From positions 1 through 64,000 of IMG/VR virus record IMGVR_UViG_3300042453_003817: 64,000 nt of DNA; one strand, given 5' to 3'. Origin of the DNA: a virus. Position 1 is the stretch's first letter; each line of letters begins with the position of its first letter. A program made the position numbers and the translations under genes. Below are positions 1 to 64,000 of the stretch, one piece after another. Under the pieces are notes generated by a model. That model was given only the letters and a program-made list of their open reading frames with translations, did no database searches and was not told where the DNA came from.

Positions 1-2
1 TA

Positions 3-146
3 ACACTTAGAAAAGATAGTCGGCTTGCCTATATTCAAATTCATGACTATGATTACTTCGGTGATCCTGTAGAATTTAATTTCGATGTTAGAACAATTCC
101 TATGTTGATTGATGGGCTAATTCAACTGAGAGATACAAATGAATAA
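3..146 (+). CDS. C-terminal end of an unrecognised phage protein (5' truncated)
   Basis: An open frame enters from the left edge and ends in TAA at 144-146, leaving 47 residues. The tail is acidic and aromatic (IHDYDYFGDPVEFNF) and ends in TNE. Its stop overlaps the next start (ATGAATAA), the tight coupling seen throughout this early operon. No function can be assigned. Confidence 0.7.
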   Translation, partial: TLRKDSRLAYIQIHDYDYFGDPVEFNFDVRTIPMLIDGLIQLRDTNE

Positions 147-372
147 ACGAATTGAAGAACTAGCACAATGCAATGAACGCATTCTAAATTTCTTTCAAAC
201 AGGTCCCGTTCAACGTGCTGCCATTGAAGAATTTGCCGAGTTGATTGTTCGGGAATGTAATCGTGCTGTGCTTGAAGTGCCTTGTTACTACAAAGATTAC
301 CGTAGTCAAATTGAAGGGGCAGTTATCAATGACTGTGCCCGTTCGGTACTCGAACATTTCGGAGTTGAATAA
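139..372 (+). CDS. Small early protein, FAELIV family copy 1
   Basis: 77 residues, starting MNKRIEELA. It shares the pattern MN(K/E)R-x-REL ... FAELIV-REC ... EHFGV with the genes at 506 and 1134, so the three look like tandem paralogues. The family is widespread in phages but has no function known to me. Its stop overlaps the next start (TAATG). Confidence 0.8.
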   Translation: MNKRIEELAQCNERILNFFQTGPVQRAAIEEFAELIVRECNRAVLEVPCYYKDYRSQIEGAVINDCARSVLEHFGVE

Positions 373-509
373 TGGATGAAACAATTTACCTTCTTATTGG
401 GTATGCGCTAGGTATTATCATCGGCTACATTATCTGGGCACCCGATACGACCTTTAAGCGTAATTTTATTGATGGGTTAACTCTGCGATTTCTTTGGGGA
501 AAGCGTTGA
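372..509 (+). CDS. Small single-pass membrane protein (45 aa)
   Basis: An ATG overlapping the previous stop opens a 45-codon frame. Residues 5-22 form one hydrophobic helix (IYLLIGYALGIIIGYIIW), followed by a basic tail, suggesting an N-out/C-in inner-membrane peptide. It is translationally coupled on both sides. Function unknown. Confidence 0.6.
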   Translation: MDETIYLLIGYALGIIIGYIIWAPDTTFKRNFIDGLTLRFLWGKR

Positions 510-754
510 ACAAACGAATGAGAGAACTTGAAAAACAATGTTGGGACTATCAAACCAATCATTTGAATACTGATAAGTTCGCCGAGTTGATTATTCGGGA
601 ATGTGTTAATGTATTGAGAGAAGAATCCGAAAGACTCTACAAACTGTCAGCAGAAGAAAAAGATGAAGTCTTTGCCAGTAATTACGAAATCTGCGCTGAG
701 AAGTGTGTAGATAACGTGGAAGCACTTAAAGAACATTTTGGAGTTAAATCATGA
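506..754 (+). CDS. Small early protein, FAELIV family copy 2 (TTG start)
   Basis: 82 residues. The paralogues begin MNKRI/MNERI, and the matching point here is the TTG at 506 (MNKRMRELE), which overlaps the previous stop (TTGA) and has a GGGGA Shine-Dalgarno 5 nt upstream. A TTG at 494 is also in frame but adds residues the paralogues lack. It keeps the KFAELIIREC core and the C-terminal EHFGV. The middle is a charged helical insert. Confidence 0.75.
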   Translation: MNKRMRELEKQCWDYQTNHLNTDKFAELIIRECVNVLREESERLYKLSAEEKDEVFASNYEICAEKCVDNVEALKEHFGVKS

Positions 755-1137
755 GTCAAGTAGTAAGAGCAATTGAAGCACACGATACAGGTGAACGAAA
801 ACTTATTAAAGAAAGTTTCTCTACACTGTTCCAAGATGTATTCAACATCAAGTCACATACACAAGACCTAAGAGGAACTGAAGGTATTGCTAAACAATAT
901 CGAATCAGTGTCACAATTGGTTCCCAAGTACATGTAAGTGACCTTGACCTTCTCCAAGAAGGCGGTGATGCACTAGAGGAAGCGATTCATCGAACCAAGC
1001 GCCAAGTCATTGAAGCAATCTATGGTGAGTTTCGACAAGACCTGATGTTGACTGAACGTGCATTGTATGATCGTGATTTTCAGAAAGCACGAGACTATCT
1101 GAGAATTCTAGAACAGAAGATGTTCGGGATTGAATGA
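751..1137 (+). CDS. Conserved phage protein of unknown function (128 aa)
   Basis: 128 residues, starting at an ATG that overlaps the previous stop (ATGA). The composition is mixed alpha/beta with no cysteine pairs, signal or membrane segment. The C-terminal third (EEAIHRTKRQVIEAIYGEFR onward) looks like two long helices. It lies between two FAELIV paralogues in one operon. Not recognised. Confidence 0.75.
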   Translation: MSQVVRAIEAHDTGERKLIKESFSTLFQDVFNIKSHTQDLRGTEGIAKQYRISVTIGSQVHVSDLDLLQEGGDALEEAIHRTKRQVIEAIYGEFRQDLMLTERALYDRDFQKARDYLRILEQKMFGIE

Positions 1138-1370
1138 TGAACGAACGAATTCGTGAACTTGCCGAACAAGCAGACCTCTTTGCTGATTCCAAACTTCAAA
1201 TGAAGGGTGAATATCATCCTGATTGGCATGACATTCGTGATGAAAAGTTTGCCGAGTTGATTGTTTTAGAGTGTGCTAAACTTATCGAAGATAACATTGA
1301 TCCACATAATGCTTGGATCACACCAGGATATGTTAAACAACATTTTGGAGTAAATAATGAAACTAAGTGA
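1134..1370 (+). CDS. Small early protein, FAELIV family copy 3
   Basis: 78 residues from ATG 1134; the homologous start may be the second ATG at 1137 (MNERIRELAEQ). It has the family core KFAELIVLECAKL and the ending KQHFGV, with a longer acidic linker than its paralogues. It overlaps the upstream stop (ATGATGA) and the downstream start by 14 nt. Confidence 0.75.
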   Translation: MMNERIRELAEQADLFADSKLQMKGEYHPDWHDIRDEKFAELIVLECAKLIEDNIDPHNAWITPGYVKQHFGVNNETK

Positions 1371-1680
1371 ACTGCATCGATTGGTGAATGTATACCAAGA
1401 ACGAATGATGCGTGAGGATCCAGAAGTTGTAGTTCAGATTAAACTCCCATACTCCACAATGGGTGGGCAACCAACGGTGCCCGTGAAAAGTTTACAAATG
1501 GGTTTTGACTGGGATCATGGTAAGTTCATTATCACACCAGAAGAAAACCTAACACCTGCTGACCGTGATTTTGCTGAACAGATGCGAAAGATGCAGGATG
1601 ATTTGGGTTGGGTGAAGAACGAGAACTATAAACTCAAAGCAGAAATTAAAAAACTGAAGAAACAACTAGGAGCACCATGA
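1357..1680 (+). CDS. Phage protein with C-terminal coiled coil, unknown function
   Basis: 107 residues. The N-terminal half includes a beta-rich stretch (DPEVVVQIKLPYS). Residues 70-104 form a charged helix rich in Lys and Glu (NYKLKAEIKKLKKQL) that should make a coiled coil. A GGAG Shine-Dalgarno precedes it inside the upstream gene. Not recognised. Confidence 0.75.
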   Translation: MKLSELHRLVNVYQERMMREDPEVVVQIKLPYSTMGGQPTVPVKSLQMGFDWDHGKFIITPEENLTPADRDFAEQMRKMQDDLGWVKNENYKLKAEIKKLKKQLGAP

Positions 1681-2030
1681 TGAGTGAAGAAAGACCTTGT
1701 AGAGATAAAGAATGGTGGGAACATTATCCACTGCATAAATGGTGGTGTAATGATATATGCCCATTGGTGCCCCGGTGGCATTACCGAGAAGGTGATGAGT
1801 GGAACGCAAACAATTGGAGTGTGCATTGGCTAATCTTTACTGTTTGGTCAATGGAACACTTTTCGCTTGGTGTGGATGCTGGGCTAGACCCAAATGAACT
1901 TTATGTTGGTGCTATCTTGCCTTATCTAAGAATTACAGTTGGCGTAAGGCATTGTTATTCCAACTGGCAAATTAAACTTACTGAATTTCTGCGAAGAAAG
2001 CCTGCAATTAAAGAACCAAATTATGACTGA
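1677..2030 (+). CDS. Tryptophan-rich conserved phage protein
   Basis: 117 residues with a striking Trp content (WWEHYPLHKWW near residue 13, several more in the middle) and few hydrophobic runs long enough to span a membrane. AGGAG precedes the ATG with good spacing, and the start overlaps the previous stop. It closes the first early operon; a new promoter follows directly. Function unknown. Confidence 0.75.
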   Translation: MMSEERPCRDKEWWEHYPLHKWWCNDICPLVPRWHYREGDEWNANNWSVHWLIFTVWSMEHFSLGVDAGLDPNELYVGAILPYLRITVGVRHCYSNWQIKLTEFLRRKPAIKEPNYD

Positions 2031-2090
2031 TGTTGTATAAAAACAACAATCAAAAAAATCTGTTGACAATTTTTCCAGTTGATGTACAAT
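2031..2090 (+). promoter_or_regulatory. Early promoter with upstream dyad
   Basis: TTGACA at 2063-2068 and TACAAT at 2085-2090, 16-bp spacer. Directly after the upstream stop codon lies the dyad TGTTGT-N6-ACAACA (2031-2048), centred about 57 bp before the predicted transcription start. Confidence 0.75.
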
Positions 2091-2115
2091 CTACGAATAC
2101 TTGATAAGGATTTTT

Positions 2116-2304
2116 ATGAACTCGCGTGACTTGTCTAATCTGAATTTTCTGATGACTGCAACACCCGAATCTCTTCTCGATTGGTACAACCAAGCATCGG
2201 AAGATGATATTCTCTATGCAACTGAACTTCTCAATGCATATGAAAATGAATTGAATGAAGATTCATTTGGTATTCTTGCACCTTCAACTAATACACTTCA
2301 GTAA
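2116..2304 (+). CDS. Small acidic early protein (62 aa)
   Basis: The ATG at 2116 has AAGGA 5 nt upstream; an in-frame TTG at 2101 lies too close to the transcription start to be likely. The product is acidic and helical (LLDWYNQASEDDILYATELL). It is the first gene from the 2063 promoter. Not recognised. Confidence 0.7.
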   Translation: MNSRDLSNLNFLMTATPESLLDWYNQASEDDILYATELLNAYENELNEDSFGILAPSTNTLQ

Positions 2305-2313
2305 GGAATAATC

Positions 2314-2754
2314 ATGGGTTTGGACATGTATCTCAAAGGTAGTCGTTACATTTCTTCTTGGAAAGAAGGTGAAAAAGAACTTGGAGAAAAAATTGCTCAA
2401 ATCGTTGGGCAAGAAGGAATGGCTGTAAATACTGTCGAAATGGAAGTTGGATATTGGCGTAAAGCAAATGCGGTTCATCAATGGTTTGTGAAGAATGTCC
2501 AGAATGATGTAGACGATTGTAAATCGTATTGGGTATCACGAGAAAAGTTGCTCAAACTCCAAGATGTATGCAATCAAGTTCTAGCTGATGTTACACTCGC
2601 ACCAAGTCTTCTTCCTACACAAGGAGGATTCTTTTTTGGTAATTTAGAGTATGATGAGTGGTACATGGAAAATCTAGAAATTACTCTACAAAATATACAA
2701 AAAGCATTAAGTCTTCCCGAAGAGTGGGATATTGAATATCAAAGTTCGTGGTGA
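2314..2754 (+). CDS. Conserved phage protein, MGLDMYL family
   Basis: 146 residues starting MGLDMYLKGSRYI, with a central YWRKANAVHQWFV block. This combination recurs in many unrelated phages and is sometimes annotated loosely as an enzyme; I know of no proven activity. There is no signal peptide or membrane segment. AAGGA precedes the ATG by 7 nt. Confidence 0.8.
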   Translation: MGLDMYLKGSRYISSWKEGEKELGEKIAQIVGQEGMAVNTVEMEVGYWRKANAVHQWFVKNVQNDVDDCKSYWVSREKLLKLQDVCNQVLADVTLAPSLLPTQGGFFFGNLEYDEWYMENLEITLQNIQKALSLPEEWDIEYQSSW

Positions 2755-2759
2755 AAAAA

Positions 2760-2954
2760 ATGAGTAGACAAATTGATATTAGTGGTGAAATTGCAGATGG
2801 TATCACCGTTCTTAATCTGAAAGAACATCGAGATTATCTGGCAAAAGAACTTGAAGGATATGAGAATGGTCAATGGTTGCATCCTGATGATGTTGTAATG
2901 AGTAAACAAACGGTTGCAGCCATTGATGCCGTACTTGAATATTTTGGGCACTGA
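2760..2954 (+). CDS. Small early protein (64 aa)
   Basis: The ATG at 2760 (MSRQIDIS) is preferred over the in-frame GTG at 2748, which lies inside the upstream coding end. The protein ends AVLEYFGH, reminiscent of the EHFGV ending of the FAELIV family, so a distant relation is possible. Not recognised otherwise. Confidence 0.65.
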   Translation: MSRQIDISGEIADGITVLNLKEHRDYLAKELEGYENGQWLHPDDVVMSKQTVAAIDAVLEYFGH

Positions 2955-2955
2955 A

Positions 2956-3345
2956 ATGAGTAATGAAGAAGTTGATAAATCTATGGAAGAATTGTCGGAG
3001 TTAGGGCAACAATTTCAAAAAGTTATTGATGCGATGGAGAAAGAGCAAGAAGAATATTGGAACTCTTTATCCAAAGAACAACAACTAATGGCTTTTTGTG
3101 CAATATCTCGACGTATCTATGATGGTGAGATTAAACAAAAAGGATCTTATCGTTATGTGCTGTATGATGTTTTTGGTTTCGGACCAGAATCATACATGCC
3201 CGCGCAAGTAGCAGGTTATCTCTCTATTCATAATGCAATTTTTGATTCTGAGCATGAAGCAGATTTGCTTAAAGCATTTGCAAAATTTCATGGGCTCGGT
3301 GAAGATGCTGTTGATAAATTTTATGAGATAGGTTCTAAAAAATGA
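2956..3345 (+). CDS. Conserved phage protein of unknown function (129 aa)
   Basis: The ATG at 2956 follows the upstream stop by one base. The N-terminal 40 residues are a charged helix, then comes a conserved-looking core (LMAFCAISRRIYDGEI ... YRYVLYDVFGFGPESYMPAQ). I have seen this type of sequence in T4-like phages without a function. It overlaps the next gene by 4 nt. Confidence 0.75.
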   Translation: MSNEEVDKSMEELSELGQQFQKVIDAMEKEQEEYWNSLSKEQQLMAFCAISRRIYDGEIKQKGSYRYVLYDVFGFGPESYMPAQVAGYLSIHNAIFDSEHEADLLKAFAKFHGLGEDAVDKFYEIGSKK

Positions 3346-3812
3346 CTTCTAAAGAATTGATTGAAAAATATCCTTTGATTTTTCAAGTACGCAAAGGGCG
3401 CGAACTTGAACCTTTTTCTATGTTTGGTATTGAATGTGGTAGTGGTTGGTTCCCTCTTCTGGACACACTCTGCTATCAGATTCAATCGTATATTGATTAC
3501 CGTGTAGAATTTAATAAACGAATTGAAGAAAACAAAAAGAAGTATCCTGACTACGACCAAACACCTTTTGCATTGATTCCTCAAGTTGTTGTGACACAAG
3601 TAAAAGAAAAGTTTGGCACTCTACGATTTTATTACGATGGTGGTGATGAAACAATCGATGGCATGGTTCGCATGGCTGAAGCGATGAGTTCTATTACTTG
3701 TAACGTTTGTGGTAATCTAGGAAAAATGCGAGGAAGACATTGGTTTTATACTGCTTGCGAAGAACATACGAGAGCGGAAGACAAAGTGTTGCAAGAAAAC
3801 AACGATGAATAA
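3342..3812 (+). CDS. Phage protein with C-terminal zinc-ribbon-like motif
   Basis: 156 residues. An N-terminal ECGSGWFPLLDTLC block and a central VKEKFGTLRFYYDGG block are typical of a widespread phage family. The C-terminus carries CNVCG and, 20-odd residues later, CEEH, a plausible Cys2-Cys-His zinc site. Substrate and role unknown. The last codons contain half of the next promoter's dyad. Confidence 0.75.
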   Translation: MTSKELIEKYPLIFQVRKGRELEPFSMFGIECGSGWFPLLDTLCYQIQSYIDYRVEFNKRIEENKKKYPDYDQTPFALIPQVVVTQVKEKFGTLRFYYDGGDETIDGMVRMAEAMSSITCNVCGNLGKMRGRHWFYTACEEHTRAEDKVLQENNDE

Positions 3813-3846
3813 AAGTTCTTGACAATCACTCCAGCATCAGTATAAT
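3788..3846 (+). promoter_or_regulatory. Early promoter with upstream dyad (inside upstream gene end)
   Basis: TTGACA 3819-3824 and TATAAT 3841-3846, 16-bp spacer. The dyad GTTG-N8-CAAC (3788-3803) sits within the last codons of the preceding gene, centred about 57 bp before the predicted start, the same phase as in the other copies. Confidence 0.7.
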
Positions 3847-3856
3847 TACCAATGTG

Positions 3857-3976
3857 ATGAATAACTTTCATGAGTTTGTAATGACTGAAGAAAATCTTTT
3901 CAACGTTGCTTTTGTTTTGGTTCTGATTGCTGCTGCTGTTGTAGGTTGTCTTGATCTTTTCGTTTGGAGACCCTAA
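3857..3976 (+). CDS. Small single-pass membrane protein (39 aa)
   Basis: First frame downstream of the 3819 promoter. Residues 17-36 are strongly hydrophobic (AFVLVLIAAAVVGCLDLFVW). The ATG lies only about 4 nt after the predicted transcription start, so there is almost no leader. The stop TAA overlaps the next ATG. Confidence 0.6.
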   Translation: MNNFHEFVMTEENLFNVAFVLVLIAAAVVGCLDLFVWRP

Positions 3977-4128
3977 TGAGCATTGAACAAGTTAATTTGG
4001 TTCTTTCTGAACTGGCTGATAGTCTTCGGCAAGAAATTGTGGATCTCATGCATGAAGATATGATTCGTGAGATTGAAGAATATTGGTTGAGTTATGTCTT
4101 CGATTATGAATCTGAATGGGATTTTTGA
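3976..4128 (+). CDS. Small acidic protein (50 aa)
   Basis: The ATG overlaps the previous stop (TAATG) and the stop TGA is two bases before the next gene, so it sits in a tight operon. The product is acidic and helical (LSELADSLRQEIVDLMHED). Not recognised. Confidence 0.6.
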   Translation: MSIEQVNLVLSELADSLRQEIVDLMHEDMIREIEEYWLSYVFDYESEWDF

Positions 4129-4129
4129 A

Positions 4130-4291
4130 ATGACCCCATTGGTTGAACTTCGGTGGGTTTGGCGAAACGAACCAAAAGAAAAAGTATTGCAATACAGATA
4201 TAGAATTGCTGAATCTGAAAATTATGTAACACATTGGAAAGATGTTCCGGTAGTTACTGAGCAAGCGGAGAATGAAATTGGAAATGCGTGA
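4130..4291 (+). CDS. Small conserved phage protein (53 aa)
   Basis: ATG 4130 gives MTPLVELRWVWRNEP followed by VLQYRYRI and THWKDVPVV, a short beta-rich pattern common in small phage proteins. An upstream in-frame ATG at 4094 lies inside the preceding gene and is less likely. Function unknown. Confidence 0.65.
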   Translation: MTPLVELRWVWRNEPKEKVLQYRYRIAESENYVTHWKDVPVVTEQAENEIGNA

Positions 4292-4460
4292 AATTTTTGA
4301 GCAAGTTACTTTGGTGAATTTTGTTCCTGGTGAAATAGATACGACCCGATTGGCTAATGGGCAGTATCGCAATCCTGTCATCGAGGATCACTGGCAGACA
4401 TTCCAAGAAGGTTGGGAAGAAGGCATTAAGTGGTTTAAGCAGTCTGCGACGGAATACTGA
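4272..4460 (+). CDS. Small phage protein (62 aa)
   Basis: Starts inside the previous gene; ATG 4284 is an alternative start. It ends with an aromatic, acidic helix (HWQTFQEGWEEGIKWFKQ). The stop is immediately followed by the next promoter dyad. Not recognised. Confidence 0.65.
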   Translation: MKLEMREIFEQVTLVNFVPGEIDTTRLANGQYRNPVIEDHWQTFQEGWEEGIKWFKQSATEY

Positions 4461-4520
4461 TTGTTGCTAAAAAACAACAAACTCCTGACTGCTTGACATT
4501 TGGCTTGGCTTCTGTATAAT
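4461..4520 (+). promoter_or_regulatory. Early promoter with upstream dyad
   Basis: TTGACA 4493-4498 and TATAAT 4515-4520, 16-bp spacer. The dyad TTGTTG-N8-CAACAA spans 4461-4480, centred about 56 bp before the predicted start. The ATG of the next gene lies at 4528, so the transcript should be essentially leaderless. Confidence 0.8.
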
Positions 4521-4527
4521 CGATTAC

Positions 4528-4710
4528 ATGATGAATGAAACGAAAAACTTCCCAGCCCTCTTCGATGAGATTTCTGCAATTTGCAATGCTTGGTTTTACA
4601 AACCAGTTGATGCATTGAAATATATTGAAACTCATATTGAAGAGTATGAAGGCACTCGGTGTCTTCGCGATTATTTCGAATTTGTTAAACTTTCAAAATC
4701 TGGAGTTTGA
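4528..4710 (+). CDS. Small early protein, probably leaderless mRNA (60 aa)
   Basis: The ATG is only 7 nt after the -10 box, at the expected transcription start. The product is helical and acidic (ALFDEISAICNAWFYKPVDALKYIE) with no known domain. It is followed by a gene with a normal GGAG site. Confidence 0.65.
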   Translation: MMNETKNFPALFDEISAICNAWFYKPVDALKYIETHIEEYEGTRCLRDYFEFVKLSKSGV

Positions 4711-4711
4711 T

Positions 4712-4921
4712 ATGAACGTTGAAAATCAAATGAATGTTCGTCGTGAAGTTCAAAGTGTTGTCGATTTGTTCAACAAAGTTCATGACAAAAAATACAACGG
4801 ATATGCCTACGGTGCAGGATATCTTGGCTCAATGTTGAGTGAAGTTATCTCGAATCTTCCTAAGCGTAAGCGTGAAGTCTATGTCAAGCAATTGATGCGT
4901 ACAATTCAGGAAAATGTATGA
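4712..4921 (+). CDS. Small early protein (69 aa)
   Basis: ATG 4712 has GGAG 7 nt upstream and follows the previous stop by one base; the longer in-frame extension from 4625 lies inside the upstream gene. Mostly helical, with a basic C-terminal patch (LPKRKREVYVKQLMR). Not recognised. Confidence 0.7.
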   Translation: MNVENQMNVRREVQSVVDLFNKVHDKKYNGYAYGAGYLGSMLSEVISNLPKRKREVYVKQLMRTIQENV

Positions 4922-5067
4922 TGGCTTTTCTTAGCGCACTTTTTTCTGTGATCTTGTGGAAGATGGCACAAAAGGACTTTGAGAATGAAAGGAATGGCTC
5001 CGGATGGGCTGCTTTGTTTCTAAGCGCAGCCAACGGAGCCCATGCTGCTCATTTACTTCTAAATTAG
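4918..5067 (+). CDS. Small hydrophobic protein (49 aa)
   Basis: The ATG overlaps the previous stop (ATGA). Two hydrophobic stretches (MMAFLSALFSVILW and WAALFLSAANGAHAAHLLL) flank a charged turn, a possible two-helix membrane hairpin. It ends the rightward run; the next genes are leftward and end-overlap it by 4 nt. Confidence 0.55.
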   Translation: MMAFLSALFSVILWKMAQKDFENERNGSGWAALFLSAANGAHAAHLLLN

Positions 5068-5168
5068 AGTGTAATTCCTCTTTGCTTCATTCTTGCTTCG
5101 TAAGCTTTAGTTCTACCTTCAACGATACCATCGAATACTATTTTGATAATGTTTAGAAATTTTTTCAT
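5064..5168 (-). CDS. Small basic protein on the leftward strand (34 aa)
   Basis: Leftward frame starting MKKFLNIIKIVFDG, preceded by AAAGGA at proper spacing and coupled to the upstream leftward gene by an ATGA overlap. The C-terminus is basic (YEARMKQRG). With its partner it forms a tiny operon against the main direction. Function unknown. Confidence 0.5.
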   Translation of the reverse strand: MKKFLNIIKIVFDGIVEGRTKAYEARMKQRGITL

Positions 5169-5320
5169 AGGGAAAATCCTTTTCTGTTATGGTCAAGTTG
5201 ACGAAGGATCCTCTCTACGTCCACGATGTCCTGAGCATATTTAAAATGACATTCATTAAATGTTTTTTCATCATACTGTCTGATTTTTAGAGAGATGTAA
5301 TCTAAAATTTTCTTAATCAT
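5165..5320 (-). CDS. Small protein on the leftward strand (51 aa)
   Basis: Starts MIKKILDYISLK with AAAGG 7 nt upstream. It is a charged, helical product ending in HNRKGFSL; the Shine-Dalgarno of the downstream leftward gene is encoded in its last codons. A TATAAATA box lies about 50 bp upstream on the same strand. Not recognised. Confidence 0.55.
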   Translation of the reverse strand: MIKKILDYISLKIRQYDEKTFNECHFKYAQDIVDVERILRQLDHNRKGFSL

Positions 5321-5370
5321 TTTTGACCTTTTGGGTTTGTGTTAGAATGTTTGAGGTTGTGCCTCACTTA

Positions 5371-5378
5371 TATTTATA
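5371..5378 (-). promoter_or_regulatory. Late-promoter-like TATAAATA box (leftward)
   Basis: An exact TATAAATA, the T4 late promoter -10 consensus, on the minus strand about 50 bp upstream of the leftward gene at 5320. A sigma70 reading is also possible. Direction and spacing fit a small leftward transcript. Confidence 0.45.
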
Positions 5379-5404
5379 TTGCAATGCAACATGGAATAAA
5401 TAAT

Positions 5405-5545
5405 ATGCATATTCAAGATGATGCATTAAAAGCCTTGTGGCAGGCTTTAAAGTTGTTGGAAAAAGCTCAAGCTAGCCACTATCTTCTAACTAAAATGCGA
5501 GATTTGATTAAACTTGCTGAGGAAGAATTGGATGCGGATGATTGA
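5405..5545 (+). CDS. Small helical early protein (46 aa)
   Basis: ATG 5405 (MHIQDDALKALWQALKLLEKA) is chosen because the longer in-frame extension runs through the divergent promoter region. It is an amphipathic helical protein with an acidic C-terminus. Not recognised. Confidence 0.6.
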   Translation: MHIQDDALKALWQALKLLEKAQASHYLLTKMRDLIKLAEEELDADD

Positions 5546-5663
5546 AAAAATTAAACGAAAAATAACGAATTTGTACTATGATTACAATTTGAATTTTACA
5601 CTCATCGAATGGATTTTCATTTTAGGAATTTTAACATGTCTTCTAAGCGTCGTAATTCGGTAG
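5538..5663 (+). CDS. Small membrane protein overlapping two genes (41 aa)
   Basis: Starts inside the end of the previous gene and runs 28 nt into the next in another frame. A basic N-terminus (KIKRKI) is followed by a hydrophobic helix near residues 20-40 (FTLIEWIFILGILTCLLSVV). The next gene's AGGA site is encoded within it. It could be a chance frame, but the membrane pattern and tight coupling favour a gene. Confidence 0.45.
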   Translation: MIEKIKRKITNLYYDYNLNFTLIEWIFILGILTCLLSVVIR

Positions 5664-5773
5664 CGAAGGATCTTCGTACACCTAAATATCGTATGCGTGT
5701 TGTTTCGCCTGCGAAAATTTATGATCGTAAAAAAGAGGAACGAAAGATGATTCGTGAACAAAGATATGAGTGA
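5636..5773 (+). CDS. Small basic phage protein, KRRNSVAKDL type (45 aa)
   Basis: Begins MSSKRRNSVAKDLRTPKYRMRVV, a pattern shared by very common short basic proteins in many tailed phages. AGGA lies 7 nt before the ATG. The charge suggests nucleic-acid contact, but no function is established. Confidence 0.7.
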   Translation: MSSKRRNSVAKDLRTPKYRMRVVSPAKIYDRKKEERKMIREQRYE

Positions 5774-6113
5774 TAGGGAATATCTGGAAAAATGTGATGG
5801 ATTAGCTTTTATTCCGGGTGATGAAGGTGAGACTGAGATTAGATTCATGACATTTCATGAACCCATGAAAGGAAAAATTCAAGTATCGAGTTCTGGTGGT
5901 GTACACTATCATGTTTGTTTTTTGAAGTATGATGAATCCGATAATTTAGTTTTCGATGATTCGTTTGATGCAATTTTTATGGACCCACTAGAGTACATTA
6001 GGGGTTTGATTGGTACAAATATTTACGGAACCATGATCAAAAAACGAGAAAATTCTGATGTTTGGTTTCAAAAATACTTGACAGAGATAAAAGAAAAAGT
6101 TAAACTAACTTAA
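5766..6113 (+). CDS. Unrecognised early protein (115 aa)
   Basis: ATG 5766 overlaps the upstream stop (ATGAGTGA); a GTG at 5754 is an alternative start. The product has alternating beta strands (ETEIRFMTFHEP, KIQVSSSGGVHYHVCFLKY) and a helical C-terminus. No motif recognised. Confidence 0.65.
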   Translation: MSDREYLEKCDGLAFIPGDEGETEIRFMTFHEPMKGKIQVSSSGGVHYHVCFLKYDESDNLVFDDSFDAIFMDPLEYIRGLIGTNIYGTMIKKRENSDVWFQKYLTEIKEKVKLT

Positions 6114-6131
6114 ATTCAATATGGAGTTGTG

Positions 6132-6434
6132 ATGAAAATGATTGATAATGTTGATACAAACACTTTTGCTGATCAAAAAGCTAGAGATTGGCTGATTGGT
6201 GTTCTTCGTGAGCAGACTGTCACTGTTACTTTTACAAAACAAGATGGCACTGAACGTGTAATGAATTGTACCTTGTATGAGGGTGATATTCCTGTCGATC
6301 AAGCACCTAAAAATTCTGGTCGCACTAAACCTACAGAGTCTCTTGCAGTATTCGATATTGAAGCAAAAGGATGGCGTTCTTTCCGTTGGGACTCGATTAA
6401 AGAAGTTAAATTTACACTGGGTCAAGCAAAATGA
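6132..6434 (+). CDS. DUF2693-like conserved T4-type protein
   Basis: 100 residues. The pattern VTVTFTKQDGTERVMNCTL ... LAVFDIEAKGWRSFRWDSIKEV is typical of a small family in T4-like phages (often DUF2693), whose second half resembles a WYL or SH3-like beta barrel. ATG 6132 has GGAG 5 nt upstream. Role unknown; it may bind nucleic acid. Confidence 0.7.
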   Translation: MKMIDNVDTNTFADQKARDWLIGVLREQTVTVTFTKQDGTERVMNCTLYEGDIPVDQAPKNSGRTKPTESLAVFDIEAKGWRSFRWDSIKEVKFTLGQAK

Positions 6435-6730
6435 AAAAGTATATTGTTGAAACTATTTCCACTTTTCGTAATGTTCATATAATTGAAGCTGAAAATGAGG
6501 ATCATCTTTTGCAAATTGCAGAAGAGTGTGATCCAAATTGGGACGATTGGTTAGGTTCAATTAAACACGATGTAACCGAATACTCTGAAGAAGCAATCTC
6601 AAAATATAAGACTCGAAAATATTTTTGGAATGGTTCTGTTTTTGTTGATGAAGAAGGATATGTGTGTTATCGAGATGAAGACGGAACAGTTCGAAAATCT
6701 AGTTCACATAAAATTGATTTAAACCCTTGA
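6431..6730 (+). CDS. Unrecognised early protein (99 aa)
   Basis: Starts MKKYIVETISTFRNVHIIEA, an N-terminal beta-rich part followed by acidic and aromatic segments (FWNGSVFVDEEGYVCYRDEDG). The start overlaps the previous stop. The last codons contain the -35 box of the next promoter. Not recognised. Confidence 0.7.
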   Translation: MKKYIVETISTFRNVHIIEAENEDHLLQIAEECDPNWDDWLGSIKHDVTEYSEEAISKYKTRKYFWNGSVFVDEEGYVCYRDEDGTVRKSSSHKIDLNP

Positions 6731-6755
6731 CAAAGAGAAAAAAAGCATATATAGT
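6727..6755 (+). promoter_or_regulatory. Promoter for the pre-tRNA transcription unit
   Basis: TTGACA 6727-6732 (overlapping the stop of the upstream gene) and TATAGT 6750-6755, 17-bp spacer. Unlike the other early promoters it has no GTTGT/ACAAC dyad upstream. Confidence 0.7.
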
Positions 6756-6761
6756 ATTACT

Positions 6762-6875
6762 ATGATTAAAACCAAACATTATTTTAGACCCATAACACGA
6801 TCAATATCGTGGCAGCCATCCTTTTATCTGGAGATTGGTAATGCCTGCGATAGTGGACAAGGGGTTTGTGTATAG
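6762..6875 (+). CDS. Possible leaderless leader peptide (37 aa)
   Basis: ATG 6762 lies 6 nt after the -10 box and opens MIKTKHYFRPITRS ... GQGVCV. The stop TAG is just past the 5' arm of the 11-bp hairpin (6861-6871), so a ribosome finishing this frame would disrupt that arm and favour the terminator. No similarity recognised; it may be non-coding. Confidence 0.35.
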   Translation: MIKTKHYFRPITRSISWQPSFYLEIGNACDSGQGVCV

Positions 6876-6902
6876 ATGTAGAATAGTAGAAATTCACACA
6901 AA

Positions 6903-6934
6903 CCCCAGACACCAAAAGGTCTCTGGGGTTTTTT
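6903..6934 (+). terminator. Rho-independent terminator
   Basis: CCCCAGA-C-ACC / AAAA / GGT-C-TCTGGGG (one C-C mismatch) followed by TTTTTT. It closes the short unit just before the tRNA genes. Confidence 0.85.
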
Positions 6935-6943
6935 ATTAGTTGT

Positions 6944-6953
6944 TGTTCTTTAA
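6944..6953 (+). promoter_or_regulatory. boxA-like antitermination site before first tRNA block
   Basis: TGTTCTTTAA, matching bacterial boxA (YGYTCTTTAA), 16 nt upstream of tRNA-Gln and just after a terminator. The second tRNA block has an equivalent site at the same distance. Confidence 0.5.
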
Positions 6954-6969
6954 AAATTTAGTTTTCTAT

Positions 6970-7043
6970 TGGGGTATGGTGAAATGGCATCACACTCGAT
7001 TTTGATTCAAGTATTCTTGGTTCGATTCCAAGTACCCCTGCCA
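6970..7043 (+). tRNA. tRNA-Gln (TTG)
   Basis: Cloverleaf with anticodon loop TTTTGAT, T-loop TTCGATT and encoded CCA. Acceptor GGGGTA/TACCCC is closed by a mispaired U1-U72; glutamine tRNAs normally have a weak 1-72 pair, so this is compatible with charging. One A-C mismatch in the anticodon stem. Confidence 0.9.
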
Positions 7044-7050
7044 AAATTTA

Positions 7051-7138
7051 GGAAGTGTGGTCGAGTGGTCTATGGCGCCAGTCTTGAAAACTGGAGGTCC
7101 GAAAGGGTCCGTGAGTTCGAATCTCACCGCTTCCGCCA
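7051..7138 (+). tRNA. tRNA-Ser (TGA)
   Basis: Class II tRNA with acceptor GGAAGTG, anticodon loop CTTGAAA, a long variable arm (GGTCCGAAAGGGTCC) and encoded GCCA. Confidence 0.93.
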
Positions 7139-7146
7139 AATTTAAT

Positions 7147-7236
7147 GGAGTGGTCCTATAATGGTATTAGAGCGGATTGCTAATCCGTCGCTCGGTTAAC
7201 GCCGGGTTCTGGGTTCGAGTCCCAGTCACTCCGCCA
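7147..7236 (+). tRNA. tRNA-Ser (GCT)
   Basis: Acceptor GGAGTGG, anticodon loop TTGCTAA, long variable arm, T-loop TTCGAGT, encoded GCCA. Its distance from tRNA-Ser(TGA) is 8 nt. Confidence 0.93.
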
Positions 7237-7238
7237 AC

Positions 7239-7333
7239 GGTAGGTAGCACTGGTGTGCGGCTGAGTCTTATAAGCTCGGGAGATCGGTCAGATGGGCTGA
7301 AACGGAAGAGTTCGAATCTCTTACCTACTACCA
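7239..7333 (+). tRNA. Atypical tRNA, anticodon TAT (Ile) with long variable region
   Basis: Acceptor GGTAGGT/ACCTACT (G1-U72), T-arm AAGAG-TTCGAAT-CTCTT, ACCA end. The anticodon loop CTTATAA predicts TAT (AUA, Ile). A variable region of about 27 nt and a D-arm that folds as GCAC-TGGT-GTGC with only a 4-nt loop are abnormal for tRNA-Ile. It may be divergent, degenerate or mis-folded by me. Confidence 0.6.
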
Positions 7334-7340
7334 AATACAT

Positions 7341-7418
7341 GCACAGGTGGCAGAGTGGACAAATGCGAGAGCCTGCAAAACTCTAAAATCGTCGGTTCGA
7401 ATCCGACCCTGTGCTCCA
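7341..7418 (+). tRNA. tRNA-Cys (GCA)
   Basis: Acceptor GCACAGG/CCTGTGC with U73, anticodon loop CTGCAAA, T-arm GTCGG-TTCGAAT-CCGAC, encoded CCA. U73 is the usual cysteine discriminator. The CCA abuts the next promoter dyad. Confidence 0.92.
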
Positions 7419-7475
7419 GTTGTAAAAAAACAACAACAAAAAAGTTGTTGACACAGTTTGTGGAATCTGTATAAT
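7419..7475 (+). promoter_or_regulatory. Promoter of second tRNA block with upstream dyad
   Basis: TTGACA 7448-7453, TATAAT 7470-7475, 16-bp spacer; dyad GTTGT-N6-ACAAC at 7419-7434, centred about 55 bp before the start, directly after the CCA of tRNA-Cys. Confidence 0.8.
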
Positions 7476-7496
7476 AGATTCTGTTGATGATGTAAA

Positions 7497-7506
7497 TGCT
7501 CTTTAA
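7497..7506 (+). promoter_or_regulatory. boxA-like antitermination site before second tRNA block
   Basis: TGCTCTTTAA, identical to the core of rRNA-operon boxA, 15 nt upstream of tRNA-Glu and about 15 nt into the transcript. Confidence 0.6.
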
Positions 7507-7521
7507 AAACTGTTGTTCGAT

Positions 7522-7596
7522 GCACCGTTCGTCTATCGGTTAGGACGCTAGCCTTTCACGCTGGAAAGACGAGTTCGATTCTCGTACGGTGTACCA
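7522..7596 (+). tRNA. tRNA-Glu (TTC)
   Basis: Acceptor GCACCGT/ACGGTGT, anticodon loop CTTTCAC, T-arm GACGAG-TTCGATT-CTCGT, encoded CCA. Its CCA is the first three bases of the 17-bp helix of structured element A. Confidence 0.93.
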
Positions 7597-7728
7597 TATT
7601 GAAACACACTTACACTGTGGCGCTTTGTCCGTCCCTGGTTTAAAACAGGATATCGCATAAACAGTTCAAGCCCCGGTCGCTCCGGTCTGCTGTGTAAAAG
7701 AGAGACGGTCGAGTGTGTTTCAATATGG
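7594..7728 (+). ncRNA. Structured spacer element A in tRNA operon
   Basis: A perfect 17-bp helix joins CCATATTGAAACACACT (7594-7610, beginning with the CCA of tRNA-Glu) to AGTGTGTTTCAATATGG (7712-7728). The interior has further hairpins, e.g. TTACAC/GTGTAA (7610-7615 with 7692-7697) and CCGG-TCGCT-CCGG. It has no canonical T-loop or long frame. Two related elements lie at 7815 and 8379. Confidence 0.7.
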
Positions 7729-7732
7729 TATA

Positions 7733-7814
7733 GATACAGTATGCTGCGGGTGCCTTTTGAGACCAACAGGCTGTCACTGGAATCATATTGTATCTGCCGC
7801 CACGGTCCGCGGCA
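7733..7814 (+). ncRNA. Structured spacer RNA between elements A and B
   Basis: An 11-bp stem GATACAGTATG/CATATTGTATC (one G-U) encloses a GCCT/AGGC hairpin, followed by TGCCGC-N8-GCGGCA. GCTGCGG at 7743 could pair with CCGCGGC before an ACCA (tRNA-like spacing, 75 nt), but no T-loop motif exists, so I do not call a tRNA. Confidence 0.45.
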
Positions 7815-7893
7815 CCATATTGAAGCACATTAGAACCCACCCCTAGTAGCAAAAGCGAATCAAGGGTGTAATGTTGAGTGTGTTTCAATATGG
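7815..7893 (+). ncRNA. Structured spacer element B in tRNA operon
   Basis: CCATATTGAAGCACATT (7815-7831) pairs over 17 positions with AGTGTGTTTCAATATGG (7877-7893); both differences from element A are G-U compatible. Inner pairings: ACATTA/TAATGT and CACCC/GGGTG. The last two Gs are the first two bases of the following tRNA, so helix formation and tRNA maturation must compete. Confidence 0.7.
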
Positions 7894-7967
7894 GCCTATA
7901 GCTCAGAGGTCAGAGCAGTGAACTCATAATTCATTGGTCGTAGGTTCGAAACCTACTGGGCCCACCA
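7892..7967 (+). tRNA. tRNA-Met or tRNA-Ile2 (CAT), first copy
   Basis: Acceptor GGGCCTA/TGGGCCC, D-arm TAGCTCAG...GAGC, anticodon loop CTCATAA, T-arm GTAGG-TTCGAAA-CCTAC, encoded ACCA. It lacks the GGG/CCC anticodon-stem pairs of an initiator. Lysidine-modified Ile2 cannot be excluded. Confidence 0.92.
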
Positions 7968-7973
7968 AAATTT

Positions 7974-8047
7974 GCGGGTATAACTTAGTGGTAAAGTAAC
8001 TGGCTTTTAACCAGTAAATCCGAGTTCGATTCTCGGTGCCCGTACCA
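7974..8047 (+). tRNA. tRNA-Lys (TTT)
   Basis: Acceptor GCGGGTA/TGCCCGT, anticodon arm ACTGG-CTTTTAA-CCAGT, T-loop TTCGATT, encoded CCA. Confidence 0.93.
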
Positions 8048-8052
8048 AATAT

Positions 8053-8139
8053 GGATGCGTAGCCAAATGGTTGACGGCAGCAGACTGTAAATCTGTGACA
8101 TAAGAAACGCTGGTGGTTCGAATCCATCCGCATCCACCA
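8053..8139 (+). tRNA. tRNA-Tyr (GTA)
   Basis: Class II tRNA: acceptor GGATGCG/CGCATCC, anticodon arm GCAGA-CTGTAAA-TCTGT, long variable arm, T-arm GGTGG-TTCGAAT-CCATC, A73, encoded CCA. Confidence 0.93.
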
Positions 8140-8145
8140 AATTTA

Positions 8146-8220
8146 GGTTCCATAGTATATCGGCGAGTATAGCGCCCTGTCACGGCGCAGGAACGGGTTC
8201 GAGTCCCGTTGGGACCGCCA
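8146..8220 (+). tRNA. tRNA-Asp (GTC)
   Basis: Acceptor GGTTCCA/TGGGACC with G73, anticodon arm GCGCC-CTGTCAC-GGCGC, T-loop TTCGAGT, encoded CCA. G73 is the aspartate discriminator. Confidence 0.93.
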
Positions 8221-8226
8221 GAATGA

Positions 8227-8302
8227 TCCGGAGTAGCACAGCGGTAGTTGCGTCTGACTGTTAATCAGAATGTCGTTGGTTCGATCCCAACCTCCGGAGC
8301 CA
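8227..8302 (+). tRNA. tRNA-Asn (GTT)
   Basis: Acceptor TCCGGAG/CTCCGGA with G73, anticodon arm TCTGA-CTGTTAA-TCAGA, T-arm GTTGG-TTCGATC-CCAAC, encoded CCA. Confidence 0.93.
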
Positions 8303-8304
8303 AA

Positions 8305-8381
8305 GCCCTCTTACTCCAATTGGTAGAGAGGACGGTCTTAGAAGCCGTAGAGTCTCAGTTCGAATCTGAGAGAGGGCACCA
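8305..8381 (+). tRNA. Atypical tRNA, anticodon TAG (Leu CUA) with short variable loop
   Basis: Acceptor GCCCTCT/AGAGGGC, anticodon arm ACGGT-CTTAGAA-GCCGT, T-arm CTCAG-TTCGAAT-CTGAG, encoded ACCA. The variable loop is 5 nt, whereas bacterial leucine tRNAs are class II with a long arm. The fold is otherwise clean, so the aminoacylation identity is uncertain. Its CCA starts element C. Confidence 0.8.
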
Positions 8382-8503
8382 TATTGAAGCATACTAAATC
8401 GAAAGCGTCCTCAGAACAGAAATGACTATCTGGTGAGTATGCAGGTAGAGAGGTGTAAAAAGTCCCCGCTTGTCACGGTTACCTCAAGTGTGTTTCAATA
8501 TGG
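8379..8503 (+). ncRNA. Structured spacer element C in tRNA operon
   Basis: CCATATTGAAGCATACT (8379-8395) pairs with AGTGTGTTTCAATATGG (8487-8503) with two G-U pairs. The variable part GCATACT instead pairs perfectly with AGTATGC (8436-8442), and GAGGT with ACCTC (8481-8485), so a three-way junction closed by the invariant 10-bp outer helix is likely. The 3' arm is identical in elements A, B and C. Confidence 0.7.
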
Positions 8504-8506
8504 TTA

Positions 8507-8514
8507 CTAAATAA
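8507..8514 (+). promoter_or_regulatory. CTAAATAA motif upstream of tRNA-Ala
   Basis: CTAAATAA, the same octamer found upstream of RNase H (16519) and gp32 (34073). It resembles the T4 late box TATAAATA at 6 of 8 positions. Promoter function is inference. Confidence 0.3.
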
Positions 8515-8521
8515 ATTTTCT

Positions 8522-8596
8522 GGGCTGCTAGTGATAATGGGAGCACGCCGCCTTTGCACGGCGGAGGTAAGAGTTCGATTCTCTTGCGGTCCACCA
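8522..8596 (+). tRNA. tRNA-Ala (TGC)
   Basis: Acceptor GGGCTGC/GCGGTCC contains the G3-U70 wobble that defines alanine identity; anticodon arm CCGCC-TTTGCAC-GGCGG, T-arm AAGAG-TTCGATT-CTCTT, A73, encoded CCA. Confidence 0.94.
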
Positions 8597-8602
8597 AGTT
8601 TC

Positions 8603-8676
8603 GCCTCTGTCGGTTAATGGCAAACCAACGGTTTTGTAATCCGTGACTGTCTGTTCGATTCAGACCAGAGGCACCA
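8603..8676 (+). tRNA. tRNA-Thr (TGT)
   Basis: Acceptor GCCTCTG/CAGAGGC, anticodon loop TTTGTAA with a U-U mismatch closing the stem, T-loop TTCGATT, encoded ACCA. Confidence 0.9.
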
Positions 8677-8684
8677 AAGTTTTA

Positions 8685-8760
8685 CTCCGATTGGGATAAT
8701 AGGTAGTCCACTACGTTTGGGGCGTAGAAGGTGCTGGTTCGAGTCCAGTGTCGGAGACCA
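8685..8760 (+). tRNA. tRNA-Pro (TGG)
   Basis: Acceptor CTCCGAT/GTCGGAG, anticodon arm CTACG-TTTGGGG-CGTAG, T-arm GCTGG-TTCGAGT-CCAGT, encoded ACCA. Confidence 0.93.
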
Positions 8761-8763
8761 GTT

Positions 8764-8837
8764 TGCGGGATAGAGAAAGGGTATCTCAGAAGTCTCATAA
8801 GCTTCAGTTCTTGGTTCGAGTCCAGGTCCCGCTACCA
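8764..8837 (+). tRNA. tRNA-Met or tRNA-Ile2 (CAT), second copy
   Basis: With U8-A9 placed normally, the acceptor is closed by a U1-U72 mispair and GCGGGA/TCCCGC. Anticodon arm GAAGT-CTCATAA-GCTTC; T-loop TTCGAGT; encoded ACCA. A mispaired 1-72 is an initiator trait, but the anticodon stem lacks the three G-C pairs. Confidence 0.88.
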
Positions 8838-8841
8838 ATTA

Positions 8842-8916
8842 GGTTCAATGACGTAGATGGATGCGTACCGGTATCATAAGCCGAGGAGAGTGGATCGTTA
8901 CCACTTTGAACCACCA
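8842..8916 (+). tRNA. tRNA-Met-like (CAT), third copy, unusual T-loop
   Basis: Acceptor GGTTCAA/TTGAACC, anticodon loop ATCATAA, T-arm AGTGG-ATCGTTA-CCACT (A54 instead of U54), encoded ACCA. The GGAG that follows the CCA is the Shine-Dalgarno of the next gene, so this tRNA and an mRNA share one transcript. Confidence 0.85.
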
Positions 8917-8925
8917 GGAGATATT

Positions 8926-9675
8926 ATGAATATTGAAGAGATCATACAAGTTCCTTATACAACAAGACCTAAAATGCAAAAGAATACAGGTTTTGTTTTT
9001 AATCCTAATCCAAGTGTCAAATATCTCTCTGAGAAAACGAAACAACTTGCAATGTTTGGTTATGATTTGTATGGGATGAATATCAAAGCAATAACCAATC
9101 AATTGATTCGAAGAGCGGAATCTATGACAGGTAAAACGATTACGGGTGATATCATAGACTTTGCTTTGAATTTTGAAGAAGATGTTGCAATCATGAATGA
9201 TGGAATTTTATCTGCAATTTGTTTTTGTTTTCCTAGTTCATGGATTCCATTTAAAGCACTGAATAAATCATTAATGCAAATACATCATCCTGTTGCTGAT
9301 GGTGAGCATCTACGAAAGGTGAGTGATAAGCTTGCACAAACAATAGCCGATCCAGTTCTAGGAAGTTTTGAGAGACATGTTTGGACAATTACAAGAGTTC
9401 CAGAATTAAGTAATCATCCAGAAATCAAAGAGCAATATAAAGATGTCCCTGTGACACTAGAAAATTTGTATTTCAGGCATGAGAGACAAACAACATTACC
9501 ATTAAATGATTGCAAGACAAGTTTGTTTTTTGTGAAAATAAATGTTGTGCCTCTTGTAAATTTATGGTATAATAACAGTCAATTAATTAGAGAGAGTATT
9601 AATTCTATGAGTGAAGAAATTATTCGATATAAAAATCTTGAAGAAATTAAAACGGTCCTTAGTTCAATGGATTAG
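8926..9675 (+). CDS. DUF3445-like protein, putative haem-dependent N-demethylase
   Basis: 249 residues from ATG 8926, with GGAG 5 nt upstream abutting a tRNA CCA. The block FCFPSSWIPFKALNKSLMQIHHPV and the later LYFRHERQTTLPL match the signature of DUF3445 (PF11927), whose studied member is a PAS-fold haem enzyme that oxidatively removes N-methyl groups. The length is slightly short for the family. The last 7 codons lie inside tRNA-Arg and the stop is in that tRNA's D-loop, so mRNA and tRNA cannot both be intact from one transcript. The catalytic assignment is by motif only. Confidence 0.65.
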   Translation: MNIEEIIQVPYTTRPKMQKNTGFVFNPNPSVKYLSEKTKQLAMFGYDLYGMNIKAITNQLIRRAESMTGKTITGDIIDFALNFEEDVAIMNDGILSAICFCFPSSWIPFKALNKSLMQIHHPVADGEHLRKVSDKLAQTIADPVLGSFERHVWTITRVPELSNHPEIKEQYKDVPVTLENLYFRHERQTTLPLNDCKTSLFFVKINVVPLVNLWYNNSQLIRESINSMSEEIIRYKNLEEIKTVLSSMD

Positions 9676-9728
9676 AATCCCTTGCTACGAACGAGGAGAC
9701 GGGAGTTCGATTCTCTCAGGACCGGCCA
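9653..9728 (+). tRNA. tRNA-Arg (ACG)
   Basis: Acceptor CGGTCCT/AGGACCG, anticodon arm CCTTG-CTACGAA-CGAGG (A34 would need deamination to inosine), T-arm GGGAG-TTCGATT-CTCTC, G73, encoded CCA. Its first 23 nt overlap the end of the DUF3445-like gene. Confidence 0.93.
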
Positions 9729-9732
9729 GTAT

Positions 9733-9807
9733 GCCTCGTTAGCTGAGATGGATTAGCAGCGTCTTGATAAGGCGCAGAGAATGGATCGTTACCATTACGA
9801 GGTACCA
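9733..9807 (+). tRNA. tRNA-Ile (GAT)
   Basis: Acceptor GCCTCGT/ACGAGGT, D-arm AGCTGAGATGGATTAGC, anticodon arm GCGTC-TTGATAA-GGCGC, T-arm AATGG-ATCGTTA-CCATT with A54, encoded ACCA. The T-arm closely matches the tRNA at 8842. Confidence 0.92.
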
Positions 9808-9812
9808 ATTTT

Positions 9813-9886
9813 CTCCCAGTGGTGTAAGGGCAACATAAGAGTCTCCAAAACTTTTGATTGCGGTTCGAATCCGTACTGGGAGGCCA
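9813..9886 (+). tRNA. tRNA-Trp (CCA)
   Basis: Acceptor CTCCCAG/CTGGGAG with G73, anticodon loop CTCCAAA, T-arm TGCGG-TTCGAAT-CCGTA, encoded CCA. Confidence 0.92.
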
Positions 9887-9904
9887 ACGTAAGGAGCGAG
9901 TGAT

Positions 9905-10375
9905 ATGTACAACAAAAAAATTGATCTAAATGAAGTGAAGACATTTATTGAAAATTGCGGACCAAATACAAAAGTGTATCTTGGTTGTGACTCTGAAAAA
10001 GTGAAACTCAATGGTGTTTGGCATGCCGACTACATTATAGCTATTGTTGTACATATGGATAGTAAACATGGTTGTAAAATTTTCGGTCAGATCACGCGCG
10101 AGCGCGATTATGATCAAGCAAGAAATAAACCTCGAATGCGTCTAATGAATGAGGTTTACAAAGTTGCTGAAATGTATCTTGAACTTGCAGCCATGATTGA
10201 TAACGAAATTGAAGTACATCTTGACATTAATCCAAATGAAGAGTATAATTCAAATATCGTAATCAATGAAGCGATTGGCTATATAAAAGGTATGTGTAAT
10301 GTTGTGCCACTTGTAAAACCAAATGCATTTGCTGCTTCTTATGCAGCAGATAGGTTGAAGAGTCTGGCAGCATAA
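9905..10375 (+). CDS. RNase-H-like YkuK/DUF458 family protein
   Basis: 156 residues. Motifs in order: GCDSEK near residue 27, a beta strand IIAIVVHMDSKHG, VHLDIN near 112, then a KPNAFAASYAADRL ending. This matches DUF458 (PF04308, Bacillus YkuK), predicted RNase-H-fold nucleases with conserved Asp residues. AAGGAG is spaced 9 nt from the ATG. The position among tRNA genes suggests RNA or translation-related work, but the substrate is unknown. Confidence 0.75.
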   Translation: MYNKKIDLNEVKTFIENCGPNTKVYLGCDSEKVKLNGVWHADYIIAIVVHMDSKHGCKIFGQITRERDYDQARNKPRMRLMNEVYKVAEMYLELAAMIDNEIEVHLDINPNEEYNSNIVINEAIGYIKGMCNVVPLVKPNAFAASYAADRLKSLAA

Positions 10376-10384
10376 AGTAGTACC

Positions 10385-10459
10385 GCGGGTATGATGTTAA
10401 CGGTAGCATGACAGCCTTCCAAGCTGCTCGAATCGGTTCGAATCCGATTACCCGCTCCA
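10385..10459 (+). tRNA. tRNA-Gly (TCC)
   Basis: Acceptor GCGGGTA/TACCCGC with U73, anticodon arm CAGC-CTTCCAA-GCTG, T-loop TTCGAAT, encoded CCA. U73 fits bacterial glycine identity. Confidence 0.93.
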
Positions 10460-10464
10460 GTTTT

Positions 10465-10541
10465 GCGGATATGGTGTTTAACGGTTAGCATGAGACCTTG
10501 CCAAGGTTTAGGTTCCAGTTCGAATCTGGATATCCGCTCCA
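10465..10541 (+). tRNA. tRNA-Gly (GCC)
   Basis: Acceptor GCGGATA/TATCCGC with U73, anticodon loop TTGCCAA, T-arm CCAG-TTCGAAT-CTGG, encoded CCA. Confidence 0.92.
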
Positions 10542-10543
10542 GT

Positions 10544-10618
10544 GGTGTCTATAGTGTAATGGGAGCACCACTCTCTGTGAAAGAGTGAGAATGAGATCGA
10601 AACTCATTAGGCACCCCA
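10544..10618 (+). tRNA. tRNA-His (GTG)
   Basis: The extra G-1 (10544) pairs with C73, the histidine identity mark; acceptor GTGTCTA/TAGGCAC, anticodon arm ACTCT-CTGTGAA-AGAGT, T-loop ATCGAAA (A54), encoded CCA. Confidence 0.93.
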
Positions 10619-10619
10619 A

Positions 10620-10693
10620 GCTTCGTTAGTTTAATGGTAAAACTCCGCCCTTACAAGACGGTTACGGCAGTTCGATTCTGTCACGAAGCACCA
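10620..10693 (+). tRNA. tRNA-Val (TAC)
   Basis: Acceptor GCTTCGT/ACGAAGC, anticodon arm CCGCC-CTTACAA-GACGG (one C-A mismatch), T-loop TTCGATT, encoded ACCA. Confidence 0.92.
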
Positions 10694-10697
10694 ATTT

Positions 10698-10773
10698 GCC
10701 GCTTTAGCTGATGTGGTCATAGCAACGGTCTGAAGAGCCGTGGAACCTGGTTCGATCCCAGGAGGCGGTACCA
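10698..10773 (+). tRNA. tRNA-Phe (GAA)
   Basis: Acceptor GCCGCTT/AGGCGGT, anticodon arm ACGGT-CTGAAGA-GCCGT, T-arm CCTGG-TTCGATC-CCAGG, encoded ACCA. Confidence 0.93.
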
Positions 10774-10780
10774 AGTTTAC

Positions 10781-10809
10781 CTGACTTTTTTGTTACTGTG
10801 TTATATAAT
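10781..10809 (+). promoter_or_regulatory. Internal promoter for the last two tRNAs
   Basis: CTGACT (10781-10786) and TATAAT (10804-10809) with a 17-bp spacer; the predicted start lies a few bases before tRNA-Leu at 10819. No dyad upstream. Confidence 0.5.
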
Positions 10810-10818
10810 GTTTTTATT

Positions 10819-10906
10819 GCGGATGTGGCGAAATCGGTGAAACGCAGCAGACTTAAAATCTGCCACATAAGAAACGTTGCGGGTTCGAATCCCGCCATCC
10901 GCACCA
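10819..10906 (+). tRNA. tRNA-Leu (TAA)
   Basis: Class II: acceptor GCGGATG/CATCCGC, anticodon arm GCAGA-CTTAAAA-TCTGC, long variable arm, T-loop TTCGAAT, A73, encoded CCA. Confidence 0.94.
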
Positions 10907-10911
10907 AAAAT

Positions 10912-10986
10912 CTGACCGTCGTATAATGGACAATACAGCAGTCTTCTAAACTGCGAATGGGGGTTCGATTCCCTCCGGTCGGACCA
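10912..10986 (+). tRNA. tRNA-Arg (TCT)
   Basis: Acceptor CTGACCG/CGGTCGG, anticodon arm GCAGT-CTTCTAA-ACTGC, T-loop TTCGATT, encoded ACCA. It reads AGA, the arginine codon favoured in the structural genes of this window. Confidence 0.93.
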
Positions 10987-11241
10987 TCAAACCGAGAATT
11001 TTACATACAGAAACTTTTCGGTTTCTGTTTCAATCAGAATTCTTCCATCAACTAATGTAGCATCTGGTTCGGTGACTTCTTCGACCTTTACTGCAACGGT
11101 AAATTGGTCGTTGACTAGAGTGAGTTTATAAACACCAGAACCTTCAGTAACGATGCTATTCATTACGTCAACTTCAGCCTCATTAAAAAATCCATCTGTT
11201 GCGGTTACTTCATCAAAAGCGAATTCGGTTATATTAGACAT
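10987..11241 (-). CDS. Small acidic protein, unknown function (84 aa)
   Basis: Leftward, beta-rich and acidic (MSNITEFAFDEVTATDGFFNEAEVDV), no signal peptide or membrane helix. AGGAG precedes the start. Its stop touches the last tRNA, so the two transcription directions converge here without a visible terminator. Last gene of the leftward virion-like cassette. Confidence 0.7.
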   Translation of the reverse strand: MSNITEFAFDEVTATDGFFNEAEVDVMNSIVTEGSGVYKLTLVNDQFTVAVKVEEVTEPDATLVDGRILIETETEKFLYVKFSV

Positions 11242-11268
11242 TTATTATTCTCCTTATATTTCTATATA

Positions 11269-11787
11269 TTACCACTTACCCGCTTCTCTTCCAAAATCGA
11301 AAAGCCAGACAAAAAGTCTTAATGCTATCGAGACTGTTATTATGAGTAGAGTTCCCCAAAAAACATTTTCTATGAATCTTTTCCTTCTTCTTGCTTGATC
11401 ACGAATCATTTTTTCGCGCTTTTCTCTAATCTCTCGTCTCAATTGGTTAAATTGACTGTAACCTTCGGGACCTAAGTGCTGTAATTCACCGTAATAAAAC
11501 ATATGATAAATTTCTGCTTCCATTTCACGAAGTTTTTGTTGTGCAATAACAATATCAAAAGCTTCGGCCGTTTCACTCTTTCCAAATCCTATCTTTTCAA
11601 ATAATCCCGCTTTTTGTTCACCGTTATCTGTTTTACTATTGTTTATCAATTGTTGTAACTGCCCAGCCGCATCAGCCCATTTTGATAGCTGACGATAAAC
11701 ACCTTCAATTTCTTGCCCAACTTTAACCGCAGCCTTCAGCCCATTGAAAGCTGCGGTAACAGTCCCCATTAGTGTTATTGGATCCAT
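11269..11787 (-). CDS. Probable virion-associated protein with C-terminal membrane helix
   Basis: 172 residues: MDPITLMGTVTAAFNGLKAAVKVG start, a long charged helical middle (QLRREIREKREKMIRDQARRRKRF) and a hydrophobic helix near residues 143-165 (VFWGTLLIITVSIALRLFVW). Proteins of this layout accompany the next three genes in T4-like marine and freshwater phages. The virion role is inferred from that context. Confidence 0.65.
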   Translation of the reverse strand: MDPITLMGTVTAAFNGLKAAVKVGQEIEGVYRQLSKWADAAGQLQQLINNSKTDNGEQKAGLFEKIGFGKSETAEAFDIVIAQQKLREMEAEIYHMFYYGELQHLGPEGYSQFNQLRREIREKREKMIRDQARRRKRFIENVFWGTLLIITVSIALRLFVWLFDFGREAGKW

Positions 11788-12452
11788 TAATTCGCCAAAG
11801 GATTGTCTAACGCTTTCTTAATTTTATCATCCACTTCACGGCGAATAGTTCTAAGTTCAGCATTTGTTTCACGCTCAATACGATTGACACGTTCATTAAC
11901 ATTTTGTACGGTAGAGTCAACTTGCTTTTGCATCTCTCTTACTTGTGAATCAGCACTGCGGCGAATCTCTTTTATTTCTGCTTCAGTACCAAGTCTAATT
12001 TCTTTTATTTCACTGTCAATCTGTCTTCTAATTTGGTTTATATCTTTTTCAACTTCACGTTGAGCAACTTTCGATCCGCGTTCAACACCTTCCAGTACAG
12101 TCTCAGTTCTACGAATATCACCTTTTAAATTTTGATTAATATCACGGGTATATCCGACAACTTTTTCGCTGTTCTCTTCTAATTTAATAATACGTGCTTC
12201 ATACTCACTGAAGTCGGGAGCGACATAATTTGCAATTTTCTTCTTCATGCTTTCATAATCTTTGTATGCTTCGAACACTCCATACATACCACCGACCACT
12301 GACGAAACAATACCAAATGCAATCATTAATTTTGCTGGCGTAAAACTGTAACCACCAATACTGATAACCGTATCTTTACTTGCATACTTCTTCATTGCAT
12401 CCTGAAGTTCATCGACTTTTTTATCGACGTTTTTATCTTCTGTACTGCTCAT
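11787..12452 (-). CDS. Membrane-anchored coiled-coil protein
   Basis: 221 residues. A hydrophobic helix near residues 38-62 (LMIAFGIVSSVVGGMYGVF) is followed by about 120 residues of heptad-like coiled coil with a repeated EIKEIR/QIRRQIDSE pattern. It overlaps the next leftward gene. A rod-like membrane or virion protein is likely. Confidence 0.65.
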   Translation of the reverse strand: MSSTEDKNVDKKVDELQDAMKKYASKDTVISIGGYSFTPAKLMIAFGIVSSVVGGMYGVFEAYKDYESMKKKIANYVAPDFSEYEARIIKLEENSEKVVGYTRDINQNLKGDIRRTETVLEGVERGSKVAQREVEKDINQIRRQIDSEIKEIRLGTEAEIKEIRRSADSQVREMQKQVDSTVQNVNERVNRIERETNAELRTIRREVDDKIKKALDNPLAN

Positions 12453-14127
12453 CTACCATCTCCTTATGGATTCTATCTGATCTTTGATTGAGTTGTCGTA
12501 ATGCTCTTGCGTTATCTGCAATAGTTGCTCGGCGATAAATATCTTCGACCTTGTAAAAAGGAATGTCAGGCAATTTCGCCTGCTCATAAGCACTGAAACC
12601 AGGAACAGTCGATAATGAAGCCATCACAGCATCTTGCGGGTCCTTTTGAGCGTCTTTTTGGGATGCTTGTTGACTTCTTTGTTGAGCATCCGCGCGTCTT
12701 TGTTGTTGTTGCGTTTGCGCTCTTTGTGACTGGGGGGATTGTGGTGAAGCATTACGACTTGTTATACCAGTTCCTAGTTGCTGCGATTGTTGGTTAGAAC
12801 TCAGGGCTTGATTAACAATTGGATCGCTTGTTACTTGTGGTGTGGTTAATAACTTTGCAACATCTTCATTACCCACAGAAGGCACACTTAATGGTTGTGT
12901 TGCTTGTATAGTTGCCGTTGTTGTTTGTTGCGGTGAATAACCAGGGCAGGTTGGGCTTGATTGAGGATTCGACGAACATGCATCAGCAATCTGTTTCTTT
13001 CTAAAAGCGTCTGCATATCCTGGGCATCCAGAATTGTATAGTGGGTTTGCCGTACATTGCTGATTGAAAAATGCTTGCTGATAAAGCGGACAGGCTGTTG
13101 AAAAAAGGGGATTGTTATTACATTGCTGATTTAAATAGGCTGATTCATAAAGTGGGCAGGATGTATTTGAAAGTGGATTCTCATTACATGTTTTATCAAA
13201 TAACGCTTTAGCGTATCCTGGGCACCCAGAATTATACAAAGGATTGGCTGTACATTGTTGATTAAAATATGCTTGTTGATATTCGGGGCATTGTGGAGAA
13301 AATAACTGATTCAAACTGCACTGTTGTGCTTGATATGCAGCAGCATAACCTGGGCAATTTGGCCCGAAAAGAGGATTTGCCGCGCATTGCTGATTGAAAT
13401 ATGCTTGTTGCCACCCTGGACAAGATTGACTGTACAACGGGCTAATTGCACATTGTTGCTGTAGAAATGCTTGTTGATAACCCTCGCATGTAGGTGATGC
13501 AAGGGGATTAGCACCACAAGGATCAACTGAATATCTTAAACGAACATCGATGTTATTGATTTCGGCCCCATAATATCCCGCCCAATTTCCTGCATCTCTA
13601 CCAGACATTGATATTTCTAAATTACCAAGAGAAGATAAACTATATGGGTTGGAGAAATTTTCTGTTCCCGTAAATCTTGTCCAATCATTTATTCTTCTAT
13701 TATAATCATATGATTTATTTTCAATTATATTTTTATTAGTGTTGTCATATAATCTAACAGTAATAGCCAATGGATCATATGCGATAGCCTGATTTCCGCC
13801 AGCATTGGCATTCTTGATAGTCCATCCATAATCATATCCTCTGACCTGAATACCAGTGCCCAATAGTGCCTGATTCACTGCCACAGTTTGATACAGTAAA
13901 CCACTGCCATAACTAAACAGAATCGCACCATCACCCGACCGCTGAACAGGGCAAGGACCGCCACTGGTTCCTGCCCAAATCCAACCATTATGCTGGGTTA
14001 AGCAACCTTGCCAGCCATAAGGCTGAACAAGGTTTTGCGTAGTCCGTATGTCTTGGGCGTTACAGGAGAATGAGAAGAATAGCCAAGACGCCAAGCCCAG
14101 CAGAAATTTTTTGCCAGAAACTTGCAT
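12433..14127 (-). CDS. Secreted protein with about nine Cys-Cys NPL...CPGY repeats
   Basis: 564 residues with a signal peptide (MQVSGKKFLLGLASWLFFSFSCNA). Residues 25-200 are beta-rich. From about 205 to 400 there are nine repeats of about 22 residues, pattern QC-x2-NPL-x4-CPGY-x2-A-x5-Q, each with two cysteines that could form a disulfide per repeat. The tail is Gln/Ser/Thr-rich and low-complexity. The start overlaps the upstream gene by 68 nt. Exported, disulfide-stabilised fibre or envelope protein is inference. Confidence 0.7.
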   Translation of the reverse strand: MQVSGKKFLLGLASWLFFSFSCNAQDIRTTQNLVQPYGWQGCLTQHNGWIWAGTSGGPCPVQRSGDGAILFSYGSGLLYQTVAVNQALLGTGIQVRGYDYGWTIKNANAGGNQAIAYDPLAITVRLYDNTNKNIIENKSYDYNRRINDWTRFTGTENFSNPYSLSSLGNLEISMSGRDAGNWAGYYGAEINNIDVRLRYSVDPCGANPLASPTCEGYQQAFLQQQCAISPLYSQSCPGWQQAYFNQQCAANPLFGPNCPGYAAAYQAQQCSLNQLFSPQCPEYQQAYFNQQCTANPLYNSGCPGYAKALFDKTCNENPLSNTSCPLYESAYLNQQCNNNPLFSTACPLYQQAFFNQQCTANPLYNSGCPGYADAFRKKQIADACSSNPQSSPTCPGYSPQQTTTATIQATQPLSVPSVGNEDVAKLLTTPQVTSDPIVNQALSSNQQSQQLGTGITSRNASPQSPQSQRAQTQQQQRRADAQQRSQQASQKDAQKDPQDAVMASLSTVPGFSAYEQAKLPDIPFYKVEDIYRRATIADNARALRQLNQRSDRIHKEMVDEQYRR

Positions 14128-14608
14128 TTGAATTCTCGCTTAGTGGTTTAGGTTTACGTTCTGGAGAAGAATCCCATATCTTCTTTGCATCATCACCTAT
14201 TCTTCCATCAACCGGGCAGGGAGTTCCTGCGTTCATCATAGCATCAAAAACTCTGTCATCTTGACACAACGTGGCTACGGCCGCAACTTTCATTCCCATG
14301 TCATATAGATTTTTAGCCAGTTTCAATCGTTCACAATTTAAATCGCGAACCATCGTTCCTCCAGAGATACCTAGAATTTGTGTTTGAACTGCTCCTCCTA
14401 CACCTACAGTACATAGGTCATTATTGAGTACATTAAATGAAGGTGAGATAGCCGAAGCTGGAGGTGATCTTACTGTGGTATCGTTAACGCTATTAGAATT
14501 TGTGGTTACTGTGCTAGTGCTTTTTGAATCCGTGACAATCACATCAGATTGAGCAAAACTTAACGAAGAAATAACAAAAAGCACCAAAAAGGTTAACTTT
14601 TTGTACAT
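14060..14608 (-). CDS. Exported protein with C-terminal membrane anchor
   Basis: 182 residues: signal peptide MYKKLTFLVLFVISSLSFA, a Ser/Thr-rich linker, a conserved-looking central domain with cysteines (LCTVGVGG, NCERLKLAKNLYDMGMKVAAVATLCQ, GTPCPVDG), and a C-terminal hydrophobic helix (ISAGLGVLAILLILL). First gene of the leftward cassette. Role unknown. Confidence 0.7.
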   Translation of the reverse strand: MYKKLTFLVLFVISSLSFAQSDVIVTDSKSTSTVTTNSNSVNDTTVRSPPASAISPSFNVLNNDLCTVGVGGAVQTQILGISGGTMVRDLNCERLKLAKNLYDMGMKVAAVATLCQDDRVFDAMMNAGTPCPVDGRIGDDAKKIWDSSPERKPKPLSENSNASFWQKISAGLGVLAILLILL

Positions 14609-14624
14609 TTTTTAACTTCCTATA

Positions 14625-14644
14625 TTGTTGTGAAAAAACAACAA
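14625..14644. promoter_or_regulatory. Dyad TTGTTGT-N6-ACAACAA in the divergent region
   Basis: A perfect 7-bp dyad just upstream of the leftward cassette. It is a copy of the motif upstream of the early promoters. A weak rightward TTGATT (14650) / TATACT (14673) pair follows it, but no rightward gene begins before the next, stronger promoter. Confidence 0.55.
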
Positions 14645-14663
14645 AAAAGTTGATTTTTCTAGT

Positions 14664-14671
14664 TATTTATC
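14664..14671 (-). promoter_or_regulatory. Late-promoter-like box for the leftward cassette
   Basis: GATAAATA on the minus strand (7 of 8 to TATAAATA), about 56 bp upstream of the first leftward gene. Confidence 0.45.
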
Positions 14672-14702
14672 TTATACTCTCGTTACGGATTTATGAAATT
14701 TT

Positions 14703-14760
14703 TGTTGTATTAAAACAACACTTTAAAACTGCTTGACAATCTTACCGTTATCTGTATAAT
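14703..14760 (+). promoter_or_regulatory. Early promoter with upstream dyad
   Basis: TTGACA 14733-14738, TATAAT 14755-14760, 16-bp spacer; dyad TGTTGT-N6-ACAACA at 14703-14720, centred about 55 bp before the predicted start. It drives the gene at 14797 with a normal 30-nt leader. Confidence 0.8.
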
Positions 14761-14796
14761 ACATATTGTTGATTGATGATTTAACAAGGAACTGAA

Positions 14797-15198
14797 ATGG
14801 CTTATATGTCTCAAGATCGCAAAGCTTCGATTGCCCCTGTCGTTAAGAAAATTCTTCAGAAGTATGGTGTGAAAGGCAGTCTTGCTGTTCGTAATCATTC
14901 GACCTTGACCTTGAATATCAAATCTGGTAAAATTGATTTTATCAAAAACTTTAATGAAACGGCTGATCGATTGGCTGGTAATCGATTCACTCCCGCTACA
15001 GATTCGATTGATGTAAATCCTTACTGGTATCATGAGCACTTCAGTGGTGTTGCTAAGAAATTTCTTCAAGAAATTATTCATGCAATGAATGCTGGTAATC
15101 ATGATAACTCTGATATTCAGACCGATTACTTCGATGTTGGTTGGTACATCGGTGTTCATATCGGTCGCTGGAATCGTCCCTACGAATTGATTTCATGA
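14797..15198 (+). CDS. Conserved phage protein, KKYGVKGSLAVRNHSTL family
   Basis: 133 residues starting MAYMSQDRKASIAPVVKKILQKYGVKGSLAVRNHSTLTLNIKSG, a pattern recurring in many T4-like phages. The compact alpha/beta protein has an aromatic C-terminus (DVGWYIGVHIGRWNRPYE). Function unknown. AAGGA before the ATG. Confidence 0.8.
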   Translation: MAYMSQDRKASIAPVVKKILQKYGVKGSLAVRNHSTLTLNIKSGKIDFIKNFNETADRLAGNRFTPATDSIDVNPYWYHEHFSGVAKKFLQEIIHAMNAGNHDNSDIQTDYFDVGWYIGVHIGRWNRPYELIS

Positions 15199-15207
15199 GG
15201 TGATGAA

Positions 15208-15498
15208 ATGCGTGGAATATATGTTGTAATTTTGCGCGATGGGTGCCGCGTGGCACCTCTCCGAGACATCGATGAATTATTTGACGGTTACTCAGAAAGT
15301 ATGATAAAATATGTAAATCGTGAAAAATTCGCTGATGCTTTTGGCTTTTGTGTCCCGATGACGGAGAAAGAAGTTATTGAGTGTGCAAGAGTCATGGCAA
15401 AAGGCTATGGTGAATTATGTGATGGCATTCGAGTTTTGACCGATTATCGTAATTACTCATTTCAGGAAATTAGTGATGGTGCGTATTCCAAAGATTGA
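15208..15498 (+). CDS. Unrecognised early protein (96 aa)
   Basis: Starts MRGIYVVILRDGCRVAPLRD; mixed alpha/beta, no motif. A GAGGTGA site precedes it and it overlaps the next gene by about 23 nt. Confidence 0.65.
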   Translation: MRGIYVVILRDGCRVAPLRDIDELFDGYSESMIKYVNREKFADAFGFCVPMTEKEVIECARVMAKGYGELCDGIRVLTDYRNYSFQEISDGAYSKD

Positions 15499-16510
15499 AG
15501 AACCAAAGTTTGATAAACCTCTATCCAGCATAGAACTGATTAAATCTCTAAATTGGTATCATGAAAATAAGGAGTCCCGTGAGGCTCCTAAGTTCGTTGC
15601 CGATTTTATGAAGAAAAATAAGATTGAGGGTAAAGTTGATTCTTCGAAAGTTTCTCCTACGCTTGGTTGGTTGTGTAGATTGAATATGAATGGAAATGAT
15701 ATTGGAGAATCAAGTCTCAAATTCATTCGAGATTCAATTCCTAAAGTTCTTGAAAAAACTAAAATTGTTATCGATGTTCCGAAAGGACCCTCGATTCAAG
15801 ATCGCATGGCAGAAAAGGTTGGTGAGATTGCTGGCGAACTTGAAGGTGCGATTGATGATTTTATTTTGAGCAATTACAAAGACCAAAAATCTCCTTTTGC
15901 TTTGATGCAGGATCGTGCTAAAGGAATGCATGCCAATCGTATCGTTGAGATTTTCAAACGCCGTCGTGCAGAATTCGATTATGTTCTGACTGCAAAAGAA
16001 CCCGATATCAAAGAAGCGTATTCTAACTTTACCAAAACTCAGTTGAAAAAACTTGTGGCTTATTGTGATATGATCATCACCGATGCCATGAAAATTTCGG
16101 GTGAAGCTAAAGCTACTCGTAAACCACGTAAGCGTAAAGCCAAATCTCCTCAGCAATTAATTTCAAAGCTTAATTTCTTGAAAGAATGCAAAGAATACAA
16201 ATTGAAGTCTATTGAGCCAGCCAAAATTATTGGTGCCACTCAACTCTGGGTCTTCAATGTTAAATATAAAAAGATTGGTGTTTATCACTCTGAAGATGCT
16301 GGTGGTTTTGGTGTAAAAGGTAGTACAATTCTAAACTTCAGTGAAATGAAGTCTGTTTGTAAGACTGCCAAAAAACCAAATGATGTTTTCAGTGTTGTTG
16401 CGACAGGTGGTAAGGTTGCTCTTCGAAATTTGTTGTCAACAATCAAATCGAAAGAAACACCTCTGACCGGTCGAATCAACAAGGAAACAATTCTTCTAAA
16501 AGTAGTATAA
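15476..16510 (+). CDS. Conserved T4-like phage protein, unknown function (344 aa)
   Basis: ATG 15476 with AGGA 8 nt upstream is preferred over the adjacent GTG. Helical N-terminal half; a basic linker near residues 210-225 (KATRKPRKRKAKSP) that suggests nucleic-acid or protein contact; beta-rich C-terminal part (LWVFNVKYKKIGVY). It directly precedes RNase H. Not recognised. Confidence 0.75.
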   Translation: MVRIPKIEEPKFDKPLSSIELIKSLNWYHENKESREAPKFVADFMKKNKIEGKVDSSKVSPTLGWLCRLNMNGNDIGESSLKFIRDSIPKVLEKTKIVIDVPKGPSIQDRMAEKVGEIAGELEGAIDDFILSNYKDQKSPFALMQDRAKGMHANRIVEIFKRRRAEFDYVLTAKEPDIKEAYSNFTKTQLKKLVAYCDMIITDAMKISGEAKATRKPRKRKAKSPQQLISKLNFLKECKEYKLKSIEPAKIIGATQLWVFNVKYKKIGVYHSEDAGGFGVKGSTILNFSEMKSVCKTAKKPNDVFSVVATGGKVALRNLLSTIKSKETPLTGRINKETILLKVV

Positions 16511-16518
16511 TTGCCTCA

Positions 16519-16526
16519 CTAAATAA
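16519..16526 (+). promoter_or_regulatory. CTAAATAA motif upstream of RNase H
   Basis: The octamer shared with the regions upstream of gp32 and tRNA-Ala, 22 nt before the start codon. Possible phage-specific promoter element. Confidence 0.35.
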
Positions 16527-16548
16527 TTTACTATGATAAAATTAAATC

Positions 16549-17385
16549 ATGTTAATATTTGACTACAATCAAGTCGTTCTGTCTAATCTGATGGAACAAA
16601 TCGGATACTCCAAGTCTGCGGTTGATGAAGGTTTGGTTCGACACATGGTTCTTAATACCATTCGATCAAACGTGAAGAAATTCAAAGAATATGGAGAAGT
16701 TGTTATTGCTTGTGACAATAAACGTTACTGGCGCCGCGAAATTTTTCCCGCTTACAAAGCCAATCGAAAGAAAAACCGTGATGCTTCAGGGCATGACTGG
16801 GTTACAATTTTCGAATGTATGGCTAAGATTCGCCAAGAACTAAAAGATCATTCACCATACAAAGTGATTGATGTAGATGGTGCTGAAGCAGATGATGTAA
16901 TTGGTGCTTTGGTTCGTGAATATTCGAGCCGAGAACCTATTCTGATCCTGTCTTCAGATAAAGATTTCGTTCAATTGCAATCTTATCCTAATGTTAAGCA
17001 ATATTCTCCTATTCTGAAGAAGTTTATCAAGACTGAAGATCCAAAAGAACAGTTGAGAGAACTGATCATTCGTGGTGATAGTGGTGATGGAATTCCAAAT
17101 GTATTGTCACCAGACAATTGTTTGGTTGAAGGTTTGCGCCAAAAGCCCATCACGAAAAAAATCCTTCTTCAGTTGATGGATATTACACAACCAACCACAG
17201 AATCGGTTGCTAGAAATTGGGACAGAAATAGTCATCTTATCGATTTGAATAGGATTCCACAATCCATTTGCAAGAATATCATAGATACATATAGTGAAGT
17301 GAAGCCCGCTTCGCGACAACAGTTTATGAATTATATGATTCAGAATAGACTGAAAAATTTACTTGAGGTGTTGGATGAGTTCTAA
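16549..17385 (+). CDS. rnh: T4 RNase H-type 5'-3' exonuclease (FEN family)
   Basis: 278 residues, slightly shorter than T4 RNase H. FEN/5'-nuclease motifs in order: FDYNQ at the N-terminus, CDNKRYWRREIFPAYKANR near 55-73, AEADD near 112-116, SSDKDF near 135-140 and GDSGDGIPN near 176-184, together supplying the acidic residues for two metal ions. It removes RNA primers and flaps during lagging-strand synthesis with gp32. It is followed, in overlap, by a DUF6433-like gene. Confidence 0.92.
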   Translation: MLIFDYNQVVLSNLMEQIGYSKSAVDEGLVRHMVLNTIRSNVKKFKEYGEVVIACDNKRYWRREIFPAYKANRKKNRDASGHDWVTIFECMAKIRQELKDHSPYKVIDVDGAEADDVIGALVREYSSREPILILSSDKDFVQLQSYPNVKQYSPILKKFIKTEDPKEQLRELIIRGDSGDGIPNVLSPDNCLVEGLRQKPITKKILLQLMDITQPTTESVARNWDRNSHLIDLNRIPQSICKNIIDTYSEVKPASRQQFMNYMIQNRLKNLLEVLDEF

Positions 17386-17812
17386 TTTATTGTACTATGA
17401 AATTCTTGAACTGTTTGAAAAGACGGAAAAGAGAGCAGATAAAATTCAGGTTCTGCGAAAACATGCTGATCAAAATTTTTTGATCTTTCTAACTTACTCT
17501 TTCGATCCTCGAATCGAATTCGATGTTGAAATTCCTGTTTACAAACCTTCTTTGATGCCTGCTGGGCTAAATGATGTATATCTTCATAATGAGGTCCAAA
17601 AACTCTATCGATTCATCAAAGGTCATCCTAAACGACCAGAAGGTTTGACTGCTGCTAAACAAAAAAGTCTTTTCACCTTTCTACTCGAATCTCTTCACAA
17701 AGATGAAGCAGATTTGATGATTCGTTGTGTTAAAAAAGACCTTCGAGTTCCGTTCTTGACACCTAAATTGATTAAAGAAGCCTTTCCTGAAATTGATCTT
17801 GGTGTAAAATGA
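17375..17812 (+). CDS. DUF6433-like conserved T4-type protein
   Basis: 145 residues. ATG 17375 has GAGG at good spacing and overlaps the rnh end. The pattern LLYYEILELFEK ... RIEFDVEIPVYKPSLMPAGLNDV ... LKEAFPEI-type ending is a conserved family next to replication genes in T4-like phages. No proven function. Confidence 0.75.
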   Translation: MSSNLLYYEILELFEKTEKRADKIQVLRKHADQNFLIFLTYSFDPRIEFDVEIPVYKPSLMPAGLNDVYLHNEVQKLYRFIKGHPKRPEGLTAAKQKSLFTFLLESLHKDEADLMIRCVKKDLRVPFLTPKLIKEAFPEIDLGVK

Positions 17813-18570
17813 AGGTAGCAGTAGTCACTCCTACGATAGGCACAACCTATCTTTCAGATTGCCTCAATTCTGTCGATAGCCAGACTTATGAAAACTTAAC
17901 TCACTATATTTTTCTCGATGGTGAAGAATATGGTTCAAAAATTTGGCACCAACTTGATGGATTCTCCAAAGTAAAAACGGTTCGATTGCAAGAGAATATT
18001 GGAAAAGGATGGTATGGGCATAGAGTTTATGCTGCATGTTCTTTTCTAGTGAATGCAGATATTATCTGCTATCTCGATGAAGACAATTGGATAGAACCTG
18101 ATCATGTAGAAAGACTAGTTAATACCATTCAAAGAAACGACCTCCAGTGGGCATACAGTCTCAGAAAAATTTATGATAAAGAAGGCAATTATCTCTGTGA
18201 GGATAATTGTGAGTCTCTAGGAAAATGGCCAACTTATTTCAACAACGAAGTTCACCACATTGATACTTCTTGTTATGCGGTGCGTCGAGATGTAGCCATT
18301 AACATTGGTCATGCTTGGTATGGGCAGTGGGGTGCGGATCGAAAATTCTTTTTCAACCTGGCAAAATACTTTCCCAGATTTGATTGCACAAATAAACATA
18401 CGGTTTGTTATAGATTGGACGGTAATCCTAATTCTGTTTCGAAAGAATTTTTTGAAGTTGGTAATAACGAAAATATTTTAAAATATGGTGGTAAATTTCC
18501 ATGGAAGCAAGAACAGCACTCGTTACCGGTGGGTCCGGGTATCTCGGTAGTTTTCTCTGCAAGCGACTGA
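17809..18570 (+). CDS. Family 2-type glycosyltransferase
   Basis: 253 residues. N-terminal GT-A nucleotide-binding motif (VAVVTPTIGTTYLSDCLNSVDSQTY), LQENIGKGWYGHR and a metal-binding DEDN near residue 89. Sugar and acceptor unknown. It overlaps a GalE-like epimerase gene by 70 nt, so it probably uses a UDP-sugar product for glycan modification of DNA, virion or host envelope; which one cannot be told from sequence. Confidence 0.85.
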   Translation: MKVAVVTPTIGTTYLSDCLNSVDSQTYENLTHYIFLDGEEYGSKIWHQLDGFSKVKTVRLQENIGKGWYGHRVYAACSFLVNADIICYLDEDNWIEPDHVERLVNTIQRNDLQWAYSLRKIYDKEGNYLCEDNCESLGKWPTYFNNEVHHIDTSCYAVRRDVAINIGHAWYGQWGADRKFFFNLAKYFPRFDCTNKHTVCYRLDGNPNSVSKEFFEVGNNENILKYGGKFPWKQEQHSLPVGPGISVVFSASD

Positions 18571-19439
18571 AGCAAGAAGGCTGGAATGTAGTTCTTTATG
18601 ACATTAAGCCTCCTCTTCATACTTACTGTGACACTATCATTATTGATAACATTTTGAACCGTGATATGGTTCGAACTGTTTTTCATAACAATAAAATTGA
18701 TGTAGTCTTTCATTTAGCAGGAAGGATCGAAGTCGGTCTTTCTGCTTTAGAGCCAACTAAATTTTGGGAAATCAATGTAGGTGGAACTTTAATCGTTCTT
18801 GATGCAATGGAAGAGTTTGGCTGTGAAACTATCTTTTTCTCTTCAACTGCTGGTGTTTACTTTTGTGGAAGTATTCCTGTAGATGAAGATGAATGCACCA
18901 CCGACAATTCTGTCTATTCTAATACCAAACTTTGCTGTGAAAGGGCTATCGAAGATTCTGGTTTGAACTATGTGATTTTTCGATACTTCAACTTAGCAGG
19001 TGCAGATGATGAGATGGGAGAAAATCATGATCCAGAAACTCATTTGATTCCTTCAATTCTTAGGAATCTAAATAACGTTACAATCAATGGTGATGACTAT
19101 TCAACCTTTGACGGAACTTGTGTTAGGGATTACGTTCACGTTTTGGATGTTGTTGATGCACACATTGAAGCTTTGAAACTGGAAGAAAAAAATATTCTAG
19201 TTAATTTGGGATCGGGTATCGGCTATAGTAACTTAGAAGTTATTCAAACAATTGAAAATGTAATTGGAGAAAAAGTAAACTATAAGATTGGACCTAGACG
19301 GGAAGGAGATCCTAACTTTCTAGTTGCTGATATTAGTCTCGCTAAGGAATTATTGAATTATGAGCCAAAACACAACATCGAATCAATTATCAAAACTGCG
19401 TATGCTTGGGAGAAAAAAAGAATCTCTCGATACGATTAG
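18501..19439 (+). CDS. NAD-dependent sugar epimerase, GalE-like
   Basis: 312 residues, an extended SDR: TGGSGYLGS (9-17) binds NAD, SST (114-116) and YSNTK (Tyr139, Lys143) are catalytic, and RYFNLAGA and CVRDYVHVLDV are typical of UDP-glucose 4-epimerases. About 25 residues shorter than E. coli GalE. It overlaps the glycosyltransferase upstream (70 nt) and ClpP downstream (80 nt), unusually long overlaps even here. Confidence 0.87.
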   Translation: MEARTALVTGGSGYLGSFLCKRLKQEGWNVVLYDIKPPLHTYCDTIIIDNILNRDMVRTVFHNNKIDVVFHLAGRIEVGLSALEPTKFWEINVGGTLIVLDAMEEFGCETIFFSSTAGVYFCGSIPVDEDECTTDNSVYSNTKLCCERAIEDSGLNYVIFRYFNLAGADDEMGENHDPETHLIPSILRNLNNVTINGDDYSTFDGTCVRDYVHVLDVVDAHIEALKLEEKNILVNLGSGIGYSNLEVIQTIENVIGEKVNYKIGPRREGDPNFLVADISLAKELLNYEPKHNIESIIKTAYAWEKKRISRYD

Positions 19440-19983
19440 TTTCTCTGTACAAGACAAAATTGAATCTGAGTTTTTAAAACAAAACATCCATTTCTTGACC
19501 GGAGAAATTGATGAGTATAACATTACTAGAGCTATACAGTGGATACTGTATGAGAATAATCTGGAAGAAAAAAATAAAACTCTACAACTATTCATCAATT
19601 CGCCCGGTGGAGATTTGTATCAAGCATTCGCACTTATCGATGCTATGAGTTGGAGTAAAGCGCCAATTCGAACGATTGGTATGGGAACTGTGATGTCCGC
19701 TGCATTTCTTATCTTCGCTTCTGGTGAAAAAGGTCAGCGATATATTTCTAAAAATTGTGGAATAATGTGTCACCAATACACAGATTTCTTCGAAGGAAAA
19801 TATCACGACCTGGAGTCATATAGAAAAGAAACAGAACTGTGTATTCAAAGAATGACAAACGTATTGCAATCGGCTACAAATTTGGATTCTAAAGGTGTCA
19901 AAACCAAACTTCTTACACCCAGTGATGTTTGGTTAACAGCAGAAGAGTTAATAAAACTGGGTGCGGCAGATCATATCATCTAA
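19360..19983 (+). CDS. clpP: ClpP-like serine protease
   Basis: 207 residues, ClpP-sized. INSPGG oxyanion region (80-84), Ser113 in GTVMSAAF, His138 in IMCHQY and Asp189 in PSDVWLTAEE form an intact triad. Phage ClpP homologues occur in T4-like cyanophages. It could act with host ClpX/ClpA on regulatory proteins or on tmRNA-tagged products (this phage also encodes tmRNA), or in head maturation; no phage-coded Clp ATPase is seen in the window. Confidence 0.9.
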   Translation: MSQNTTSNQLSKLRMLGRKKESLDTISFSVQDKIESEFLKQNIHFLTGEIDEYNITRAIQWILYENNLEEKNKTLQLFINSPGGDLYQAFALIDAMSWSKAPIRTIGMGTVMSAAFLIFASGEKGQRYISKNCGIMCHQYTDFFEGKYHDLESYRKETELCIQRMTNVLQSATNLDSKGVKTKLLTPSDVWLTAEELIKLGAADHII

Positions 19984-20003
19984 AAGGAGAAGAGGGTACT
20001 AAA

Positions 20004-20189
20004 ATGATCGGTGGAATTAAAGTAGAACGTATTCAAAAGACCAAGTTTCGCAAAAATAGCGAACGACAAGATGAACAGTTTCAGCAGCAAAAAAAGAAAC
20101 ATCATGACAAGTCATACTACCGTTTAGCAAAAGAAGAGGGCGATTATGGCGATCTCCAACTATATTCGAAAAAGAATCGAAGAACTTGA
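20004..20189 (+). CDS. Small basic protein (61 aa)
   Basis: ATG 20004 follows AGGAGAAGAGGG; the longer in-frame extension lies inside clpP. Very basic and hydrophilic (KVERIQKTKFRKNSERQ ... QQKKKHHDKSYY), so probably nucleic-acid associated. Overlaps the next gene. Confidence 0.65.
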   Translation: MIGGIKVERIQKTKFRKNSERQDEQFQQQKKKHHDKSYYRLAKEEGDYGDLQLYSKKNRRT

Positions 20190-20313
20190 GGAACAAATTC
20201 AAAGAAGTCAAGGTGATGTAGAATTTTTGAAAAAGGAACTACATCGCCTGAAATTTCAAGAATTTGAAGAAGACCTGCGCGAAGAGAGCAATAGAAGACT
20301 TCTCCAGGAATAG
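20146..20313 (+). CDS. Small coiled-coil protein (55 aa)
   Basis: ATG 20146 with AGAGGG 5 nt upstream, overlapping the previous gene by 44 nt. It is almost entirely a charged helix (YIRKRIEELEEQIQRSQGD ... LKKELHRLKF) with heptad spacing, a likely coiled coil. Its TAG overlaps the next promoter's dyad. Confidence 0.65.
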   Translation: MAISNYIRKRIEELEEQIQRSQGDVEFLKKELHRLKFQEFEEDLREESNRRLLQE

Positions 20314-20361
20314 TTGTAAAAAAACAACACAGGTTGACAGCGTTTCCTCTTGTGTTATAAT
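20313..20361 (+). promoter_or_regulatory. Early promoter with upstream dyad, leaderless start
   Basis: TTGACA 20334-20339, TATAAT 20356-20361, 16-bp spacer; dyad GTTGT-N6-ACAAC at 20313-20328 centred about 47 bp before the start, roughly one helical turn closer than in other copies. The ATG lies 6 nt after the -10 box. Confidence 0.75.
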
Positions 20362-20367
20362 CTCTAC

Positions 20368-20748
20368 ATGATGAAAATTCCTTCAGTTGGCTCTACCGTC
20401 AATGTGACTGTTCGATATCGATCCATTAATCTTTTTGCAACTTCACCTTTCGATGAGAATCGATACACAGGTGTTGTCGTAAAAAATGCTAAGTGGGTTG
20501 ATGCTGATAGTTTCTCACTTCAAACACAGGATAAAGAACATCCTGTAAAAATCATAAACATTGGTCGCGTACATGATTTAAAAATCATCAGTGGTGCATC
20601 AATTAATGTAAGACGGTTCAACGTCAAAGGAAAGGGCGGTACTTATATCGTAACCAAGAGTGGGAAAAACTATTCTTGCACTTGTGTCGGTTTCAAGTAT
20701 CATTCCAAATGTAAACACATAACCGCAGTTTCTAATAGCTTGGAGTAA
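20368..20748 (+). CDS. SWIM-type zinc-finger protein
   Basis: 126 residues from ATG 20368 at the predicted transcription start (second ATG at 20371). A beta-rich N-terminal part (VNVTVRYRSI ... TGVVVKNAKWVDADS) is followed by a C-terminal YSCTC...KCKH, the CxC-xn-CxH arrangement of SWIM zinc fingers. SWIM domains bind DNA or protein. Target unknown. Confidence 0.75.
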   Translation: MMKIPSVGSTVNVTVRYRSINLFATSPFDENRYTGVVVKNAKWVDADSFSLQTQDKEHPVKIINIGRVHDLKIISGASINVRRFNVKGKGGTYIVTKSGKNYSCTCVGFKYHSKCKHITAVSNSLE

Positions 20749-20751
20749 AAT

Positions 20752-20889
20752 ATGGATTGTTTTGAAATGATGGTATCTGAAATTATTCGTTTGAATTCTG
20801 ATGAACCCCTTCGAACTGAGCAAGAATCTTGTCTCTATGTTGAAAAGCTTATGTTGTTTGGATACAACATTACCAAGGATGCAAAATGA
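20752..20889 (+). CDS. Small protein (45 aa)
   Basis: Frame MDCFEMMVSEIIRLNSDEPLR ... YNITKDAK, four bases after the SWIM gene, coupled to the next gene by ATGA overlap. Helical and acidic. Not recognised. Confidence 0.5.
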   Translation: MDCFEMMVSEIIRLNSDEPLRTEQESCLYVEKLMLFGYNITKDAK

Positions 20890-20993
20890 CAGAATTTGCT
20901 TTTTATCTGGATGCATGGTATCATTGTTATAAGAATAAAATTCCCTTGAATAAAATTTATCGTAAAGACTGGAAAACCTGGGCACTCAAATGA
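20886..20993 (+). CDS. Small aromatic protein (35 aa)
   Basis: Frame MTEFAFYLDAWYHCYKNKIPL ... WKTWALK, overlapping both neighbours by 4 nt (ATGA). Rich in Tyr and Trp. Not recognised; supported mainly by coupling. Confidence 0.45.
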   Translation: MTEFAFYLDAWYHCYKNKIPLNKIYRKDWKTWALK

Positions 20994-21340
20994 TGATCTA
21001 CGTGAATGACCGATCCCGAAAGGTCAAGAAGCCTACGAAACAATCAGCAATCGAATATCAAGCTTGGCTCGATAGTGTGAACACTCAACGGACTTCCTTT
21101 TCGAAGACACCAGTTAAGCGTGTGGAAAGGTCTTTTTCTTTTGGTCCTAAAGTTCCTCCTGGTCGTGAAACACCACGATATCCGAGTGTAGATTCTGGTG
21201 GTGGTTCTACAACTAAGCCTATTCATGGCAAAGTCTATACTGGTAGTTTAATGAAAGGTATCGGAACGTTACATAAGAGTAACGCCGTTCCTATCTTCAC
21301 TGAGGAGGAAGCTCGGGACCAAGCTTCCATGCGCCGATGA
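20990..21340 (+). CDS. Conserved phage protein, KVYTG...LHKSNAVPIF family
   Basis: 116 residues. The C-terminal half (YPSVDSGGGSTTKP ... KVYTGSLMKGIGTLHKSNAVPIF ... ASMRR) is a signature found across many tailed phages, with no known activity to my knowledge. The N-terminal half is basic and likely disordered. Confidence 0.8.
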   Translation: MMIYVNDRSRKVKKPTKQSAIEYQAWLDSVNTQRTSFSKTPVKRVERSFSFGPKVPPGRETPRYPSVDSGGGSTTKPIHGKVYTGSLMKGIGTLHKSNAVPIFTEEEARDQASMRR

Positions 21341-21465
21341 TAGTAGACAATCTACTTATCACTTCCTTCGTGGTGGGGGCGTTCCTAGGCGCACTCCTAG
21401 GTAGGACAATAACTTTCTGCGTTTTGGCTTTCTGCCTTGTCATTGTTTTGTTTACGAAATTTTGA
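21337..21465 (+). CDS. Small two-helix membrane protein (42 aa)
   Basis: ATG overlaps the previous stop. Two hydrophobic helices (LLITSFVVGAFLGALLG and ITFCVLAFCLVIVLF) separated by one Arg. Function unknown; holin-like size but far from the lysis genes. Confidence 0.55.
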   Translation: MIVDNLLITSFVVGAFLGALLGRTITFCVLAFCLVIVLFTKF

Positions 21466-21526
21466 TGTTGTTTTTATGCAACACTCGGATATCTACCTTG
21501 ACAATTTCTTCCTTGTGTGTTATCAT
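21466..21526 (+). promoter_or_regulatory. Early promoter with upstream dyad
   Basis: TTGACA 21498-21503 and TATCAT 21521-21526, 17-bp spacer; dyad TGTTG-N8-CAACA at 21466-21483 begins directly after the upstream TGA, centred about 58 bp before the start. Confidence 0.7.
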
Positions 21527-21556
21527 TATTCTTCCTTAAATTGATTGGAGTTTATT

Positions 21557-21976
21557 ATGTCTAAAAATGTGAAGCCTGTCAAAATGGCACCTTTCGAAAA
21601 GATTCTCAATCTTATGGTCACTGGTGAGCCAATGACTAAAGAAGAAATTGGTGCTACTCTCGGTGATGAGATTCAAATCTATCGTATCTCAACCTATATG
21701 TGGCACATTAAGATGAATGCCAATGGAATCGTTCGTGTTATCAAAGACGGGCGTAAAGTTTTGGCATATCAGCTTGTTAATCCGGCAGATATCGTGAAAT
21801 ATCTTAAAGATAAAGGCATTTACTTTGCTGGTGATGCTGATACTCAGCCTGTACAAAAACTTGAAGATTTGAAAGCAGAACCTCAAGTTGAAGTTCAACC
21901 TATCGTAACCGAAACGGTCGCTAAAACTGAAGATACTCTAGAAGTAACCGAAATCGTTGACGAAGTGAAAGCATGA
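21557..21976 (+). CDS. Winged-helix-like phage protein with acidic tail
   Basis: ATG 21557 with TGGAG upstream. Residues 9-75 (PFEKILNLMVTGEPMTKEEIGATLG ... WHIKMNANGIVRVIKDGRKVLAYQL) look like a winged helix-turn-helix; residues 95-139 form an acidic, low-complexity tail. Possible DNA-binding regulator, assigned only from the pattern. Confidence 0.6.
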   Translation: MSKNVKPVKMAPFEKILNLMVTGEPMTKEEIGATLGDEIQIYRISTYMWHIKMNANGIVRVIKDGRKVLAYQLVNPADIVKYLKDKGIYFAGDADTQPVQKLEDLKAEPQVEVQPIVTETVAKTEDTLEVTEIVDEVKA

Positions 21977-22515
21977 ACATTTTCTATCTAGACAATGATC
22001 CGCGCGTGTGCGCGGAAATGCACCTCGATAAACATGTTGTAAAAATGATTATCGAGTATGCACAATTGATGTCTACTGCACACCGTTTGCTCGATGGTGT
22101 TCCGTATTTGGACAAAACTGCAAACGGTCGCAACATCAAACGATGGCGTTTGGAAGAACCTTTTGAAACCATTATGATGAAGGCTTCACATATCAATCAT
22201 CCTTCAGCCGTATGGGTTCGTGCAAGTAAACAAAATTACTTGTGGCTTAACAGAATGTGGTATCATCTTTGCAAAGAGTATACTTATCGCTATGGTAAAA
22301 TTCATGCTGTAGAAAAACGCATGAGTGATGCACTGTATATTTGGCCAAATAATACTCCTGATCTTCCTTTTACTTGCCCAACTCCTGCAATGCCTGATGA
22401 ATGTAAAGTTGTTGGAAATTCTCTAGAATCTTATCATCGTTATTATCGCGAACGTAAGAATCACTTTGCGAAATGGACTAAGCGAGAAATTCCTTCTTGG
22501 TATCAGGCTATATAA
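21973..22515 (+). CDS. Conserved phage protein, MNIFYLDNDP...HLDKHVVKM family
   Basis: 180 residues. N-terminal MNIFYLDNDPRVCAEMHLDKHVVKMIIEYAQLMSTAH and later HINHPSAVWVRASKQNY are hallmarks of a family common in T4-like phages and some bacteria. Conserved His/Asp/Lys suggest an enzyme; I do not trust the DNA-glycosylase names sometimes attached. Coupled to the previous gene (ATGA). Confidence 0.75.
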   Translation: MNIFYLDNDPRVCAEMHLDKHVVKMIIEYAQLMSTAHRLLDGVPYLDKTANGRNIKRWRLEEPFETIMMKASHINHPSAVWVRASKQNYLWLNRMWYHLCKEYTYRYGKIHAVEKRMSDALYIWPNNTPDLPFTCPTPAMPDECKVVGNSLESYHRYYRERKNHFAKWTKREIPSWYQAI

Positions 22516-22519
22516 AGAT

Positions 22520-22831
22520 ATGCCAATTTATTCATTTTTAAACATTGAAACTGGTGAAGAGTTCGAAATTATGATGAAGATTTCCGAACGCGACCAATTC
22601 ATGGTTGAAAACCCACACTTTCAACCTATCATTCATGCCCCGGCACTTGTGTCTGGCGCATCAACATCTAACCGAGTACCCGACGGTTTCAAAGAAGTTC
22701 TCTCTAAAGTTGCTGAAGCTCACCCTAGCAGCACCGTAGCTGAACGCTATGGAAAGAAAACCATCAAAGAAGTCAAGACGGATCAGGTTGTCAAAAAGCA
22801 TGTTGAACGAGTGACGGGAGTAAAAACTTAA
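22520..22831 (+). CDS. FmdB-like small protein lacking cysteines
   Basis: ATG 22520 (MPIYSFLNIETGEEFEIMMKISERDQF) resembles phage FmdB-type proteins but has no CxxC pairs, so no zinc ribbon. Residues 50-103 are a basic linker. Function unknown. Confidence 0.6.
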   Translation: MPIYSFLNIETGEEFEIMMKISERDQFMVENPHFQPIIHAPALVSGASTSNRVPDGFKEVLSKVAEAHPSSTVAERYGKKTIKEVKTDQVVKKHVERVTGVKT

Positions 22832-22843
22832 AAAGGAGATTGA

Positions 22844-23584
22844 ATGTCTAGAAAAGCCAACACGAAAATAAAAATAGTAGAAGATGAAGTAAAAACTAAT
22901 ACATTAAGAATAAAGCTGGACGATCTCAAGACATTCGACCCACTCACGGAAAATCAGAAAAAATTTTTTGATGCCTATAAAAGAGGAGACTACTTCGTAG
23001 CTCTCCATGGAGTCGCAGGTACAGGAAAAACTTTCTGTGCAATGTACAAAGCACTCGAAGAAGTTCTTGATAAAGGCAATCCTTTTAAAAAAATAATTCT
23101 TGTTCGTTCAGCGGTACAATCTAGAGAAATTGGGCATCTACCCGGTGATGTCACAGAAAAAATGGAAATTTACCAGCAACCTTATCAACAAATTTGTGAA
23201 ACTTTATTTGGTCGCAAAGATGCATACCAAAGACTTGCTGAACAAGGATATGTTGAATTCATTTCAACGTCATTCATTCGAGGCATGAGTTTTGATGATG
23301 CAATCATTATTGTTGATGAGATGCAAAATTTAACTTTCGAAGAAATTGATACCGTTATGACTCGTGTAGGTTATCGATCCAAAATTATTTGGTGCGGCGA
23401 TTATAGACAAACTGACTTAAATAAAAAGAAAAATGACATGAGTGGTATTCTTAAATTCTTCGATATCGCTACACACATGGAAGCCTTTACGAAAATTGAA
23501 TTTACTCCAGATGATATCGTTAGGTCATCACTAGTCAAAGACTATATTTTGGCTAAGCTTAGATATGAAGATATGGTTGAATGA
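22844..23584 (+). CDS. phoH: PhoH-like ATPase
   Basis: 246 residues. Walker A GVAGTGKT (56-63), RSAVQSREIGHLPGD motif, Walker B IIIVDEMQN near 160 and GDYRQTD sensor region are diagnostic of PhoH. PhoH is an RNA helicase-like NTPase common in marine and freshwater phages; its link to phosphate is uncertain. AAGGAG precedes the ATG. Confidence 0.93.
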   Translation: MSRKANTKIKIVEDEVKTNTLRIKLDDLKTFDPLTENQKKFFDAYKRGDYFVALHGVAGTGKTFCAMYKALEEVLDKGNPFKKIILVRSAVQSREIGHLPGDVTEKMEIYQQPYQQICETLFGRKDAYQRLAEQGYVEFISTSFIRGMSFDDAIIIVDEMQNLTFEEIDTVMTRVGYRSKIIWCGDYRQTDLNKKKNDMSGILKFFDIATHMEAFTKIEFTPDDIVRSSLVKDYILAKLRYEDMVE

Positions 23585-24273
23585 GTTTTATTTTTGAAAA
23601 AATTCCTCAGTTAAATTTTGATCTTCAAGATGAAACTACCGAGAATGGGAGGGTATACATTACACCAGATGGTAATCGGTACCCTTCCATAACCACAATT
23701 CTTTCCGCAACGTCTTCAAAAGAAGGCTTGATTGCTTGGAGAGAAAGAGTTGGTGAAGAAGAAGCAAACAAAATTGTAGGAAGGTCTTCTCGTAGAGGAA
23801 CAGAACTGCATAGCATATGTGAAAAATATCTTTTAAATGAGATGTCGCCTCTTAAATTGAAGATGATGATGCCTCATGTGAAAGAGTTGTTTTACAAAAT
23901 GAAACCTTTTATTGATTCTTCTGTAAATAAAGTACACGCATTAGAACAGCCACTCTATTCCAATCAATACAAAATGGCTGGAAGAACCGATTGTATTTGT
24001 GAATGGGATGGAAAAACAACTATTCTGGATTTTAAAAATTCAAGAAAGATAAAGAAAAAAGAGTATATAGAAAATTATTTTGTTCAGTGTACAGCATATT
24101 CTTTGATGTTTGAAGAGATAACTAAACAACCTATAGATAATATTGTAGTCTTGATTGGTGTTGAAGAAGGACCTGGTCAAGTATTTGTTGAATCTACTTC
24201 ATCATATAAAGATATTTTAATGCAAAGATTGGAACTATATTATGATCAATCAAACAGTCTTAAACTCAGCTAA
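23581..24273 (+). CDS. RecB-like PD-(D/E)xK exonuclease
   Basis: 230 residues. RGTELHSICEKYL (GxxxH helix), AGRTDCICEWDGKTTILDFKNSRK (catalytic Asp ... DFK) and QCTAYSLMFEE (QxxxY) give the RecB-family nuclease core in order. A likely Mg-dependent DNA exonuclease of phage recombination or repair. Coupled to phoH by ATGA overlap. Confidence 0.85.
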   Translation: MSFIFEKIPQLNFDLQDETTENGRVYITPDGNRYPSITTILSATSSKEGLIAWRERVGEEEANKIVGRSSRRGTELHSICEKYLLNEMSPLKLKMMMPHVKELFYKMKPFIDSSVNKVHALEQPLYSNQYKMAGRTDCICEWDGKTTILDFKNSRKIKKKEYIENYFVQCTAYSLMFEEITKQPIDNIVVLIGVEEGPGQVFVESTSSYKDILMQRLELYYDQSNSLKLS

Positions 24274-24973
24274 CTTTTTTAAGTCTGCTTACTCTTCTGC
24301 TTATCCTTTTCCATATATCGTAATAGATAATTTTTTGCATGGTGAGGTTGCAAGAAAAATTGCAACCGAACTTAAATCTTACCAACATTGGTCGCAAGAT
24401 ACAACAGAGACGGTAAAAGACTATCAAGTTAATAAGTTCTATACACCCGATGTTTTTGATCTGGAGACTCTGAAATATCTCCAAAGAGATTGCCCAATTA
24501 CCAAGTTCACGTTGGACTATCTGAATGATTCGACTACTCTAAAATTTCTTGAGAATCTTACAGGCATACCTGAACTGAGTGGTGATGAAACTTTTTTGGG
24601 TGGAGGTGTTCATAAAGTAACGACTGGTGGCAAATTAGGAATACACGCCGATTTTAATATACAATTTAAAAACAATCTTCATCGTAGATTGAACATGTTG
24701 ATTTATCTCAATGAATATTGGAAAGAAGATTGGGGCGGTAATCTAGAACTTTGGGAAAAAGACATGAGCAAATGTTGTGTTCAGGTTCCTCCACTATTTA
24801 ATCGAGCAGTAATTTTTAGAATTACCGATGATGCATTTCATGGTCATCCCCATCCTCTAAACACACCAAAAGAGGTTGACAGATTGTCTCTCGCACTGTA
24901 TTATTATACGAAAGATAGACCGGAGAATGAGAAAGCTCCGTTTCATCCTGTAGTATGGAAAACACCTAGGTGA
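24242..24973 (+). CDS. 2-oxoglutarate/Fe(II) oxygenase, prolyl-hydroxylase type
   Basis: 243 residues. Iron triad His135-x-Asp137 (LGIHADFN) and a distal His at 200 or 202 (HGHPHP), with Arg214 in DRLSLALYY for 2-oxoglutarate. The family occurs widely in cyanophages and other T4-like phages; substrates are unproven. It opens the accessory cassette with the PP-loop and Rieske genes and overlaps the nuclease by 32 nt. Confidence 0.88.
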   Translation: MINQTVLNSANFFKSAYSSAYPFPYIVIDNFLHGEVARKIATELKSYQHWSQDTTETVKDYQVNKFYTPDVFDLETLKYLQRDCPITKFTLDYLNDSTTLKFLENLTGIPELSGDETFLGGGVHKVTTGGKLGIHADFNIQFKNNLHRRLNMLIYLNEYWKEDWGGNLELWEKDMSKCCVQVPPLFNRAVIFRITDDAFHGHPHPLNTPKEVDRLSLALYYYTKDRPENEKAPFHPVVWKTPR

Positions 24974-24976
24974 AAA

Positions 24977-26059
24977 ATGCACACTTTTTATTATTCTAAA
25001 CAAAAAATATTTCATTCTAAAATTGAAGCTTTAGAGAATGATGGAAATGTATTTTTTTACTATCATGACCAAGAATATGATAAATTAAATTGGAATGTCG
25101 AACCAGCTTTAGACATTAAAGAGTTATATAAACTCAATGCTTTACGTATTCGAGAAAAGTATGACAAATTGATACTTTGTTACAGTGGAGGATACGATTC
25201 AACACAAGTATTAGAAACTTTCGTTTTCAATAAAATAAAGCTGGACAAAATTGTGACCGTAGGAGCATTTAGTCAAGATTCAAATTCCGATTCTGATGAA
25301 AATATGAATATAGAGGCTTACAAGAATGCTTTTCCTTTTATAAAAAAATATAATCTTTCGGAAATATATGAAGTTTTCGATTACACAAAACTTTTCGATA
25401 ATCCTTCGAATTTCATATTAAATGAATATGGACACAATTGGATTGATAAGGTTGGTTCATACTTCAGTCTACATCATTTTTTCTGGCACAATTTGGAAGA
25501 AATTATAGTGCCAAATTCATGGAGAGATAAGAAAACAGGAATAATTTTCGGGATGGATAAACCATATCTATTTTTCGATTTACCAAATAATAAATTTTAT
25601 TTTTCTTTTAAGGATTATACGATAAATGCTTATGGAAATAGATTTAGTTCATTGTATAGTGATCGATTGTTTTTCTTTTGGGATGTAAATTTTCCTAATA
25701 TTTTATTGAAGCAATTGCATATACTTAAAAATAATTGTTTAGTCTACCATAACTTATCTAAAAAACCAATCGATGTATGTGTGCATCATATTAATGATTT
25801 GATTTCTAATACTGTTTTAACTGAAGACGGTCGTAATGTTTCTTTAGTTTATGATATAAAAAATGCTTTATCTGTAAAGTCACCAAAAAGCAGTAGTTTT
25901 TATTTGAGTAATAGAGATAGATATATTTTGAGTAAAAAAGATACAGAAATGTTTAAACTATATTTGAGAGGTATACAAAATATGAAAAGAAGATTGGAAG
26001 GAAAAATTCCAATAAGCAAAAATCTTCCTGTAATTTATTCAAGACGATACTATCTTTGA
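24977..26059 (+). CDS. PP-loop (SGGYDS) ATP-pyrophosphatase-like enzyme, copy 1
   Basis: 360 residues. Residues 66-78 (ILCYSGGYDSTQV) are the PP-loop of ATP-pyrophosphatase/adenine-nucleotide alpha-hydrolase enzymes (asparagine synthetase C-domain, QueC, sugar amidotransferases), which adenylate a substrate carbonyl. It is a full-length paralogue of the gene at 28943: shared N-terminal FYYS/YYSV...KIF, IREKYD, NKIKLD, G(M/V)DKP and C-terminal LP-x3-S(R/K)(R/K)Y. No glutaminase domain. The lack of other recognised domains leaves the product open. Confidence 0.75.
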   Translation: MHTFYYSKQKIFHSKIEALENDGNVFFYYHDQEYDKLNWNVEPALDIKELYKLNALRIREKYDKLILCYSGGYDSTQVLETFVFNKIKLDKIVTVGAFSQDSNSDSDENMNIEAYKNAFPFIKKYNLSEIYEVFDYTKLFDNPSNFILNEYGHNWIDKVGSYFSLHHFFWHNLEEIIVPNSWRDKKTGIIFGMDKPYLFFDLPNNKFYFSFKDYTINAYGNRFSSLYSDRLFFFWDVNFPNILLKQLHILKNNCLVYHNLSKKPIDVCVHHINDLISNTVLTEDGRNVSLVYDIKNALSVKSPKSSSFYLSNRDRYILSKKDTEMFKLYLRGIQNMKRRLEGKIPISKNLPVIYSRRYYL

Positions 26060-26070
26060 ACGGTCTTATC

Positions 26071-26913
26071 ATGTTTAAAAACAAAGTTCCAATCGTACTA
26101 TCGCACATTTCCGTATTAGATAACGGCAACTATGTGTTACCAGACTATATCCTAAACAAATATTTTTATGAAGTGCGATTGTTTAGAAAAAATTGCCCAC
26201 ATAGAATGTACCCATTGCACGAACCAGGTGAGATTGTACAAGGCATACACTGCAAACTTCATAATTTTAATTGGGATAAGTTTGGTAATCCATTGAACAA
26301 TGATAAAAATCTTATCTGCGGAAAAGCAGAAGTTGGTGCTTCAAACTTAATTTTAAAAGATTTTGTAGAACCTGATCATAAATGGGTTAGGGATTTGCAG
26401 AGCGAAACATCACTTAAATATAGTCATTTTCGCTCCGGTGAAAGTCATGGTAGTTGGCTTTGGTTAATGGACATAGAAGCCGACCTATTTCACGTATGGA
26501 AAGATGGAATTCATCCGCTATTGTATCAACAGGTGAAGTTAGAAGATATTAAGTTGGATCAAGGTGACGGATGGATAATTCAAGAACATCCTGATGGATG
26601 GTGGTTGTATATCTTTCCATATGTTTTTGTAGAGTATGGTTCAAAAGGTAAGTTGGCTATCAATAGAATAATCCCTAAAAATTCCAACAGCGAATTTGGG
26701 TATACATGGATGACACAGTTTTTTTATGATGATAATGTAAGTGCAAATGATAAATTAATTTTTGAAACTTTCGAAGATGTATTTAAACAGGACGTTGAAG
26801 CTTCTTCAAAGCAGACAGTTCCTTATTTTCCACTGATGAGTTCATTGAATAAATATGAATCTCAGTGCGTACATTTTGGTGAGTGGTATAGAAACAATGT
26901 TGACAAATCGTAA
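26071..26913 (+). CDS. Rieske-type non-haem iron oxygenase-like protein
   Basis: 280 residues from ATG 26071 (MFKNKVPIV); the TTG at 26056 is a weaker start. Cys42-x-His44 and Cys61-x2-His64 (NCPHR ... IHCKLH) make a Rieske [2Fe-2S] site. Downstream DIEADLFHVWKDGIHP gives Asp138-x2-His141-x6-His148, close to the mononuclear-iron motif of ring-hydroxylating oxygenases but with a longer His-His gap. It is shorter than typical alpha subunits (about 350-450). No reductase is visible nearby, so host electron donors would be needed. Confidence 0.75.
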   Translation: MFKNKVPIVLSHISVLDNGNYVLPDYILNKYFYEVRLFRKNCPHRMYPLHEPGEIVQGIHCKLHNFNWDKFGNPLNNDKNLICGKAEVGASNLILKDFVEPDHKWVRDLQSETSLKYSHFRSGESHGSWLWLMDIEADLFHVWKDGIHPLLYQQVKLEDIKLDQGDGWIIQEHPDGWWLYIFPYVFVEYGSKGKLAINRIIPKNSNSEFGYTWMTQFFYDDNVSANDKLIFETFEDVFKQDVEASSKQTVPYFPLMSSLNKYESQCVHFGEWYRNNVDKS

Positions 26914-27733
26914 TTGGTTTCATACCAATCTTCGGCAAAGATTCGTTGATAAGTCAGCCGATCTAAAGTTTATAATTAACCCTTATCGGTTTAAGTCAAT
27001 GTCGTTTGATGAGGCAACGGATTTTACATGCCAACAATTAGGTGACCTGAATAAGAAAATTTTTGTCGCATTCAGTGGTGGTTATGATTCAGAGTATGTT
27101 GTAAGAAGTTTACATAAAAATTCTATCAATTTTGTTCCAATAATAGTCAAATGCGGTCACACACATGAACTAGAATATGCATACGAAACATGCGAGGAGT
27201 TGCGATTAGAGCCAATAATATTAGAGATAAGTGAAAAATATTTCTTAGATTTCTTTGAAGAGCACATAATTAATAAATTTGATAGTGTAGGATATAATAG
27301 TGTATACAATATGGTCGCTGCGGATTATGTGTCTAAAATTGATAACTCCGTATTAATAAGCGGAAATCATTTTTTAACTGGCGACGGAATCGACTTTATA
27401 CAAGATGCAGAAATATTTCTTGGCTATGATTGGGATTTTTATGTTGATTATTTCTTGGAAAAGCCAATCAATATAAATTTTTTCACGTATAATATAGAAA
27501 TGGTTTATTCGATTATTCCTGATAGTCGAAGTATGGGAATGATTTGGGCCATATTTAAGCATAAAAAATTTAATTTAAAAATAAGAACTAAGATGAAGTA
27601 TAGATATACAGATGAAACACAAAACAAAATACACGAATTATTAAAAACAATAAAATATCCGAACAAAAAAATAAAAGTGGCATTGTCAAAAAAACAATTT
27701 TTTGATTTTTTCGAAAAGTACAAGGAGACTTAA
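26897..27733 (+). CDS. PP-loop (SGGYDS) ATP-pyrophosphatase-like enzyme, copy 2 (shorter)
   Basis: 278 residues from ATG 26897. PP-loop IFVAFSGGYDSEYVV (55-69), followed by VPIIVKCGHTHELEYAYETCEELRLEPIIL, the nucleotide-fold pattern of alpha-hydrolases such as asparagine synthetase or QueC/sugar amidotransferases. It differs from copies 1 and 3 outside the loop, so it is probably a separate subfamily. Overlaps the Rieske gene by 17 nt. Confidence 0.75.
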   Translation: MLTNRNWFHTNLRQRFVDKSADLKFIINPYRFKSMSFDEATDFTCQQLGDLNKKIFVAFSGGYDSEYVVRSLHKNSINFVPIIVKCGHTHELEYAYETCEELRLEPIILEISEKYFLDFFEEHIINKFDSVGYNSVYNMVAADYVSKIDNSVLISGNHFLTGDGIDFIQDAEIFLGYDWDFYVDYFLEKPININFFTYNIEMVYSIIPDSRSMGMIWAIFKHKKFNLKIRTKMKYRYTDETQNKIHELLKTIKYPNKKIKVALSKKQFFDFFEKYKET

Positions 27734-28087
27734 ATGGTAAAAGTGGTTATGACTTTAAAGAGAGATGATACATCAAAAGACTGGGTTATACCCAATAAAG
27801 AAACGATAGACAAAGGTATTTTTAGTAAAGAAGAAATTGATGTTGTTGTTAACACTAGAAATGCATATTCGTATCTTCCTGGGTATGTTACTTCATCTAC
27901 TGATTTTGTAGACGATTACACATATACTTTTACAATAGAATTTGATACACAAGAAGCAGCAAAAAGCGCATATAATGCAATTAAAAATCCTCCAACCAAT
28001 TCTCTAATTTATATTAGACAACAGCTTATGAATTTGAAAAGAAATAGGTTGGGTTTAAACTATGAGTTTAATGTCGAATTGAAATGA
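27734..28087 (+). CDS. Small protein of unknown function in accessory cassette (117 aa)
   Basis: Directly follows the previous stop; AAGGAGAC precedes the ATG. Alternating strands and helices (TYTFTIEFDTQEAAKSAYNAIKN) would suit a ferredoxin-like fold, but this is only a composition-based guess. Overlaps the next start by 4 nt, so it belongs to the cassette. Confidence 0.6.
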   Translation: MVKVVMTLKRDDTSKDWVIPNKETIDKGIFSKEEIDVVVNTRNAYSYLPGYVTSSTDFVDDYTYTFTIEFDTQEAAKSAYNAIKNPPTNSLIYIRQQLMNLKRNRLGLNYEFNVELK

Positions 28088-28962
28088 AACATTTATTATT
28101 ATCAATATTAATATTTTTCTCTTCAATATGTTTGGCTAAGCAGCCAACAATTTTAATCTTATCAGCAGGGTCTGGAGGTTTAGTACACAAATATGCTTTA
28201 GAAATGCAGCCGTTTTTTAATAATTTTTTTGGAAATGTGATAATAGAGTTTAAAGTTGGAGCTGAAGGTTCTATTGCAGCCCGCGCTTTATCCGAAAATA
28301 AAACGGAAAAGATTACTTTATTGATGGGACCTGTTCAGAATTGGGCAACTAATCCTTTAAATGATTTAACTCCTGTTGCATATATGGGAACTATTCCTGG
28401 AGTTATTTTTGCTAATACTAAAACTAATTATCGCAATTTTAAAGAAGTATTAGAAGAATCAAATAAAAAGTTGATAACATATGGATTTGTTGGAAGTAGT
28501 AATAATGGAAAGATGATTCAAGAAATTAATCAAAAATATACTAAATCGGAAAATTTTGTAGGAATTCCATATAAAAGTGGATCTGCTGTAACGAACGATG
28601 TTATAGGAAATCATATAATGTTAGGTATTAGTATACCAAATAATGTATATCAGTATGCAAAAAATAATACAATAATTCCTTTAGTAACATTTGGATCTTC
28701 CAGGTCCCGCTATTTACCCGATATTCCCACTTTGACTGAATTGAACTTGCACATCGAAAGAGAATATAGATTTTACAATAACATTTTTTTGTTTGCGAAT
28801 AAGAGTGCTAATCAAAAAGAAGTCAATAAACTTAGATTAGCTTTACGACAATACTTTGAAAGTGAAACTTCTCTAAAAGTTAGGACGACTATGGATATTC
28901 ACTTTGGTACGCACCCAATAACATCTCCAGAAAAACTTATAAATGACATTATCACTGAATAA
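28084..28962 (+). CDS. TctC/Bug-family periplasmic solute-binding protein
   Basis: 292 residues with signal peptide MKHLLLSILIFFSSICLA. ILILSAGSGGLVHKYA, VIIEFKVGAEGSIAARAL, the hinge FVGIPYKSGSAVTNDVIGNHIMLG and SRSRYLPDIPTLTEL follow the TctC/Bug order. These receptors bind small carboxylates for tripartite tricarboxylate transporters and are very numerous in Burkholderiales. The membrane subunits TctA/TctB are absent, so it would serve host transporters or bind a ligand on its own. A rare phage cargo. Confidence 0.85.
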   Translation: MKHLLLSILIFFSSICLAKQPTILILSAGSGGLVHKYALEMQPFFNNFFGNVIIEFKVGAEGSIAARALSENKTEKITLLMGPVQNWATNPLNDLTPVAYMGTIPGVIFANTKTNYRNFKEVLEESNKKLITYGFVGSSNNGKMIQEINQKYTKSENFVGIPYKSGSAVTNDVIGNHIMLGISIPNNVYQYAKNNTIIPLVTFGSSRSRYLPDIPTLTELNLHIEREYRFYNNIFLFANKSANQKEVNKLRLALRQYFESETSLKVRTTMDIHFGTHPITSPEKLINDIITE

Positions 28963-30154
28963 CGATTTTGGTTATTACTCAGTTGGTGAAAAAATATTCT
29001 TTTCCAAAAATTTAGCATACAATGAATCTCTGCTTAAAAATGCTAGAGTTGAGTATAGATTTAATGATCATGTTTTTGATAGATATGATTGGACACGAGA
29101 GCCGGAACCTGAAGTTTCTATAGAGGAGTTCTATAGAAGAAGAGCGCAGCAAATAAGAGATGAATATGATTATGTGGTCCTTCAATATAGTGGAGGACCA
29201 GATAGCACTAATATTTTACAAACTTTTTTAAAAAATAAAATTAAATTAGATGAAATAGTAAATTTCAACTCTTACAATTCCACATCTGTTGTGGAAGGAA
29301 CAATTCATAACGCCGATTACGTCTATAATGTTAGACCTATTTTAGAAAAACTCTTAAAAGAAAATACACAAACTAAGGTAACGATTGTAGATGAAATAGA
29401 AATGACTAAAAAAATCTGGGATGATTTATATTCTAAAGACTATTATGAGTTATTGTTTTCATCTGGTACATTCCCATCATTCTGGATGATGAGAGGAATA
29501 TGGGTTAAATATATTCCTCATATATTTGATATGATATCGTCTGGTAAAAAAGTGGGAGTGGTTATGGGTGTGGATAAACCTATGCTTAAATTAGATGATA
29601 AAAAATATTTTACTGTGTTCAATGACATTATGGCATGTGATATAACAACAAGTATGCATAACTGTAGTGAGTTAAATCCAACAAATATAATAGAATTTTT
29701 TTATCAAACTCCAAAGTTTCCTGAGTTAATCATAAAGCAAGTCCACCTACTCAAAAAAACAGTGGAAAAATATGAGAAACAAAATGATGTGTCACTCTTC
29801 GAAAATTCAAATAAGTTAGATAATACAGAATTCAGAAATTCTTTTACCTGTGAATCTAAATTACATTTGAGAAAAAATTTGAGATATGATCTATATCACA
29901 AAACAATATATCCACATTGGTCTCCAAATATAGTAACCCCCAAACTACGGCTTAATGGTAAAAAAAATATTGATTGTTGGTGGGTCGATAAGTTGGATGA
30001 CAAGTATGTTAAAATATGGAATAATGGTGCTTTAAAATATATACAAAATTTTTCTAGTTTGATTAAGACAACTTCTTACAATTTTAATCAACAAAAAAGA
30101 TTCGAATTTTCTACTTTACCTTTATTGCATAGTAAAAAATATTTTGTAGAGTAA
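28943..30154 (+). CDS. PP-loop (SGGPDS) ATP-pyrophosphatase-like enzyme, copy 3
   Basis: 403 residues. PP-loop VVLQYSGGPDSTNIL (78-92); full-length similarity to the gene at 24977 including WTREPEPEVSIEEFYRRRAQQIRDEYD before the loop and VVMGVDKPML later. The start overlaps tctC by 20 nt. Last protein gene of the cassette, directly before tmRNA. Confidence 0.75.
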   Translation: MTLSLNNDFGYYSVGEKIFFSKNLAYNESLLKNARVEYRFNDHVFDRYDWTREPEPEVSIEEFYRRRAQQIRDEYDYVVLQYSGGPDSTNILQTFLKNKIKLDEIVNFNSYNSTSVVEGTIHNADYVYNVRPILEKLLKENTQTKVTIVDEIEMTKKIWDDLYSKDYYELLFSSGTFPSFWMMRGIWVKYIPHIFDMISSGKKVGVVMGVDKPMLKLDDKKYFTVFNDIMACDITTSMHNCSELNPTNIIEFFYQTPKFPELIIKQVHLLKKTVEKYEKQNDVSLFENSNKLDNTEFRNSFTCESKLHLRKNLRYDLYHKTIYPHWSPNIVTPKLRLNGKKNIDCWWVDKLDDKYVKIWNNGALKYIQNFSSLIKTTSYNFNQQKRFEFSTLPLLHSKKYFVE

Positions 30155-30177
30155 AGATTGCCTCACCTTAAATCTTT
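30153..30177 (+). terminator. Weak hairpin after the accessory cassette
   Basis: AAAGATT / 11-nt loop / AATCTTT directly at the stop of the previous gene, followed by ATT rather than a U tract. Possibly a weak terminator or 3'-end stem. Confidence 0.3.
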
Positions 30178-30184
30178 ATTGCTA

Positions 30185-30190
30185 TATAAT
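30185..30190 (+). promoter_or_regulatory. -10 box of the tmRNA gene
   Basis: TATAAT; no convincing -35 hexamer at 16-18 bp. The predicted start near 30197 would include the whole acceptor piece. Confidence 0.45.
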
Positions 30191-30196
30191 ACCACA

Positions 30197-30481
30197 TGAT
30201 CGTATGAAGTTGACTGAAAAGTGTCTCGGACGGCGGTTCGATTCCGCCCAGGTCCACCAGAAGTGCATATCGACTGGTATCGGCAGTAGCCAAAAGGTCT
30301 TTGTGTGCTTCTGATGGGCCTGACCTGGTTTCGACGGGGCAATAAGTAGGAAGATGGACGGTTCGACACAGAGAGTCGCTAAAAGTAAATCGAAGTAAAC
30401 GCAAACGAAGAACGTTTCGCATTGGCTGCCTAAACACAGCCTAGGGTTTCGGTGGGTTTCCTCGTAACAGAATAACCCACC
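30197..30481 (+). ncRNA. ssrA: Circularly permuted (two-piece) tmRNA
   Basis: The 3' tRNA half comes first: T-arm GGCGG-TTCGATT-CCGCC (30232-30248), acceptor strand CAGGTCC, A73 and CCA (to 30259). After a 56-nt spacer folded by AGAAGTGCA/TGTGCTTCT comes the 5' half: GGGCCTG (30316-30322, pairing fully with CAGGTCC and giving the G3-U70 alanine mark) and CTGGTTTCGACGGGG. The tag frame GCA...TAA (30401-30433) encodes ANEERFALAA. A GGTGGGTT/AACCCACC stem (30451-30481) ends it. The role is rescue of stalled ribosomes with a ClpXP-type degradation tag. Ends of the mature pieces are approximate. Confidence 0.93.
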
Positions 30482-30499
30482 ATTCAAAGGAGATCATTG

Positions 30500-31030
30500 A
30501 TGCATTTTATGAAACTTGTTTTCATAGGCATTCTTGGATACTTTTTCGTGCAACACTTTCATATACTAGTCGATCAAAAATTTGAAGAGGTTAAAGAAAG
30601 TAAACATCCGCCATATGTCACAATGGCTCAACGCGAAAAAGAACTTGACTGTCTAACGAAAAACATATATTATGAAGCAGGAACAGAACCTTTTGAAGGC
30701 AAAGTAGCTGTTGCTCAAGTAACCATCAATAGAACTAAATCAGGTAAATTTCCAAAAGATATTTGTGCAGTTGTATATGAACGAAATTTAGTGTATAATA
30801 ATTTAATCTGTCAGTTTAGTTGGTACTGTGATTCAAAAGCGAAAGTGAGGCCCATCCATGCAGCAACCTATAAAGAATCCGAGGCTGTGGCTAAAAAGGT
30901 ACTTCTCGAAGGATTCAAACTTGACATTATCAAAGAGGACACATTATACTATCATGCAGACTACATCAACCCAGGATGGAAAAGACAAAGAGTTGCCAAA
31001 ATTGGAAAACACATCTTCTACAAAGGCTGA
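30500..31030 (+). CDS. SleB/CwlJ-type cell-wall hydrolase, probable endolysin
   Basis: 176 residues from ATG 30500 (AAGGAG 7 nt upstream). An N-terminal hydrophobic segment (LVFIGILGYFFVQHFHILV) works as a signal anchor. CLTKNIYYEAGTEPFEGKVAVAQVTINR, CQFSWYCD and LYYHADYINPGW match Hydrolase_2 (PF07486), with Glu in YYEAG as probable catalytic residue. The signal-anchor layout suggests release as a SAR-type endolysin. Confidence 0.85.
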   Translation: MHFMKLVFIGILGYFFVQHFHILVDQKFEEVKESKHPPYVTMAQREKELDCLTKNIYYEAGTEPFEGKVAVAQVTINRTKSGKFPKDICAVVYERNLVYNNLICQFSWYCDSKAKVRPIHAATYKESEAVAKKVLLEGFKLDIIKEDTLYYHADYINPGWKRQRVAKIGKHIFYKG

Positions 31031-31346
31031 TTGGCAAGAAAGACTTTTAACCTTTCGAGAAGGAATCAAACATTTTTTTGAACATAAGCTGAAGCCTAGT
31101 ACAGCAGAATCGATTGGTTGGCTCGGTATTGTTCTACTTCATGCCTCGCTTATTCCAACATTTCTTGCTATAATGGCTGGCATAACAGACAAAACTCCTC
31201 CTATCGATCTTGTTTTGTTTATGTGGGGAGCTTTAGTCATGGGATTTATTCGTGCTGCTATTTTGAAAGACACAATAAATGTTCTTACAATTGGTGCAGG
31301 TTTTATTGTTAATTCAGTTTTTCTTGCTTTGATTCTATTTAAATGA
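30954..31346 (+). CDS. Two- or three-TM membrane protein, holin candidate
   Basis: 130 residues if it starts at ATG 30954; the first 25 residues overlap the endolysin and the true start may be later (TTG 30994). Hydrophobic helices near IGWLGIVLLHASLIPTFLAIMAG, LVLFMWGALVMGFIRAAIL and TIGAGFIVNSVFLALILF. Position after the endolysin suggests a lysis role, but similar proteins are common in T4-like phages without proof. Confidence 0.6.
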   Translation: MQTTSTQDGKDKELPKLENTSSTKADWQERLLTFREGIKHFFEHKLKPSTAESIGWLGIVLLHASLIPTFLAIMAGITDKTPPIDLVLFMWGALVMGFIRAAILKDTINVLTIGAGFIVNSVFLALILFK

Positions 31347-32506
31347 GCCCATTTGAGCAAATTTTAGCCGAACTCAGAGCAGGAACAATTTCTAAACCAA
31401 CTGTTAGACCTAGAAGGTGGAAATTGTCGGGTCGCAGAAAAAAAAGAGTATTGAAAAGATTTGTTTGGGATTCTTATGACTTTCCGGCTCCCATTTTGAG
31501 GAATAATATGGAAGATAATAGTATTTTTGTTGGTGCATCAGACTTTTCTGATTATGTTTTTAGTAAGATGATGAAGGAGCGTTATGACTCCGATTTGTCT
31601 ACCATCAATGAAGAATTGAAGTTGCATGGTAATCGCAAAGTCTGGAACGAATATATGATGCAAGCATACATCGATTGTAAAATTCTTCAGATGAATGATA
31701 CTTCAGGTATTATTCTGTTGGACAATTTGAACTTCATTCGATATGATGCATCATCGAATTCTATTGAAGTGAAAATTTATGGCGATGAAAAATTTGTTCA
31801 AGAAGAGACAGACGTTCTTCTAAACGAGTTTGAAGAAGTGACATCATATATTGAATGGATTTATTCTCAGAATGGTGATAGCGTTAATGTTCCTCTAAAC
31901 ACTAATTTACTTCCTTGCGATGAGATGTATCCTTTTCTAGGTACACCTCTAGCAGATTACTATGATTCTTTCATGAAGTCCAACTCAAATGTCCTTCTTT
32001 TGATTGGACCTCCAGGAACAGGCAAGACAACTTTCATTCGAGGTCTCCTCTCACATACTGGATCATCAGCAATGGTGACATATGATGCTTCGATTCTGGA
32101 GAAAGATTTCGTATTCGCAAACTTCATTGAGCAGAATGTAAATCTACTTGTTCTTGAAGATTCGGATAATTTTCTGAAAGCAAGAAGTGAAGGAAATACA
32201 ATGATGCATCGATTTCTGAATGTTGGTGATGGTCTAGTCACAACAAAGGGAAAGAAGTTGATTTTTTCAACAAATCTTCCTTCCGTTCGTGATGTTGATG
32301 AAGCACTGATTCGACCAGGTCGTTGTTTTGATATTCTGAAATTCGAAAAGTTGGATGACAACCAAGCTAAGGCTTTGGCTGAAAAACAAGGTTTTAGTTT
32401 GAATGAAGAAAAAGATTCTTGGACTCTCGCTGAAATTTTTGGAGACAAATCTAAGAATGAGTTAAAAACTAACCACAAAGTTGGTGGTAAAATCGGTTTC
32501 TTTTAA
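31343..32506 (+). CDS. AAA+ ATPase
   Basis: 387 residues. A basic N-terminus, then Walker A GPPGTGKT near residue 220, Walker B LLVLEDSDNF near 272, sensor-1 STNLP and RPGRCFDILKF (arginine-finger region), the order of a classic AAA module. Similar ATPases lie near gp33/DsbA in T4-like cyanophages. Substrate unknown. Start overlaps the previous stop (ATGA). Confidence 0.85.
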   Translation: MSPFEQILAELRAGTISKPTVRPRRWKLSGRRKKRVLKRFVWDSYDFPAPILRNNMEDNSIFVGASDFSDYVFSKMMKERYDSDLSTINEELKLHGNRKVWNEYMMQAYIDCKILQMNDTSGIILLDNLNFIRYDASSNSIEVKIYGDEKFVQEETDVLLNEFEEVTSYIEWIYSQNGDSVNVPLNTNLLPCDEMYPFLGTPLADYYDSFMKSNSNVLLLIGPPGTGKTTFIRGLLSHTGSSAMVTYDASILEKDFVFANFIEQNVNLLVLEDSDNFLKARSEGNTMMHRFLNVGDGLVTTKGKKLIFSTNLPSVRDVDEALIRPGRCFDILKFEKLDDNQAKALAEKQGFSLNEEKDSWTLAEIFGDKSKNELKTNHKVGGKIGFF

Positions 32507-32518
32507 GGAGAATATATT

Positions 32519-32791
32519 ATGGCCGTGAAACAATTTAGTATTAATCAAATTTCTGCTGAGGCAGACCGTAAGAAACTTCTCGATGCTATTCGTGAATGTT
32601 CCAATTCAATGACTCGAATTGAAGCTGAGAAGGATCTTATCAAGGAAGCGGTAAAGACTGTATGTGAGGATTTGAAACTTCCAAAACGCCTTGTAAATCG
32701 TTTGGTTAAAGTGTATCATAAACAGAACTATGATGAAGAAGTTGCAACACACGAACAATTCGAACAACTCTATGAAACGATTGTAAAGTAA
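32519..32791 (+). CDS. dsbA: DsbA-like double-stranded DNA-binding protein
   Basis: 90 residues, T4 DsbA-sized (89). CSNSMTRIEAEKDLIKEAVKTV, LPKRLVNRLVKVYHKQNYDEE and EQFEQLYETIV match the T4 family, which binds DNA near late promoters. AAGGAG upstream. It is followed by gp33, consistent with a late-transcription module. Confidence 0.8.
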   Translation: MAVKQFSINQISAEADRKKLLDAIRECSNSMTRIEAEKDLIKEAVKTVCEDLKLPKRLVNRLVKVYHKQNYDEEVATHEQFEQLYETIVK

Positions 32792-32792
32792 T

Positions 32793-33014
32793 ATGCCTAC
32801 AAAAGAAGAGATGCACAAGTTCTATGAAGAAATAGAAAATATTGTTTCTGGAACTGATTACAATTATATGGAAGCAATCATCGAGTATTGTAATCGAACA
32901 GGAATGGAAGTAGAAGTTGCATCAACCCTTGTGAATAAAGATTTGAAGGCTAAAATTGAAATTGATGCACAAGCATTGAATTTACTTCCGAAAACTAGAC
33001 GTTTACCAATATGA
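32793..33014 (+). CDS. 33: gp33-like late transcription coactivator
   Basis: 73 residues. MPTKEEMHKFYEEIENI ... YMEAIIEYCNRTGMEVEVASTLVNKDLKAKI ... LNLLPKTRRLP matches cyanophage gp33, which links RNA polymerase to the sliding clamp at late promoters. Shorter than T4 gp33 (112) but normal for the divergent group. The partner sigma gp55 is not in the window. Confidence 0.8.
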   Translation: MPTKEEMHKFYEEIENIVSGTDYNYMEAIIEYCNRTGMEVEVASTLVNKDLKAKIEIDAQALNLLPKTRRLPI

Positions 33015-33592
33015 CAGGCTATGAAGCGTTCAGCATTTACCATGTCTTGAAATTACATTTCACAACGAATTATGATTATTTCAAGTACAATGGTAAATGC
33101 AACATCACAATCGAGACATTCGAGAAAAGAAAAGACAAGTATTACTTTTACAAGTTGTCCAGAAAGTATGATACGGACGAATATAAAGAATTTGTTATTT
33201 CTAATCTTTTGAATGATCCCGATTCTTGGGCTGGCAATCTACTGACGGATGAAGCGAATGAAATTCACTACAATCGAATGAAGAGAATTCAATCCTTATC
33301 CTACGTGTTCAAAAATGATTGTCATGAACTCTCAAATCACGGCAAAGTTAACGATTTGTTAAAGGTTTGCAGTGACTATCCGAAACTTTTCGTACTCAGT
33401 AGGCAGGGAACTGTCTGTGACGAGACGGTTATCATATTGAATTCATTGATGAATTTCTTACCCAAGTGGAAGGAAAAAATCAAGGATACCATCGTCTGGC
33501 CTATTGCTTTTTCTAGGTGGATGAGATATACTCCATTTGTAAGTTTCGATAAAGAAAAATGTAGGAAAATCGCTCTAGAGGCATTTAAATGA
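33011..33592 (+). CDS. 59: gp59-like helicase loader
   Basis: 193 residues (T4 gp59: 217). MTGYEAFSIYHVLKLHFTTNYDYFKYNG, KYYFYKLSRKY and the HELSNHGKVNDLL block follow the order of gp59 in T4-like phages. gp59 loads the gp41 helicase on forked DNA coated by gp32, encoded two genes downstream. Overlaps gp33 by 4 nt. Confidence 0.75.
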   Translation: MTGYEAFSIYHVLKLHFTTNYDYFKYNGKCNITIETFEKRKDKYYFYKLSRKYDTDEYKEFVISNLLNDPDSWAGNLLTDEANEIHYNRMKRIQSLSYVFKNDCHELSNHGKVNDLLKVCSDYPKLFVLSRQGTVCDETVIILNSLMNFLPKWKEKIKDTIVWPIAFSRWMRYTPFVSFDKEKCRKIALEAFK

Positions 33593-34080
33593 TCACAAAA
33601 ATTTATCTTGATATGGATGGTGTTCTTTGCGATTTTGAAGCAAGGTACACTAAACTTTTTGGAGAATCTCCAACACTTTCTCGCGCTAACAAAGAATGGT
33701 CGGACAACTGGACTAAATTTGTTGAGACTGAGCAATTCAAAACACTGGATTGGAATCCTGGAGGTCAAACACTTCTACAAGTTGTAAAAGATACAGGAAT
33801 TGATATTGAAATCTTGTCTTCTTCTGGAGGCAAAAAGTATCATCCTGTTGTTGAAGATCAAAAGAAATTTTGGTTGCAGAGTAAAGATATTCGTGTGAAG
33901 GTGAACATCGTACCAGGGCGTTCACTCAAAGCAAAATATGCAAACTCGAAAAGTATTTTGATCGATGATACCCCTGATGTTATTGAGTCTTTCAATAAAG
34001 CAGGTGGTTACGGTATTCTTCATGTCGATGTAAAAGATACCGTAAAAAAGCTGAACCATATCTTGCATGTTGCTAAATAA
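33589..34080 (+). CDS. HAD-superfamily phosphatase, 5'(3')-nucleotidase type
   Basis: 163 residues. DMDGVLCDF (motif I, Asp nucleophile) at residues 8-16, LSSSGG as motif II region, Lys in KYANSK and IDDTP as motif III. Size and DMDGVL(C/A)DF start fit deoxyribonucleotidases or polynucleotide 3'-phosphatases of phages. Substrate unproven. Confidence 0.8.
   Translation: MITKIYLDMDGVLCDFEARYTKLFGESPTLSRANKEWSDNWTKFVETEQFKTLDWNPGGQTLLQVVKDTGIDIEILSSSGGKKYHPVVEDQKKFWLQSKDIRVKVNIVPGRSLKAKYANSKSILIDDTPDVIESFNKAGGYGILHVDVKDTVKKLNHILHVAK
34073..34080 (+). promoter_or_regulatory. CTAAATAA motif upstream of gp32
   Basis: Octamer overlapping the stop of the HAD gene, 68 nt before gp32; the third copy of the motif also found before RNase H and tRNA-Ala. 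Confidence 0.35.
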
Positions 34081-34148
34081 TAGTATATCATGTTTATGTG
34101 GACAATTTAAATACACCGTTTATACACCGTTATACGAAAGGAAATATC

Positions 34149-35042
34149 ATGTCATTTGCAAATCTCAAACGCAATCGTTCTAGCCTCGATAAACTGACTA
34201 AAGCAATCGAGAGCACCAATCAAGCTGCTGAAGCTGGCTCAAAAGACGATACTCGATTCTGGCAACCTAATGTAGACAAATCTGGAAACGGAATGGCAGT
34301 TATTCGTTTTCTTCCCGCACCCTCTGTTGATGGTGAGGATGGTCTTCCTTGGGTACGAATCTTCAATCATGGCTTTCAGGGACCAGGTGGTTGGCTGATT
34401 GACAACTGTTTGACAACTTTGAATGAGAAGTGCCCTGTGTGCGAACACAATAGCACTCTTTGGAATTCAGGTGTCGAATCGAACAAAGAGATTGTTAGGA
34501 AACAAAAGCGTAAGCTTTCATATGTTGCTAACATTTATGTTGTATCCGATCCTTCAAATCCTGAAAATGAAGGAACGGTTCGTTTGTTTAAGTTCGGTAA
34601 GAAAATTTTCGACAAGATTACTGAAGCAATGAATCCAGAATTCGCGGATGAAAAGCCCTTGAATCCGTTTGACTTCTGGGAAGGCGCTAACTTCAAACTG
34701 AAGATTCGTAATGTCGAAGGTTATCGCAATTATGATAAATCAGAATTCTCGGATCCGTCTGCACTTTTTGATGGTGATGATGCTAAACTTGAAAAACTTT
34801 ATGCTCAAGAACATTCACTCAAAGAATTTCTTGACCGTAAGAATTTCAAGAGTTATGAATTGCTGAAAGGTCGTTTGGATAAAGTTCTGGGTTTTGAAGG
34901 TGATACTGAAGATGCTCCTACCCCCACGCAAGCACGTGTGACTGAAGCACCAAAATCACTTATGCCAGCACCAACTAAAGCACCCGTAACTGCTGAAGAA
35001 GATGATCTAGATTATTTCAAATCTCTAGCAGAATCAAACTAA
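34149..35042 (+). CDS. 32: gp32-like single-stranded DNA-binding protein
   Basis: 297 residues from ATG 34149 (AGGAAAT upstream; the longer frame from 34098 adds a non-homologous leader). A basic N-terminus (FANLKRNRSSLDKL) for cooperative binding, an OB core with FWQPNVDKSGNGMAVIRFLPA, zinc ligands in CLTTLNEKCPVCEHN, and an acidic tail ending EEDDLDYFKSL that recruits partners, as in T4 gp32. Confidence 0.92.
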   Translation: MSFANLKRNRSSLDKLTKAIESTNQAAEAGSKDDTRFWQPNVDKSGNGMAVIRFLPAPSVDGEDGLPWVRIFNHGFQGPGGWLIDNCLTTLNEKCPVCEHNSTLWNSGVESNKEIVRKQKRKLSYVANIYVVSDPSNPENEGTVRLFKFGKKIFDKITEAMNPEFADEKPLNPFDFWEGANFKLKIRNVEGYRNYDKSEFSDPSALFDGDDAKLEKLYAQEHSLKEFLDRKNFKSYELLKGRLDKVLGFEGDTEDAPTPTQARVTEAPKSLMPAPTKAPVTAEEDDLDYFKSLAESN

Positions 35043-35043
35043 A

Positions 35044-35072
35044 ACAAAAACCCCGCGAAAGCGGGGTTTTTT
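35044..35072. terminator. Bidirectional rho-independent terminator
   Basis: CCCCGC-GAAA-GCGGGG (35051-35066) flanked by A and T tracts on both sides, between convergent gp32 and the leftward lysozyme-like gene. Confidence 0.92.
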
Positions 35073-37121
35073 CTATCTTGTAGTGCCAGCAAAAGCCAGA
35101 TTAAAGAAAAGTTCTATTGTATCTGGATTTGCAACTTGTGGTGTTGAAGTCTTCGGTGCGGCTGCTTGTTGATTGGGTGGTGAAGGAGGAACTGGAATAG
35201 CAGGTGCTGAAGAAGGAGCACTGAAGCCTCTAGTTGTTGCAGCTAGGTCCTGACTTTTCTGATCCAACATAAGCCCAGGTATTCTTTGCAGGTTAGCAAC
35301 TCTTTTTTGCATTGCACCTTCCGATCTATCGAATGGTCTTGACATTCTAAGACCGAAATATCGTGTTGCTTTTTCTACATCATTTATTGTTCTAAAAATT
35401 TTATCATCTTCTGCATAATCAGTTTTCATAATTTTCAACATAGCATCAATATTTTTTTCCGGGTCTAACAACTGTTCTTTAGTATACCCAGGATGAGCTT
35501 CGGTATTGATTTGAAATAATCCGTAACTTTTTTCAGGAGGCTCACTCTTTGCTAAAGGATTCAATCTAGATTCTTGTATTGCATTCGCTACGGCTGCCAT
35601 AGCTTGTTCTTCGGAATAACCCGCAAGCAAAAATTTTGATCTTATCAAATCTATCATAGCTTTTGGGCTATGGTCAACTCTGGTTGGGCTCAATGCTCTC
35701 GTATCTCCACCCGAACTTGGTGTTCCTTCTCCCCTCTCCCTATCTGCTCGAACCTGTTCCAGATTTTTATTAAAATTTGCACCCAGAGGAAGGTTTCCTA
35801 ATGTCATCTGTTCTTTTTGTTGTTTTTTTAATGCAATTTCTGCTTGGAGATTCATTATGTCCGATTGTAAAGATATCATAGCATCTTTTTGTGCCTCATT
35901 TCTTGGAACAAATTCACCTTTTTCATTTTTTATCATTAAACTTTCTAGTTTTTTTGCTTGTTCTTGTTTAGCGGAGACTTCTTCCTCCAAGTCTGCTATA
36001 GTTTTTTCTCTACCTAGTTTTCCCAAAATCCAACCAGCTCCTGCTCCTATAACAAGACCTAATCCGGCACCTTTTAATCCCAGTAGTGAGCCGACTGATG
36101 CACCAATTGCAGCACCCATAGTTGCGAAAATTGCTGGTTTGTATTGATTGATAAATTGACTGAAGTGATAACCAAACATCTCGCCAATTTTACCAAAATT
36201 TTCTCCTAGAGTTATAAATGCTGCTTTGGTGTAGTCCATTGTAATTTTGGTTCCGTCTGAGATCATTTTTCGAATTGCTTTGAAATCATCACCAAAAGTT
36301 TTTTCAACCCAGTCATATATGTCTGTAAATTTTGTTGTTGCAAAAAGATTATTCAATTTTTTCGCTAGTTGTTTTAAAACCGGCTCTTCACTTTCCAGAT
36401 CAACACCCAAAAAATCTGCGATGCTTTTTTGGATAGAATCAAAAATTCCTCCAAAATTAATTCCTTTAGACATTTCTTTGATTGCATAAGCGGACGCTGC
36501 TATACCTACAATACCTAAAAGAGGAGCAATTGCAATTACAGAACCAAGTGCTCTAAAAATAACAGAACCGACACCACCGCCAAGCCCTGCTAGACCACCA
36601 ACTATTCCACCCAAAAATGATGAAGTTGATCCTGTTGTTTTTTGTGGTGTAGTAGTTTGAGGTGCAGCCTTTGCAGATGATAATAATGAATCTCTTTTTG
36701 CTGCGCCCATCCAAAGTGCATCAGCACCCTTTGAAGATTTTCCAGTTACCGATTTTGTCAATGATGCAATATTTTGGCGAGTGATGTTCATGTCTCTCGC
36801 CATCATATTCATATTAAATGTGTTCTTAGCAACAACTTTCAGTAATGCTTCTTGTCTTTCATTAGATTGTTGCAAAGAAGTCAGTTCAACAGAAGGTGTA
36901 TCAGACAACCCAGAAACTTTTACTCCAGATTTTCGAATTGGTGAATATCCTTTTCCAAAAATTTTCTGACCTGTAGATCCCAAAAATCCTTGCCCACTGA
37001 ATAGCAAGTTTCTGATGTCCATTCGTTCAGCAAGCCCTTTTCCAGCGGCTGCACCTAGAGAAGCTAATACGCCTTTGTTTTTTAATTCTTGGCGATATAC
37101 GGTAGAAAATTTAGTTGCCAT
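35073..37121 (-). CDS. Baseplate or tail protein with lysozyme/transglycosylase-like domain
   Basis: 682 residues. Coiled-coil and Gly/Ala-rich hydrophobic stretches occupy residues 60-400; a basic acidic linker follows; residues about 490-630 (MIDLIRSKFLLAGYSEEQAMAAVANAIQESRLNPLA ... YGLFQINTE) resemble a phage tail-lysozyme domain with Glu in IQES as likely catalyst. In this phage gp5 lacks its lysozyme domain, so this protein may supply the tail muramidase. N-terminal role unclear. Confidence 0.75.
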   Translation of the reverse strand: MATKFSTVYRQELKNKGVLASLGAAAGKGLAERMDIRNLLFSGQGFLGSTGQKIFGKGYSPIRKSGVKVSGLSDTPSVELTSLQQSNERQEALLKVVAKNTFNMNMMARDMNITRQNIASLTKSVTGKSSKGADALWMGAAKRDSLLSSAKAAPQTTTPQKTTGSTSSFLGGIVGGLAGLGGGVGSVIFRALGSVIAIAPLLGIVGIAASAYAIKEMSKGINFGGIFDSIQKSIADFLGVDLESEEPVLKQLAKKLNNLFATTKFTDIYDWVEKTFGDDFKAIRKMISDGTKITMDYTKAAFITLGENFGKIGEMFGYHFSQFINQYKPAIFATMGAAIGASVGSLLGLKGAGLGLVIGAGAGWILGKLGREKTIADLEEEVSAKQEQAKKLESLMIKNEKGEFVPRNEAQKDAMISLQSDIMNLQAEIALKKQQKEQMTLGNLPLGANFNKNLEQVRADRERGEGTPSSGGDTRALSPTRVDHSPKAMIDLIRSKFLLAGYSEEQAMAAVANAIQESRLNPLAKSEPPEKSYGLFQINTEAHPGYTKEQLLDPEKNIDAMLKIMKTDYAEDDKIFRTINDVEKATRYFGLRMSRPFDRSEGAMQKRVANLQRIPGLMLDQKSQDLAATTRGFSAPSSAPAIPVPPSPPNQQAAAPKTSTPQVANPDTIELFFNLAFAGTTR

Positions 37122-37318
37122 TATTGTTTTCTTCTTGCTAGTTGTTGTTGTTTAATCTTCTCATTTTCTTCTTCAATATATTTGAGAAGCATAGTAACGT
37201 ATATACTTCTTTCCCACGGAATCATATTATCTAATTCTGTCAAGCTGTATTTGTGATGTTGCATAAGTGAGAAATTAGTTTGGTAATGGTTACTCAGTGA
37301 TTCATAACGAAAGATCAT
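37121..37318 (-). CDS. Small baseplate-assembly protein (gp51-type candidate)
   Basis: 65 residues: SNHYQTNFSLMQHHKYSLTELDNMIPWERSIYVTMLLKYIEEENEKIKQQ is a conserved pattern of small proteins next to gp26 in cyanophages. Often compared with T4 gp51, a hub-assembly factor; the match is by position and pattern only. Confidence 0.6.
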   Translation of the reverse strand: MIFRYESLSNHYQTNFSLMQHHKYSLTELDNMIPWERSIYVTMLLKYIEEENEKIKQQQLARRKQ

Positions 37319-38052
37319 CCGAAAAAACTTTGGATTCCTTCTAATACAAGAGATTCTTCATATTGACATTTTGGGCACTTGAAGTTAATTTCTTTTTTCA
37401 ATTTAGGTAAAGTTTCAAAAAATGCTTGTACTTTTAAAAATTGCTCTCTGGTTAGACTGTCAATAAATTCAACTAACTCATTTTCAGGAACATCTTTTGC
37501 ATAGTAAATACTTTCTTCATCGTAAATGTAATCGATAGAATTGATGATTGTTCTTGCGACCACATCAGCAGCAGAAATTTTCTCATTGTTCTTCGTTAAC
37601 TCTTCAACACCTTTGTAAGTTGGATACTTCATTGCAATACCTAGCTTAGGTGTTAATTCAATTTTCTCTTTGACATCTTTAAGATCCGGTTCCACTTCAA
37701 GTGCATTGAAACTCAACTTAACTAAATTATCACACTTTTTCTTTTCACCTTCGACCTCAACATCATTGTTGCATCTATATTGCAATTCAACAAGTTCACT
37801 GACCGATCTTGCTCGCAAATGCATGAAAAGAAATTCGAAGTCTACAATCGGTAAATCATCAATATTAATTTTACTTACAATGCAGTTATTTAAAATCTGT
37901 TTAATTGCCAATAAAATAGAATCTTGATTATCTGATTCCATCGCCATCAAAAGAATCTTTTCTTCTTTGACGAGAAAAGGTCTAAACTTAATCTTCTTCT
38001 TACTAAGAGGTAACTTTAATTCATATAAAGGCACATCAATTTTAGGTAACAT
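37315..38052 (-). CDS. 26: gp26-like baseplate hub protein
   Basis: 245 residues. LPLSKKKIKFRPFLVKEEKILLMAMES at the N-terminus and DFEFLFMHLRARSVSELVELQY are typical of gp26 in T4-like phages; a C-terminal CPKCQ and a mid-protein pair of cysteines could bind zinc. T4 gp26 helps assemble the hub. Coupled to the downstream small gene by ATGA overlap. Confidence 0.8.
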   Translation of the reverse strand: MLPKIDVPLYELKLPLSKKKIKFRPFLVKEEKILLMAMESDNQDSILLAIKQILNNCIVSKINIDDLPIVDFEFLFMHLRARSVSELVELQYRCNNDVEVEGEKKKCDNLVKLSFNALEVEPDLKDVKEKIELTPKLGIAMKYPTYKGVEELTKNNEKISAADVVARTIINSIDYIYDEESIYYAKDVPENELVEFIDSLTREQFLKVQAFFETLPKLKKEINFKCPKCQYEESLVLEGIQSFFG

Positions 38053-38062
38053 AAATTCTCCA

Positions 38063-38833
38063 TTAAAAAATCTGTTTAACTTCAGCTATCGTTCCTTTTA
38101 ACAAGGTTTTCAATGCTCTTCCTGTTGGTGTTCCAGCGATTCCCGCACCAACAAGTGCAGCACCTATCGCTCCAACATCATAATCGCCCTTGTAGATCGT
38201 TCTGAATTTTTGATAAGCAAATTGAACATTCAGTCTATGAAAACCTTCTTCAGACCAACTTAGTGTTTGTGGGCTTATTGCTTTAGGAAATGCATCGATT
38301 AATTCGACTGCATACACTTGCTTAAAAACATCATCATATTGAACAATTTTAATATCAGTTAGGAACCTAGTTCTTTCACCTTTCGCAAATCTTGTATTAT
38401 TAGTATCCGTAGGAACTATTGCTTCAAGCCATCTATCGAAAAGTTTTCTTTCATAGAAATCATTGGTGCAAAGGAAAGTAAAAGAGATATCTCCGTAAAC
38501 CGCTTGTCTTGGCACTTGGAAAGTTGGACCGTATATTTGTACTTCATCAGTCTGTAAAGACTTTCCTGGCAATTCTGTAGATTCACACTGCAAAGCCAAG
38601 TAGCGACTGATGACAGGATCGAATGAACGTGCTCCATCTTCAGTACCAATTACTCTTGCGGTGATGTCTGAGAAGACAGAATTAGGCAAATTCAAAAGTC
38701 TTTCGATTACACTTGTCGAAACGAATTCGCTTATGTATCGTGGAATTGGTAGTACGACTTGAAATCGGCTAGGTCTTGCTAGCCCATCTTTTGCATTGAT
38801 ATTCGATAAGAATAATTGTGGTAAGAATGCCAT
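38063..38833 (-). CDS. Tail-tube-fold baseplate protein (gp54-like tube initiator)
   Basis: 256 residues. RPSRFQVVLPIP, CESTELPGKSLQTDEVQIYGP, YGDISFTFLCTNDFYERKLFDRWLEAI and LSWSEEGFHRLNVQFAYQKFRTIY form the fold pattern shared by gp19 tube and gp54 tube-initiator proteins. Position in the baseplate block favours gp54. It ends with an Ala/Gly-rich tail. Confidence 0.75.
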   Translation of the reverse strand: MAFLPQLFLSNINAKDGLARPSRFQVVLPIPRYISEFVSTSVIERLLNLPNSVFSDITARVIGTEDGARSFDPVISRYLALQCESTELPGKSLQTDEVQIYGPTFQVPRQAVYGDISFTFLCTNDFYERKLFDRWLEAIVPTDTNNTRFAKGERTRFLTDIKIVQYDDVFKQVYAVELIDAFPKAISPQTLSWSEEGFHRLNVQFAYQKFRTIYKGDYDVGAIGAALVGAGIAGTPTGRALKTLLKGTIAEVKQIF

Positions 38834-39414
38834 TAGAATTTTTTCCTTGAGTCTGCCCAGACTTTACTGGTGCTTGCTTTTTCAAACTGTTCTACAGGTA
38901 ACAGAGCAGCAATATCCCATTCGTTTGCTGGTATCTCCAAAAATCTAGATTGTACATGGCTTGAAAGATATCTTTTTAAACATGGTGTTGCTTCATAAGC
39001 CTGGGAGAAAGCAGAAAGTGCTTGATAGTTCAATCTGAGTTTCGTACTTTGGTCGTATGCTCGATTTGAAGCAAAACTACTCAATTTGTCTAATAATATT
39101 ATTCTGTGTTTAGGATGAATATAATGCAGGTTTATGCCTAGAAATCCATCACCATACAGTTGTATAGGCATAACCAAAGGAAACTTGTCGTAATAAGGTA
39201 ACTTATCTTTTGTTTTGGGATCATAATAAAAGAAATACATGTGACCGACAATACTTGTCAGAGTCATTCTTTCATCCGCTCTGGTCATCAACTTTCTTGC
39301 TGTAGGATTCAAATCTGGAATTTTAGAGCGAAGCCAGTTCCTAGCTTGCCTTGAGCGAGCTTGATACCCAGTTTTAGCTAACTGTTGATTGATACGATCC
39401 ATTAAATAAGCCAT
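38833..39414 (-). CDS. Conserved T4-like structural-region protein, unknown function
   Basis: 193 residues. GHMYFFYYDPKTKDKLPYYDKFPLVMPI and FLGINLHYIHPKHRI are strongly conserved-looking in T4-like phages, next to gp4. Function not established to my knowledge. The stop-start overlap with the tube-like gene indicates co-translation. Confidence 0.7.
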   Translation of the reverse strand: MAYLMDRINQQLAKTGYQARSRQARNWLRSKIPDLNPTARKLMTRADERMTLTSIVGHMYFFYYDPKTKDKLPYYDKFPLVMPIQLYGDGFLGINLHYIHPKHRIILLDKLSSFASNRAYDQSTKLRLNYQALSAFSQAYEATPCLKRYLSSHVQSRFLEIPANEWDIAALLPVEQFEKASTSKVWADSRKKF

Positions 39415-39485
39415 GGCTCTATTTATTTGCCTTATGTTAACCTGGTTTTTTAGGTTCCTGGATTATAAGTATTGGTGTCCTCGGT

Positions 39486-39935
39486 TCAGATTAATCCTAA
39501 ATCCTTCTCCGTAAGTATCTTGAATTGCCATCCATGTTCATGGCAGAATTCATCCGCAGCTTTCCACTTCATTTGATTTATAGCGTATGTAGCTGCTTCT
39601 TGAATGAATTTTTTAGTTTTCTTCTTTTGTGTAGGCTTTTTAGTCTGTGATTCAGGTTTTACTTCAATCACGTATGTCATAACTGTATTATCCTTTCTCT
39701 GTACTTTTATGATGAAGTCAGGAAAGTATCTGTGTCTCTTTCCATCAACTGGAGAGATATAAGGAATAGCCAATTCTTCCGATGACCACCAGATGATATT
39801 TGGGTGATCATCGAAGTATTTCATACAACGAAGTTCCCAGGAAGATCGATAAATGATATTTTCTGGGTTTCCTTTGTACTTTTGTGGGTTTTGAGGCTTA
39901 AACCAGCCTTTGTAAGTGTTTTTTCCGTATGACAT
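39486..39935 (-). CDS. 4: gp4-like head completion nuclease
   Basis: 149 residues (T4 gp4: 150). YRSSWELRCMKYFDDHP, WWSSEELAIPYISPVDGKRHRYFPDFII and YVIEVKPESQTKKP give the PD-(D/E)xK core E ... PDF ... EVK. T4 gp4 finishes DNA-filled heads before tail joining. The start codon touches the TATAAATA box of the divergent gp48 gene. Confidence 0.85.
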   Translation of the reverse strand: MSYGKNTYKGWFKPQNPQKYKGNPENIIYRSSWELRCMKYFDDHPNIIWWSSEELAIPYISPVDGKRHRYFPDFIIKVQRKDNTVMTYVIEVKPESQTKKPTQKKKTKKFIQEAATYAINQMKWKAADEFCHEHGWQFKILTEKDLGLI

Positions 39936-39942
39936 ATAAATA
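39935..39942 (+). promoter_or_regulatory. T4-type late promoter of the rightward baseplate operon
   Basis: Exact TATAAATA 23 nt before the gp48 start, with AGGAAAG between. With gp33 and DsbA genes in the window, it is the best late promoter candidate and would read the whole 40-64 kb block. Confidence 0.75.
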
Positions 39943-39965
39943 TGTAGTCAACTCATAGGAAAGTC

Positions 39966-41237
39966 ATGTCACTATTCAACCTCAAAGACATACGTTATAT
40001 AAAAAATGACAATAGAAACTTCACTCAAGTTTCAAAGAGATATGATTCAAATGTCTACAAATATCCAATAGACCTAGGAAATACAGACAAAGGGCATTAT
40101 ATGATAATTCATATCAATGTCCAAGAAAAGTCCAGATATCAAGCTAATTTGGATGGACAGAATATACCTTCGGTTTTTAGAAGTGCAAATCGAACGGGTG
40201 GAGCCAGCAACTTAGGTGGATATTTTGAAAATGTGGTTGGTTCTTTGATCACTGGAGGATCAAATGCGATTAACAATGCGGTGGCCGAAGTTGAGTTTGC
40301 CAATTATTCTATTGCAGAAGGTTTCGATGGACCTTCTAAAACTTCACAAAATCTCTACAATATAGCAAAATCAGTTCAAACGACTGCTGGATCAATAGAA
40401 AAATCTTTACCTAAAGAAGTTAGAGACTTTATTGGAGGAGCAGCCTCTTCAGTTAGCACTTTAAATAATGTAAATTTTTTGAGAACAATAAAAAGAACAA
40501 CAGACAGTATCGCATTATATATGCCCAATACTCTAGCTTTTACGCACAATCAAAATTATCGTCAATTGGAGTTGGGTGGAGAAAATGCTGCATTTTTTGG
40601 AGCTGGAGCTTCAATTATAACTGATGCTATTAATGGAAGACTTTCCGCTCAAGACATAGGAAGAAATTTAACTCCTTTTGTTGCACAAAGAGTTTTACAA
40701 TCTCGTTTAGCGTCATCTCTTTTAGGACAAAACTCAGCACAAGCTATTTTTACTGGTGTAACAGGGCTTGTACAAAACCCTATGATGGAATTAATTTATA
40801 CTAGCCCAAGCTTTAGAAATTTTAGATTCGACTTCATGTTTCACCCTCGAAGTGAAGTGGAATCTAAACAAGTTTATGATATAATTGAAAGATTGAAATT
40901 TCATCAGGCACCCGAAATAGCACAAGGAACAGCAGGTTATTTTTTGATTCCTCCTTCAGAATTTGATATTGAATTTTATTATAACGGTATTCAAAATCCA
41001 AACATACCTAAAATATCAACATGCGTTTTGAAAACAGTTGATGTTGACTATGCTCCAGGTGGTTTTCAGACTTATGAAGTTCCTGGAGAAGATTATCCTT
41101 ATCCAGGTAGAACAGGAAGCCCGGTGAGTATTCGTATGAGTTTAGGATTTGAAGAGACCGAAATCGTAACAAAAGGAAATTTAGAAGGTAATAGAAGTCT
41201 CTTAGAAAGAGCACAAACAGAAGTCGGACCAGGCTAA
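39966..41237 (+). CDS. 48: gp48-like baseplate tail-tube cap
   Basis: 423 residues. NPMMELIYTSPSFRNFRFDFMFHPRS and IIERLKFHQAPEIAQGTAGYFLIPPSEFDIEFYYNG are diagnostic of gp48 of T4-like phages. gp48 sits between the hub and the tube initiator gp54. The N-terminal part is Ala/Ser-rich and poorly conserved. Confidence 0.88.
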   Translation: MSLFNLKDIRYIKNDNRNFTQVSKRYDSNVYKYPIDLGNTDKGHYMIIHINVQEKSRYQANLDGQNIPSVFRSANRTGGASNLGGYFENVVGSLITGGSNAINNAVAEVEFANYSIAEGFDGPSKTSQNLYNIAKSVQTTAGSIEKSLPKEVRDFIGGAASSVSTLNNVNFLRTIKRTTDSIALYMPNTLAFTHNQNYRQLELGGENAAFFGAGASIITDAINGRLSAQDIGRNLTPFVAQRVLQSRLASSLLGQNSAQAIFTGVTGLVQNPMMELIYTSPSFRNFRFDFMFHPRSEVESKQVYDIIERLKFHQAPEIAQGTAGYFLIPPSEFDIEFYYNGIQNPNIPKISTCVLKTVDVDYAPGGFQTYEVPGEDYPYPGRTGSPVSIRMSLGFEETEIVTKGNLEGNRSLLERAQTEVGPG

Positions 41238-41238
41238 T

Positions 41239-41877
41239 ATGGCAAATTTCTTTAACTACTTTCCAAAAACCGTTTATAATTTAGATGATTCTTTTGGGTT
41301 AGACACAATTACTAATCTAACAACTGGATTTTCTTTTGACAATAACATACTTGACAATTCAGTTTTGTATTATCAATATACTATTCCGGACGGTGAAACA
41401 CCAGAGATCGTCGCTCATAAAGTTTATGGTTCGTCTGAAAAACACTGGCTCATATTGAAAATGAATGGAATCAAAGATGTCAAAAATGATTGGCCTCTCG
41501 ATCAAATCAGTTTTGCGGATGCAATTGATAGGAAGTATGCTAATAACGCAAACGTTGGTCAAACAGGTTATGAATGGGCACACGAAAATATTCATTCTTA
41601 TTACAAAATAGAAACAAGAACACTTGTATTAACTGGTGAAAAAACAATAGATATGATTCAAGTTGATGCTGATGTTTATGCGAATGTATCAACTGGGCAA
41701 TCAACGTATACATTACCAGACAACTCTTCTGTAATTGTGTCAACCAGTAAACAATCTAAAACGTATTACGAATATGATTCTGAGCAAAATGAACTAAAAA
41801 GAAATATTAAAATTCTGAAAAGAGAATATATTGGTGTTATAGAAAAAGAGTTTAGAGAGTTGATGCGTAATGGATGA
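41239..41877 (+). CDS. 53: gp53-like baseplate wedge protein
   Basis: 212 residues. YYQYTIPDGETPEIVAHKVYGSSEKHWLILKMN (46-78) is the LysM-like gp53 signature; the middle is a linker. gp53 joins wedges into a ring around the hub. Separated from gp48 by one base. Confidence 0.88.
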   Translation: MANFFNYFPKTVYNLDDSFGLDTITNLTTGFSFDNNILDNSVLYYQYTIPDGETPEIVAHKVYGSSEKHWLILKMNGIKDVKNDWPLDQISFADAIDRKYANNANVGQTGYEWAHENIHSYYKIETRTLVLTGEKTIDMIQVDADVYANVSTGQSTYTLPDNSSVIVSTSKQSKTYYEYDSEQNELKRNIKILKREYIGVIEKEFRELMRNG

Positions 41878-43192
41878 TAGAATTATTCATACGACACAAT
41901 TTACAATAAAACAACTGGCGATAGTTTCCAAAATAGGAACTATTGATGTTACAGGTTTGTTTGAAGAGTTGAATATTTACGACAGCATTTTCAATCCTTG
42001 CATGACAGGAAATATAGTTATAAGAGATGCTATAGGATTATCAGACAAACTATCGTTCGATGGTTCAGAAGCGTTGATAGTAAATATGGGAAAAACCTCT
42101 GAAGATGGTTTAATTGAAAAATCTTTTAGAATATACAAACAAAGTGACAGAAAATCGGTTAGTATGAATGAAGAGCAATACATTCTTCATTTTGTTTCTG
42201 ATGAATTTATTCTGTCCCAACAAATAAAAATACGTCAATCATTTAAAGACACATATTCTAAAATTGTTTTAGACATAGCATCTAATTACCTATCGATGTC
42301 TCAAGCAAGTTTTGGAATTTTAGAAAATACGATTGGTAACAGAATACTCTTAGTACCAAATAGAACTCCTTTCGAGGCTATTGATTTGTGTTGTAGAAGA
42401 GCCATAAATTATAGAGGATCACCCACTTTTATATTTTTTGAAAATAGAGAAGGTTACAATTTCGTAACTTTATCTACTATGCTTGCAAGACCTGAAAAAT
42501 TCTTTATTAATTTTCAGCCAAAAAATTTATCAGATGATCGATATGAATTGATGGGTGCTAGAGACTATGATATTATTTCACAATTTGATTTGAACAAAAA
42601 TATAACATCAGGTCTTTATGCTGGAACTTATTTGGGATTTGATGTCACGAATAGAGCGATAGTTAAAAAATACGTAGATTTTAATTCAACTTATTCATTA
42701 AGCGAACATGCAAATAAAACTCCTCATGTGGGAATAATAAAAAATAGGGCAGGATTTGAAAATACGAAAATGTTTGATTCGAGAGTTGTATTTTATCCAA
42801 CATCTGTTTTAAGTTCTAAGAGTGATTACGTTAGGGAAAATGATCCTTTTTCAATTGATGTTGAAGATGACAATTACAATTATCTGATACAAAGAGAAGC
42901 ACTATATAGAAACTTAGTGTCAAGAAGAATTAGAGTCACTATGCCTGGCAATTTTGATTTGTCTTCTGGTTTAACTGCAAATCTTTTGATTCCTAAAAGA
43001 AGTGAAAAATCTCAGGATGAATCTACCGAAGATTTATCATTAAGTGGCAAATATTTAATCATTGCAACAAGGCATATTATAAGTTATCAGAAACATGAAA
43101 CCATAATTGAAGTTGCTACAGATTCAAATAATAGAGATTCTATGTACTTAAATACACAAGCGCAAACTGCTGCTTTAGAGGTATATTCTTAA
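41870..43192 (+). CDS. 27: gp27-like baseplate hub protein
   Basis: 440 residues. The N-terminal half (IDVTGLFEELNIYDSIFNPCMTGNIVIRDAIGL) and RTPFEAIDLCCRRAINYRGSPTFIFFENREGYNFVTL match T4-like hub proteins; T4 gp27 has 391 residues. It forms the trimeric torus carrying the gp5 spike, encoded next. Confidence 0.8.
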   Translation: MDDRIIHTTQFTIKQLAIVSKIGTIDVTGLFEELNIYDSIFNPCMTGNIVIRDAIGLSDKLSFDGSEALIVNMGKTSEDGLIEKSFRIYKQSDRKSVSMNEEQYILHFVSDEFILSQQIKIRQSFKDTYSKIVLDIASNYLSMSQASFGILENTIGNRILLVPNRTPFEAIDLCCRRAINYRGSPTFIFFENREGYNFVTLSTMLARPEKFFINFQPKNLSDDRYELMGARDYDIISQFDLNKNITSGLYAGTYLGFDVTNRAIVKKYVDFNSTYSLSEHANKTPHVGIIKNRAGFENTKMFDSRVVFYPTSVLSSKSDYVRENDPFSIDVEDDNYNYLIQREALYRNLVSRRIRVTMPGNFDLSSGLTANLLIPKRSEKSQDESTEDLSLSGKYLIIATRHIISYQKHETIIEVATDSNNRDSMYLNTQAQTAALEVYS

Positions 43193-44196
43193 TGTATAAC
43201 GCACAAAATTTAGATCCTAGTTTTTCTGGTCTTAATTGGTTCACATGGTTTGTTGGTGTTGTAGTTGATATTGATGATCCACTGAAACTAGGAAGAATGA
43301 AAGTTAGATGTTTCGGTTTTCATTCATTGGATCCTACCGTGATGCCAAAAGAGCATTTACCTTGGGCAGAACCTATTCTTCCTGTTAATCAAAGACAATC
43401 AAGTCTAGATGTGAATCATGGTGATTGGGTTGTTGGCTTTTTTATGGATGGAAGATATGCACAAAAGCCTGTAATTTACGGAGTATTTAATGGTCTAAAA
43501 AACGGTAATGGTACCGACGAATTAACTCCTCAACAGTTAGAAAAACTTCCTCAATATGCACAGAATATTATTTTGAGTGAAGAAAGTAAACCTACAGGAC
43601 CCAGATTAGCCTATACAGTAGTTGGAAGTACCATTTCATTAAATAATAAGAGAAGAGAACATGTTTGTGATGTTTCTTTGCCTATGAGGAGGGCTGCTGA
43701 GTGGGTTCGTTTGAAGTTTAGTGAATTCATGAAAATTATTCGCGAGGGAATACGCGCTGCATTGAAAGCATTAGGATTTAGCCCAGACGGAACTTCAGCT
43801 AGATTGAAAGAGATAGCACAGGCTGTAACGAGGGAAGCAAAACAAATACAAAAGTTTCTTAAACAGGTAAATAGTGCGATTGAAATTTTCAATGCTTATG
43901 TTGCACAAGTTAATCAAATGATTGAATGGATACTTTCTCTACCCGAAAAACTGTTAGCACTTCTAGTAGGTTGCTTAGAAAACTTGAGACGTTCTTTAGC
44001 GATAGGATTTTCTGAGTTGTTTTCAACTCAAGGTTCTTCTTCCGATTTATCTGCATTTACTGAAGCAGCCAAAGAGATTCAAAACACATTGGGTGCTGCT
44101 GTGCAAACTGCTAGCAACGCCGCTGCTGCGGCTGCAAATGCTGCTGCAACAGCACAAACTGTATCATCAGTAACTTCTAGGACATTTAAGATATAA
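43192..44196 (+). CDS. 5: gp5-like hub protein: OB-fold part without lysozyme
   Basis: 334 residues. Residues 12-110 (WFVGVVVDIDDPLKLGRMKVRCFGFH ... VVGFFMDGRYAQKPVIYGVF) are the gp5 OB fold. Instead of the T4 lysozyme domain there is a helical segment (AEWVRLKFSEFMKIIREGIRAALKAL) and an Ala-rich end. The spike part is a separate gene directly downstream. Confidence 0.82.
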   Translation: MYNAQNLDPSFSGLNWFTWFVGVVVDIDDPLKLGRMKVRCFGFHSLDPTVMPKEHLPWAEPILPVNQRQSSLDVNHGDWVVGFFMDGRYAQKPVIYGVFNGLKNGNGTDELTPQQLEKLPQYAQNIILSEESKPTGPRLAYTVVGSTISLNNKRREHVCDVSLPMRRAAEWVRLKFSEFMKIIREGIRAALKALGFSPDGTSARLKEIAQAVTREAKQIQKFLKQVNSAIEIFNAYVAQVNQMIEWILSLPEKLLALLVGCLENLRRSLAIGFSELFSTQGSSSDLSAFTEAAKEIQNTLGAAVQTASNAAAAAANAAATAQTVSSVTSRTFKI

Positions 44197-44198
44197 AA

Positions 44199-45029
44199 AT
44201 GGCTACTAAACCAGAAAAAGATTATTCTTGGACAGAACCGGAGTCTGAGGTTAATGATGCTAATCCTCCAGATTATCCTTATAGTCATGTGACAGTTACG
44301 AAATCTGGGCATTCATTTGAAATGGATGACTCTAAAAATCGTGAAAGAATACGCTTGCAACATGGTGGTGCAAAAACTGGTGGTGTAGGTACATTTTTTG
44401 AAATGCAGTCCAATGGGGATATGATAACAAAAGTTGTAGGTGATAATTATGAAATCGTCGCAGGAAAAAATAATGTTCTCATAAAAGGCGTCTGCAACAT
44501 AACTATCGAAGGTGATTCGGTCGTTCATGTGAAAGGTGATAAGTATGAGAGAGTTGATGGTAATTATTACAGAGAGGTGCGAGGAGATTTTATACAAACC
44601 GTAGTGGGAGAATCTACGTTCCAATCTTTAGGTGATACTTCTATAAATTCTGGAGATCCAAATTCAATTCTTCCAAATGGCGTCATAAATTTGAGAGCAG
44701 GCGATATTACATACGTCGATAGTGATTTATTGGTTGCTGGATCAGCTACAGCCGATATGCTTACTGCGATAACAAAGGTTAATGGTGGTACACAAGTGAC
44801 TGCTGGACCTTTAGGATTTGTATCTGAGTCTGGTGGGTTAGCTCTTGGATTACCGGTAGCAACACCTTTAACAGTCGATGCAGCCACCGCAGTTAAATCT
44901 CCTTTGATTATAGGAACAGTTGTTAGAGATGCTACAGGAACAATGACAACAATGAGATTGCAATACAATTTACATACGCACATTGCACCTAAAGGCAAAA
45001 CTTCAACACCACTTAAAAAGATGATTTGA
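44199..45029 (+). CDS. gp5 C-terminal-type spike (needle) protein
   Basis: 276 residues. Repeated short strands (GDNYEIVAGKNNVLIKGVCNITIEGDSVVHVKGDKYERVDG) form the triple-stranded beta-helix of gp5/VgrG needles; the end HTHIAPKGKTSTP is typical. In T4 it is fused to gp5; here it is free. Two bases separate the genes. Confidence 0.85.
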   Translation: MATKPEKDYSWTEPESEVNDANPPDYPYSHVTVTKSGHSFEMDDSKNRERIRLQHGGAKTGGVGTFFEMQSNGDMITKVVGDNYEIVAGKNNVLIKGVCNITIEGDSVVHVKGDKYERVDGNYYREVRGDFIQTVVGESTFQSLGDTSINSGDPNSILPNGVINLRAGDITYVDSDLLVAGSATADMLTAITKVNGGTQVTAGPLGFVSESGGLALGLPVATPLTVDAATAVKSPLIIGTVVRDATGTMTTMRLQYNLHTHIAPKGKTSTPLKKMI

Positions 45030-45037
45030 GAAAATAA

Positions 45038-45901
45038 ATGGCAACGGCTAATGTACTTTATGGTAGACTAGGTTTCGATTTCGACACCACGAAATTCGGT
45101 GATGCAATCAATCTGAGTAATGGAACAAAAGAATTTTTAAATACGCAACCCATAGTTTTGACTGATTGGCAAATATCAGATTTAGCTAACTCTAATGTTG
45201 CAACTTCTGCAAATTACTATAGAAATCCTGTTCTAAACGTTTCCAATGCATTAAAACAAAGTATACAGAATCTAAGCAATGTTATTCTAACGATAGAATT
45301 TTATGATGATGTACAAGCAATTTCTCCTGCAAGTAATGTTGTTTCTCTTAGTGCCAATTTGATTCTAGAAATAGATCAATTCATTTCACATACTAATAAC
45401 GTTTCTGGTGTAAATGTGAGTTCTCCGACTGCAATTGAAAATACCGAAATAGTTTTGGAATATCCTGATTATGAAAAAGTAATTGATTTAGGTCGTAATT
45501 TAGTTATGCTGTTAAAAGCAACTGATGACAGAGAAGACGCTTCTCCCGTTTTAGCATCGATGACGAGCATATTCATCGAGTCTGATATTGCAAACACGAA
45601 CACATTAGTTGTTTCTGATTTTAATTCTATCAATAATAGCACGAGACTTGTTGTCAGTAATGTATATTCAAATATTTCTGCCACAACAGTAAATGCTATT
45701 TTTTCACGCATTCAAACAGCAAACACTTTGATAGGTGGAAGAAGAGAGCATGACTGGAATTTTTACAGAGAAGGATTGTCATTGCTGAATGATTATGATA
45801 AGGTTTCTAAGTTGGAAGATGTTGGAACAACACAAGATTATTTGATTAAAAATTATATCGGTACTGAATCTTACATAAACAAACTTTCGGCAAATAACTA
45901 A
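45038..45901 (+). CDS. Structural-block protein of unknown function (287 aa)
   Basis: Low-complexity, Asn/Ser/Thr-rich, without cysteines; ends GGRREHDWNFYREGLSLLNDYDKVSKLEDVG. Lies between the spike and gp25 genes as do similar cyanophage proteins. Presumably a baseplate component; not otherwise recognised. Confidence 0.7.
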   Translation: MATANVLYGRLGFDFDTTKFGDAINLSNGTKEFLNTQPIVLTDWQISDLANSNVATSANYYRNPVLNVSNALKQSIQNLSNVILTIEFYDDVQAISPASNVVSLSANLILEIDQFISHTNNVSGVNVSSPTAIENTEIVLEYPDYEKVIDLGRNLVMLLKATDDREDASPVLASMTSIFIESDIANTNTLVVSDFNSINNSTRLVVSNVYSNISATTVNAIFSRIQTANTLIGGRREHDWNFYREGLSLLNDYDKVSKLEDVGTTQDYLIKNYIGTESYINKLSANN

Positions 45902-45911
45902 TAAATAAGAC

Positions 45912-46316
45912 ATGGCAACGATAGTCGCACAAACAACTAGAAAATATAAAGACTTGGATTTGTCTTTTACCGCACATCCTATAAAAAAGGATGTGAATAA
46001 GCATGTTGATGACTTAGCGGTCATTAATTCAGTTAAAAATTTAATTTTAACTAATCATTATGAGAGACTTTTTAGACCTGAAATCGGTTCGAATGTTTCA
46101 AAGATGTTATTCGAACCAATGGACACAATATCCACTAATTTGTTACAGAGAGAAATAACACAAGTATTAACAAATTATGAGCCTAGAATACAGTTAAGGG
46201 AAGTAGCAGTCTCACCGGACTATGAAAATAACGGATATAATATAGGAATGACATTTCTTATTAATAACTCTTCCGAGCCTATAGTAATACAATTTTTTCT
46301 AAACAGAGAAAGATAA
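45912..46316 (+). CDS. 25: gp25-like baseplate wedge protein
   Basis: 134 residues (T4: 132). DLDLSFTAHPIKKDVNKHVDDLAVINSVKNLILTNHYERLFRPEIGSNV is the gp25 core including the EPR-type motif in NYEPRIQLREV. It links wedge proteins to sheath assembly. Confidence 0.93.
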   Translation: MATIVAQTTRKYKDLDLSFTAHPIKKDVNKHVDDLAVINSVKNLILTNHYERLFRPEIGSNVSKMLFEPMDTISTNLLQREITQVLTNYEPRIQLREVAVSPDYENNGYNIGMTFLINNSSEPIVIQFFLNRER

Positions 46317-46317
46317 A

Positions 46318-48390
46318 ATGACTGATCGTTTAATTGTCACAGATTTAGATTTCGATACAATCAAAACAAATTTAAGAAACTTCTTAAAGCAGCAATCTGA
46401 GTTTCAGGACTATGACTTTGAAGGGTCAGGATTAAATATTCTTCTTGATGTTTTGGCATATAATACACATTACAATGCCTATTACTTGAATATGATTGCC
46501 AACGAATCTTTTATGGACACCGCTGTTCTAAGAAATTCGGTTGTTTCACACGCTAAAAGAGTTGGTTATGTTCCTCGTTCAACGACTGCACCTAGAGCGG
46601 TAATTAATGTTACGGTTCAAACAGACAATTCTATTCCAGGGTCTTTAACTATTCCAAAAGGATATGTCTTTCTATCATCAGTTTTAGATGGCATTTCTTA
46701 TCGTTTTGTTACGATGGAAGCATACACTACAACTAAAACTGGAACAAATTTTGTATTTAATAATGTGATGATTTATGAGGGTCAACTAGTTACATTTTCA
46801 TATACTAATGATTATACGACTAATCCTAGACAATTATTTGCGATACCCGATTCTAGAGTAGATACTTCAAAACTCACTGTAAGTGTAAGACAATCTGTCG
46901 CTAATGTTCAGTCAGAAATTTATGAAAAAGTGGATGATGTTTTAAATTTAACTTCTAATTCGGAAGTTTATTTTTTACAAGAGGGAAGAAACGGGCAATA
47001 TGATGTGTATTTTGGAGATGATGTTATAGGTAAAAAAATACCCGATGGTGGTATTGTAACACTGGAATATCTGATAACAAATGGAAACGCATCTAATAAA
47101 TCCAACAATTTCACATCAACGACTGCTATAGGTGGGTTTTCAACCATATCAGTAAATTCTATAAGCGCAGCATCAGGTGGATCTCAGAAAGAAACTGTTG
47201 AGCAGATAAAATTTGCCGCACCATTAAATTTACTCTCTCAAAATAGGGCAGTTACAAAGAACGATTATATCAAATTGATCCAGCAAAAATACCCCTCTTT
47301 CGAAGCGGTTAACGTTTGGGGTGGTGAAGAAAACGACCCTCCAGTTTACGGAAAAGTTTTTATTGCAGCCAAACCTAAATTAGGATTTGAAATAACGGAT
47401 ACAGAAAAAGAATTTGTTACAAACACTATTTTGAAACCTATCAGCATTTTGACTGTGACTCCTGAAATTGTAGATATCGATTACAATTATTTAAAACTTG
47501 AGACAACTGTGTTTTATGATAAAAGTAAAACTACACTTTCCGATTCTGAAATAAAAACTAATCTAAAAACTGTAATAACCAACTACTGTAATAATAACTT
47601 AAATAAATTTAATTCTTACTTTAAATATTCGGGGCTTGAATCGACTATCGATGCTTACAGCCCAGCGATCATATCAAATGAAGTTGAATTGTTCGTCGCT
47701 AAAAAATTCAGACCAGTGTTGGGTCAAGCAGATAATTATATTTTAGATTATGGATTCGAACTTTCACGAGGAACAACTAATGATAACTTTTACTCATCAC
47801 CAGACTTTACCGTCGTTGATGAAGAAGGTGTTTCTCGTCAATGTTTCTTTGAAGAAATTCCCTCTTCATTTACGGGATTAGAGGGAATCACTGTAACTAA
47901 TCCAGGATACGGATATACTTCAACACCTACAGTGACAATAGTAGGTGATGGCGAGGGAGCTACAGCTAAAGCAGTGATTGTAAACGGTAAACTTTCTAAG
48001 GTTGAAGTGTTAACTCCAGGTATTGGTTATACAACGGCAGCAATACAGATAACTGGAGGAGGCGGAGTGCTCGCAGCAGCAAGTGCTGTTTTGGAGGGAA
48101 GATTTGGGCAGATTAGAATTTCTTACTATAAAATAGATGCAATAAGTAGTCAAAGTACAAAAGTTGTTATCAATAAAAATAAAAATAATGGTGTTACAGG
48201 AACTATTGACTACTTTTTGGGAAGAATATACATAAACGATTTCAAACCTACAGCAATCAATAATGATTTTGGTGATGTATTAGTACATATAAAACCTAAA
48301 ATTAACATTATTCAATCTAAATTAAATAAGATGCTGGTTTTAGATGAAGCAGATCCAACAAGTGTAACCGTTAAAACTATAATAGTCTGA
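46318..48390 (+). CDS. 6: gp6-like baseplate wedge protein
   Basis: 690 residues (T4 gp6: 660). The N-terminal FLKQQSEFQDYDFEGSGLNILLDVLAYNTHYNAYYLNMIANESFMDTAVLRNSVVSHAKRVGY is diagnostic. GYGYTSTPTVTIVGDGEGATA-type repeats near residue 520 are shared with gp7 and gp8 here. gp6 forms the inner wedge ring. Confidence 0.93.
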   Translation: MTDRLIVTDLDFDTIKTNLRNFLKQQSEFQDYDFEGSGLNILLDVLAYNTHYNAYYLNMIANESFMDTAVLRNSVVSHAKRVGYVPRSTTAPRAVINVTVQTDNSIPGSLTIPKGYVFLSSVLDGISYRFVTMEAYTTTKTGTNFVFNNVMIYEGQLVTFSYTNDYTTNPRQLFAIPDSRVDTSKLTVSVRQSVANVQSEIYEKVDDVLNLTSNSEVYFLQEGRNGQYDVYFGDDVIGKKIPDGGIVTLEYLITNGNASNKSNNFTSTTAIGGFSTISVNSISAASGGSQKETVEQIKFAAPLNLLSQNRAVTKNDYIKLIQQKYPSFEAVNVWGGEENDPPVYGKVFIAAKPKLGFEITDTEKEFVTNTILKPISILTVTPEIVDIDYNYLKLETTVFYDKSKTTLSDSEIKTNLKTVITNYCNNNLNKFNSYFKYSGLESTIDAYSPAIISNEVELFVAKKFRPVLGQADNYILDYGFELSRGTTNDNFYSSPDFTVVDEEGVSRQCFFEEIPSSFTGLEGITVTNPGYGYTSTPTVTIVGDGEGATAKAVIVNGKLSKVEVLTPGIGYTTAAIQITGGGGVLAAASAVLEGRFGQIRISYYKIDAISSQSTKVVINKNKNNGVTGTIDYFLGRIYINDFKPTAINNDFGDVLVHIKPKINIIQSKLNKMLVLDEADPTSVTVKTIIV

Positions 48391-51300
48391 TGGAAAATTA
48401 TAAACTTTCTACTCTGGTAAAAAGTCAATTACCAGATTTTGTAAGAGGTGAATATCCAAAATTTGTTACATTTTTGGAAAAATATTATGAATGGTTAGAG
48501 CAAACTAATAGAGTCAATTATGCTGTTGAAGCACTAGTTGATTCTAATGATATTGACTACTCAGATTCTTTTTATATTGAAAAATTAAAACAGGATCTAG
48601 CTCCTTACTTTCCGCAAAATATTGTTAATGATAAAAGATTGTTTCTAAAATTAGTAACAAATTTTTATAAGTCTAGCGGAACACCACAATCAGTAAAATT
48701 TTTATTTAAGGCTCTCTACAACGACAACATCGACATATATTATCCAAAAGAAGACATATTAAAAACTTCAGATGGAAAATGGATTCTCCCTCTAGCGTTG
48801 CGTATTGATACAAATGATAATAATATTTTCAATATCGCAAAAACAAAAATAACAGGGTTGTCTTCTAAATCTAGTGCTGTTGTAGAAAAAGTTATTAGAT
48901 CGGTAGATCGACAGTTAGGTATTACTTACATTGAGGCTTATGTAAGTAATGTTGAACGATTATTTCAGACAGGAGAAACTTTAAGTGCAACCTATTATGA
49001 TGAAAATTCAGAAACAAACGTTACTGTAACAGGTAAGCTTATTGGTTCTCTTTCTGAAATAAAAATTAATCCTACAAACAGAGGTCTCTTCTATAATGGT
49101 TTTGATGCCGACATTGGATATAACGGAGATCCAGTTAGTATTGTTGGAGGTTTAAATGCCAACTCAGCTAATCCTATCGGCGCCATAGCTTATGTGGGAG
49201 ACACCACAAAAGGTGGCATTTCTGATATATTTGTTTTAGATGGAGGATTCGGGTTTAGAAGTTCTATAGATTATCCTAATTCTTCAATTGTAGATTTCAA
49301 AGGAGGATTTGAAAATTCTCCTTTCGGTTCGGAAGCTAAAGCATCTATTGGTCTGATTGATGGAGATACTGTCAGACTTATAAATGTTTCTAACATGGCT
49401 ATATCAACTCTAGATGGATTGGGATCTAATACAACATTAACTGGAACCGGAGCAATATCTCCTTCCAGCAATATTGTTACGGGAACAGGAACTTTATTTA
49501 CAACTGAATTGTCAGTTGGTGATGCAATTTATGTTGGATCTTATCTTACTGAAGTAAATCAGATAAACTCAACTACACAGATAAGAACAAATACTGTTTT
49601 TTCCACAACCGAGTCTGGTTTAACTCTAAAAAAAGCAGGCAGAACTATTTCTAGAATACGTTCAACTACAATAGAAAACATTTCAACTTATTCTGCATTT
49701 AATGTTCATCCAATATCCTTTATTACAATAGATGGTTCTGGGGGTGGATACCGATCAAGACCCACGGTAGAAACTTACAGTTTTTACAATGAAGATTTAT
49801 CAGATTCATTGATAATGTCATCCAGAAGAATAATAAAAAATACAAATTATATAGAAGATACAAGTCAAGATTTAACTCTTTCATTGGAAACAGGAGATTA
49901 TGTAAGGTTGTTTATACCAAACCTTTATGAAGAAGTTAAGATTATTACCTATGTGGATACTAACAGAATTTATTTTTCTGATAATTTTCAGAATGACATT
50001 CCTAGAAGTCTTTCGGATATAGGCGTTTCGGTATATAAAATAAATCGAAATGATTTATATAATATAGGTTCAATAGGTAGAATTGATGTTAATAATGGCG
50101 GAACAGGATATGCGAATGGTGATATTCTAATTTTTACCGGAGGCTCTGGTTATGGTGCTAATGGTTATGTAAACGTTTCTGCTGGAGTAATAACTTCAGT
50201 TACGATTAACAATCATTCTCAAGATGCGTATGTTATTGGTGGTGAGGGTTATAAAAGAGATTCATTACCAGCCATCACTGTTCAGTCTGCTGCCGGTGCT
50301 GGAGCAAATCTAACAGTTTCAGAAATTGCAGGCGATGGTGAGTCTTATGGATTGACAACTTCAAGGATCGGTGCTGTTTCTTCAATACGAGTTATAAGTT
50401 ATGGATATGATTATGTTTCGGCTCCGTATGTTTCTTTGAGAAATGCGGACCTAAATGTTACTGGAGTTACATCTGGGCAATTGTTTGTTTCAAACACTAT
50501 TATATACCAAGGAACTTCGAATACCAACTTCTCATTCAAAGCGAGTGTTGATAGCTATGACCCGGACACTGGTGTTTTAAGAATATTTGATTATGTCGGA
50601 ACTTTAAATAATAGTCTATTAATAAAATATGATAGCTCTATTGCATTGAATGCTGTTTCAGCAACAGTGGTTTCCTCAACTTTCTACGGAGATGGAAACG
50701 CAAAAGCAACTGCAAAATTTGAAAATGGATTGATTAGATATCCAGGAATTTATTTAAACACTGACGGTCAAGTGAGTTCAGACAAGAGATTGCAAGATGG
50801 TGAAAAATACCATAACTTCTCTTACGTTATTAAATCGACTAAAGATTATGCTACATTCAAAAAACCTTTAAATGAAATTGTTCATCCAATAGGAACAAAA
50901 ACATTTACCTTTAAAACAGATGAAAATAAAGAAATCATTACAACGACAGATGAGACAAAATACATTACAATAAATGACCTTTCAGATACTTATAATATTG
51001 CAGCATCATCAAATACAATTACAACGACAAATGTATCTGCAAATCTGATAACTACCGTAAATGTTGGTGATATTATCTTATTGTCAAATGTTCATAGGAG
51101 ACTTGTTGGTACGGTTAATGTCTCAACAGGTTCAAATATAATTATTTCGTATCAAGGAACTGCTAATTTCTTGAATGATTTTCAAGAAGGAGATACACTA
51201 TATCTTTCCACCGGAAACACAGTTACAGTTAGAGAAGTTACAAATGCTAATGTTGCAATCGTAAGTTCAATATTAAATGTCTCTTCCACACAAGTAAATG

Positions 51301-51422
51301 CTAATGTTGTTTTGGTTGAATATGCAAAAGCTAATTCTGTAAATGCTAATACAATAATAACGACAACAACATTTAAAGCTAACGGAAGTAATCTTTTCGC
51401 TACCATACAAAAAGTTAGATAA
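48390..51422 (+). CDS. 7: gp7-like baseplate wedge protein
   Basis: 1010 residues (T4 gp7: 1032). The start MENYKLSTLVKSQLPDFVRGEYPKFVTFLEKYYEWLEQ and the SSGTPQSVKFLFKALYNDNIDIYYPKEDIL block match T4-like gp7. Two G-x-GY-x-NGD-type beta repeats lie near residues 565 and 620. Overlaps gp6 by one base. Confidence 0.85.
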   Translation: MENYKLSTLVKSQLPDFVRGEYPKFVTFLEKYYEWLEQTNRVNYAVEALVDSNDIDYSDSFYIEKLKQDLAPYFPQNIVNDKRLFLKLVTNFYKSSGTPQSVKFLFKALYNDNIDIYYPKEDILKTSDGKWILPLALRIDTNDNNIFNIAKTKITGLSSKSSAVVEKVIRSVDRQLGITYIEAYVSNVERLFQTGETLSATYYDENSETNVTVTGKLIGSLSEIKINPTNRGLFYNGFDADIGYNGDPVSIVGGLNANSANPIGAIAYVGDTTKGGISDIFVLDGGFGFRSSIDYPNSSIVDFKGGFENSPFGSEAKASIGLIDGDTVRLINVSNMAISTLDGLGSNTTLTGTGAISPSSNIVTGTGTLFTTELSVGDAIYVGSYLTEVNQINSTTQIRTNTVFSTTESGLTLKKAGRTISRIRSTTIENISTYSAFNVHPISFITIDGSGGGYRSRPTVETYSFYNEDLSDSLIMSSRRIIKNTNYIEDTSQDLTLSLETGDYVRLFIPNLYEEVKIITYVDTNRIYFSDNFQNDIPRSLSDIGVSVYKINRNDLYNIGSIGRIDVNNGGTGYANGDILIFTGGSGYGANGYVNVSAGVITSVTINNHSQDAYVIGGEGYKRDSLPAITVQSAAGAGANLTVSEIAGDGESYGLTTSRIGAVSSIRVISYGYDYVSAPYVSLRNADLNVTGVTSGQLFVSNTIIYQGTSNTNFSFKASVDSYDPDTGVLRIFDYVGTLNNSLLIKYDSSIALNAVSATVVSSTFYGDGNAKATAKFENGLIRYPGIYLNTDGQVSSDKRLQDGEKYHNFSYVIKSTKDYATFKKPLNEIVHPIGTKTFTFKTDENKEIITTTDETKYITINDLSDTYNIAASSNTITTTNVSANLITTVNVGDIILLSNVHRRLVGTVNVSTGSNIIISYQGTANFLNDFQEGDTLYLSTGNTVTVREVTNANVAIVSSILNVSSTQVNANVVLVEYAKANSVNANTIITTTTFKANGSNLFATIQKVR

Positions 51423-51425
51423 ATA
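51418..51425 (+). promoter_or_regulatory. Late-promoter-like box before gp8
   Basis: GATAAATA (7 of 8 to TATAAATA) overlapping the gp7 stop, 5 nt before gp8. Too close to the start for a normal leader, so it may be chance. Confidence 0.25.
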
Positions 51426-51430
51426 ATACT

Positions 51431-52756
51431 ATGTCATCTATAATAACAGAAAACTTCAAGATTTTACTTGCAAAACAAGTTTACAACCTATTAGAGGTTG
51501 GAGCAAATTCTTACCTTCCTGCGCCAAGAAAATCTTATGTCTATGCTTTAATGGGTAAACAATTAAGATGGAATGCTGGCACTGAAGTTGCAGGAACTCC
51601 TTCTGACACTATAACCTATCTAAATGATGTTTATAAAACGGCAATTGCTGCTAAAAGACTTTCCATTGAGAATGCTTCTCTCGTTGCTCCAAGAATAAAT
51701 TGGGCTAATAGTACAATTTATAATACGTATACATCAAATACTAATTTTTATGTTCTAACATCCAAAGATCAAGTTTTTAAATGTTTATCCAACAATTCTG
51801 GAGCTTTATCTACAAGTGAACCCGAACTCAGCCTTTTCACAACTTCATTAGAAGAGCCTTTCGTTCAGACAGAAGACGGTTATAAATGGAAATATATGTT
51901 CACTCTAACCTCGATTCAAAAACAAAAGTTTTTGACTGAAGAATGGATGCCTACAGTTTTTAATAAATTCGTTAGAGCAGCAGCCGAACCCGGTTCAATT
52001 GATATTGTACATATAACAAATTCTGGAAATAATTATACTAATGGTGCAACACAGTCCATCATAAACATATCGGGTGACGGAACTGGTGCTGTATTAAAAG
52101 CAAATGTTTCGGATGGAAAAGTTGTTAACATTATTATACAAAATAGAGGAACAAATTACACTTATGCGAACTTGAGCTTTCAAGATGTTGCTGGTGGTTC
52201 TGGTTCTGATGCTGCTGCTACAGTTTCAATATCTCCTGTCGATGGTCATGGTTATGATCCTGTTTATGAGTTGCGAGCTTCTACAATATTATTCAACGTT
52301 GACTTTGAAGAAGATGAATCTGGGTTAATACCCACCAACAATGATTTCAGAGAAATAACACTGATTCAAAATCCTTATTTAAGAGGAACCACAACCTTAG
52401 CTACAAGTAATACCTATAGTTTATATACGAAAGTTAAAGTTTCTCCTGGAGTTGGAGACTTCTCTTCGGATGAAGTCGTTTATCAAGGAACAGACATTTC
52501 TACGAGCACTTTTACCGCAGATGTTATATCGTTTGATGATGTAGAAAATTTCTTATACTTGAATAATGTAAAAGGCACCTTAGGTGTAAATCAATCAATT
52601 AAAGGCATATCTTCAGGTGCGATTCGAGTTGTTAACTCTGTAACAAATCCTTCTCTCGAATTATACTCTGGAAAAGTTTTATACATATCAGATAAATTGC
52701 CTGTAACAAGAGACCCCTCACAAACGGAAAGAATCCGTTTCATATTGAGTTTCTAA
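51431..52756 (+). CDS. 8: gp8-like baseplate wedge protein
   Basis: 441 residues. VYALMGKQLRWNAGTEVAGTPSD, FYVLTSKDQVFKCLSNNSGALSTSEP and EDGYKWKYMFTLTSIQKQKFLTEEWMPT are typical gp8 blocks. A Gly-rich beta repeat (ITNSGNNYTNGATQSIINISGDGTGA) is inserted near residue 195. It joins gp6/gp7 wedges in T4. Confidence 0.88.
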   Translation: MSSIITENFKILLAKQVYNLLEVGANSYLPAPRKSYVYALMGKQLRWNAGTEVAGTPSDTITYLNDVYKTAIAAKRLSIENASLVAPRINWANSTIYNTYTSNTNFYVLTSKDQVFKCLSNNSGALSTSEPELSLFTTSLEEPFVQTEDGYKWKYMFTLTSIQKQKFLTEEWMPTVFNKFVRAAAEPGSIDIVHITNSGNNYTNGATQSIINISGDGTGAVLKANVSDGKVVNIIIQNRGTNYTYANLSFQDVAGGSGSDAAATVSISPVDGHGYDPVYELRASTILFNVDFEEDESGLIPTNNDFREITLIQNPYLRGTTTLATSNTYSLYTKVKVSPGVGDFSSDEVVYQGTDISTSTFTADVISFDDVENFLYLNNVKGTLGVNQSIKGISSGAIRVVNSVTNPSLELYSGKVLYISDKLPVTRDPSQTERIRFILSF

Positions 52757-52766
52757 CGAGGAATAA

Positions 52767-55700
52767 ATGACTACGCTTTTCAATTACGACCCATACTACG
52801 ACGATTTTGATGAAGATAAGAATTTTTTAAGGGTTCTATTTAGACCTGGATATGCTGTTCAGGCTAGAGAATTGACTCAATTACAAACTATTTTATCTAA
52901 TCAAATAGAAAAGTTCGGCAATCACATTTTTAAGAGTGGCAGCCCTATTATTGGTGGAAGAATTTCTTTAGATAGAAAAGCTAACTATATTATTTTGCAA
53001 AATCAATATAGTGGTGTAGATATTGACTTAAATGATTTCCGTGATAAAACTATTGTCTCATATAATAGTTCCAAATTGGTTAGAGCTAAAGTTATAGCAA
53101 CAGACACCACTGGAGGGTTATCAATTCTCGTTATTAAGTATTTAAGTGGAGAGAAATTTGCAGAGGGTGATGAGCTTCGAGTTTTTGGACAAGATATTTT
53201 TGCGGTATTAAGAGGAACAAATGCAACAGGAGGTTCTTTTGTTGCAAGCATACAAGAAGGTGTTTATTATTTTAAAGGTCAATTTGTTAAAGTTGTTCCT
53301 CAATTTTTAATTATTGAATCTTTTTATCGAATTGGATCTAGTTCAACAGTCAATGTCTTACCCTCTTACAAGATTGGTATTGAGTTTGAAGAAAATATTG
53401 TAGATGAAATTGATGATACTTCACTGTTAGATCCTGCACAAGGCTCATTTAACTATCAAGCTCCCGGCGCAAATCGTTTTCAAGTTACAACAACTCTTTC
53501 AAAGAGAACTCTGGATTCAGCCGATACTTCAACATTTTTTGAAATTATACGACTTGTTGAAGACGTTAAAACAAAAGAGATAGAATATCCAATTTATAGT
53601 GAAATTGAGAAAACTTTAGCTAGAAGAACATATGATGAATCAGGCAACTACACGGTCGATCCTTTTGTTATTTCTCTAGAAGAAGGTGATCAAGCTAATG
53701 GTAAATTTGATGTAGTGTTGGATCCAGGTAAAGCTTATGTTGGAGGTTATGAATTTCAAACTATAGCTCCAACTAGAATTAAAGTTGATAGAGCAAGAGA
53801 AGTTGCAAATGTAAATGATTTCGACCTTCCAACAAACTATGAATCAAGTGTTGTATTAGCAAATGTTCGTGGCACATTAGACATCACAACTTTTCCTCAA
53901 CTTGATATTCATTGCGTTGCACATGGAAGTATACAGATAACAACTGCACCAAAATATAACTCCACAAAAATTGGTACGGTTTATGCTCATATGATTCGTT
54001 ACAATGATTCGACAGATTCATCTAACGGAAATACACATACATTCACGACGTATCTTTTTGGTGCCAATAATGTTCCTGTTACGGGTACATTAGCAGCAAG
54101 CGGAAGTTCACCAACAACGATTGCTATTCCTACCACATTTAGTTCGACACTTACAACTAATGCTTATGCTAACATGTATTTTAGAATCACTGATTCTGGT
54201 GGTTCTAGTCTTTCACCAATATTGATTACAAGTTCAAATACTGTAACATTAAATCTTTCATCTTCTTTACCTTTTATTCCAGCGTCGAACACATTTAGTA
54301 TTGAATCAGACTTCACAGCGGCAGAATCTTTAGTCGCAAATGGTGGGCTTTATATTGCATTTGCGGGAAATATTGATGCCGATTCTAAATCGACGTCCAC
54401 TGGATTCGCATCAATTAATGAACAAGCTAGAGCTTCGTTGATATTTAACCCAAGACAAACCGCAATTAAAGCGAATACGATTTCTGATATGGATTTTTAT
54501 GTTAGAAAGAAATATTCTGGTGTGACAGTTGCCGCTACAGGCAAATTTACTGTTACTGCAACCTCTCCTGATACTTTTGCATTCTCTCCAGGAAGTGGCG
54601 TAATTTCAGATTCTTTAATACGAGATAATATTATCTGTTTTGTTCGCTCTGATAGCACAAGCAATGCTCAATTAGGAATAACTGCAAATACTGTTTTAGC
54701 CCTTTCGAATGATAACTTTACAGTCACATCTATTGGTACTAACTCCTTCGAAGTAGATTTGAAAACGGAAGATACTATAAGAGTTGATTTATTGGTGACA
54801 ACAAAAATAAACAATGCCGAAAATGCCACAACAGGTGTAACAAAGAAAAAGCAATTAGTTCCTATAAGTGACACTCTTCATGATTTAATCCCTTATGAGA
54901 TGAATACTTCTGGAACACAAGGTACGGATGTTCTCTATTCGGCAAATACTTCTGGTGAAACTACTAGTTTTGCCGGAGGAATGGTTTTCAAAAGTATTGG
55001 TGCAACAAACTTCACAGAATCATCAATTCTAACCGATCTGAGAACGCCAGGAAAAGTTGTTAGTTTACAAGTTCCTGATGTTTATGAAATTGTCGGCATA
55101 TTTGATTCTAAAAATACAACATCAAATGTGACTTCTGCAATGCTTACAAATACAGCGTATGATGTCACAGAAAGATATGAATTTGATACTGGTCAAAGAA
55201 AAACACACTATGATCATGCAACTATTAAATTGAAAAGAGGATTTTCTGCACCAACCGGAAGAATTTTTGTTCAGTACCGTTACTTTAAACAACTAACAGT
55301 TTTTAGCGGCTTATTTACTGTAGATTCTTATGCACAAGGTTCTAATATTAATTATGATGACATTCCTTCATTTAATGATAAAGAAAACAATAACATTCTA
55401 AGTTTAAGATCGGCATTTGATTTCAGACCATACAAAGCTATTGGCGGAACAACACTATCAGGTGCTTTAAATCCAGAACCATTAGAAAACATTGAGATGT
55501 CATATGATTATTATCTGCCGAGAATCGATAGAGTTATTGTAAAATCAGGAGGAGAGTTTGCTGTTGTTAAGGGGCAGGCTGCCGTACAACCTCTTCCTCC
55601 AGTGGTTGATGTAAAAGATATGTTGATTTATACTTTGACTATTCCTGCGTATACCGAAAATGTAAAAGATATTCGTGCAGATTTCAAGAATAATCGTCGT

Positions 55701-58700
55701 TATACAATGCAGGACATTCAAAACTTTGAAGATAGAATTCGTGGTCTAGAATATTATGTTTCTTTAAACGCACTTGAGAAGAGTGCCGCAGACGCTAAGA
55801 TATTGGACAACAATGGATTAGAAAGAGCGAAGTATGGTATACTTGTTGATAATTTTACAAATAAAGAATTAGTTCAGGATACAACTACTTTCGATAATAG
55901 AAATCTTCTTGATAATGGAACATTATATCCTGCTTCACTAATGAGAACTGTAAAATTACAAGCAATTACTTCTTCATTTACTGGTTCAACTAAAACTATA
56001 GGAACAGGATCAAAGAAAGCACACATTCTTTCTTATACATCTTCTAATTTTGCTCAACAACAATATTTTACTAAATCCATTCCTGTTGCACAAGCACTTT
56101 TTGCAAACTTTAAAGGTGTAACGAAATTATTTCCTGAATTTACAGGTGATGTTGATACTGGAGTTACTGCTAAGGTAACTTTAAATTCAACACAAGGGGT
56201 AGAAAACGCATTTAATTTTGTTAATCAAGCATTTAAATATATTTCAGATAATGTACCTCAATGGAGAGATGATAAAAATAGTCCGTTTGCTCAAATAATT
56301 GATAGTAAATGGTACCAGACTAGAAATCAAACAATAGTTAGTGATGTAGGTTGGAAATCACAAGGCTTTGGTTTCTTGACAACGACTAATGAATTAACTT
56401 TTGCTAAAGCTGGAACAGAGTTTTCACAAAAACAAATATCAACTTCTTCTTCACAAGTTGATGTTGGAACTTTTGTTACAGATTTAGCAATTCAGCCTTA
56501 TATGAAACCAAAGAGAATTGTTTTCTCTTCGGTTGGTTTAAGACCATCAACAAGAATGTATTCTTTCTTTGATGATGTTGATGTTAACAAATATGTTGTT
56601 GTTCCCAACAGAGTCACATTAAATGTGAACACAAGATTAACAAATGGTGAAACTATCCTGATAGCCAATACCTATGCAGATTTGGTTGCTAATGTAGCAA
56701 GTTTAGTCGCCGGAGGATCATCATTTAAAACCGGCACAATCGTTATGAGTGAAATTGGTTCTGCTAATGTTTCAATCATAAACGAAAATGCTACAATAAA
56801 CTTATCAGGCAAATTCGTATACGGTGTAGACTCAGGAAATGTTTATTCTATCTCTAGTGTAAATGATCATCGCTCCGGAGTTACAAGAGGAATTACAGCC
56901 ACAGAAATTACTCTCGCTTCAGATGCTCCATCTTATAATATTTCTAGCAATACATTATACTTAATACACAAATCAAATAATGAAATTGGTGTCGGTGCCT
57001 CATTTAATGTTATTAATTATAATACAACGACTAAAGTTGCAACCGTTAGCGGAGCTTCTGCTTATGCAGGGCAAGAATATGTTTACAGTTTTGGTAATAA
57101 TAACACAAATAAATTAGGTCAAATTGGTGGCGCTCTTTACATACCTGAAGCAACCTTCCGTTCTGGGCAAAGAAACTTCCGTGTAACTGAATCATTCAAC
57201 AACACTTATGATGCAGATGCAATTTCTTTTGCAGATAAAGTTTATACATCTTCAGGCATTACAGTAAATAAAACTACATTAGTTGATACTGTTTTGAATG
57301 TTGATGTGGATAGCAAAATTGTTGGTGCGCTCACTTCAGAGAAAATTATTGGTACTAGAGAATTAAGTACAGTATTTACCGCAGTTAATAGAGATCCTCT
57401 AGCGCAAACATTCTTCGTTGATGTTGAAAAGTATCCTTATGGATTATTTTTGGATAGCATGGATTTATTTTTCAGAGCAAAGGATGATGAAAATATACCA
57501 GTTATCGTTCAAATTAGACCAACTATTAATGGCGCACCTTCCTCAGATTATTGGTATCCAGAATCGGTCGTAGTCAAGTATCCTAGTGAGATTAACATTT
57601 CTGATAATCCTTCAGTATCAACAACTGCGACTGCAACCAACTTCAAATTTGATTTTCCAGTTTATCTGAAACCAGGTCTGTATGCATTTGTTGTTCTAAC
57701 AGACTCAAATGATTATACAATTTGGGGTGCTGAAAAAGGTTCAACGACAACCAACAACGAATTTGTTGATAAACAACCATATGTCGGAACACTTTACAAA
57801 TCACAAAATTCCATGGAATATGTTCCGTTCATGAATGAAGATTTGATGTTTAGATTGAATCGTTGTGTTTTCTCTACTTCTTCAGCAACTTATGCTTTCG
57901 AGAATCAGGCAACTCCATCTTTATATTATGTTGATAAATTTAAATTGATGGAAACTTCTATTATTCCTTCTGCTGGTGTGACAAATCTCAATTACTCTAT
58001 TGTTACCACACCAGTAACAGGTTCGAAAGAAACGACTTATAGACCAATTACTCCTTACGTCACATATATGATGGCGGAAGATGATATTTACGCAGTAGGA
58101 AATAGACGCAAAAAAATTGGAAGTAAGAATGATTGGACATTAAAAGCGACTATATCGACGACAAATGATGCTGTATCTCCTATTATTTCCGAAGAAAGTC
58201 TGTTTTTGAACGTTTGGGAAAATTTCTTAGACAATGGAGAAATTACCTCAGATGATTTTACAATTATTGCTCCAGGATCCAAATACAGCAATGCTAATTT
58301 AATTTCGGTAACGAGTTCCACAGGTTCTGGAGCGAATGCGAACGTCACAGTTGATGCGAATGGAAATGTTGTAGGAATCTATGTCACTTCTTCTGGGTCT
58401 GGTTATTTGGATGATTTCACAATTTCATATTATACACATCCAACTACTCCAGCTACAATCGTACTGAATAGCGAGTTTGATTCTTCTGGTGGTCCTTGCC
58501 TTGCAAGATACATCACTAAGCCTATCAAATTGGCAGATGGTTATGATGCTGGAGATTTACGTGTGTTCTTGTCTGCAAACAAACCTGGTATTTCTGAGGT
58601 GTCAGTCTACTATAAAGTTCTTTCAGATTCGGATGGAACAGAATTCGCAGATAGACCTTATGAAAAGATGGTTTGTATCAATCCAACAACAACTCCTTCG

Positions 58701-58895
58701 CCAGATTTAACAACTTATAGAGAATATGAATATCGCCCTTCAGCTACGGTAAATCAAGTAACTTACACAGGATCAAATGGTGTGACTTATGATAGTTTCA
58801 AAACCTTTGCTATAAAAATTGTTCTCACCTCTACAGACCCAGCGATTCCACCCAGTGTAAGAGATTTACGTATTATTGCAACACCTGCGGAGTAA
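52767..58895 (+). CDS. Very large DUF4815-type virion protein (2042 aa)
   Basis: The N-terminal block FNYDPYYDDFDEDKNFLRVLFRPGYAVQARELTQLQTILSNQIEKFGNHIFKSGSPIIGG is the DUF4815 signature found in T4-like marine phages downstream of gp8. Long Ser/Thr-rich beta regions follow; a Trp/Pro block (RPTINGAPSSDYWYPESVVVKYPSEI) lies near residue 1590. It replaces gp10-type wedge-pin or fibre-base genes by position. Confidence 0.8.
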   Translation: MTTLFNYDPYYDDFDEDKNFLRVLFRPGYAVQARELTQLQTILSNQIEKFGNHIFKSGSPIIGGRISLDRKANYIILQNQYSGVDIDLNDFRDKTIVSYNSSKLVRAKVIATDTTGGLSILVIKYLSGEKFAEGDELRVFGQDIFAVLRGTNATGGSFVASIQEGVYYFKGQFVKVVPQFLIIESFYRIGSSSTVNVLPSYKIGIEFEENIVDEIDDTSLLDPAQGSFNYQAPGANRFQVTTTLSKRTLDSADTSTFFEIIRLVEDVKTKEIEYPIYSEIEKTLARRTYDESGNYTVDPFVISLEEGDQANGKFDVVLDPGKAYVGGYEFQTIAPTRIKVDRAREVANVNDFDLPTNYESSVVLANVRGTLDITTFPQLDIHCVAHGSIQITTAPKYNSTKIGTVYAHMIRYNDSTDSSNGNTHTFTTYLFGANNVPVTGTLAASGSSPTTIAIPTTFSSTLTTNAYANMYFRITDSGGSSLSPILITSSNTVTLNLSSSLPFIPASNTFSIESDFTAAESLVANGGLYIAFAGNIDADSKSTSTGFASINEQARASLIFNPRQTAIKANTISDMDFYVRKKYSGVTVAATGKFTVTATSPDTFAFSPGSGVISDSLIRDNIICFVRSDSTSNAQLGITANTVLALSNDNFTVTSIGTNSFEVDLKTEDTIRVDLLVTTKINNAENATTGVTKKKQLVPISDTLHDLIPYEMNTSGTQGTDVLYSANTSGETTSFAGGMVFKSIGATNFTESSILTDLRTPGKVVSLQVPDVYEIVGIFDSKNTTSNVTSAMLTNTAYDVTERYEFDTGQRKTHYDHATIKLKRGFSAPTGRIFVQYRYFKQLTVFSGLFTVDSYAQGSNINYDDIPSFNDKENNNILSLRSAFDFRPYKAIGGTTLSGALNPEPLENIEMSYDYYLPRIDRVIVKSGGEFAVVKGQAAVQPLPPVVDVKDMLIYTLTIPAYTENVKDIRADFKNNRRYTMQDIQNFEDRIRGLEYYVSLNALEKSAADAKILDNNGLERAKYGILVDNFTNKELVQDTTTFDNRNLLDNGTLYPASLMRTVKLQAITSSFTGSTKTIGTGSKKAHILSYTSSNFAQQQYFTKSIPVAQALFANFKGVTKLFPEFTGDVDTGVTAKVTLNSTQGVENAFNFVNQAFKYISDNVPQWRDDKNSPFAQIIDSKWYQTRNQTIVSDVGWKSQGFGFLTTTNELTFAKAGTEFSQKQISTSSSQVDVGTFVTDLAIQPYMKPKRIVFSSVGLRPSTRMYSFFDDVDVNKYVVVPNRVTLNVNTRLTNGETILIANTYADLVANVASLVAGGSSFKTGTIVMSEIGSANVSIINENATINLSGKFVYGVDSGNVYSISSVNDHRSGVTRGITATEITLASDAPSYNISSNTLYLIHKSNNEIGVGASFNVINYNTTTKVATVSGASAYAGQEYVYSFGNNNTNKLGQIGGALYIPEATFRSGQRNFRVTESFNNTYDADAISFADKVYTSSGITVNKTTLVDTVLNVDVDSKIVGALTSEKIIGTRELSTVFTAVNRDPLAQTFFVDVEKYPYGLFLDSMDLFFRAKDDENIPVIVQIRPTINGAPSSDYWYPESVVVKYPSEINISDNPSVSTTATATNFKFDFPVYLKPGLYAFVVLTDSNDYTIWGAEKGSTTTNNEFVDKQPYVGTLYKSQNSMEYVPFMNEDLMFRLNRCVFSTSSATYAFENQATPSLYYVDKFKLMETSIIPSAGVTNLNYSIVTTPVTGSKETTYRPITPYVTYMMAEDDIYAVGNRRKKIGSKNDWTLKATISTTNDAVSPIISEESLFLNVWENFLDNGEITSDDFTIIAPGSKYSNANLISVTSSTGSGANANVTVDANGNVVGIYVTSSGSGYLDDFTISYYTHPTTPATIVLNSEFDSSGGPCLARYITKPIKLADGYDAGDLRVFLSANKPGISEVSVYYKVLSDSDGTEFADRPYEKMVCINPTTTPSPDLTTYREYEYRPSATVNQVTYTGSNGVTYDSFKTFAIKIVLTSTDPAIPPSVRDLRIIATPAE

Positions 58896-58898
58896 TCG

Positions 58899-59132
58899 AT
58901 GAAGCTAAAAGTTGAAGGTACAAATTTTGTAAAAGATGTATCAACTAATGCATTATTAATGACTGGGCAAAATGCTCTTCTTGAAAATGAAGCGAGAAAA
59001 AAGTTAGCTCAGAGAATTAACGGCAAAAATGATGAGATAAATAATCTTAAAAGTAAAGTCGATGAGCTTTCTAACGACATGAAAGACATAAAAGAACTTT
59101 TAAACTCCTTGCTGAAACAGAGTAAACAATAA
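58899..59132 (+). CDS. Small coiled-coil protein (77 aa)
   Basis: A beta-like N-terminus (KLKVEGTNFVKDVSTNALLMTGQNAL) and a 45-residue heptad helix (RKKLAQRINGKNDEINNLKSKVDELSNDMKDIKELLNSLL). It sits between two giant fibre/baseplate genes; perhaps a fibre chaperone or connector. Confidence 0.65.
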   Translation: MKLKVEGTNFVKDVSTNALLMTGQNALLENEARKKLAQRINGKNDEINNLKSKVDELSNDMKDIKELLNSLLKQSKQ

Positions 59133-62100
59133 TGCCTATTAATAATATCACTAGAATAAACACAGTTGATGAATGGAGAATTCAGACCAATCAATCAGCT
59201 AATGCAATTAATAACATCGAAACGGGTAATTTTAATAAGACATCAGGTACCCTGACGATTTCTAATACTGGAGCGTTATCAATAACCGCTCAGGGAACAT
59301 CACTTACAGTTGCTAATAATGTTCTTCTTTCAAACACTGTAACAATAGGTAGAAATGTTGAATTAGGTTCTAGAGAAATTGCCACTGGTAATTTAACTGT
59401 AGGTGCAAATGTCTTTATCTACGGAGTTGGAACTGCTCTTTTTGTTGCAAACAATGCAACCGTAAATACGAATTTACAAGTAACTCAAAATGTAAGAACA
59501 AATAATATTGTTGCAAATGTTAATGTAACTGTATCTGGAACTACGCAGAGTGGTAATTTACTTGTTGATAGTATTGCCATAATTACTGGGAATACAACTG
59601 CTGGCAATTTAACAACTGCGAATGCAACATCGACTGGATCACTAAGAGTTAATGATACAACGGAAACTTCTTCAAATATTTCTGGTGCTGCAATAATATA
59701 CGGTGGTGTTGGAGTATCAAAATCAGCATTCATTTCTGGAAATGTTACAGTTAAAGGTGATGCTGCCGGTGCAGTTAATAACACTGTTTTACTTTCTTTG
59801 GGAAGTCTTGCGTCCAATAGTGCTGGAAATCTATACATTTATGCAGCAAATACAGCAAATGGTGGTGCTAACGGATCATTAACTGTCCAAGGTAATTCCA
59901 ACATCACTGGCAATTTAAGATTAGGTAGTGGTCTAGTTTCATCATCAAAAACAACAGGTTCATTAATTGTCGAAGGTGGTGTTGGTGTATCAGCAAACGT
60001 ACATGCAACAGACTTTATAGCGACAAACTCTTTAGTTGCTGATAGTGCTAGAATTACAGCAAATACAACAGGTGCCCATTTTATAGCCTCAGGTTCTTTG
60101 GTAGCCGATAATGCTAGAATTGCTGCTAATACAACTGGTTCTCATTTCGTAGCCTCAGGCTCTTTGGTTTCTGATAGTGCTAGAATTACAGCAAATGCAA
60201 CCGCAAACAATTTTGTGGCTTCCAACTCTTTGGTTGCAGATAATGCTAGAATTACCGCTAACACAACTGGTGCTCATTTTGTTGCTTCAGGTTCTTTGGT
60301 AGCCGATAATGCTAGAATTACAGCAAATGCAACATTCAGTGAAACAACGGCAGTAACAATAAATGCAACTAACGCTAGAATTTCTGGTAACGCTAATGTA
60401 TCAAGTATTACTGCTACAAACTCGATAGTTGCCGATAACGCAAGAATCGCCGCCAACACTACTGGTGCTCATTTCATAGCTTCAGGTTCTTTGGTAGCAG
60501 ATAATTCTAGAGTCACAGCGAATGCAACCGCAAGTAATTTTGTCGCTTCTAATTCTTTGGTAGCCGATAATGCTAGAATCGCAGCTAACACTACTGGTTC
60601 TCATTTTGTTGCTTCAGGTTCTTTAGTAGCCGATAGTGCTAGAATTACCGCTAACACAACTGGTGCTCATTTTGTTGCTTCAGGTTCTTTAGTAGCTGAT
60701 AATGCTAGAATAACAAGCAATCTTTCGGCTGGAAATTTATATGCTTCTTCAGTTTATGATAACGGCAACAGAGTAGCCAGAACTTCTTCAGGTACTACAC
60801 CGATAACTGCAACATTGAATGCAACTACTGGAGCTTTATCTGTATCTCATGATACCTCTGGAGTGGTTGCGGCTACTCATGGATCGAGTGTTCAGATTCC
60901 TGTTTTTGTAGTAGAAGATAAGGGTCACATATCTTCAGTTACAAATACCAATATTAGAGTAGCAACGACAAGCGTAACAGGTATCGTACAACTTGAAGAT
61001 TCAGTTTCAAGCACGAGCACTACCACTGCTGCGGTTCCAGCAAGTGTTAGAACTGCAGTTTTAAATGGGCAAGCAAACGTTGGTGCTGCTAGAATTGCTG
61101 ATACTGCTGCTGCACAGGCAAACACTGGTGCTGGTTTAATAATAGTTACAAATGCATATCAAACAAACGTTGGTGCTGCTAGAATTGTCGATACTGCTGC
61201 TGCTCAAGCTAACGTTGGTTCAGCTAACATTGCTGCTTTTGCTAATCATGTGAAATTAGTTTCAACAGCACAAACAATAGATGGTTCATTAACGATCACT
61301 GGTGGAGTTACAGTTGGTGGAGACTTCACCATAACTGGGCAACAATTAGTTGATACGAATAGAATTAAACTGATGGCAACAACAAAACAATCTGTTGGTG
61401 CTGGTTTTGATTATATTACTATTAATAGAGTAAACGCGACCGCAGTATTAGACGGAACAAGAGACACCATTAACATGTCTGGTCATGGATTTTCCATGGG
61501 ACAGAATGTTATGTTTACTAATATCAGCCCGGATAATGTCGGTTCACCTATAACAGGTCTATCAAATAATACGATATATCGTGTTCTTGTTTTGGACGGA
61601 ACAGGAGCGGTTGCAGTTGGTGGTACAAATGCGAATTTCTTTAGAATATCAACTGCTGCTGGTTACAATCCTGCATCTCCAGCTTCTTCGACACCAATAA
61701 ACTTTACCAATAACGGAAGAACATTAACTTTCGATCAAGACAATAAAGATGCAGATATCCGTTGGAATGAAGCTAGTAGAGTTTGGGAATTCAGAGATGT
61801 ATCAAATCTTAATGATGCCACTGCATATTCTAGAGCACTTACTGCTAATGCATTAAGTGATAGCACTTCTTTAGATAGTTCCACCAACATTGCAACTTCT
61901 AGAGCACTCAGAACTGCCGTATTGAACAGTCAAGCTAACGTTGGTGCTGGGGATATTGCCGTTACTAACGCTTATCAAGTTAATGTTGGTGCCGCTAGAA
62001 TTGTTGATACTGCTGCTGCTCAAGCTAACGTTGGTGCTGGTTTAATATCAGTCACAAACGCTTATCAAGTTAATGTTGGTGCTGCTAGAATTGCTGATAC

Positions 62101-64000
62101 TGCTACTGCACAGGCAAACACCGGTGCTGCATTAATAGCTGCCAGAGCGGATATTGTTACTGCTAATACTAATTTGAGAAATTATGCTGATACAACTTTC
62201 TTGCCTAAAACTGGAGGAACAATTTCCACTGATTTAACAATCAGTGGAAATTTAACTGTAAGTGGAACCGTTACGACAATAAACACGGAAGAAATTAATC
62301 TTGCTGATAACGAAATTGTTTTAAACTCTAATTTACCAACAAACACCCAAGCAACACAAGATGCTGGTATACTGATCAATAGAGGAGCAAATACTAACGT
62401 TTATATCCGCTGGAATGAAACTGGAGATTTTTGGGTAGCAAATAATGGTTTATCTGGAAATGAATTTAGATTAGCTAATAGTACAACATATTTGGCTGAA
62501 GGTACAAATCTCTACTACACCCAAGCAAGATTTGATACTGCATTTAGTGGAAAAAGTACCACGAATTTGGCTGAGGGAACTAATCTTTATTTTACTGCCG
62601 CAAGAGTTAGAAACAACGTATCGGCATCAAATACATCAGTAAGCACGACTGCTAATACTACACAACCAATTCAATATCAATTAGCAACTGGTTTATTTTA
62701 CCATGCAAATTCAGGTGTTGTAGTTGGATCACATGGTTCAGCAAGTCAAGTTCCTGTATTTACTGTTACGAATACTGGTCATATTACGGGTGTGACCGCA
62801 ACTAATATTGCAATTTCTTCTGGTGCAGTTTCAGGTCTTGTTGCTTCAGCAACAACAGATACAACTAATGCTTCAAATATTACTGCGGGAACTTTATCTG
62901 CTACTAGATTGGCTGATGTTTCTGGATTAGTCGCAGCGACACATGGCAACGACGCAAACGTTCCTGTTTTTATAGTCGATTCTAAAGGTCGTGTAACTTC
63001 TGTAACGAACACTGCAATTCGTGCAGCAACAACATCAGTAACAGGTATAGTTTCTCTTACAGATTCCGTTTCTAGTACAAGTACAACAACAGCAGCAACA
63101 CCTAATTCAGTCAAAACTGCATACGATCTTGCAACTACCGCCAGCAATGAGAGATTAAGATGGGACGGTGGAAGTACAGGTTTGGTTGCTGCCACAGGAA
63201 GAACATCATTAGGTGCAACAACAATAGGTTCTAATTTATTTATATTAGCTAATCCTGGTGCGATTACGTTCCCAAGATTCAATGCAGATAATAGTGTATC
63301 TTCTTTAAATGCTGCTGATTTTAGAACTGCGATTGGTGCTGGAACAAGTTCAACCACAGGAACAGTTACTTCCGTAGCGGCAGGCACCGGATTAACTGGT
63401 GGAACAATAACAAGTAGCGGAACAATAGCGGCGAATTTCGGATCTTCAGCAGGAACAATATGTGAAGGAAATGATTCGAGATTAGGTGCAAGATTTATTG
63501 GAACTACAACAGCACAATCAAGTTCAGCCAATCAGGCACTCAGCGGTGTGACAGCATTAACTCTTGTAGATACAGAACCTCTCATAACAACTCAAGGTTC
63601 GTCTGCTGGTCTTGCTATTGGCACCGGATCGGGAGGAGCACCAATAACAATACAACCGGGTCGTGTTGCAGGAGGTCCACTATCTTCTTCTTCGGTCGCA
63701 GAGCTTACACTTTTGGGTGCAACCGGATCCGCAGGACCAAGCATTCGTGGAGGAAGAATTGTTATACGAGGTGGAAACGGCGCCGGCACTCAAGGTTTTG
63801 GTGGAAATGTAGCAATAATCGGTGGTCGTGGTCGTGCGGGAACATCAAGTGCTGATGGAGGTAACATTTATATCGATGGTGGTATATGTACCACATCTTT
63901 AGGATTATCGACATCAAACGGTTCAATTTTCATTGGAACAAGAGACACAGGTTCGGATGGAGATTTTGCAAACACTACAGACGTTATCATAGGTAAATCT
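59132..64000 (+). CDS. Giant repetitive tail-fibre protein (3' end beyond window)
   Basis: ATG 59132 opens a frame with no stop through the last base (1623 codons seen). N-terminal MPINNITRINTVDEWRIQTNQSAN. Codons about 290-530 contain roughly ten 22-residue repeats of the type HFVASGSLVADNARITANTTGA; later come VGAARIADTAAAQAN repeats and a YIRWNE module occurring twice, then a Gly-rich region (GGRIVIRGGNGAGTQGFGG). Layout fits a long T4-like side fibre or host-recognition protein; the receptor-binding tip is probably not in view. Confidence 0.85.
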   Translation, partial: MPINNITRINTVDEWRIQTNQSANAINNIETGNFNKTSGTLTISNTGALSITAQGTSLTVANNVLLSNTVTIGRNVELGSREIATGNLTVGANVFIYGVGTALFVANNATVNTNLQVTQNVRTNNIVANVNVTVSGTTQSGNLLVDSIAIITGNTTAGNLTTANATSTGSLRVNDTTETSSNISGAAIIYGGVGVSKSAFISGNVTVKGDAAGAVNNTVLLSLGSLASNSAGNLYIYAANTANGGANGSLTVQGNSNITGNLRLGSGLVSSSKTTGSLIVEGGVGVSANVHATDFIATNSLVADSARITANTTGAHFIASGSLVADNARIAANTTGSHFVASGSLVSDSARITANATANNFVASNSLVADNARITANTTGAHFVASGSLVADNARITANATFSETTAVTINATNARISGNANVSSITATNSIVADNARIAANTTGAHFIASGSLVADNSRVTANATASNFVASNSLVADNARIAANTTGSHFVASGSLVADSARITANTTGAHFVASGSLVADNARITSNLSAGNLYASSVYDNGNRVARTSSGTTPITATLNATTGALSVSHDTSGVVAATHGSSVQIPVFVVEDKGHISSVTNTNIRVATTSVTGIVQLEDSVSSTSTTTAAVPASVRTAVLNGQANVGAARIADTAAAQANTGAGLIIVTNAYQTNVGAARIVDTAAAQANVGSANIAAFANHVKLVSTAQTIDGSLTITGGVTVGGDFTITGQQLVDTNRIKLMATTKQSVGAGFDYITINRVNATAVLDGTRDTINMSGHGFSMGQNVMFTNISPDNVGSPITGLSNNTIYRVLVLDGTGAVAVGGTNANFFRISTAAGYNPASPASSTPINFTNNGRTLTFDQDNKDADIRWNEASRVWEFRDVSNLNDATAYSRALTANALSDSTSLDSSTNIATSRALRTAVLNSQANVGAGDIAVTNAYQVNVGAARIVDTAAAQANVGAGLISVTNAYQVNVGAARIADTATAQANTGAALIAARADIVTANTNLRNYADTTFLPKTGGTISTDLTISGNLTVSGTVTTINTEEINLADNEIVLNSNLPTNTQATQDAGILINRGANTNVYIRWNETGDFWVANNGLSGNEFRLANSTTYLAEGTNLYYTQARFDTAFSGKSTTNLAEGTNLYFTAARVRNNVSASNTSVSTTANTTQPIQYQLATGLFYHANSGVVVGSHGSASQVPVFTVTNTGHITGVTATNIAISSGAVSGLVASATTDTTNASNITAGTLSATRLADVSGLVAATHGNDANVPVFIVDSKGRVTSVTNTAIRAATTSVTGIVSLTDSVSSTSTTTAATPNSVKTAYDLATTASNERLRWDGGSTGLVAATGRTSLGATTIGSNLFILANPGAITFPRFNADNSVSSLNAADFRTAIGAGTSSTTGTVTSVAAGTGLTGGTITSSGTIAANFGSSAGTICEGNDSRLGARFIGTTTAQSSSANQALSGVTALTLVDTEPLITTQGSSAGLAIGTGSGGAPITIQPGRVAGGPLSSSSVAELTLLGATGSAGPSIRGGRIVIRGGNGAGTQGFGGNVAIIGGRGRAGTSSADGGNIYIDGGICTTSLGLSTSNGSIFIGTRDTGSDGDFANTTDVIIGKS

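Follow-up and report, generated by a model that had tools for sequence, protein, structure and literature searches.

A beta-type circularly permuted tmRNA in a T4-like phage, with a replaceable spacer

The presence of a tmRNA gene in a phage genome raises the question of what it does there: whether it carries out trans-translation during infection, opposes that of the host, or is simply host DNA carried along. The stretch analysed here (the window: 64,000 nucleotides, positions 1 to 64,000 of IMG/VR virus record IMGVR_UViG_3300042453_003817, which is linear and 91,780 bp long) was originally predicted, from its letters, to hold a complete circularly permuted tmRNA at 30197-30481 on the + strand; ARAGORN and two Rfam models confirm it. 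Taken as a whole, the locus is very probably a functional beta-type circularly permuted tmRNA of a T4-like phage, long inherited and interrupted by a replaceable spacer. Comparison at the level of sequence establishes the architecture, the tag frame, selection on base pairing, the phage neighbourhood and the replaceability of the spacer; the role would most likely be host-SmpB-dependent ribosome rescue, that is, ordinary trans-translation, during infection.

ARAGORN's call is of the permuted class (tmRNA*) and spans 30167-30524, the coding part at 30401-30433 giving the tag ANEERFALAA. In cmscan, run at Rfam gathering thresholds, RF01850 (beta_tmRNA) matches over its full length at 30149-30496 (133.8 bits, E 1.3e-40; cut-off 84) and RF04321 (tmRNA_permuted) at 30198-30433 (126.8 bits; cut-off 47). 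As both exceed their cut-offs, the locus does not lack a covariance-model hit, the outcome that would have spoken against a tmRNA. The Infernal comparison with two-piece lineage models, proposed as a check, separates the lineages: the beta model passes, while the alpha and cyano models stay under their cut-offs on this locus (47.8 bits against 50, and 52.6 against 70). The window tmRNA is beta-type, beta being the sole lineage model to pass and giving the best score.

Inspection of the sequence finds every part named in the original prediction where it had been placed (Table 1), and reads the order as permuted: acceptor half first, then spacer, then 5′ half. The predicted 7-bp acceptor stem with G3-U70 forms in full, GGGCCUG (30316-30322) pairing with CAGGUCC (30249-30255) at seven positions, and the spacer, described as 56 nt long and self-folding, does fold (−20.7 kcal/mol, z −3.9; 1 of 200 shuffles equally good). 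The tag frame reads GCA AAC GAA GAA CGT TTC GCA TTG GCT GCC TAA, with an alanine resume codon, a hydrophobic end and a stop. Because the post-tag hairpin closes at 30481, the end coordinate first proposed is exact; AGGG (30443-30446) could pair with UCCU (30459-30462), a candidate pseudoknot read by eye. At the other end a −10-like box (30180-30190) precedes the RNA, and the start therefore probably lies near 30197. At the promoter position many relatives carry sigma70-like −10 boxes or late-type TAAATA, the latter in 17 of 61 upstream regions versus 2.2% of random segments. The T4 late promoter TATAAATA shows no enrichment within the window, and none lies ahead of the window tmRNA.

Table 1. 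Features of the tmRNA locus in the window, and permuted tmRNAs located in cultured phages
Feature	Position	Strand	Basis
Putative promoter TGC-TATATAAT, extended −10-like	30180..30190	+	Sequence; 6 nt 5′ of the inferred RNA start
Acceptor piece (3′ half of tRNA-like domain, CCA end)	30197..30259	+	ARAGORN, RF01850/RF04321 alignments
T-arm GGCGG-UUCGAUU-CCGCC	30232..30248	+	Rfam alignment; T-stem pairing among relatives
Acceptor 3′ strand CAGGUCC (30249-30255), discriminator A and encoded CCA (30256-30259)	30249..30259	+	Sequence, Rfam
Spacer, 56 nt, 10-bp closing stem flush with CCA; removal expected	30260..30315	+	Fold, relatives
Coding piece: 5′ half of tRNA-like domain followed by tag frame and candidate post-tag pseudoknot	30316..30481	+	ARAGORN, Rfam
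Acceptor 5′ strand GGGCCUG, contributing G3 to the G3-U70 alanine identity pair	30316..30322	+	Sequence
Tag frame ANEERFALAA, resume codon GCA, stop TAA	30401..30433	+	ARAGORN, sequence
Post-tag hairpin GGUGGGUU/AACCCACC, conserved loop UCCUCGUAACAGAAU	30443..30481	+	Stem covariation
Cell wall hydrolase, SleB-type endolysin, directly 3′ of tmRNA	30500..31030	+	PF07486, 82 bits; phrog_938 endolysin
Unannotated permuted tmRNA, cultured phage (L141)	about 3997-4325		
Unannotated permuted tmRNA, cultured phage (L142, DLP6)	3997-4218		
Unannotated permuted tmRNA, cultured phage (L143)	2974-3268		
Unannotated permuted tmRNA, cultured phage (L144)	1974-2279		

Viral relatives numbered 73 stretches by the pattern of the permuted tRNA-like domain and 20 by the tag pattern. 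Four (L042, L060, L061 and L065) have an identical RNA and flanks 94-99.6% identical to the window, and so represent the same or a very close phage. In the next circle (L076-L090 and L145-L149) the acceptor piece is about 96-98.5% identical in L076, L145 and L147-L149, and the coding piece 97-99% identical in L076 and L081. The RNA is better conserved than the neighbouring genes; in L077, for example, it is 90-92% identical, versus 67-81% for flanking matches.

In these sequences compensatory changes support the acceptor stem, the T-stem, the post-tag hairpin and the spacer stem. The acceptor and T-stem percentages are biased upward, because the collection was made with a structure-like pattern and ARAGORN, which favour paired sequences: 79 of the 81 distinct permuted sequences form every acceptor pair (the exceptions, L121 and L122 with 4 of 7, are artefacts of a one-base frame error in the script), pairs 4 and 5 varying on both sides; G3-U70 is present in 81 of 81, U70 being fixed by the search pattern and G3 free; and all 80 distinct permuted tmRNAs compared have an intact T-stem, three of its five pairs showing compensatory types. 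The spacer stem lay outside the search pattern and so is not biased in this way; it averages 9.5 contiguous pairs, versus 4.6 for mismatched 5′/3′ halves and a maximum of 5.4 in 300 shuffles. The post-tag stem covaries (L027 GGTTGGTT/AACCAACC, L025 GATAGGTT/AACCTATC, L016 ACAGTTTA/TAAACTGT), and its loop UCCUCGUAACAGAAU is unchanged in 8 of the 10 sequences checked.

Conservation of the tag bears on what the RNA does. A phage RNA of this shape might act as a decoy, binding to SmpB or to alanyl-tRNA synthetase so as to inhibit trans-translation in the host instead of performing it; a tmRNA-like inhibitor of this sort has been proposed in mycobacteriophage DS6A, whose tRNA-like RNA has no tag (PMC4131195). 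A decoy needs no tag, however, whereas the window RNA retains the full tag frame, resume codon, stop and candidate post-tag pseudoknot, and ANEERFALAA is kept across relatives with differing spacers. Because the tag frame is kept, inhibition is improbable, and the performance of trans-translation is the preferred account.

Other tags occur in the collection. Very long ones, of 23-31 aa (e.g. ANADTFDFSAMSFTGNTVRGAANESRFALAA; AKASTGEVTVSGKNVKFSARTVKAESFAV), are found in L002, L004, L007, L008, L010, L012, L023, L052 and their relatives, and some of these contigs carry NrdAB, RIIA and endolysin genes. The tags of L013, L038, L063 and L141 (ANDDYYEPLRLVA, ANDAQFLVAANA, ANDAEFKVAAYA, VAANDADYSVARYA) lack the usual hydrophobic-Ala-Ala end and may therefore not direct ClpXP degradation; phage tmRNAs may thus not all share one purpose.

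The record is a T4-like phage, and the view that the RNA is phage-encoded is upheld by its surroundings: T4-like gp32 (34098-35042), gp59 (33011-33592), DsbA (32519-32791) and baseplate genes lie around it, with PhoH, RNase H, tail tube and baseplate wedge also near. Divergent members of the group share the order exonuclease, tmRNA, endolysin, gp59, gp32. Thirty viral contigs, some of them near-duplicates, have an exonuclease homologue, tmRNA and endolysin homologue on the same strand, and endolysin homologues come after the tmRNA in most relatives; gp59 and then gp32 usually follow in these contigs, even where the proteins are merely 30-60% identical to those of the window. The record is metagenomic, and host DNA might have been wrongly placed in a virus contig. 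That reading, hardly credible now, is contradicted by the many independent contigs in which the tmRNA lies within T4-like phage operons, by the T4-type core genes that flank it in independent records, and by permuted tmRNAs in isolated phage genomes. Searches of the 91.8-kb record with positive controls found no gene for SmpB, so that host SmpB would be needed.

Other contents of the window include 26 tRNA genes in a block at 6970-10986 (ARAGORN), within which lie genes for a haem-dependent oxidative N-demethylase-like protein (8857-9675) and an RNase H-like protein (9905-10375). A Rieske-domain protein gene (26056-26913) and a TctC/Bug-type tricarboxylate receptor gene (28084-28962; PF03401, 62 bits) are auxiliary genes unusual for a T4-like phage.

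A second question is where the gene came from. The original prediction thought capture from the host lineage likely, and read the tag as pointing to the host. A recent capture of host ssrA, carried as a passenger without selected function, would fit the resemblance to betaproteobacterial tags (ANDERFALAA is common in Burkholderiales) and the fact that the beta model gives the RNA its best score. The closest relatives are nevertheless all phage tmRNAs: in a tree whose deeper forks are weak and whose long branches are flagged, the window RNA falls inside phage-only groups, with bacterial permuted and one-piece genes elsewhere. Blastn stretches to bacterial genes are nearly all shorter than 60 nt, the one longer stretch running to 135 nt at 67%; and both the synteny common to divergent T4-like phages and the strong compensatory conservation speak against a passenger. 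Recent capture is thus very unlikely; tree and synteny together argue that the gene belongs to the phage group and was probably not recently acquired.

The tag fares no better as a pointer to the host. Ten bacterial contigs fit the ANEERFALAA-type DNA pattern; nine have an ARAGORN tmRNA bearing the tag, and all nine are one-piece, so a bacterial origin read from the tag was rejected. Permuted beta tmRNA exceeds the cut-off in 15 of 399 genomes of one Burkholderiales-centred order. The window RNA resembles the betaproteobacterial RNA of RF01850 in its full-length match, the order of its parts, its hairpin spacer and a tag ending in ALAA. It differs in a post-tag region without the consensus terminator, in score (134 bits, versus 157-336 for 14 of the 15 Burkholderiales genes over cut-off and 104 for the fifteenth) and in its 56-nt spacer, versus 24-42 nt in those genes with the odd L125 left out. 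A betaproteobacterial (Burkholderiales) host is plausible from the beta-type RNA and the TctC-type gene: this receptor family is greatly expanded in Burkholderiales, and the gene at 28084-28962 is compatible with such a host.

The original prediction knew of no characterised permuted tmRNA in a T4-like phage, but phage two-piece tmRNAs, T4-like included, are published (PMC9004378). By 2021 phage genomes had yielded 53 reported two-piece structures, with marine or aquatic phages accounting for 50; Methylophilales phage Melnitz, which like the window combines a permuted ssrA with T4-like replication genes, is described in detail (PMC9004378). Its ssrA reportedly belongs to the alphaproteobacterial type and is linked to a glutamine riboswitch (PMC9004378), whereas the window RNA scores as beta-type and Rfam gives no riboswitch in the window. 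A unified database holds 79 unique bacteriophage tmRNA sequences (PMC11915505). The window locus adds another phage two-piece tmRNA, of a kind already described. Mycobacteriophage tmRNAs are of the standard one-piece kind, whereas the window RNA is permuted. Phage-borne ssrA as such is common to the window, the mycobacteriophage Bxz1 group and Bacillus phage G (PMC4131195).

A blastn search of 50,697 phage records with the tmRNA came back empty at E 1e-5, and relaxing the threshold to E 10 pointed to Xanthomonas and Stenotrophomonas phages. Permuted tmRNAs, unannotated, are present in Xanthomonas phages X1 and Rb1 and Stenotrophomonas phages DLP6 and QDWS359 (Table 1). Like the window RNA, all four match RF04321 (77-137 bits), and that of DLP6 also passes the beta_tmRNA cut-off (103.7 bits); they differ from it in their tags (e.g. 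ANDDSFAPMAIAA) and spacers. Their hosts are Xanthomonadaceae, bacteria that, as far as is known, use one-piece tmRNA. Phage pf16 encodes an SspB analogue and is reported to be without ssrA; no permuted tmRNA was found in it either. DLP6 also has, amid tRNA genes at 105774-106022 (L142 6933-7181), an RNase P class A RNA-like match of 54.7 bits (Rfam cut-off 100), absent from one re-search of the sub-region.

The part of the gene that does not follow the rest is the spacer, which, to judge from the relatives, is swapped wholesale between related phages like an exchangeable cassette. Mature parts are 95-98% identical among the window, L076 and L081, and their spacers are unrelated; the window and L081 have 98% of the mature RNA in common and unrelated spacers of 56 and 119 nt. 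L147 and L149 match the window at 98.5% in the acceptor piece and at 94-95% over 1.3-3 kb downstream, yet have the 119-nt spacer. Near-identical spacers also occur in tmRNAs merely 58-80% alike. The 119-nt structured spacer, which has no Rfam match, is found in 14 IMG/VR stretches (L077, L078, L081-L086, L090, L145-L149) and is 97-99% identical among RNAs whose mature parts are as little as 78-90% alike; 13 of the 14 have a tmRNA call, the L145 contig stopping just past acceptor piece and spacer. L041, L010, L037 and L059, whose RNAs are 59-70% alike, carry a 61-nt spacer that is 100% identical, and a 53-nt spacer is common to L064 (acceptor GGGGATG) and L074 (acceptor GGGCCTG). Every phage spacer has a covarying stem at its CCA end that closes it. 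Assembly chimeras are unlikely because the contigs stem from different datasets; several of those that share spacers hold phage-type genes, e.g. NrdA/NrdB, RIIA and endolysin.

Recombination in the conserved flanks (T-arm-CCA; GGG..TTCGAC) would explain the exchange, and a true mobile element is possible. The gene is mosaic outside the spacer too, as L090, L080 and L087 have a different block between tRNA-like part and tag. The 194-nt spacer of L076 (about 1570-1763) contains a 57-codon ORF (MSDNNTSRQFTKKRRQGG...), whose TGA stop overlaps the spacer end just 5′ of the mature coding-piece start; a homologue search with this ORF gave no convincing relative. One tentative idea, somewhat doubtful as it stands, sees in the spacer a landing place for cassettes that are mobile or under selection, either small structured RNAs (the 53-, 61-, 62- and 119-nt families) or the L076 ORF, which would move from one divergent phage to another, would be tolerated since processing removes them, and may serve as small RNAs or be selfish elements. 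On the preferred account the spacer would be a neutral or semi-neutral slot, its content exchanged between phages; its hypervariability next to conserved pieces is consistent with two-piece processing. A search of the open literature, outside which most subscription papers fall, turned up no description of spacers being exchanged among phage tmRNA genes.

These observations suggest the following course for ordinary trans-translation in the infected cell. The gene, an old inherited part of the phage group and probably not a recent host gene, would be transcribed from its own promoter just 5′ of the tmRNA; host tRNA-processing enzymes would excise the hairpin-closed spacer, RNase P cutting before GGG and a 3′ endonuclease or exonuclease acting after CCA; and the acceptor and coding pieces would stay joined through base pairing. 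Host alanyl-tRNA synthetase would charge the RNA via G3-U70; host SmpB would bring it to ribosomes halted where an mRNA has been cleaved or is decaying; and ANEERFALAA would tag the unfinished protein for host ClpXP-type proteases. Ribosomes would thereby be kept available under the high mRNA turnover of infection, the tmRNA working alongside the 26 tRNAs that the phage carries.

Annotation overlooks phage tmRNAs, as the four cultured phage records with unlisted permuted ones illustrate. The exchange of spacers amounts to a natural experiment on what maturation of a two-piece RNA needs, apparently a closing stem flush with the CCA and little else, and the spacer marks a place where a phage gene can accept foreign sequence without obvious cost. 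The two-piece tmRNA is a standing, syntenic part of this T4-like phage group, and its proposed part in ribosome rescue during infection is directly testable.
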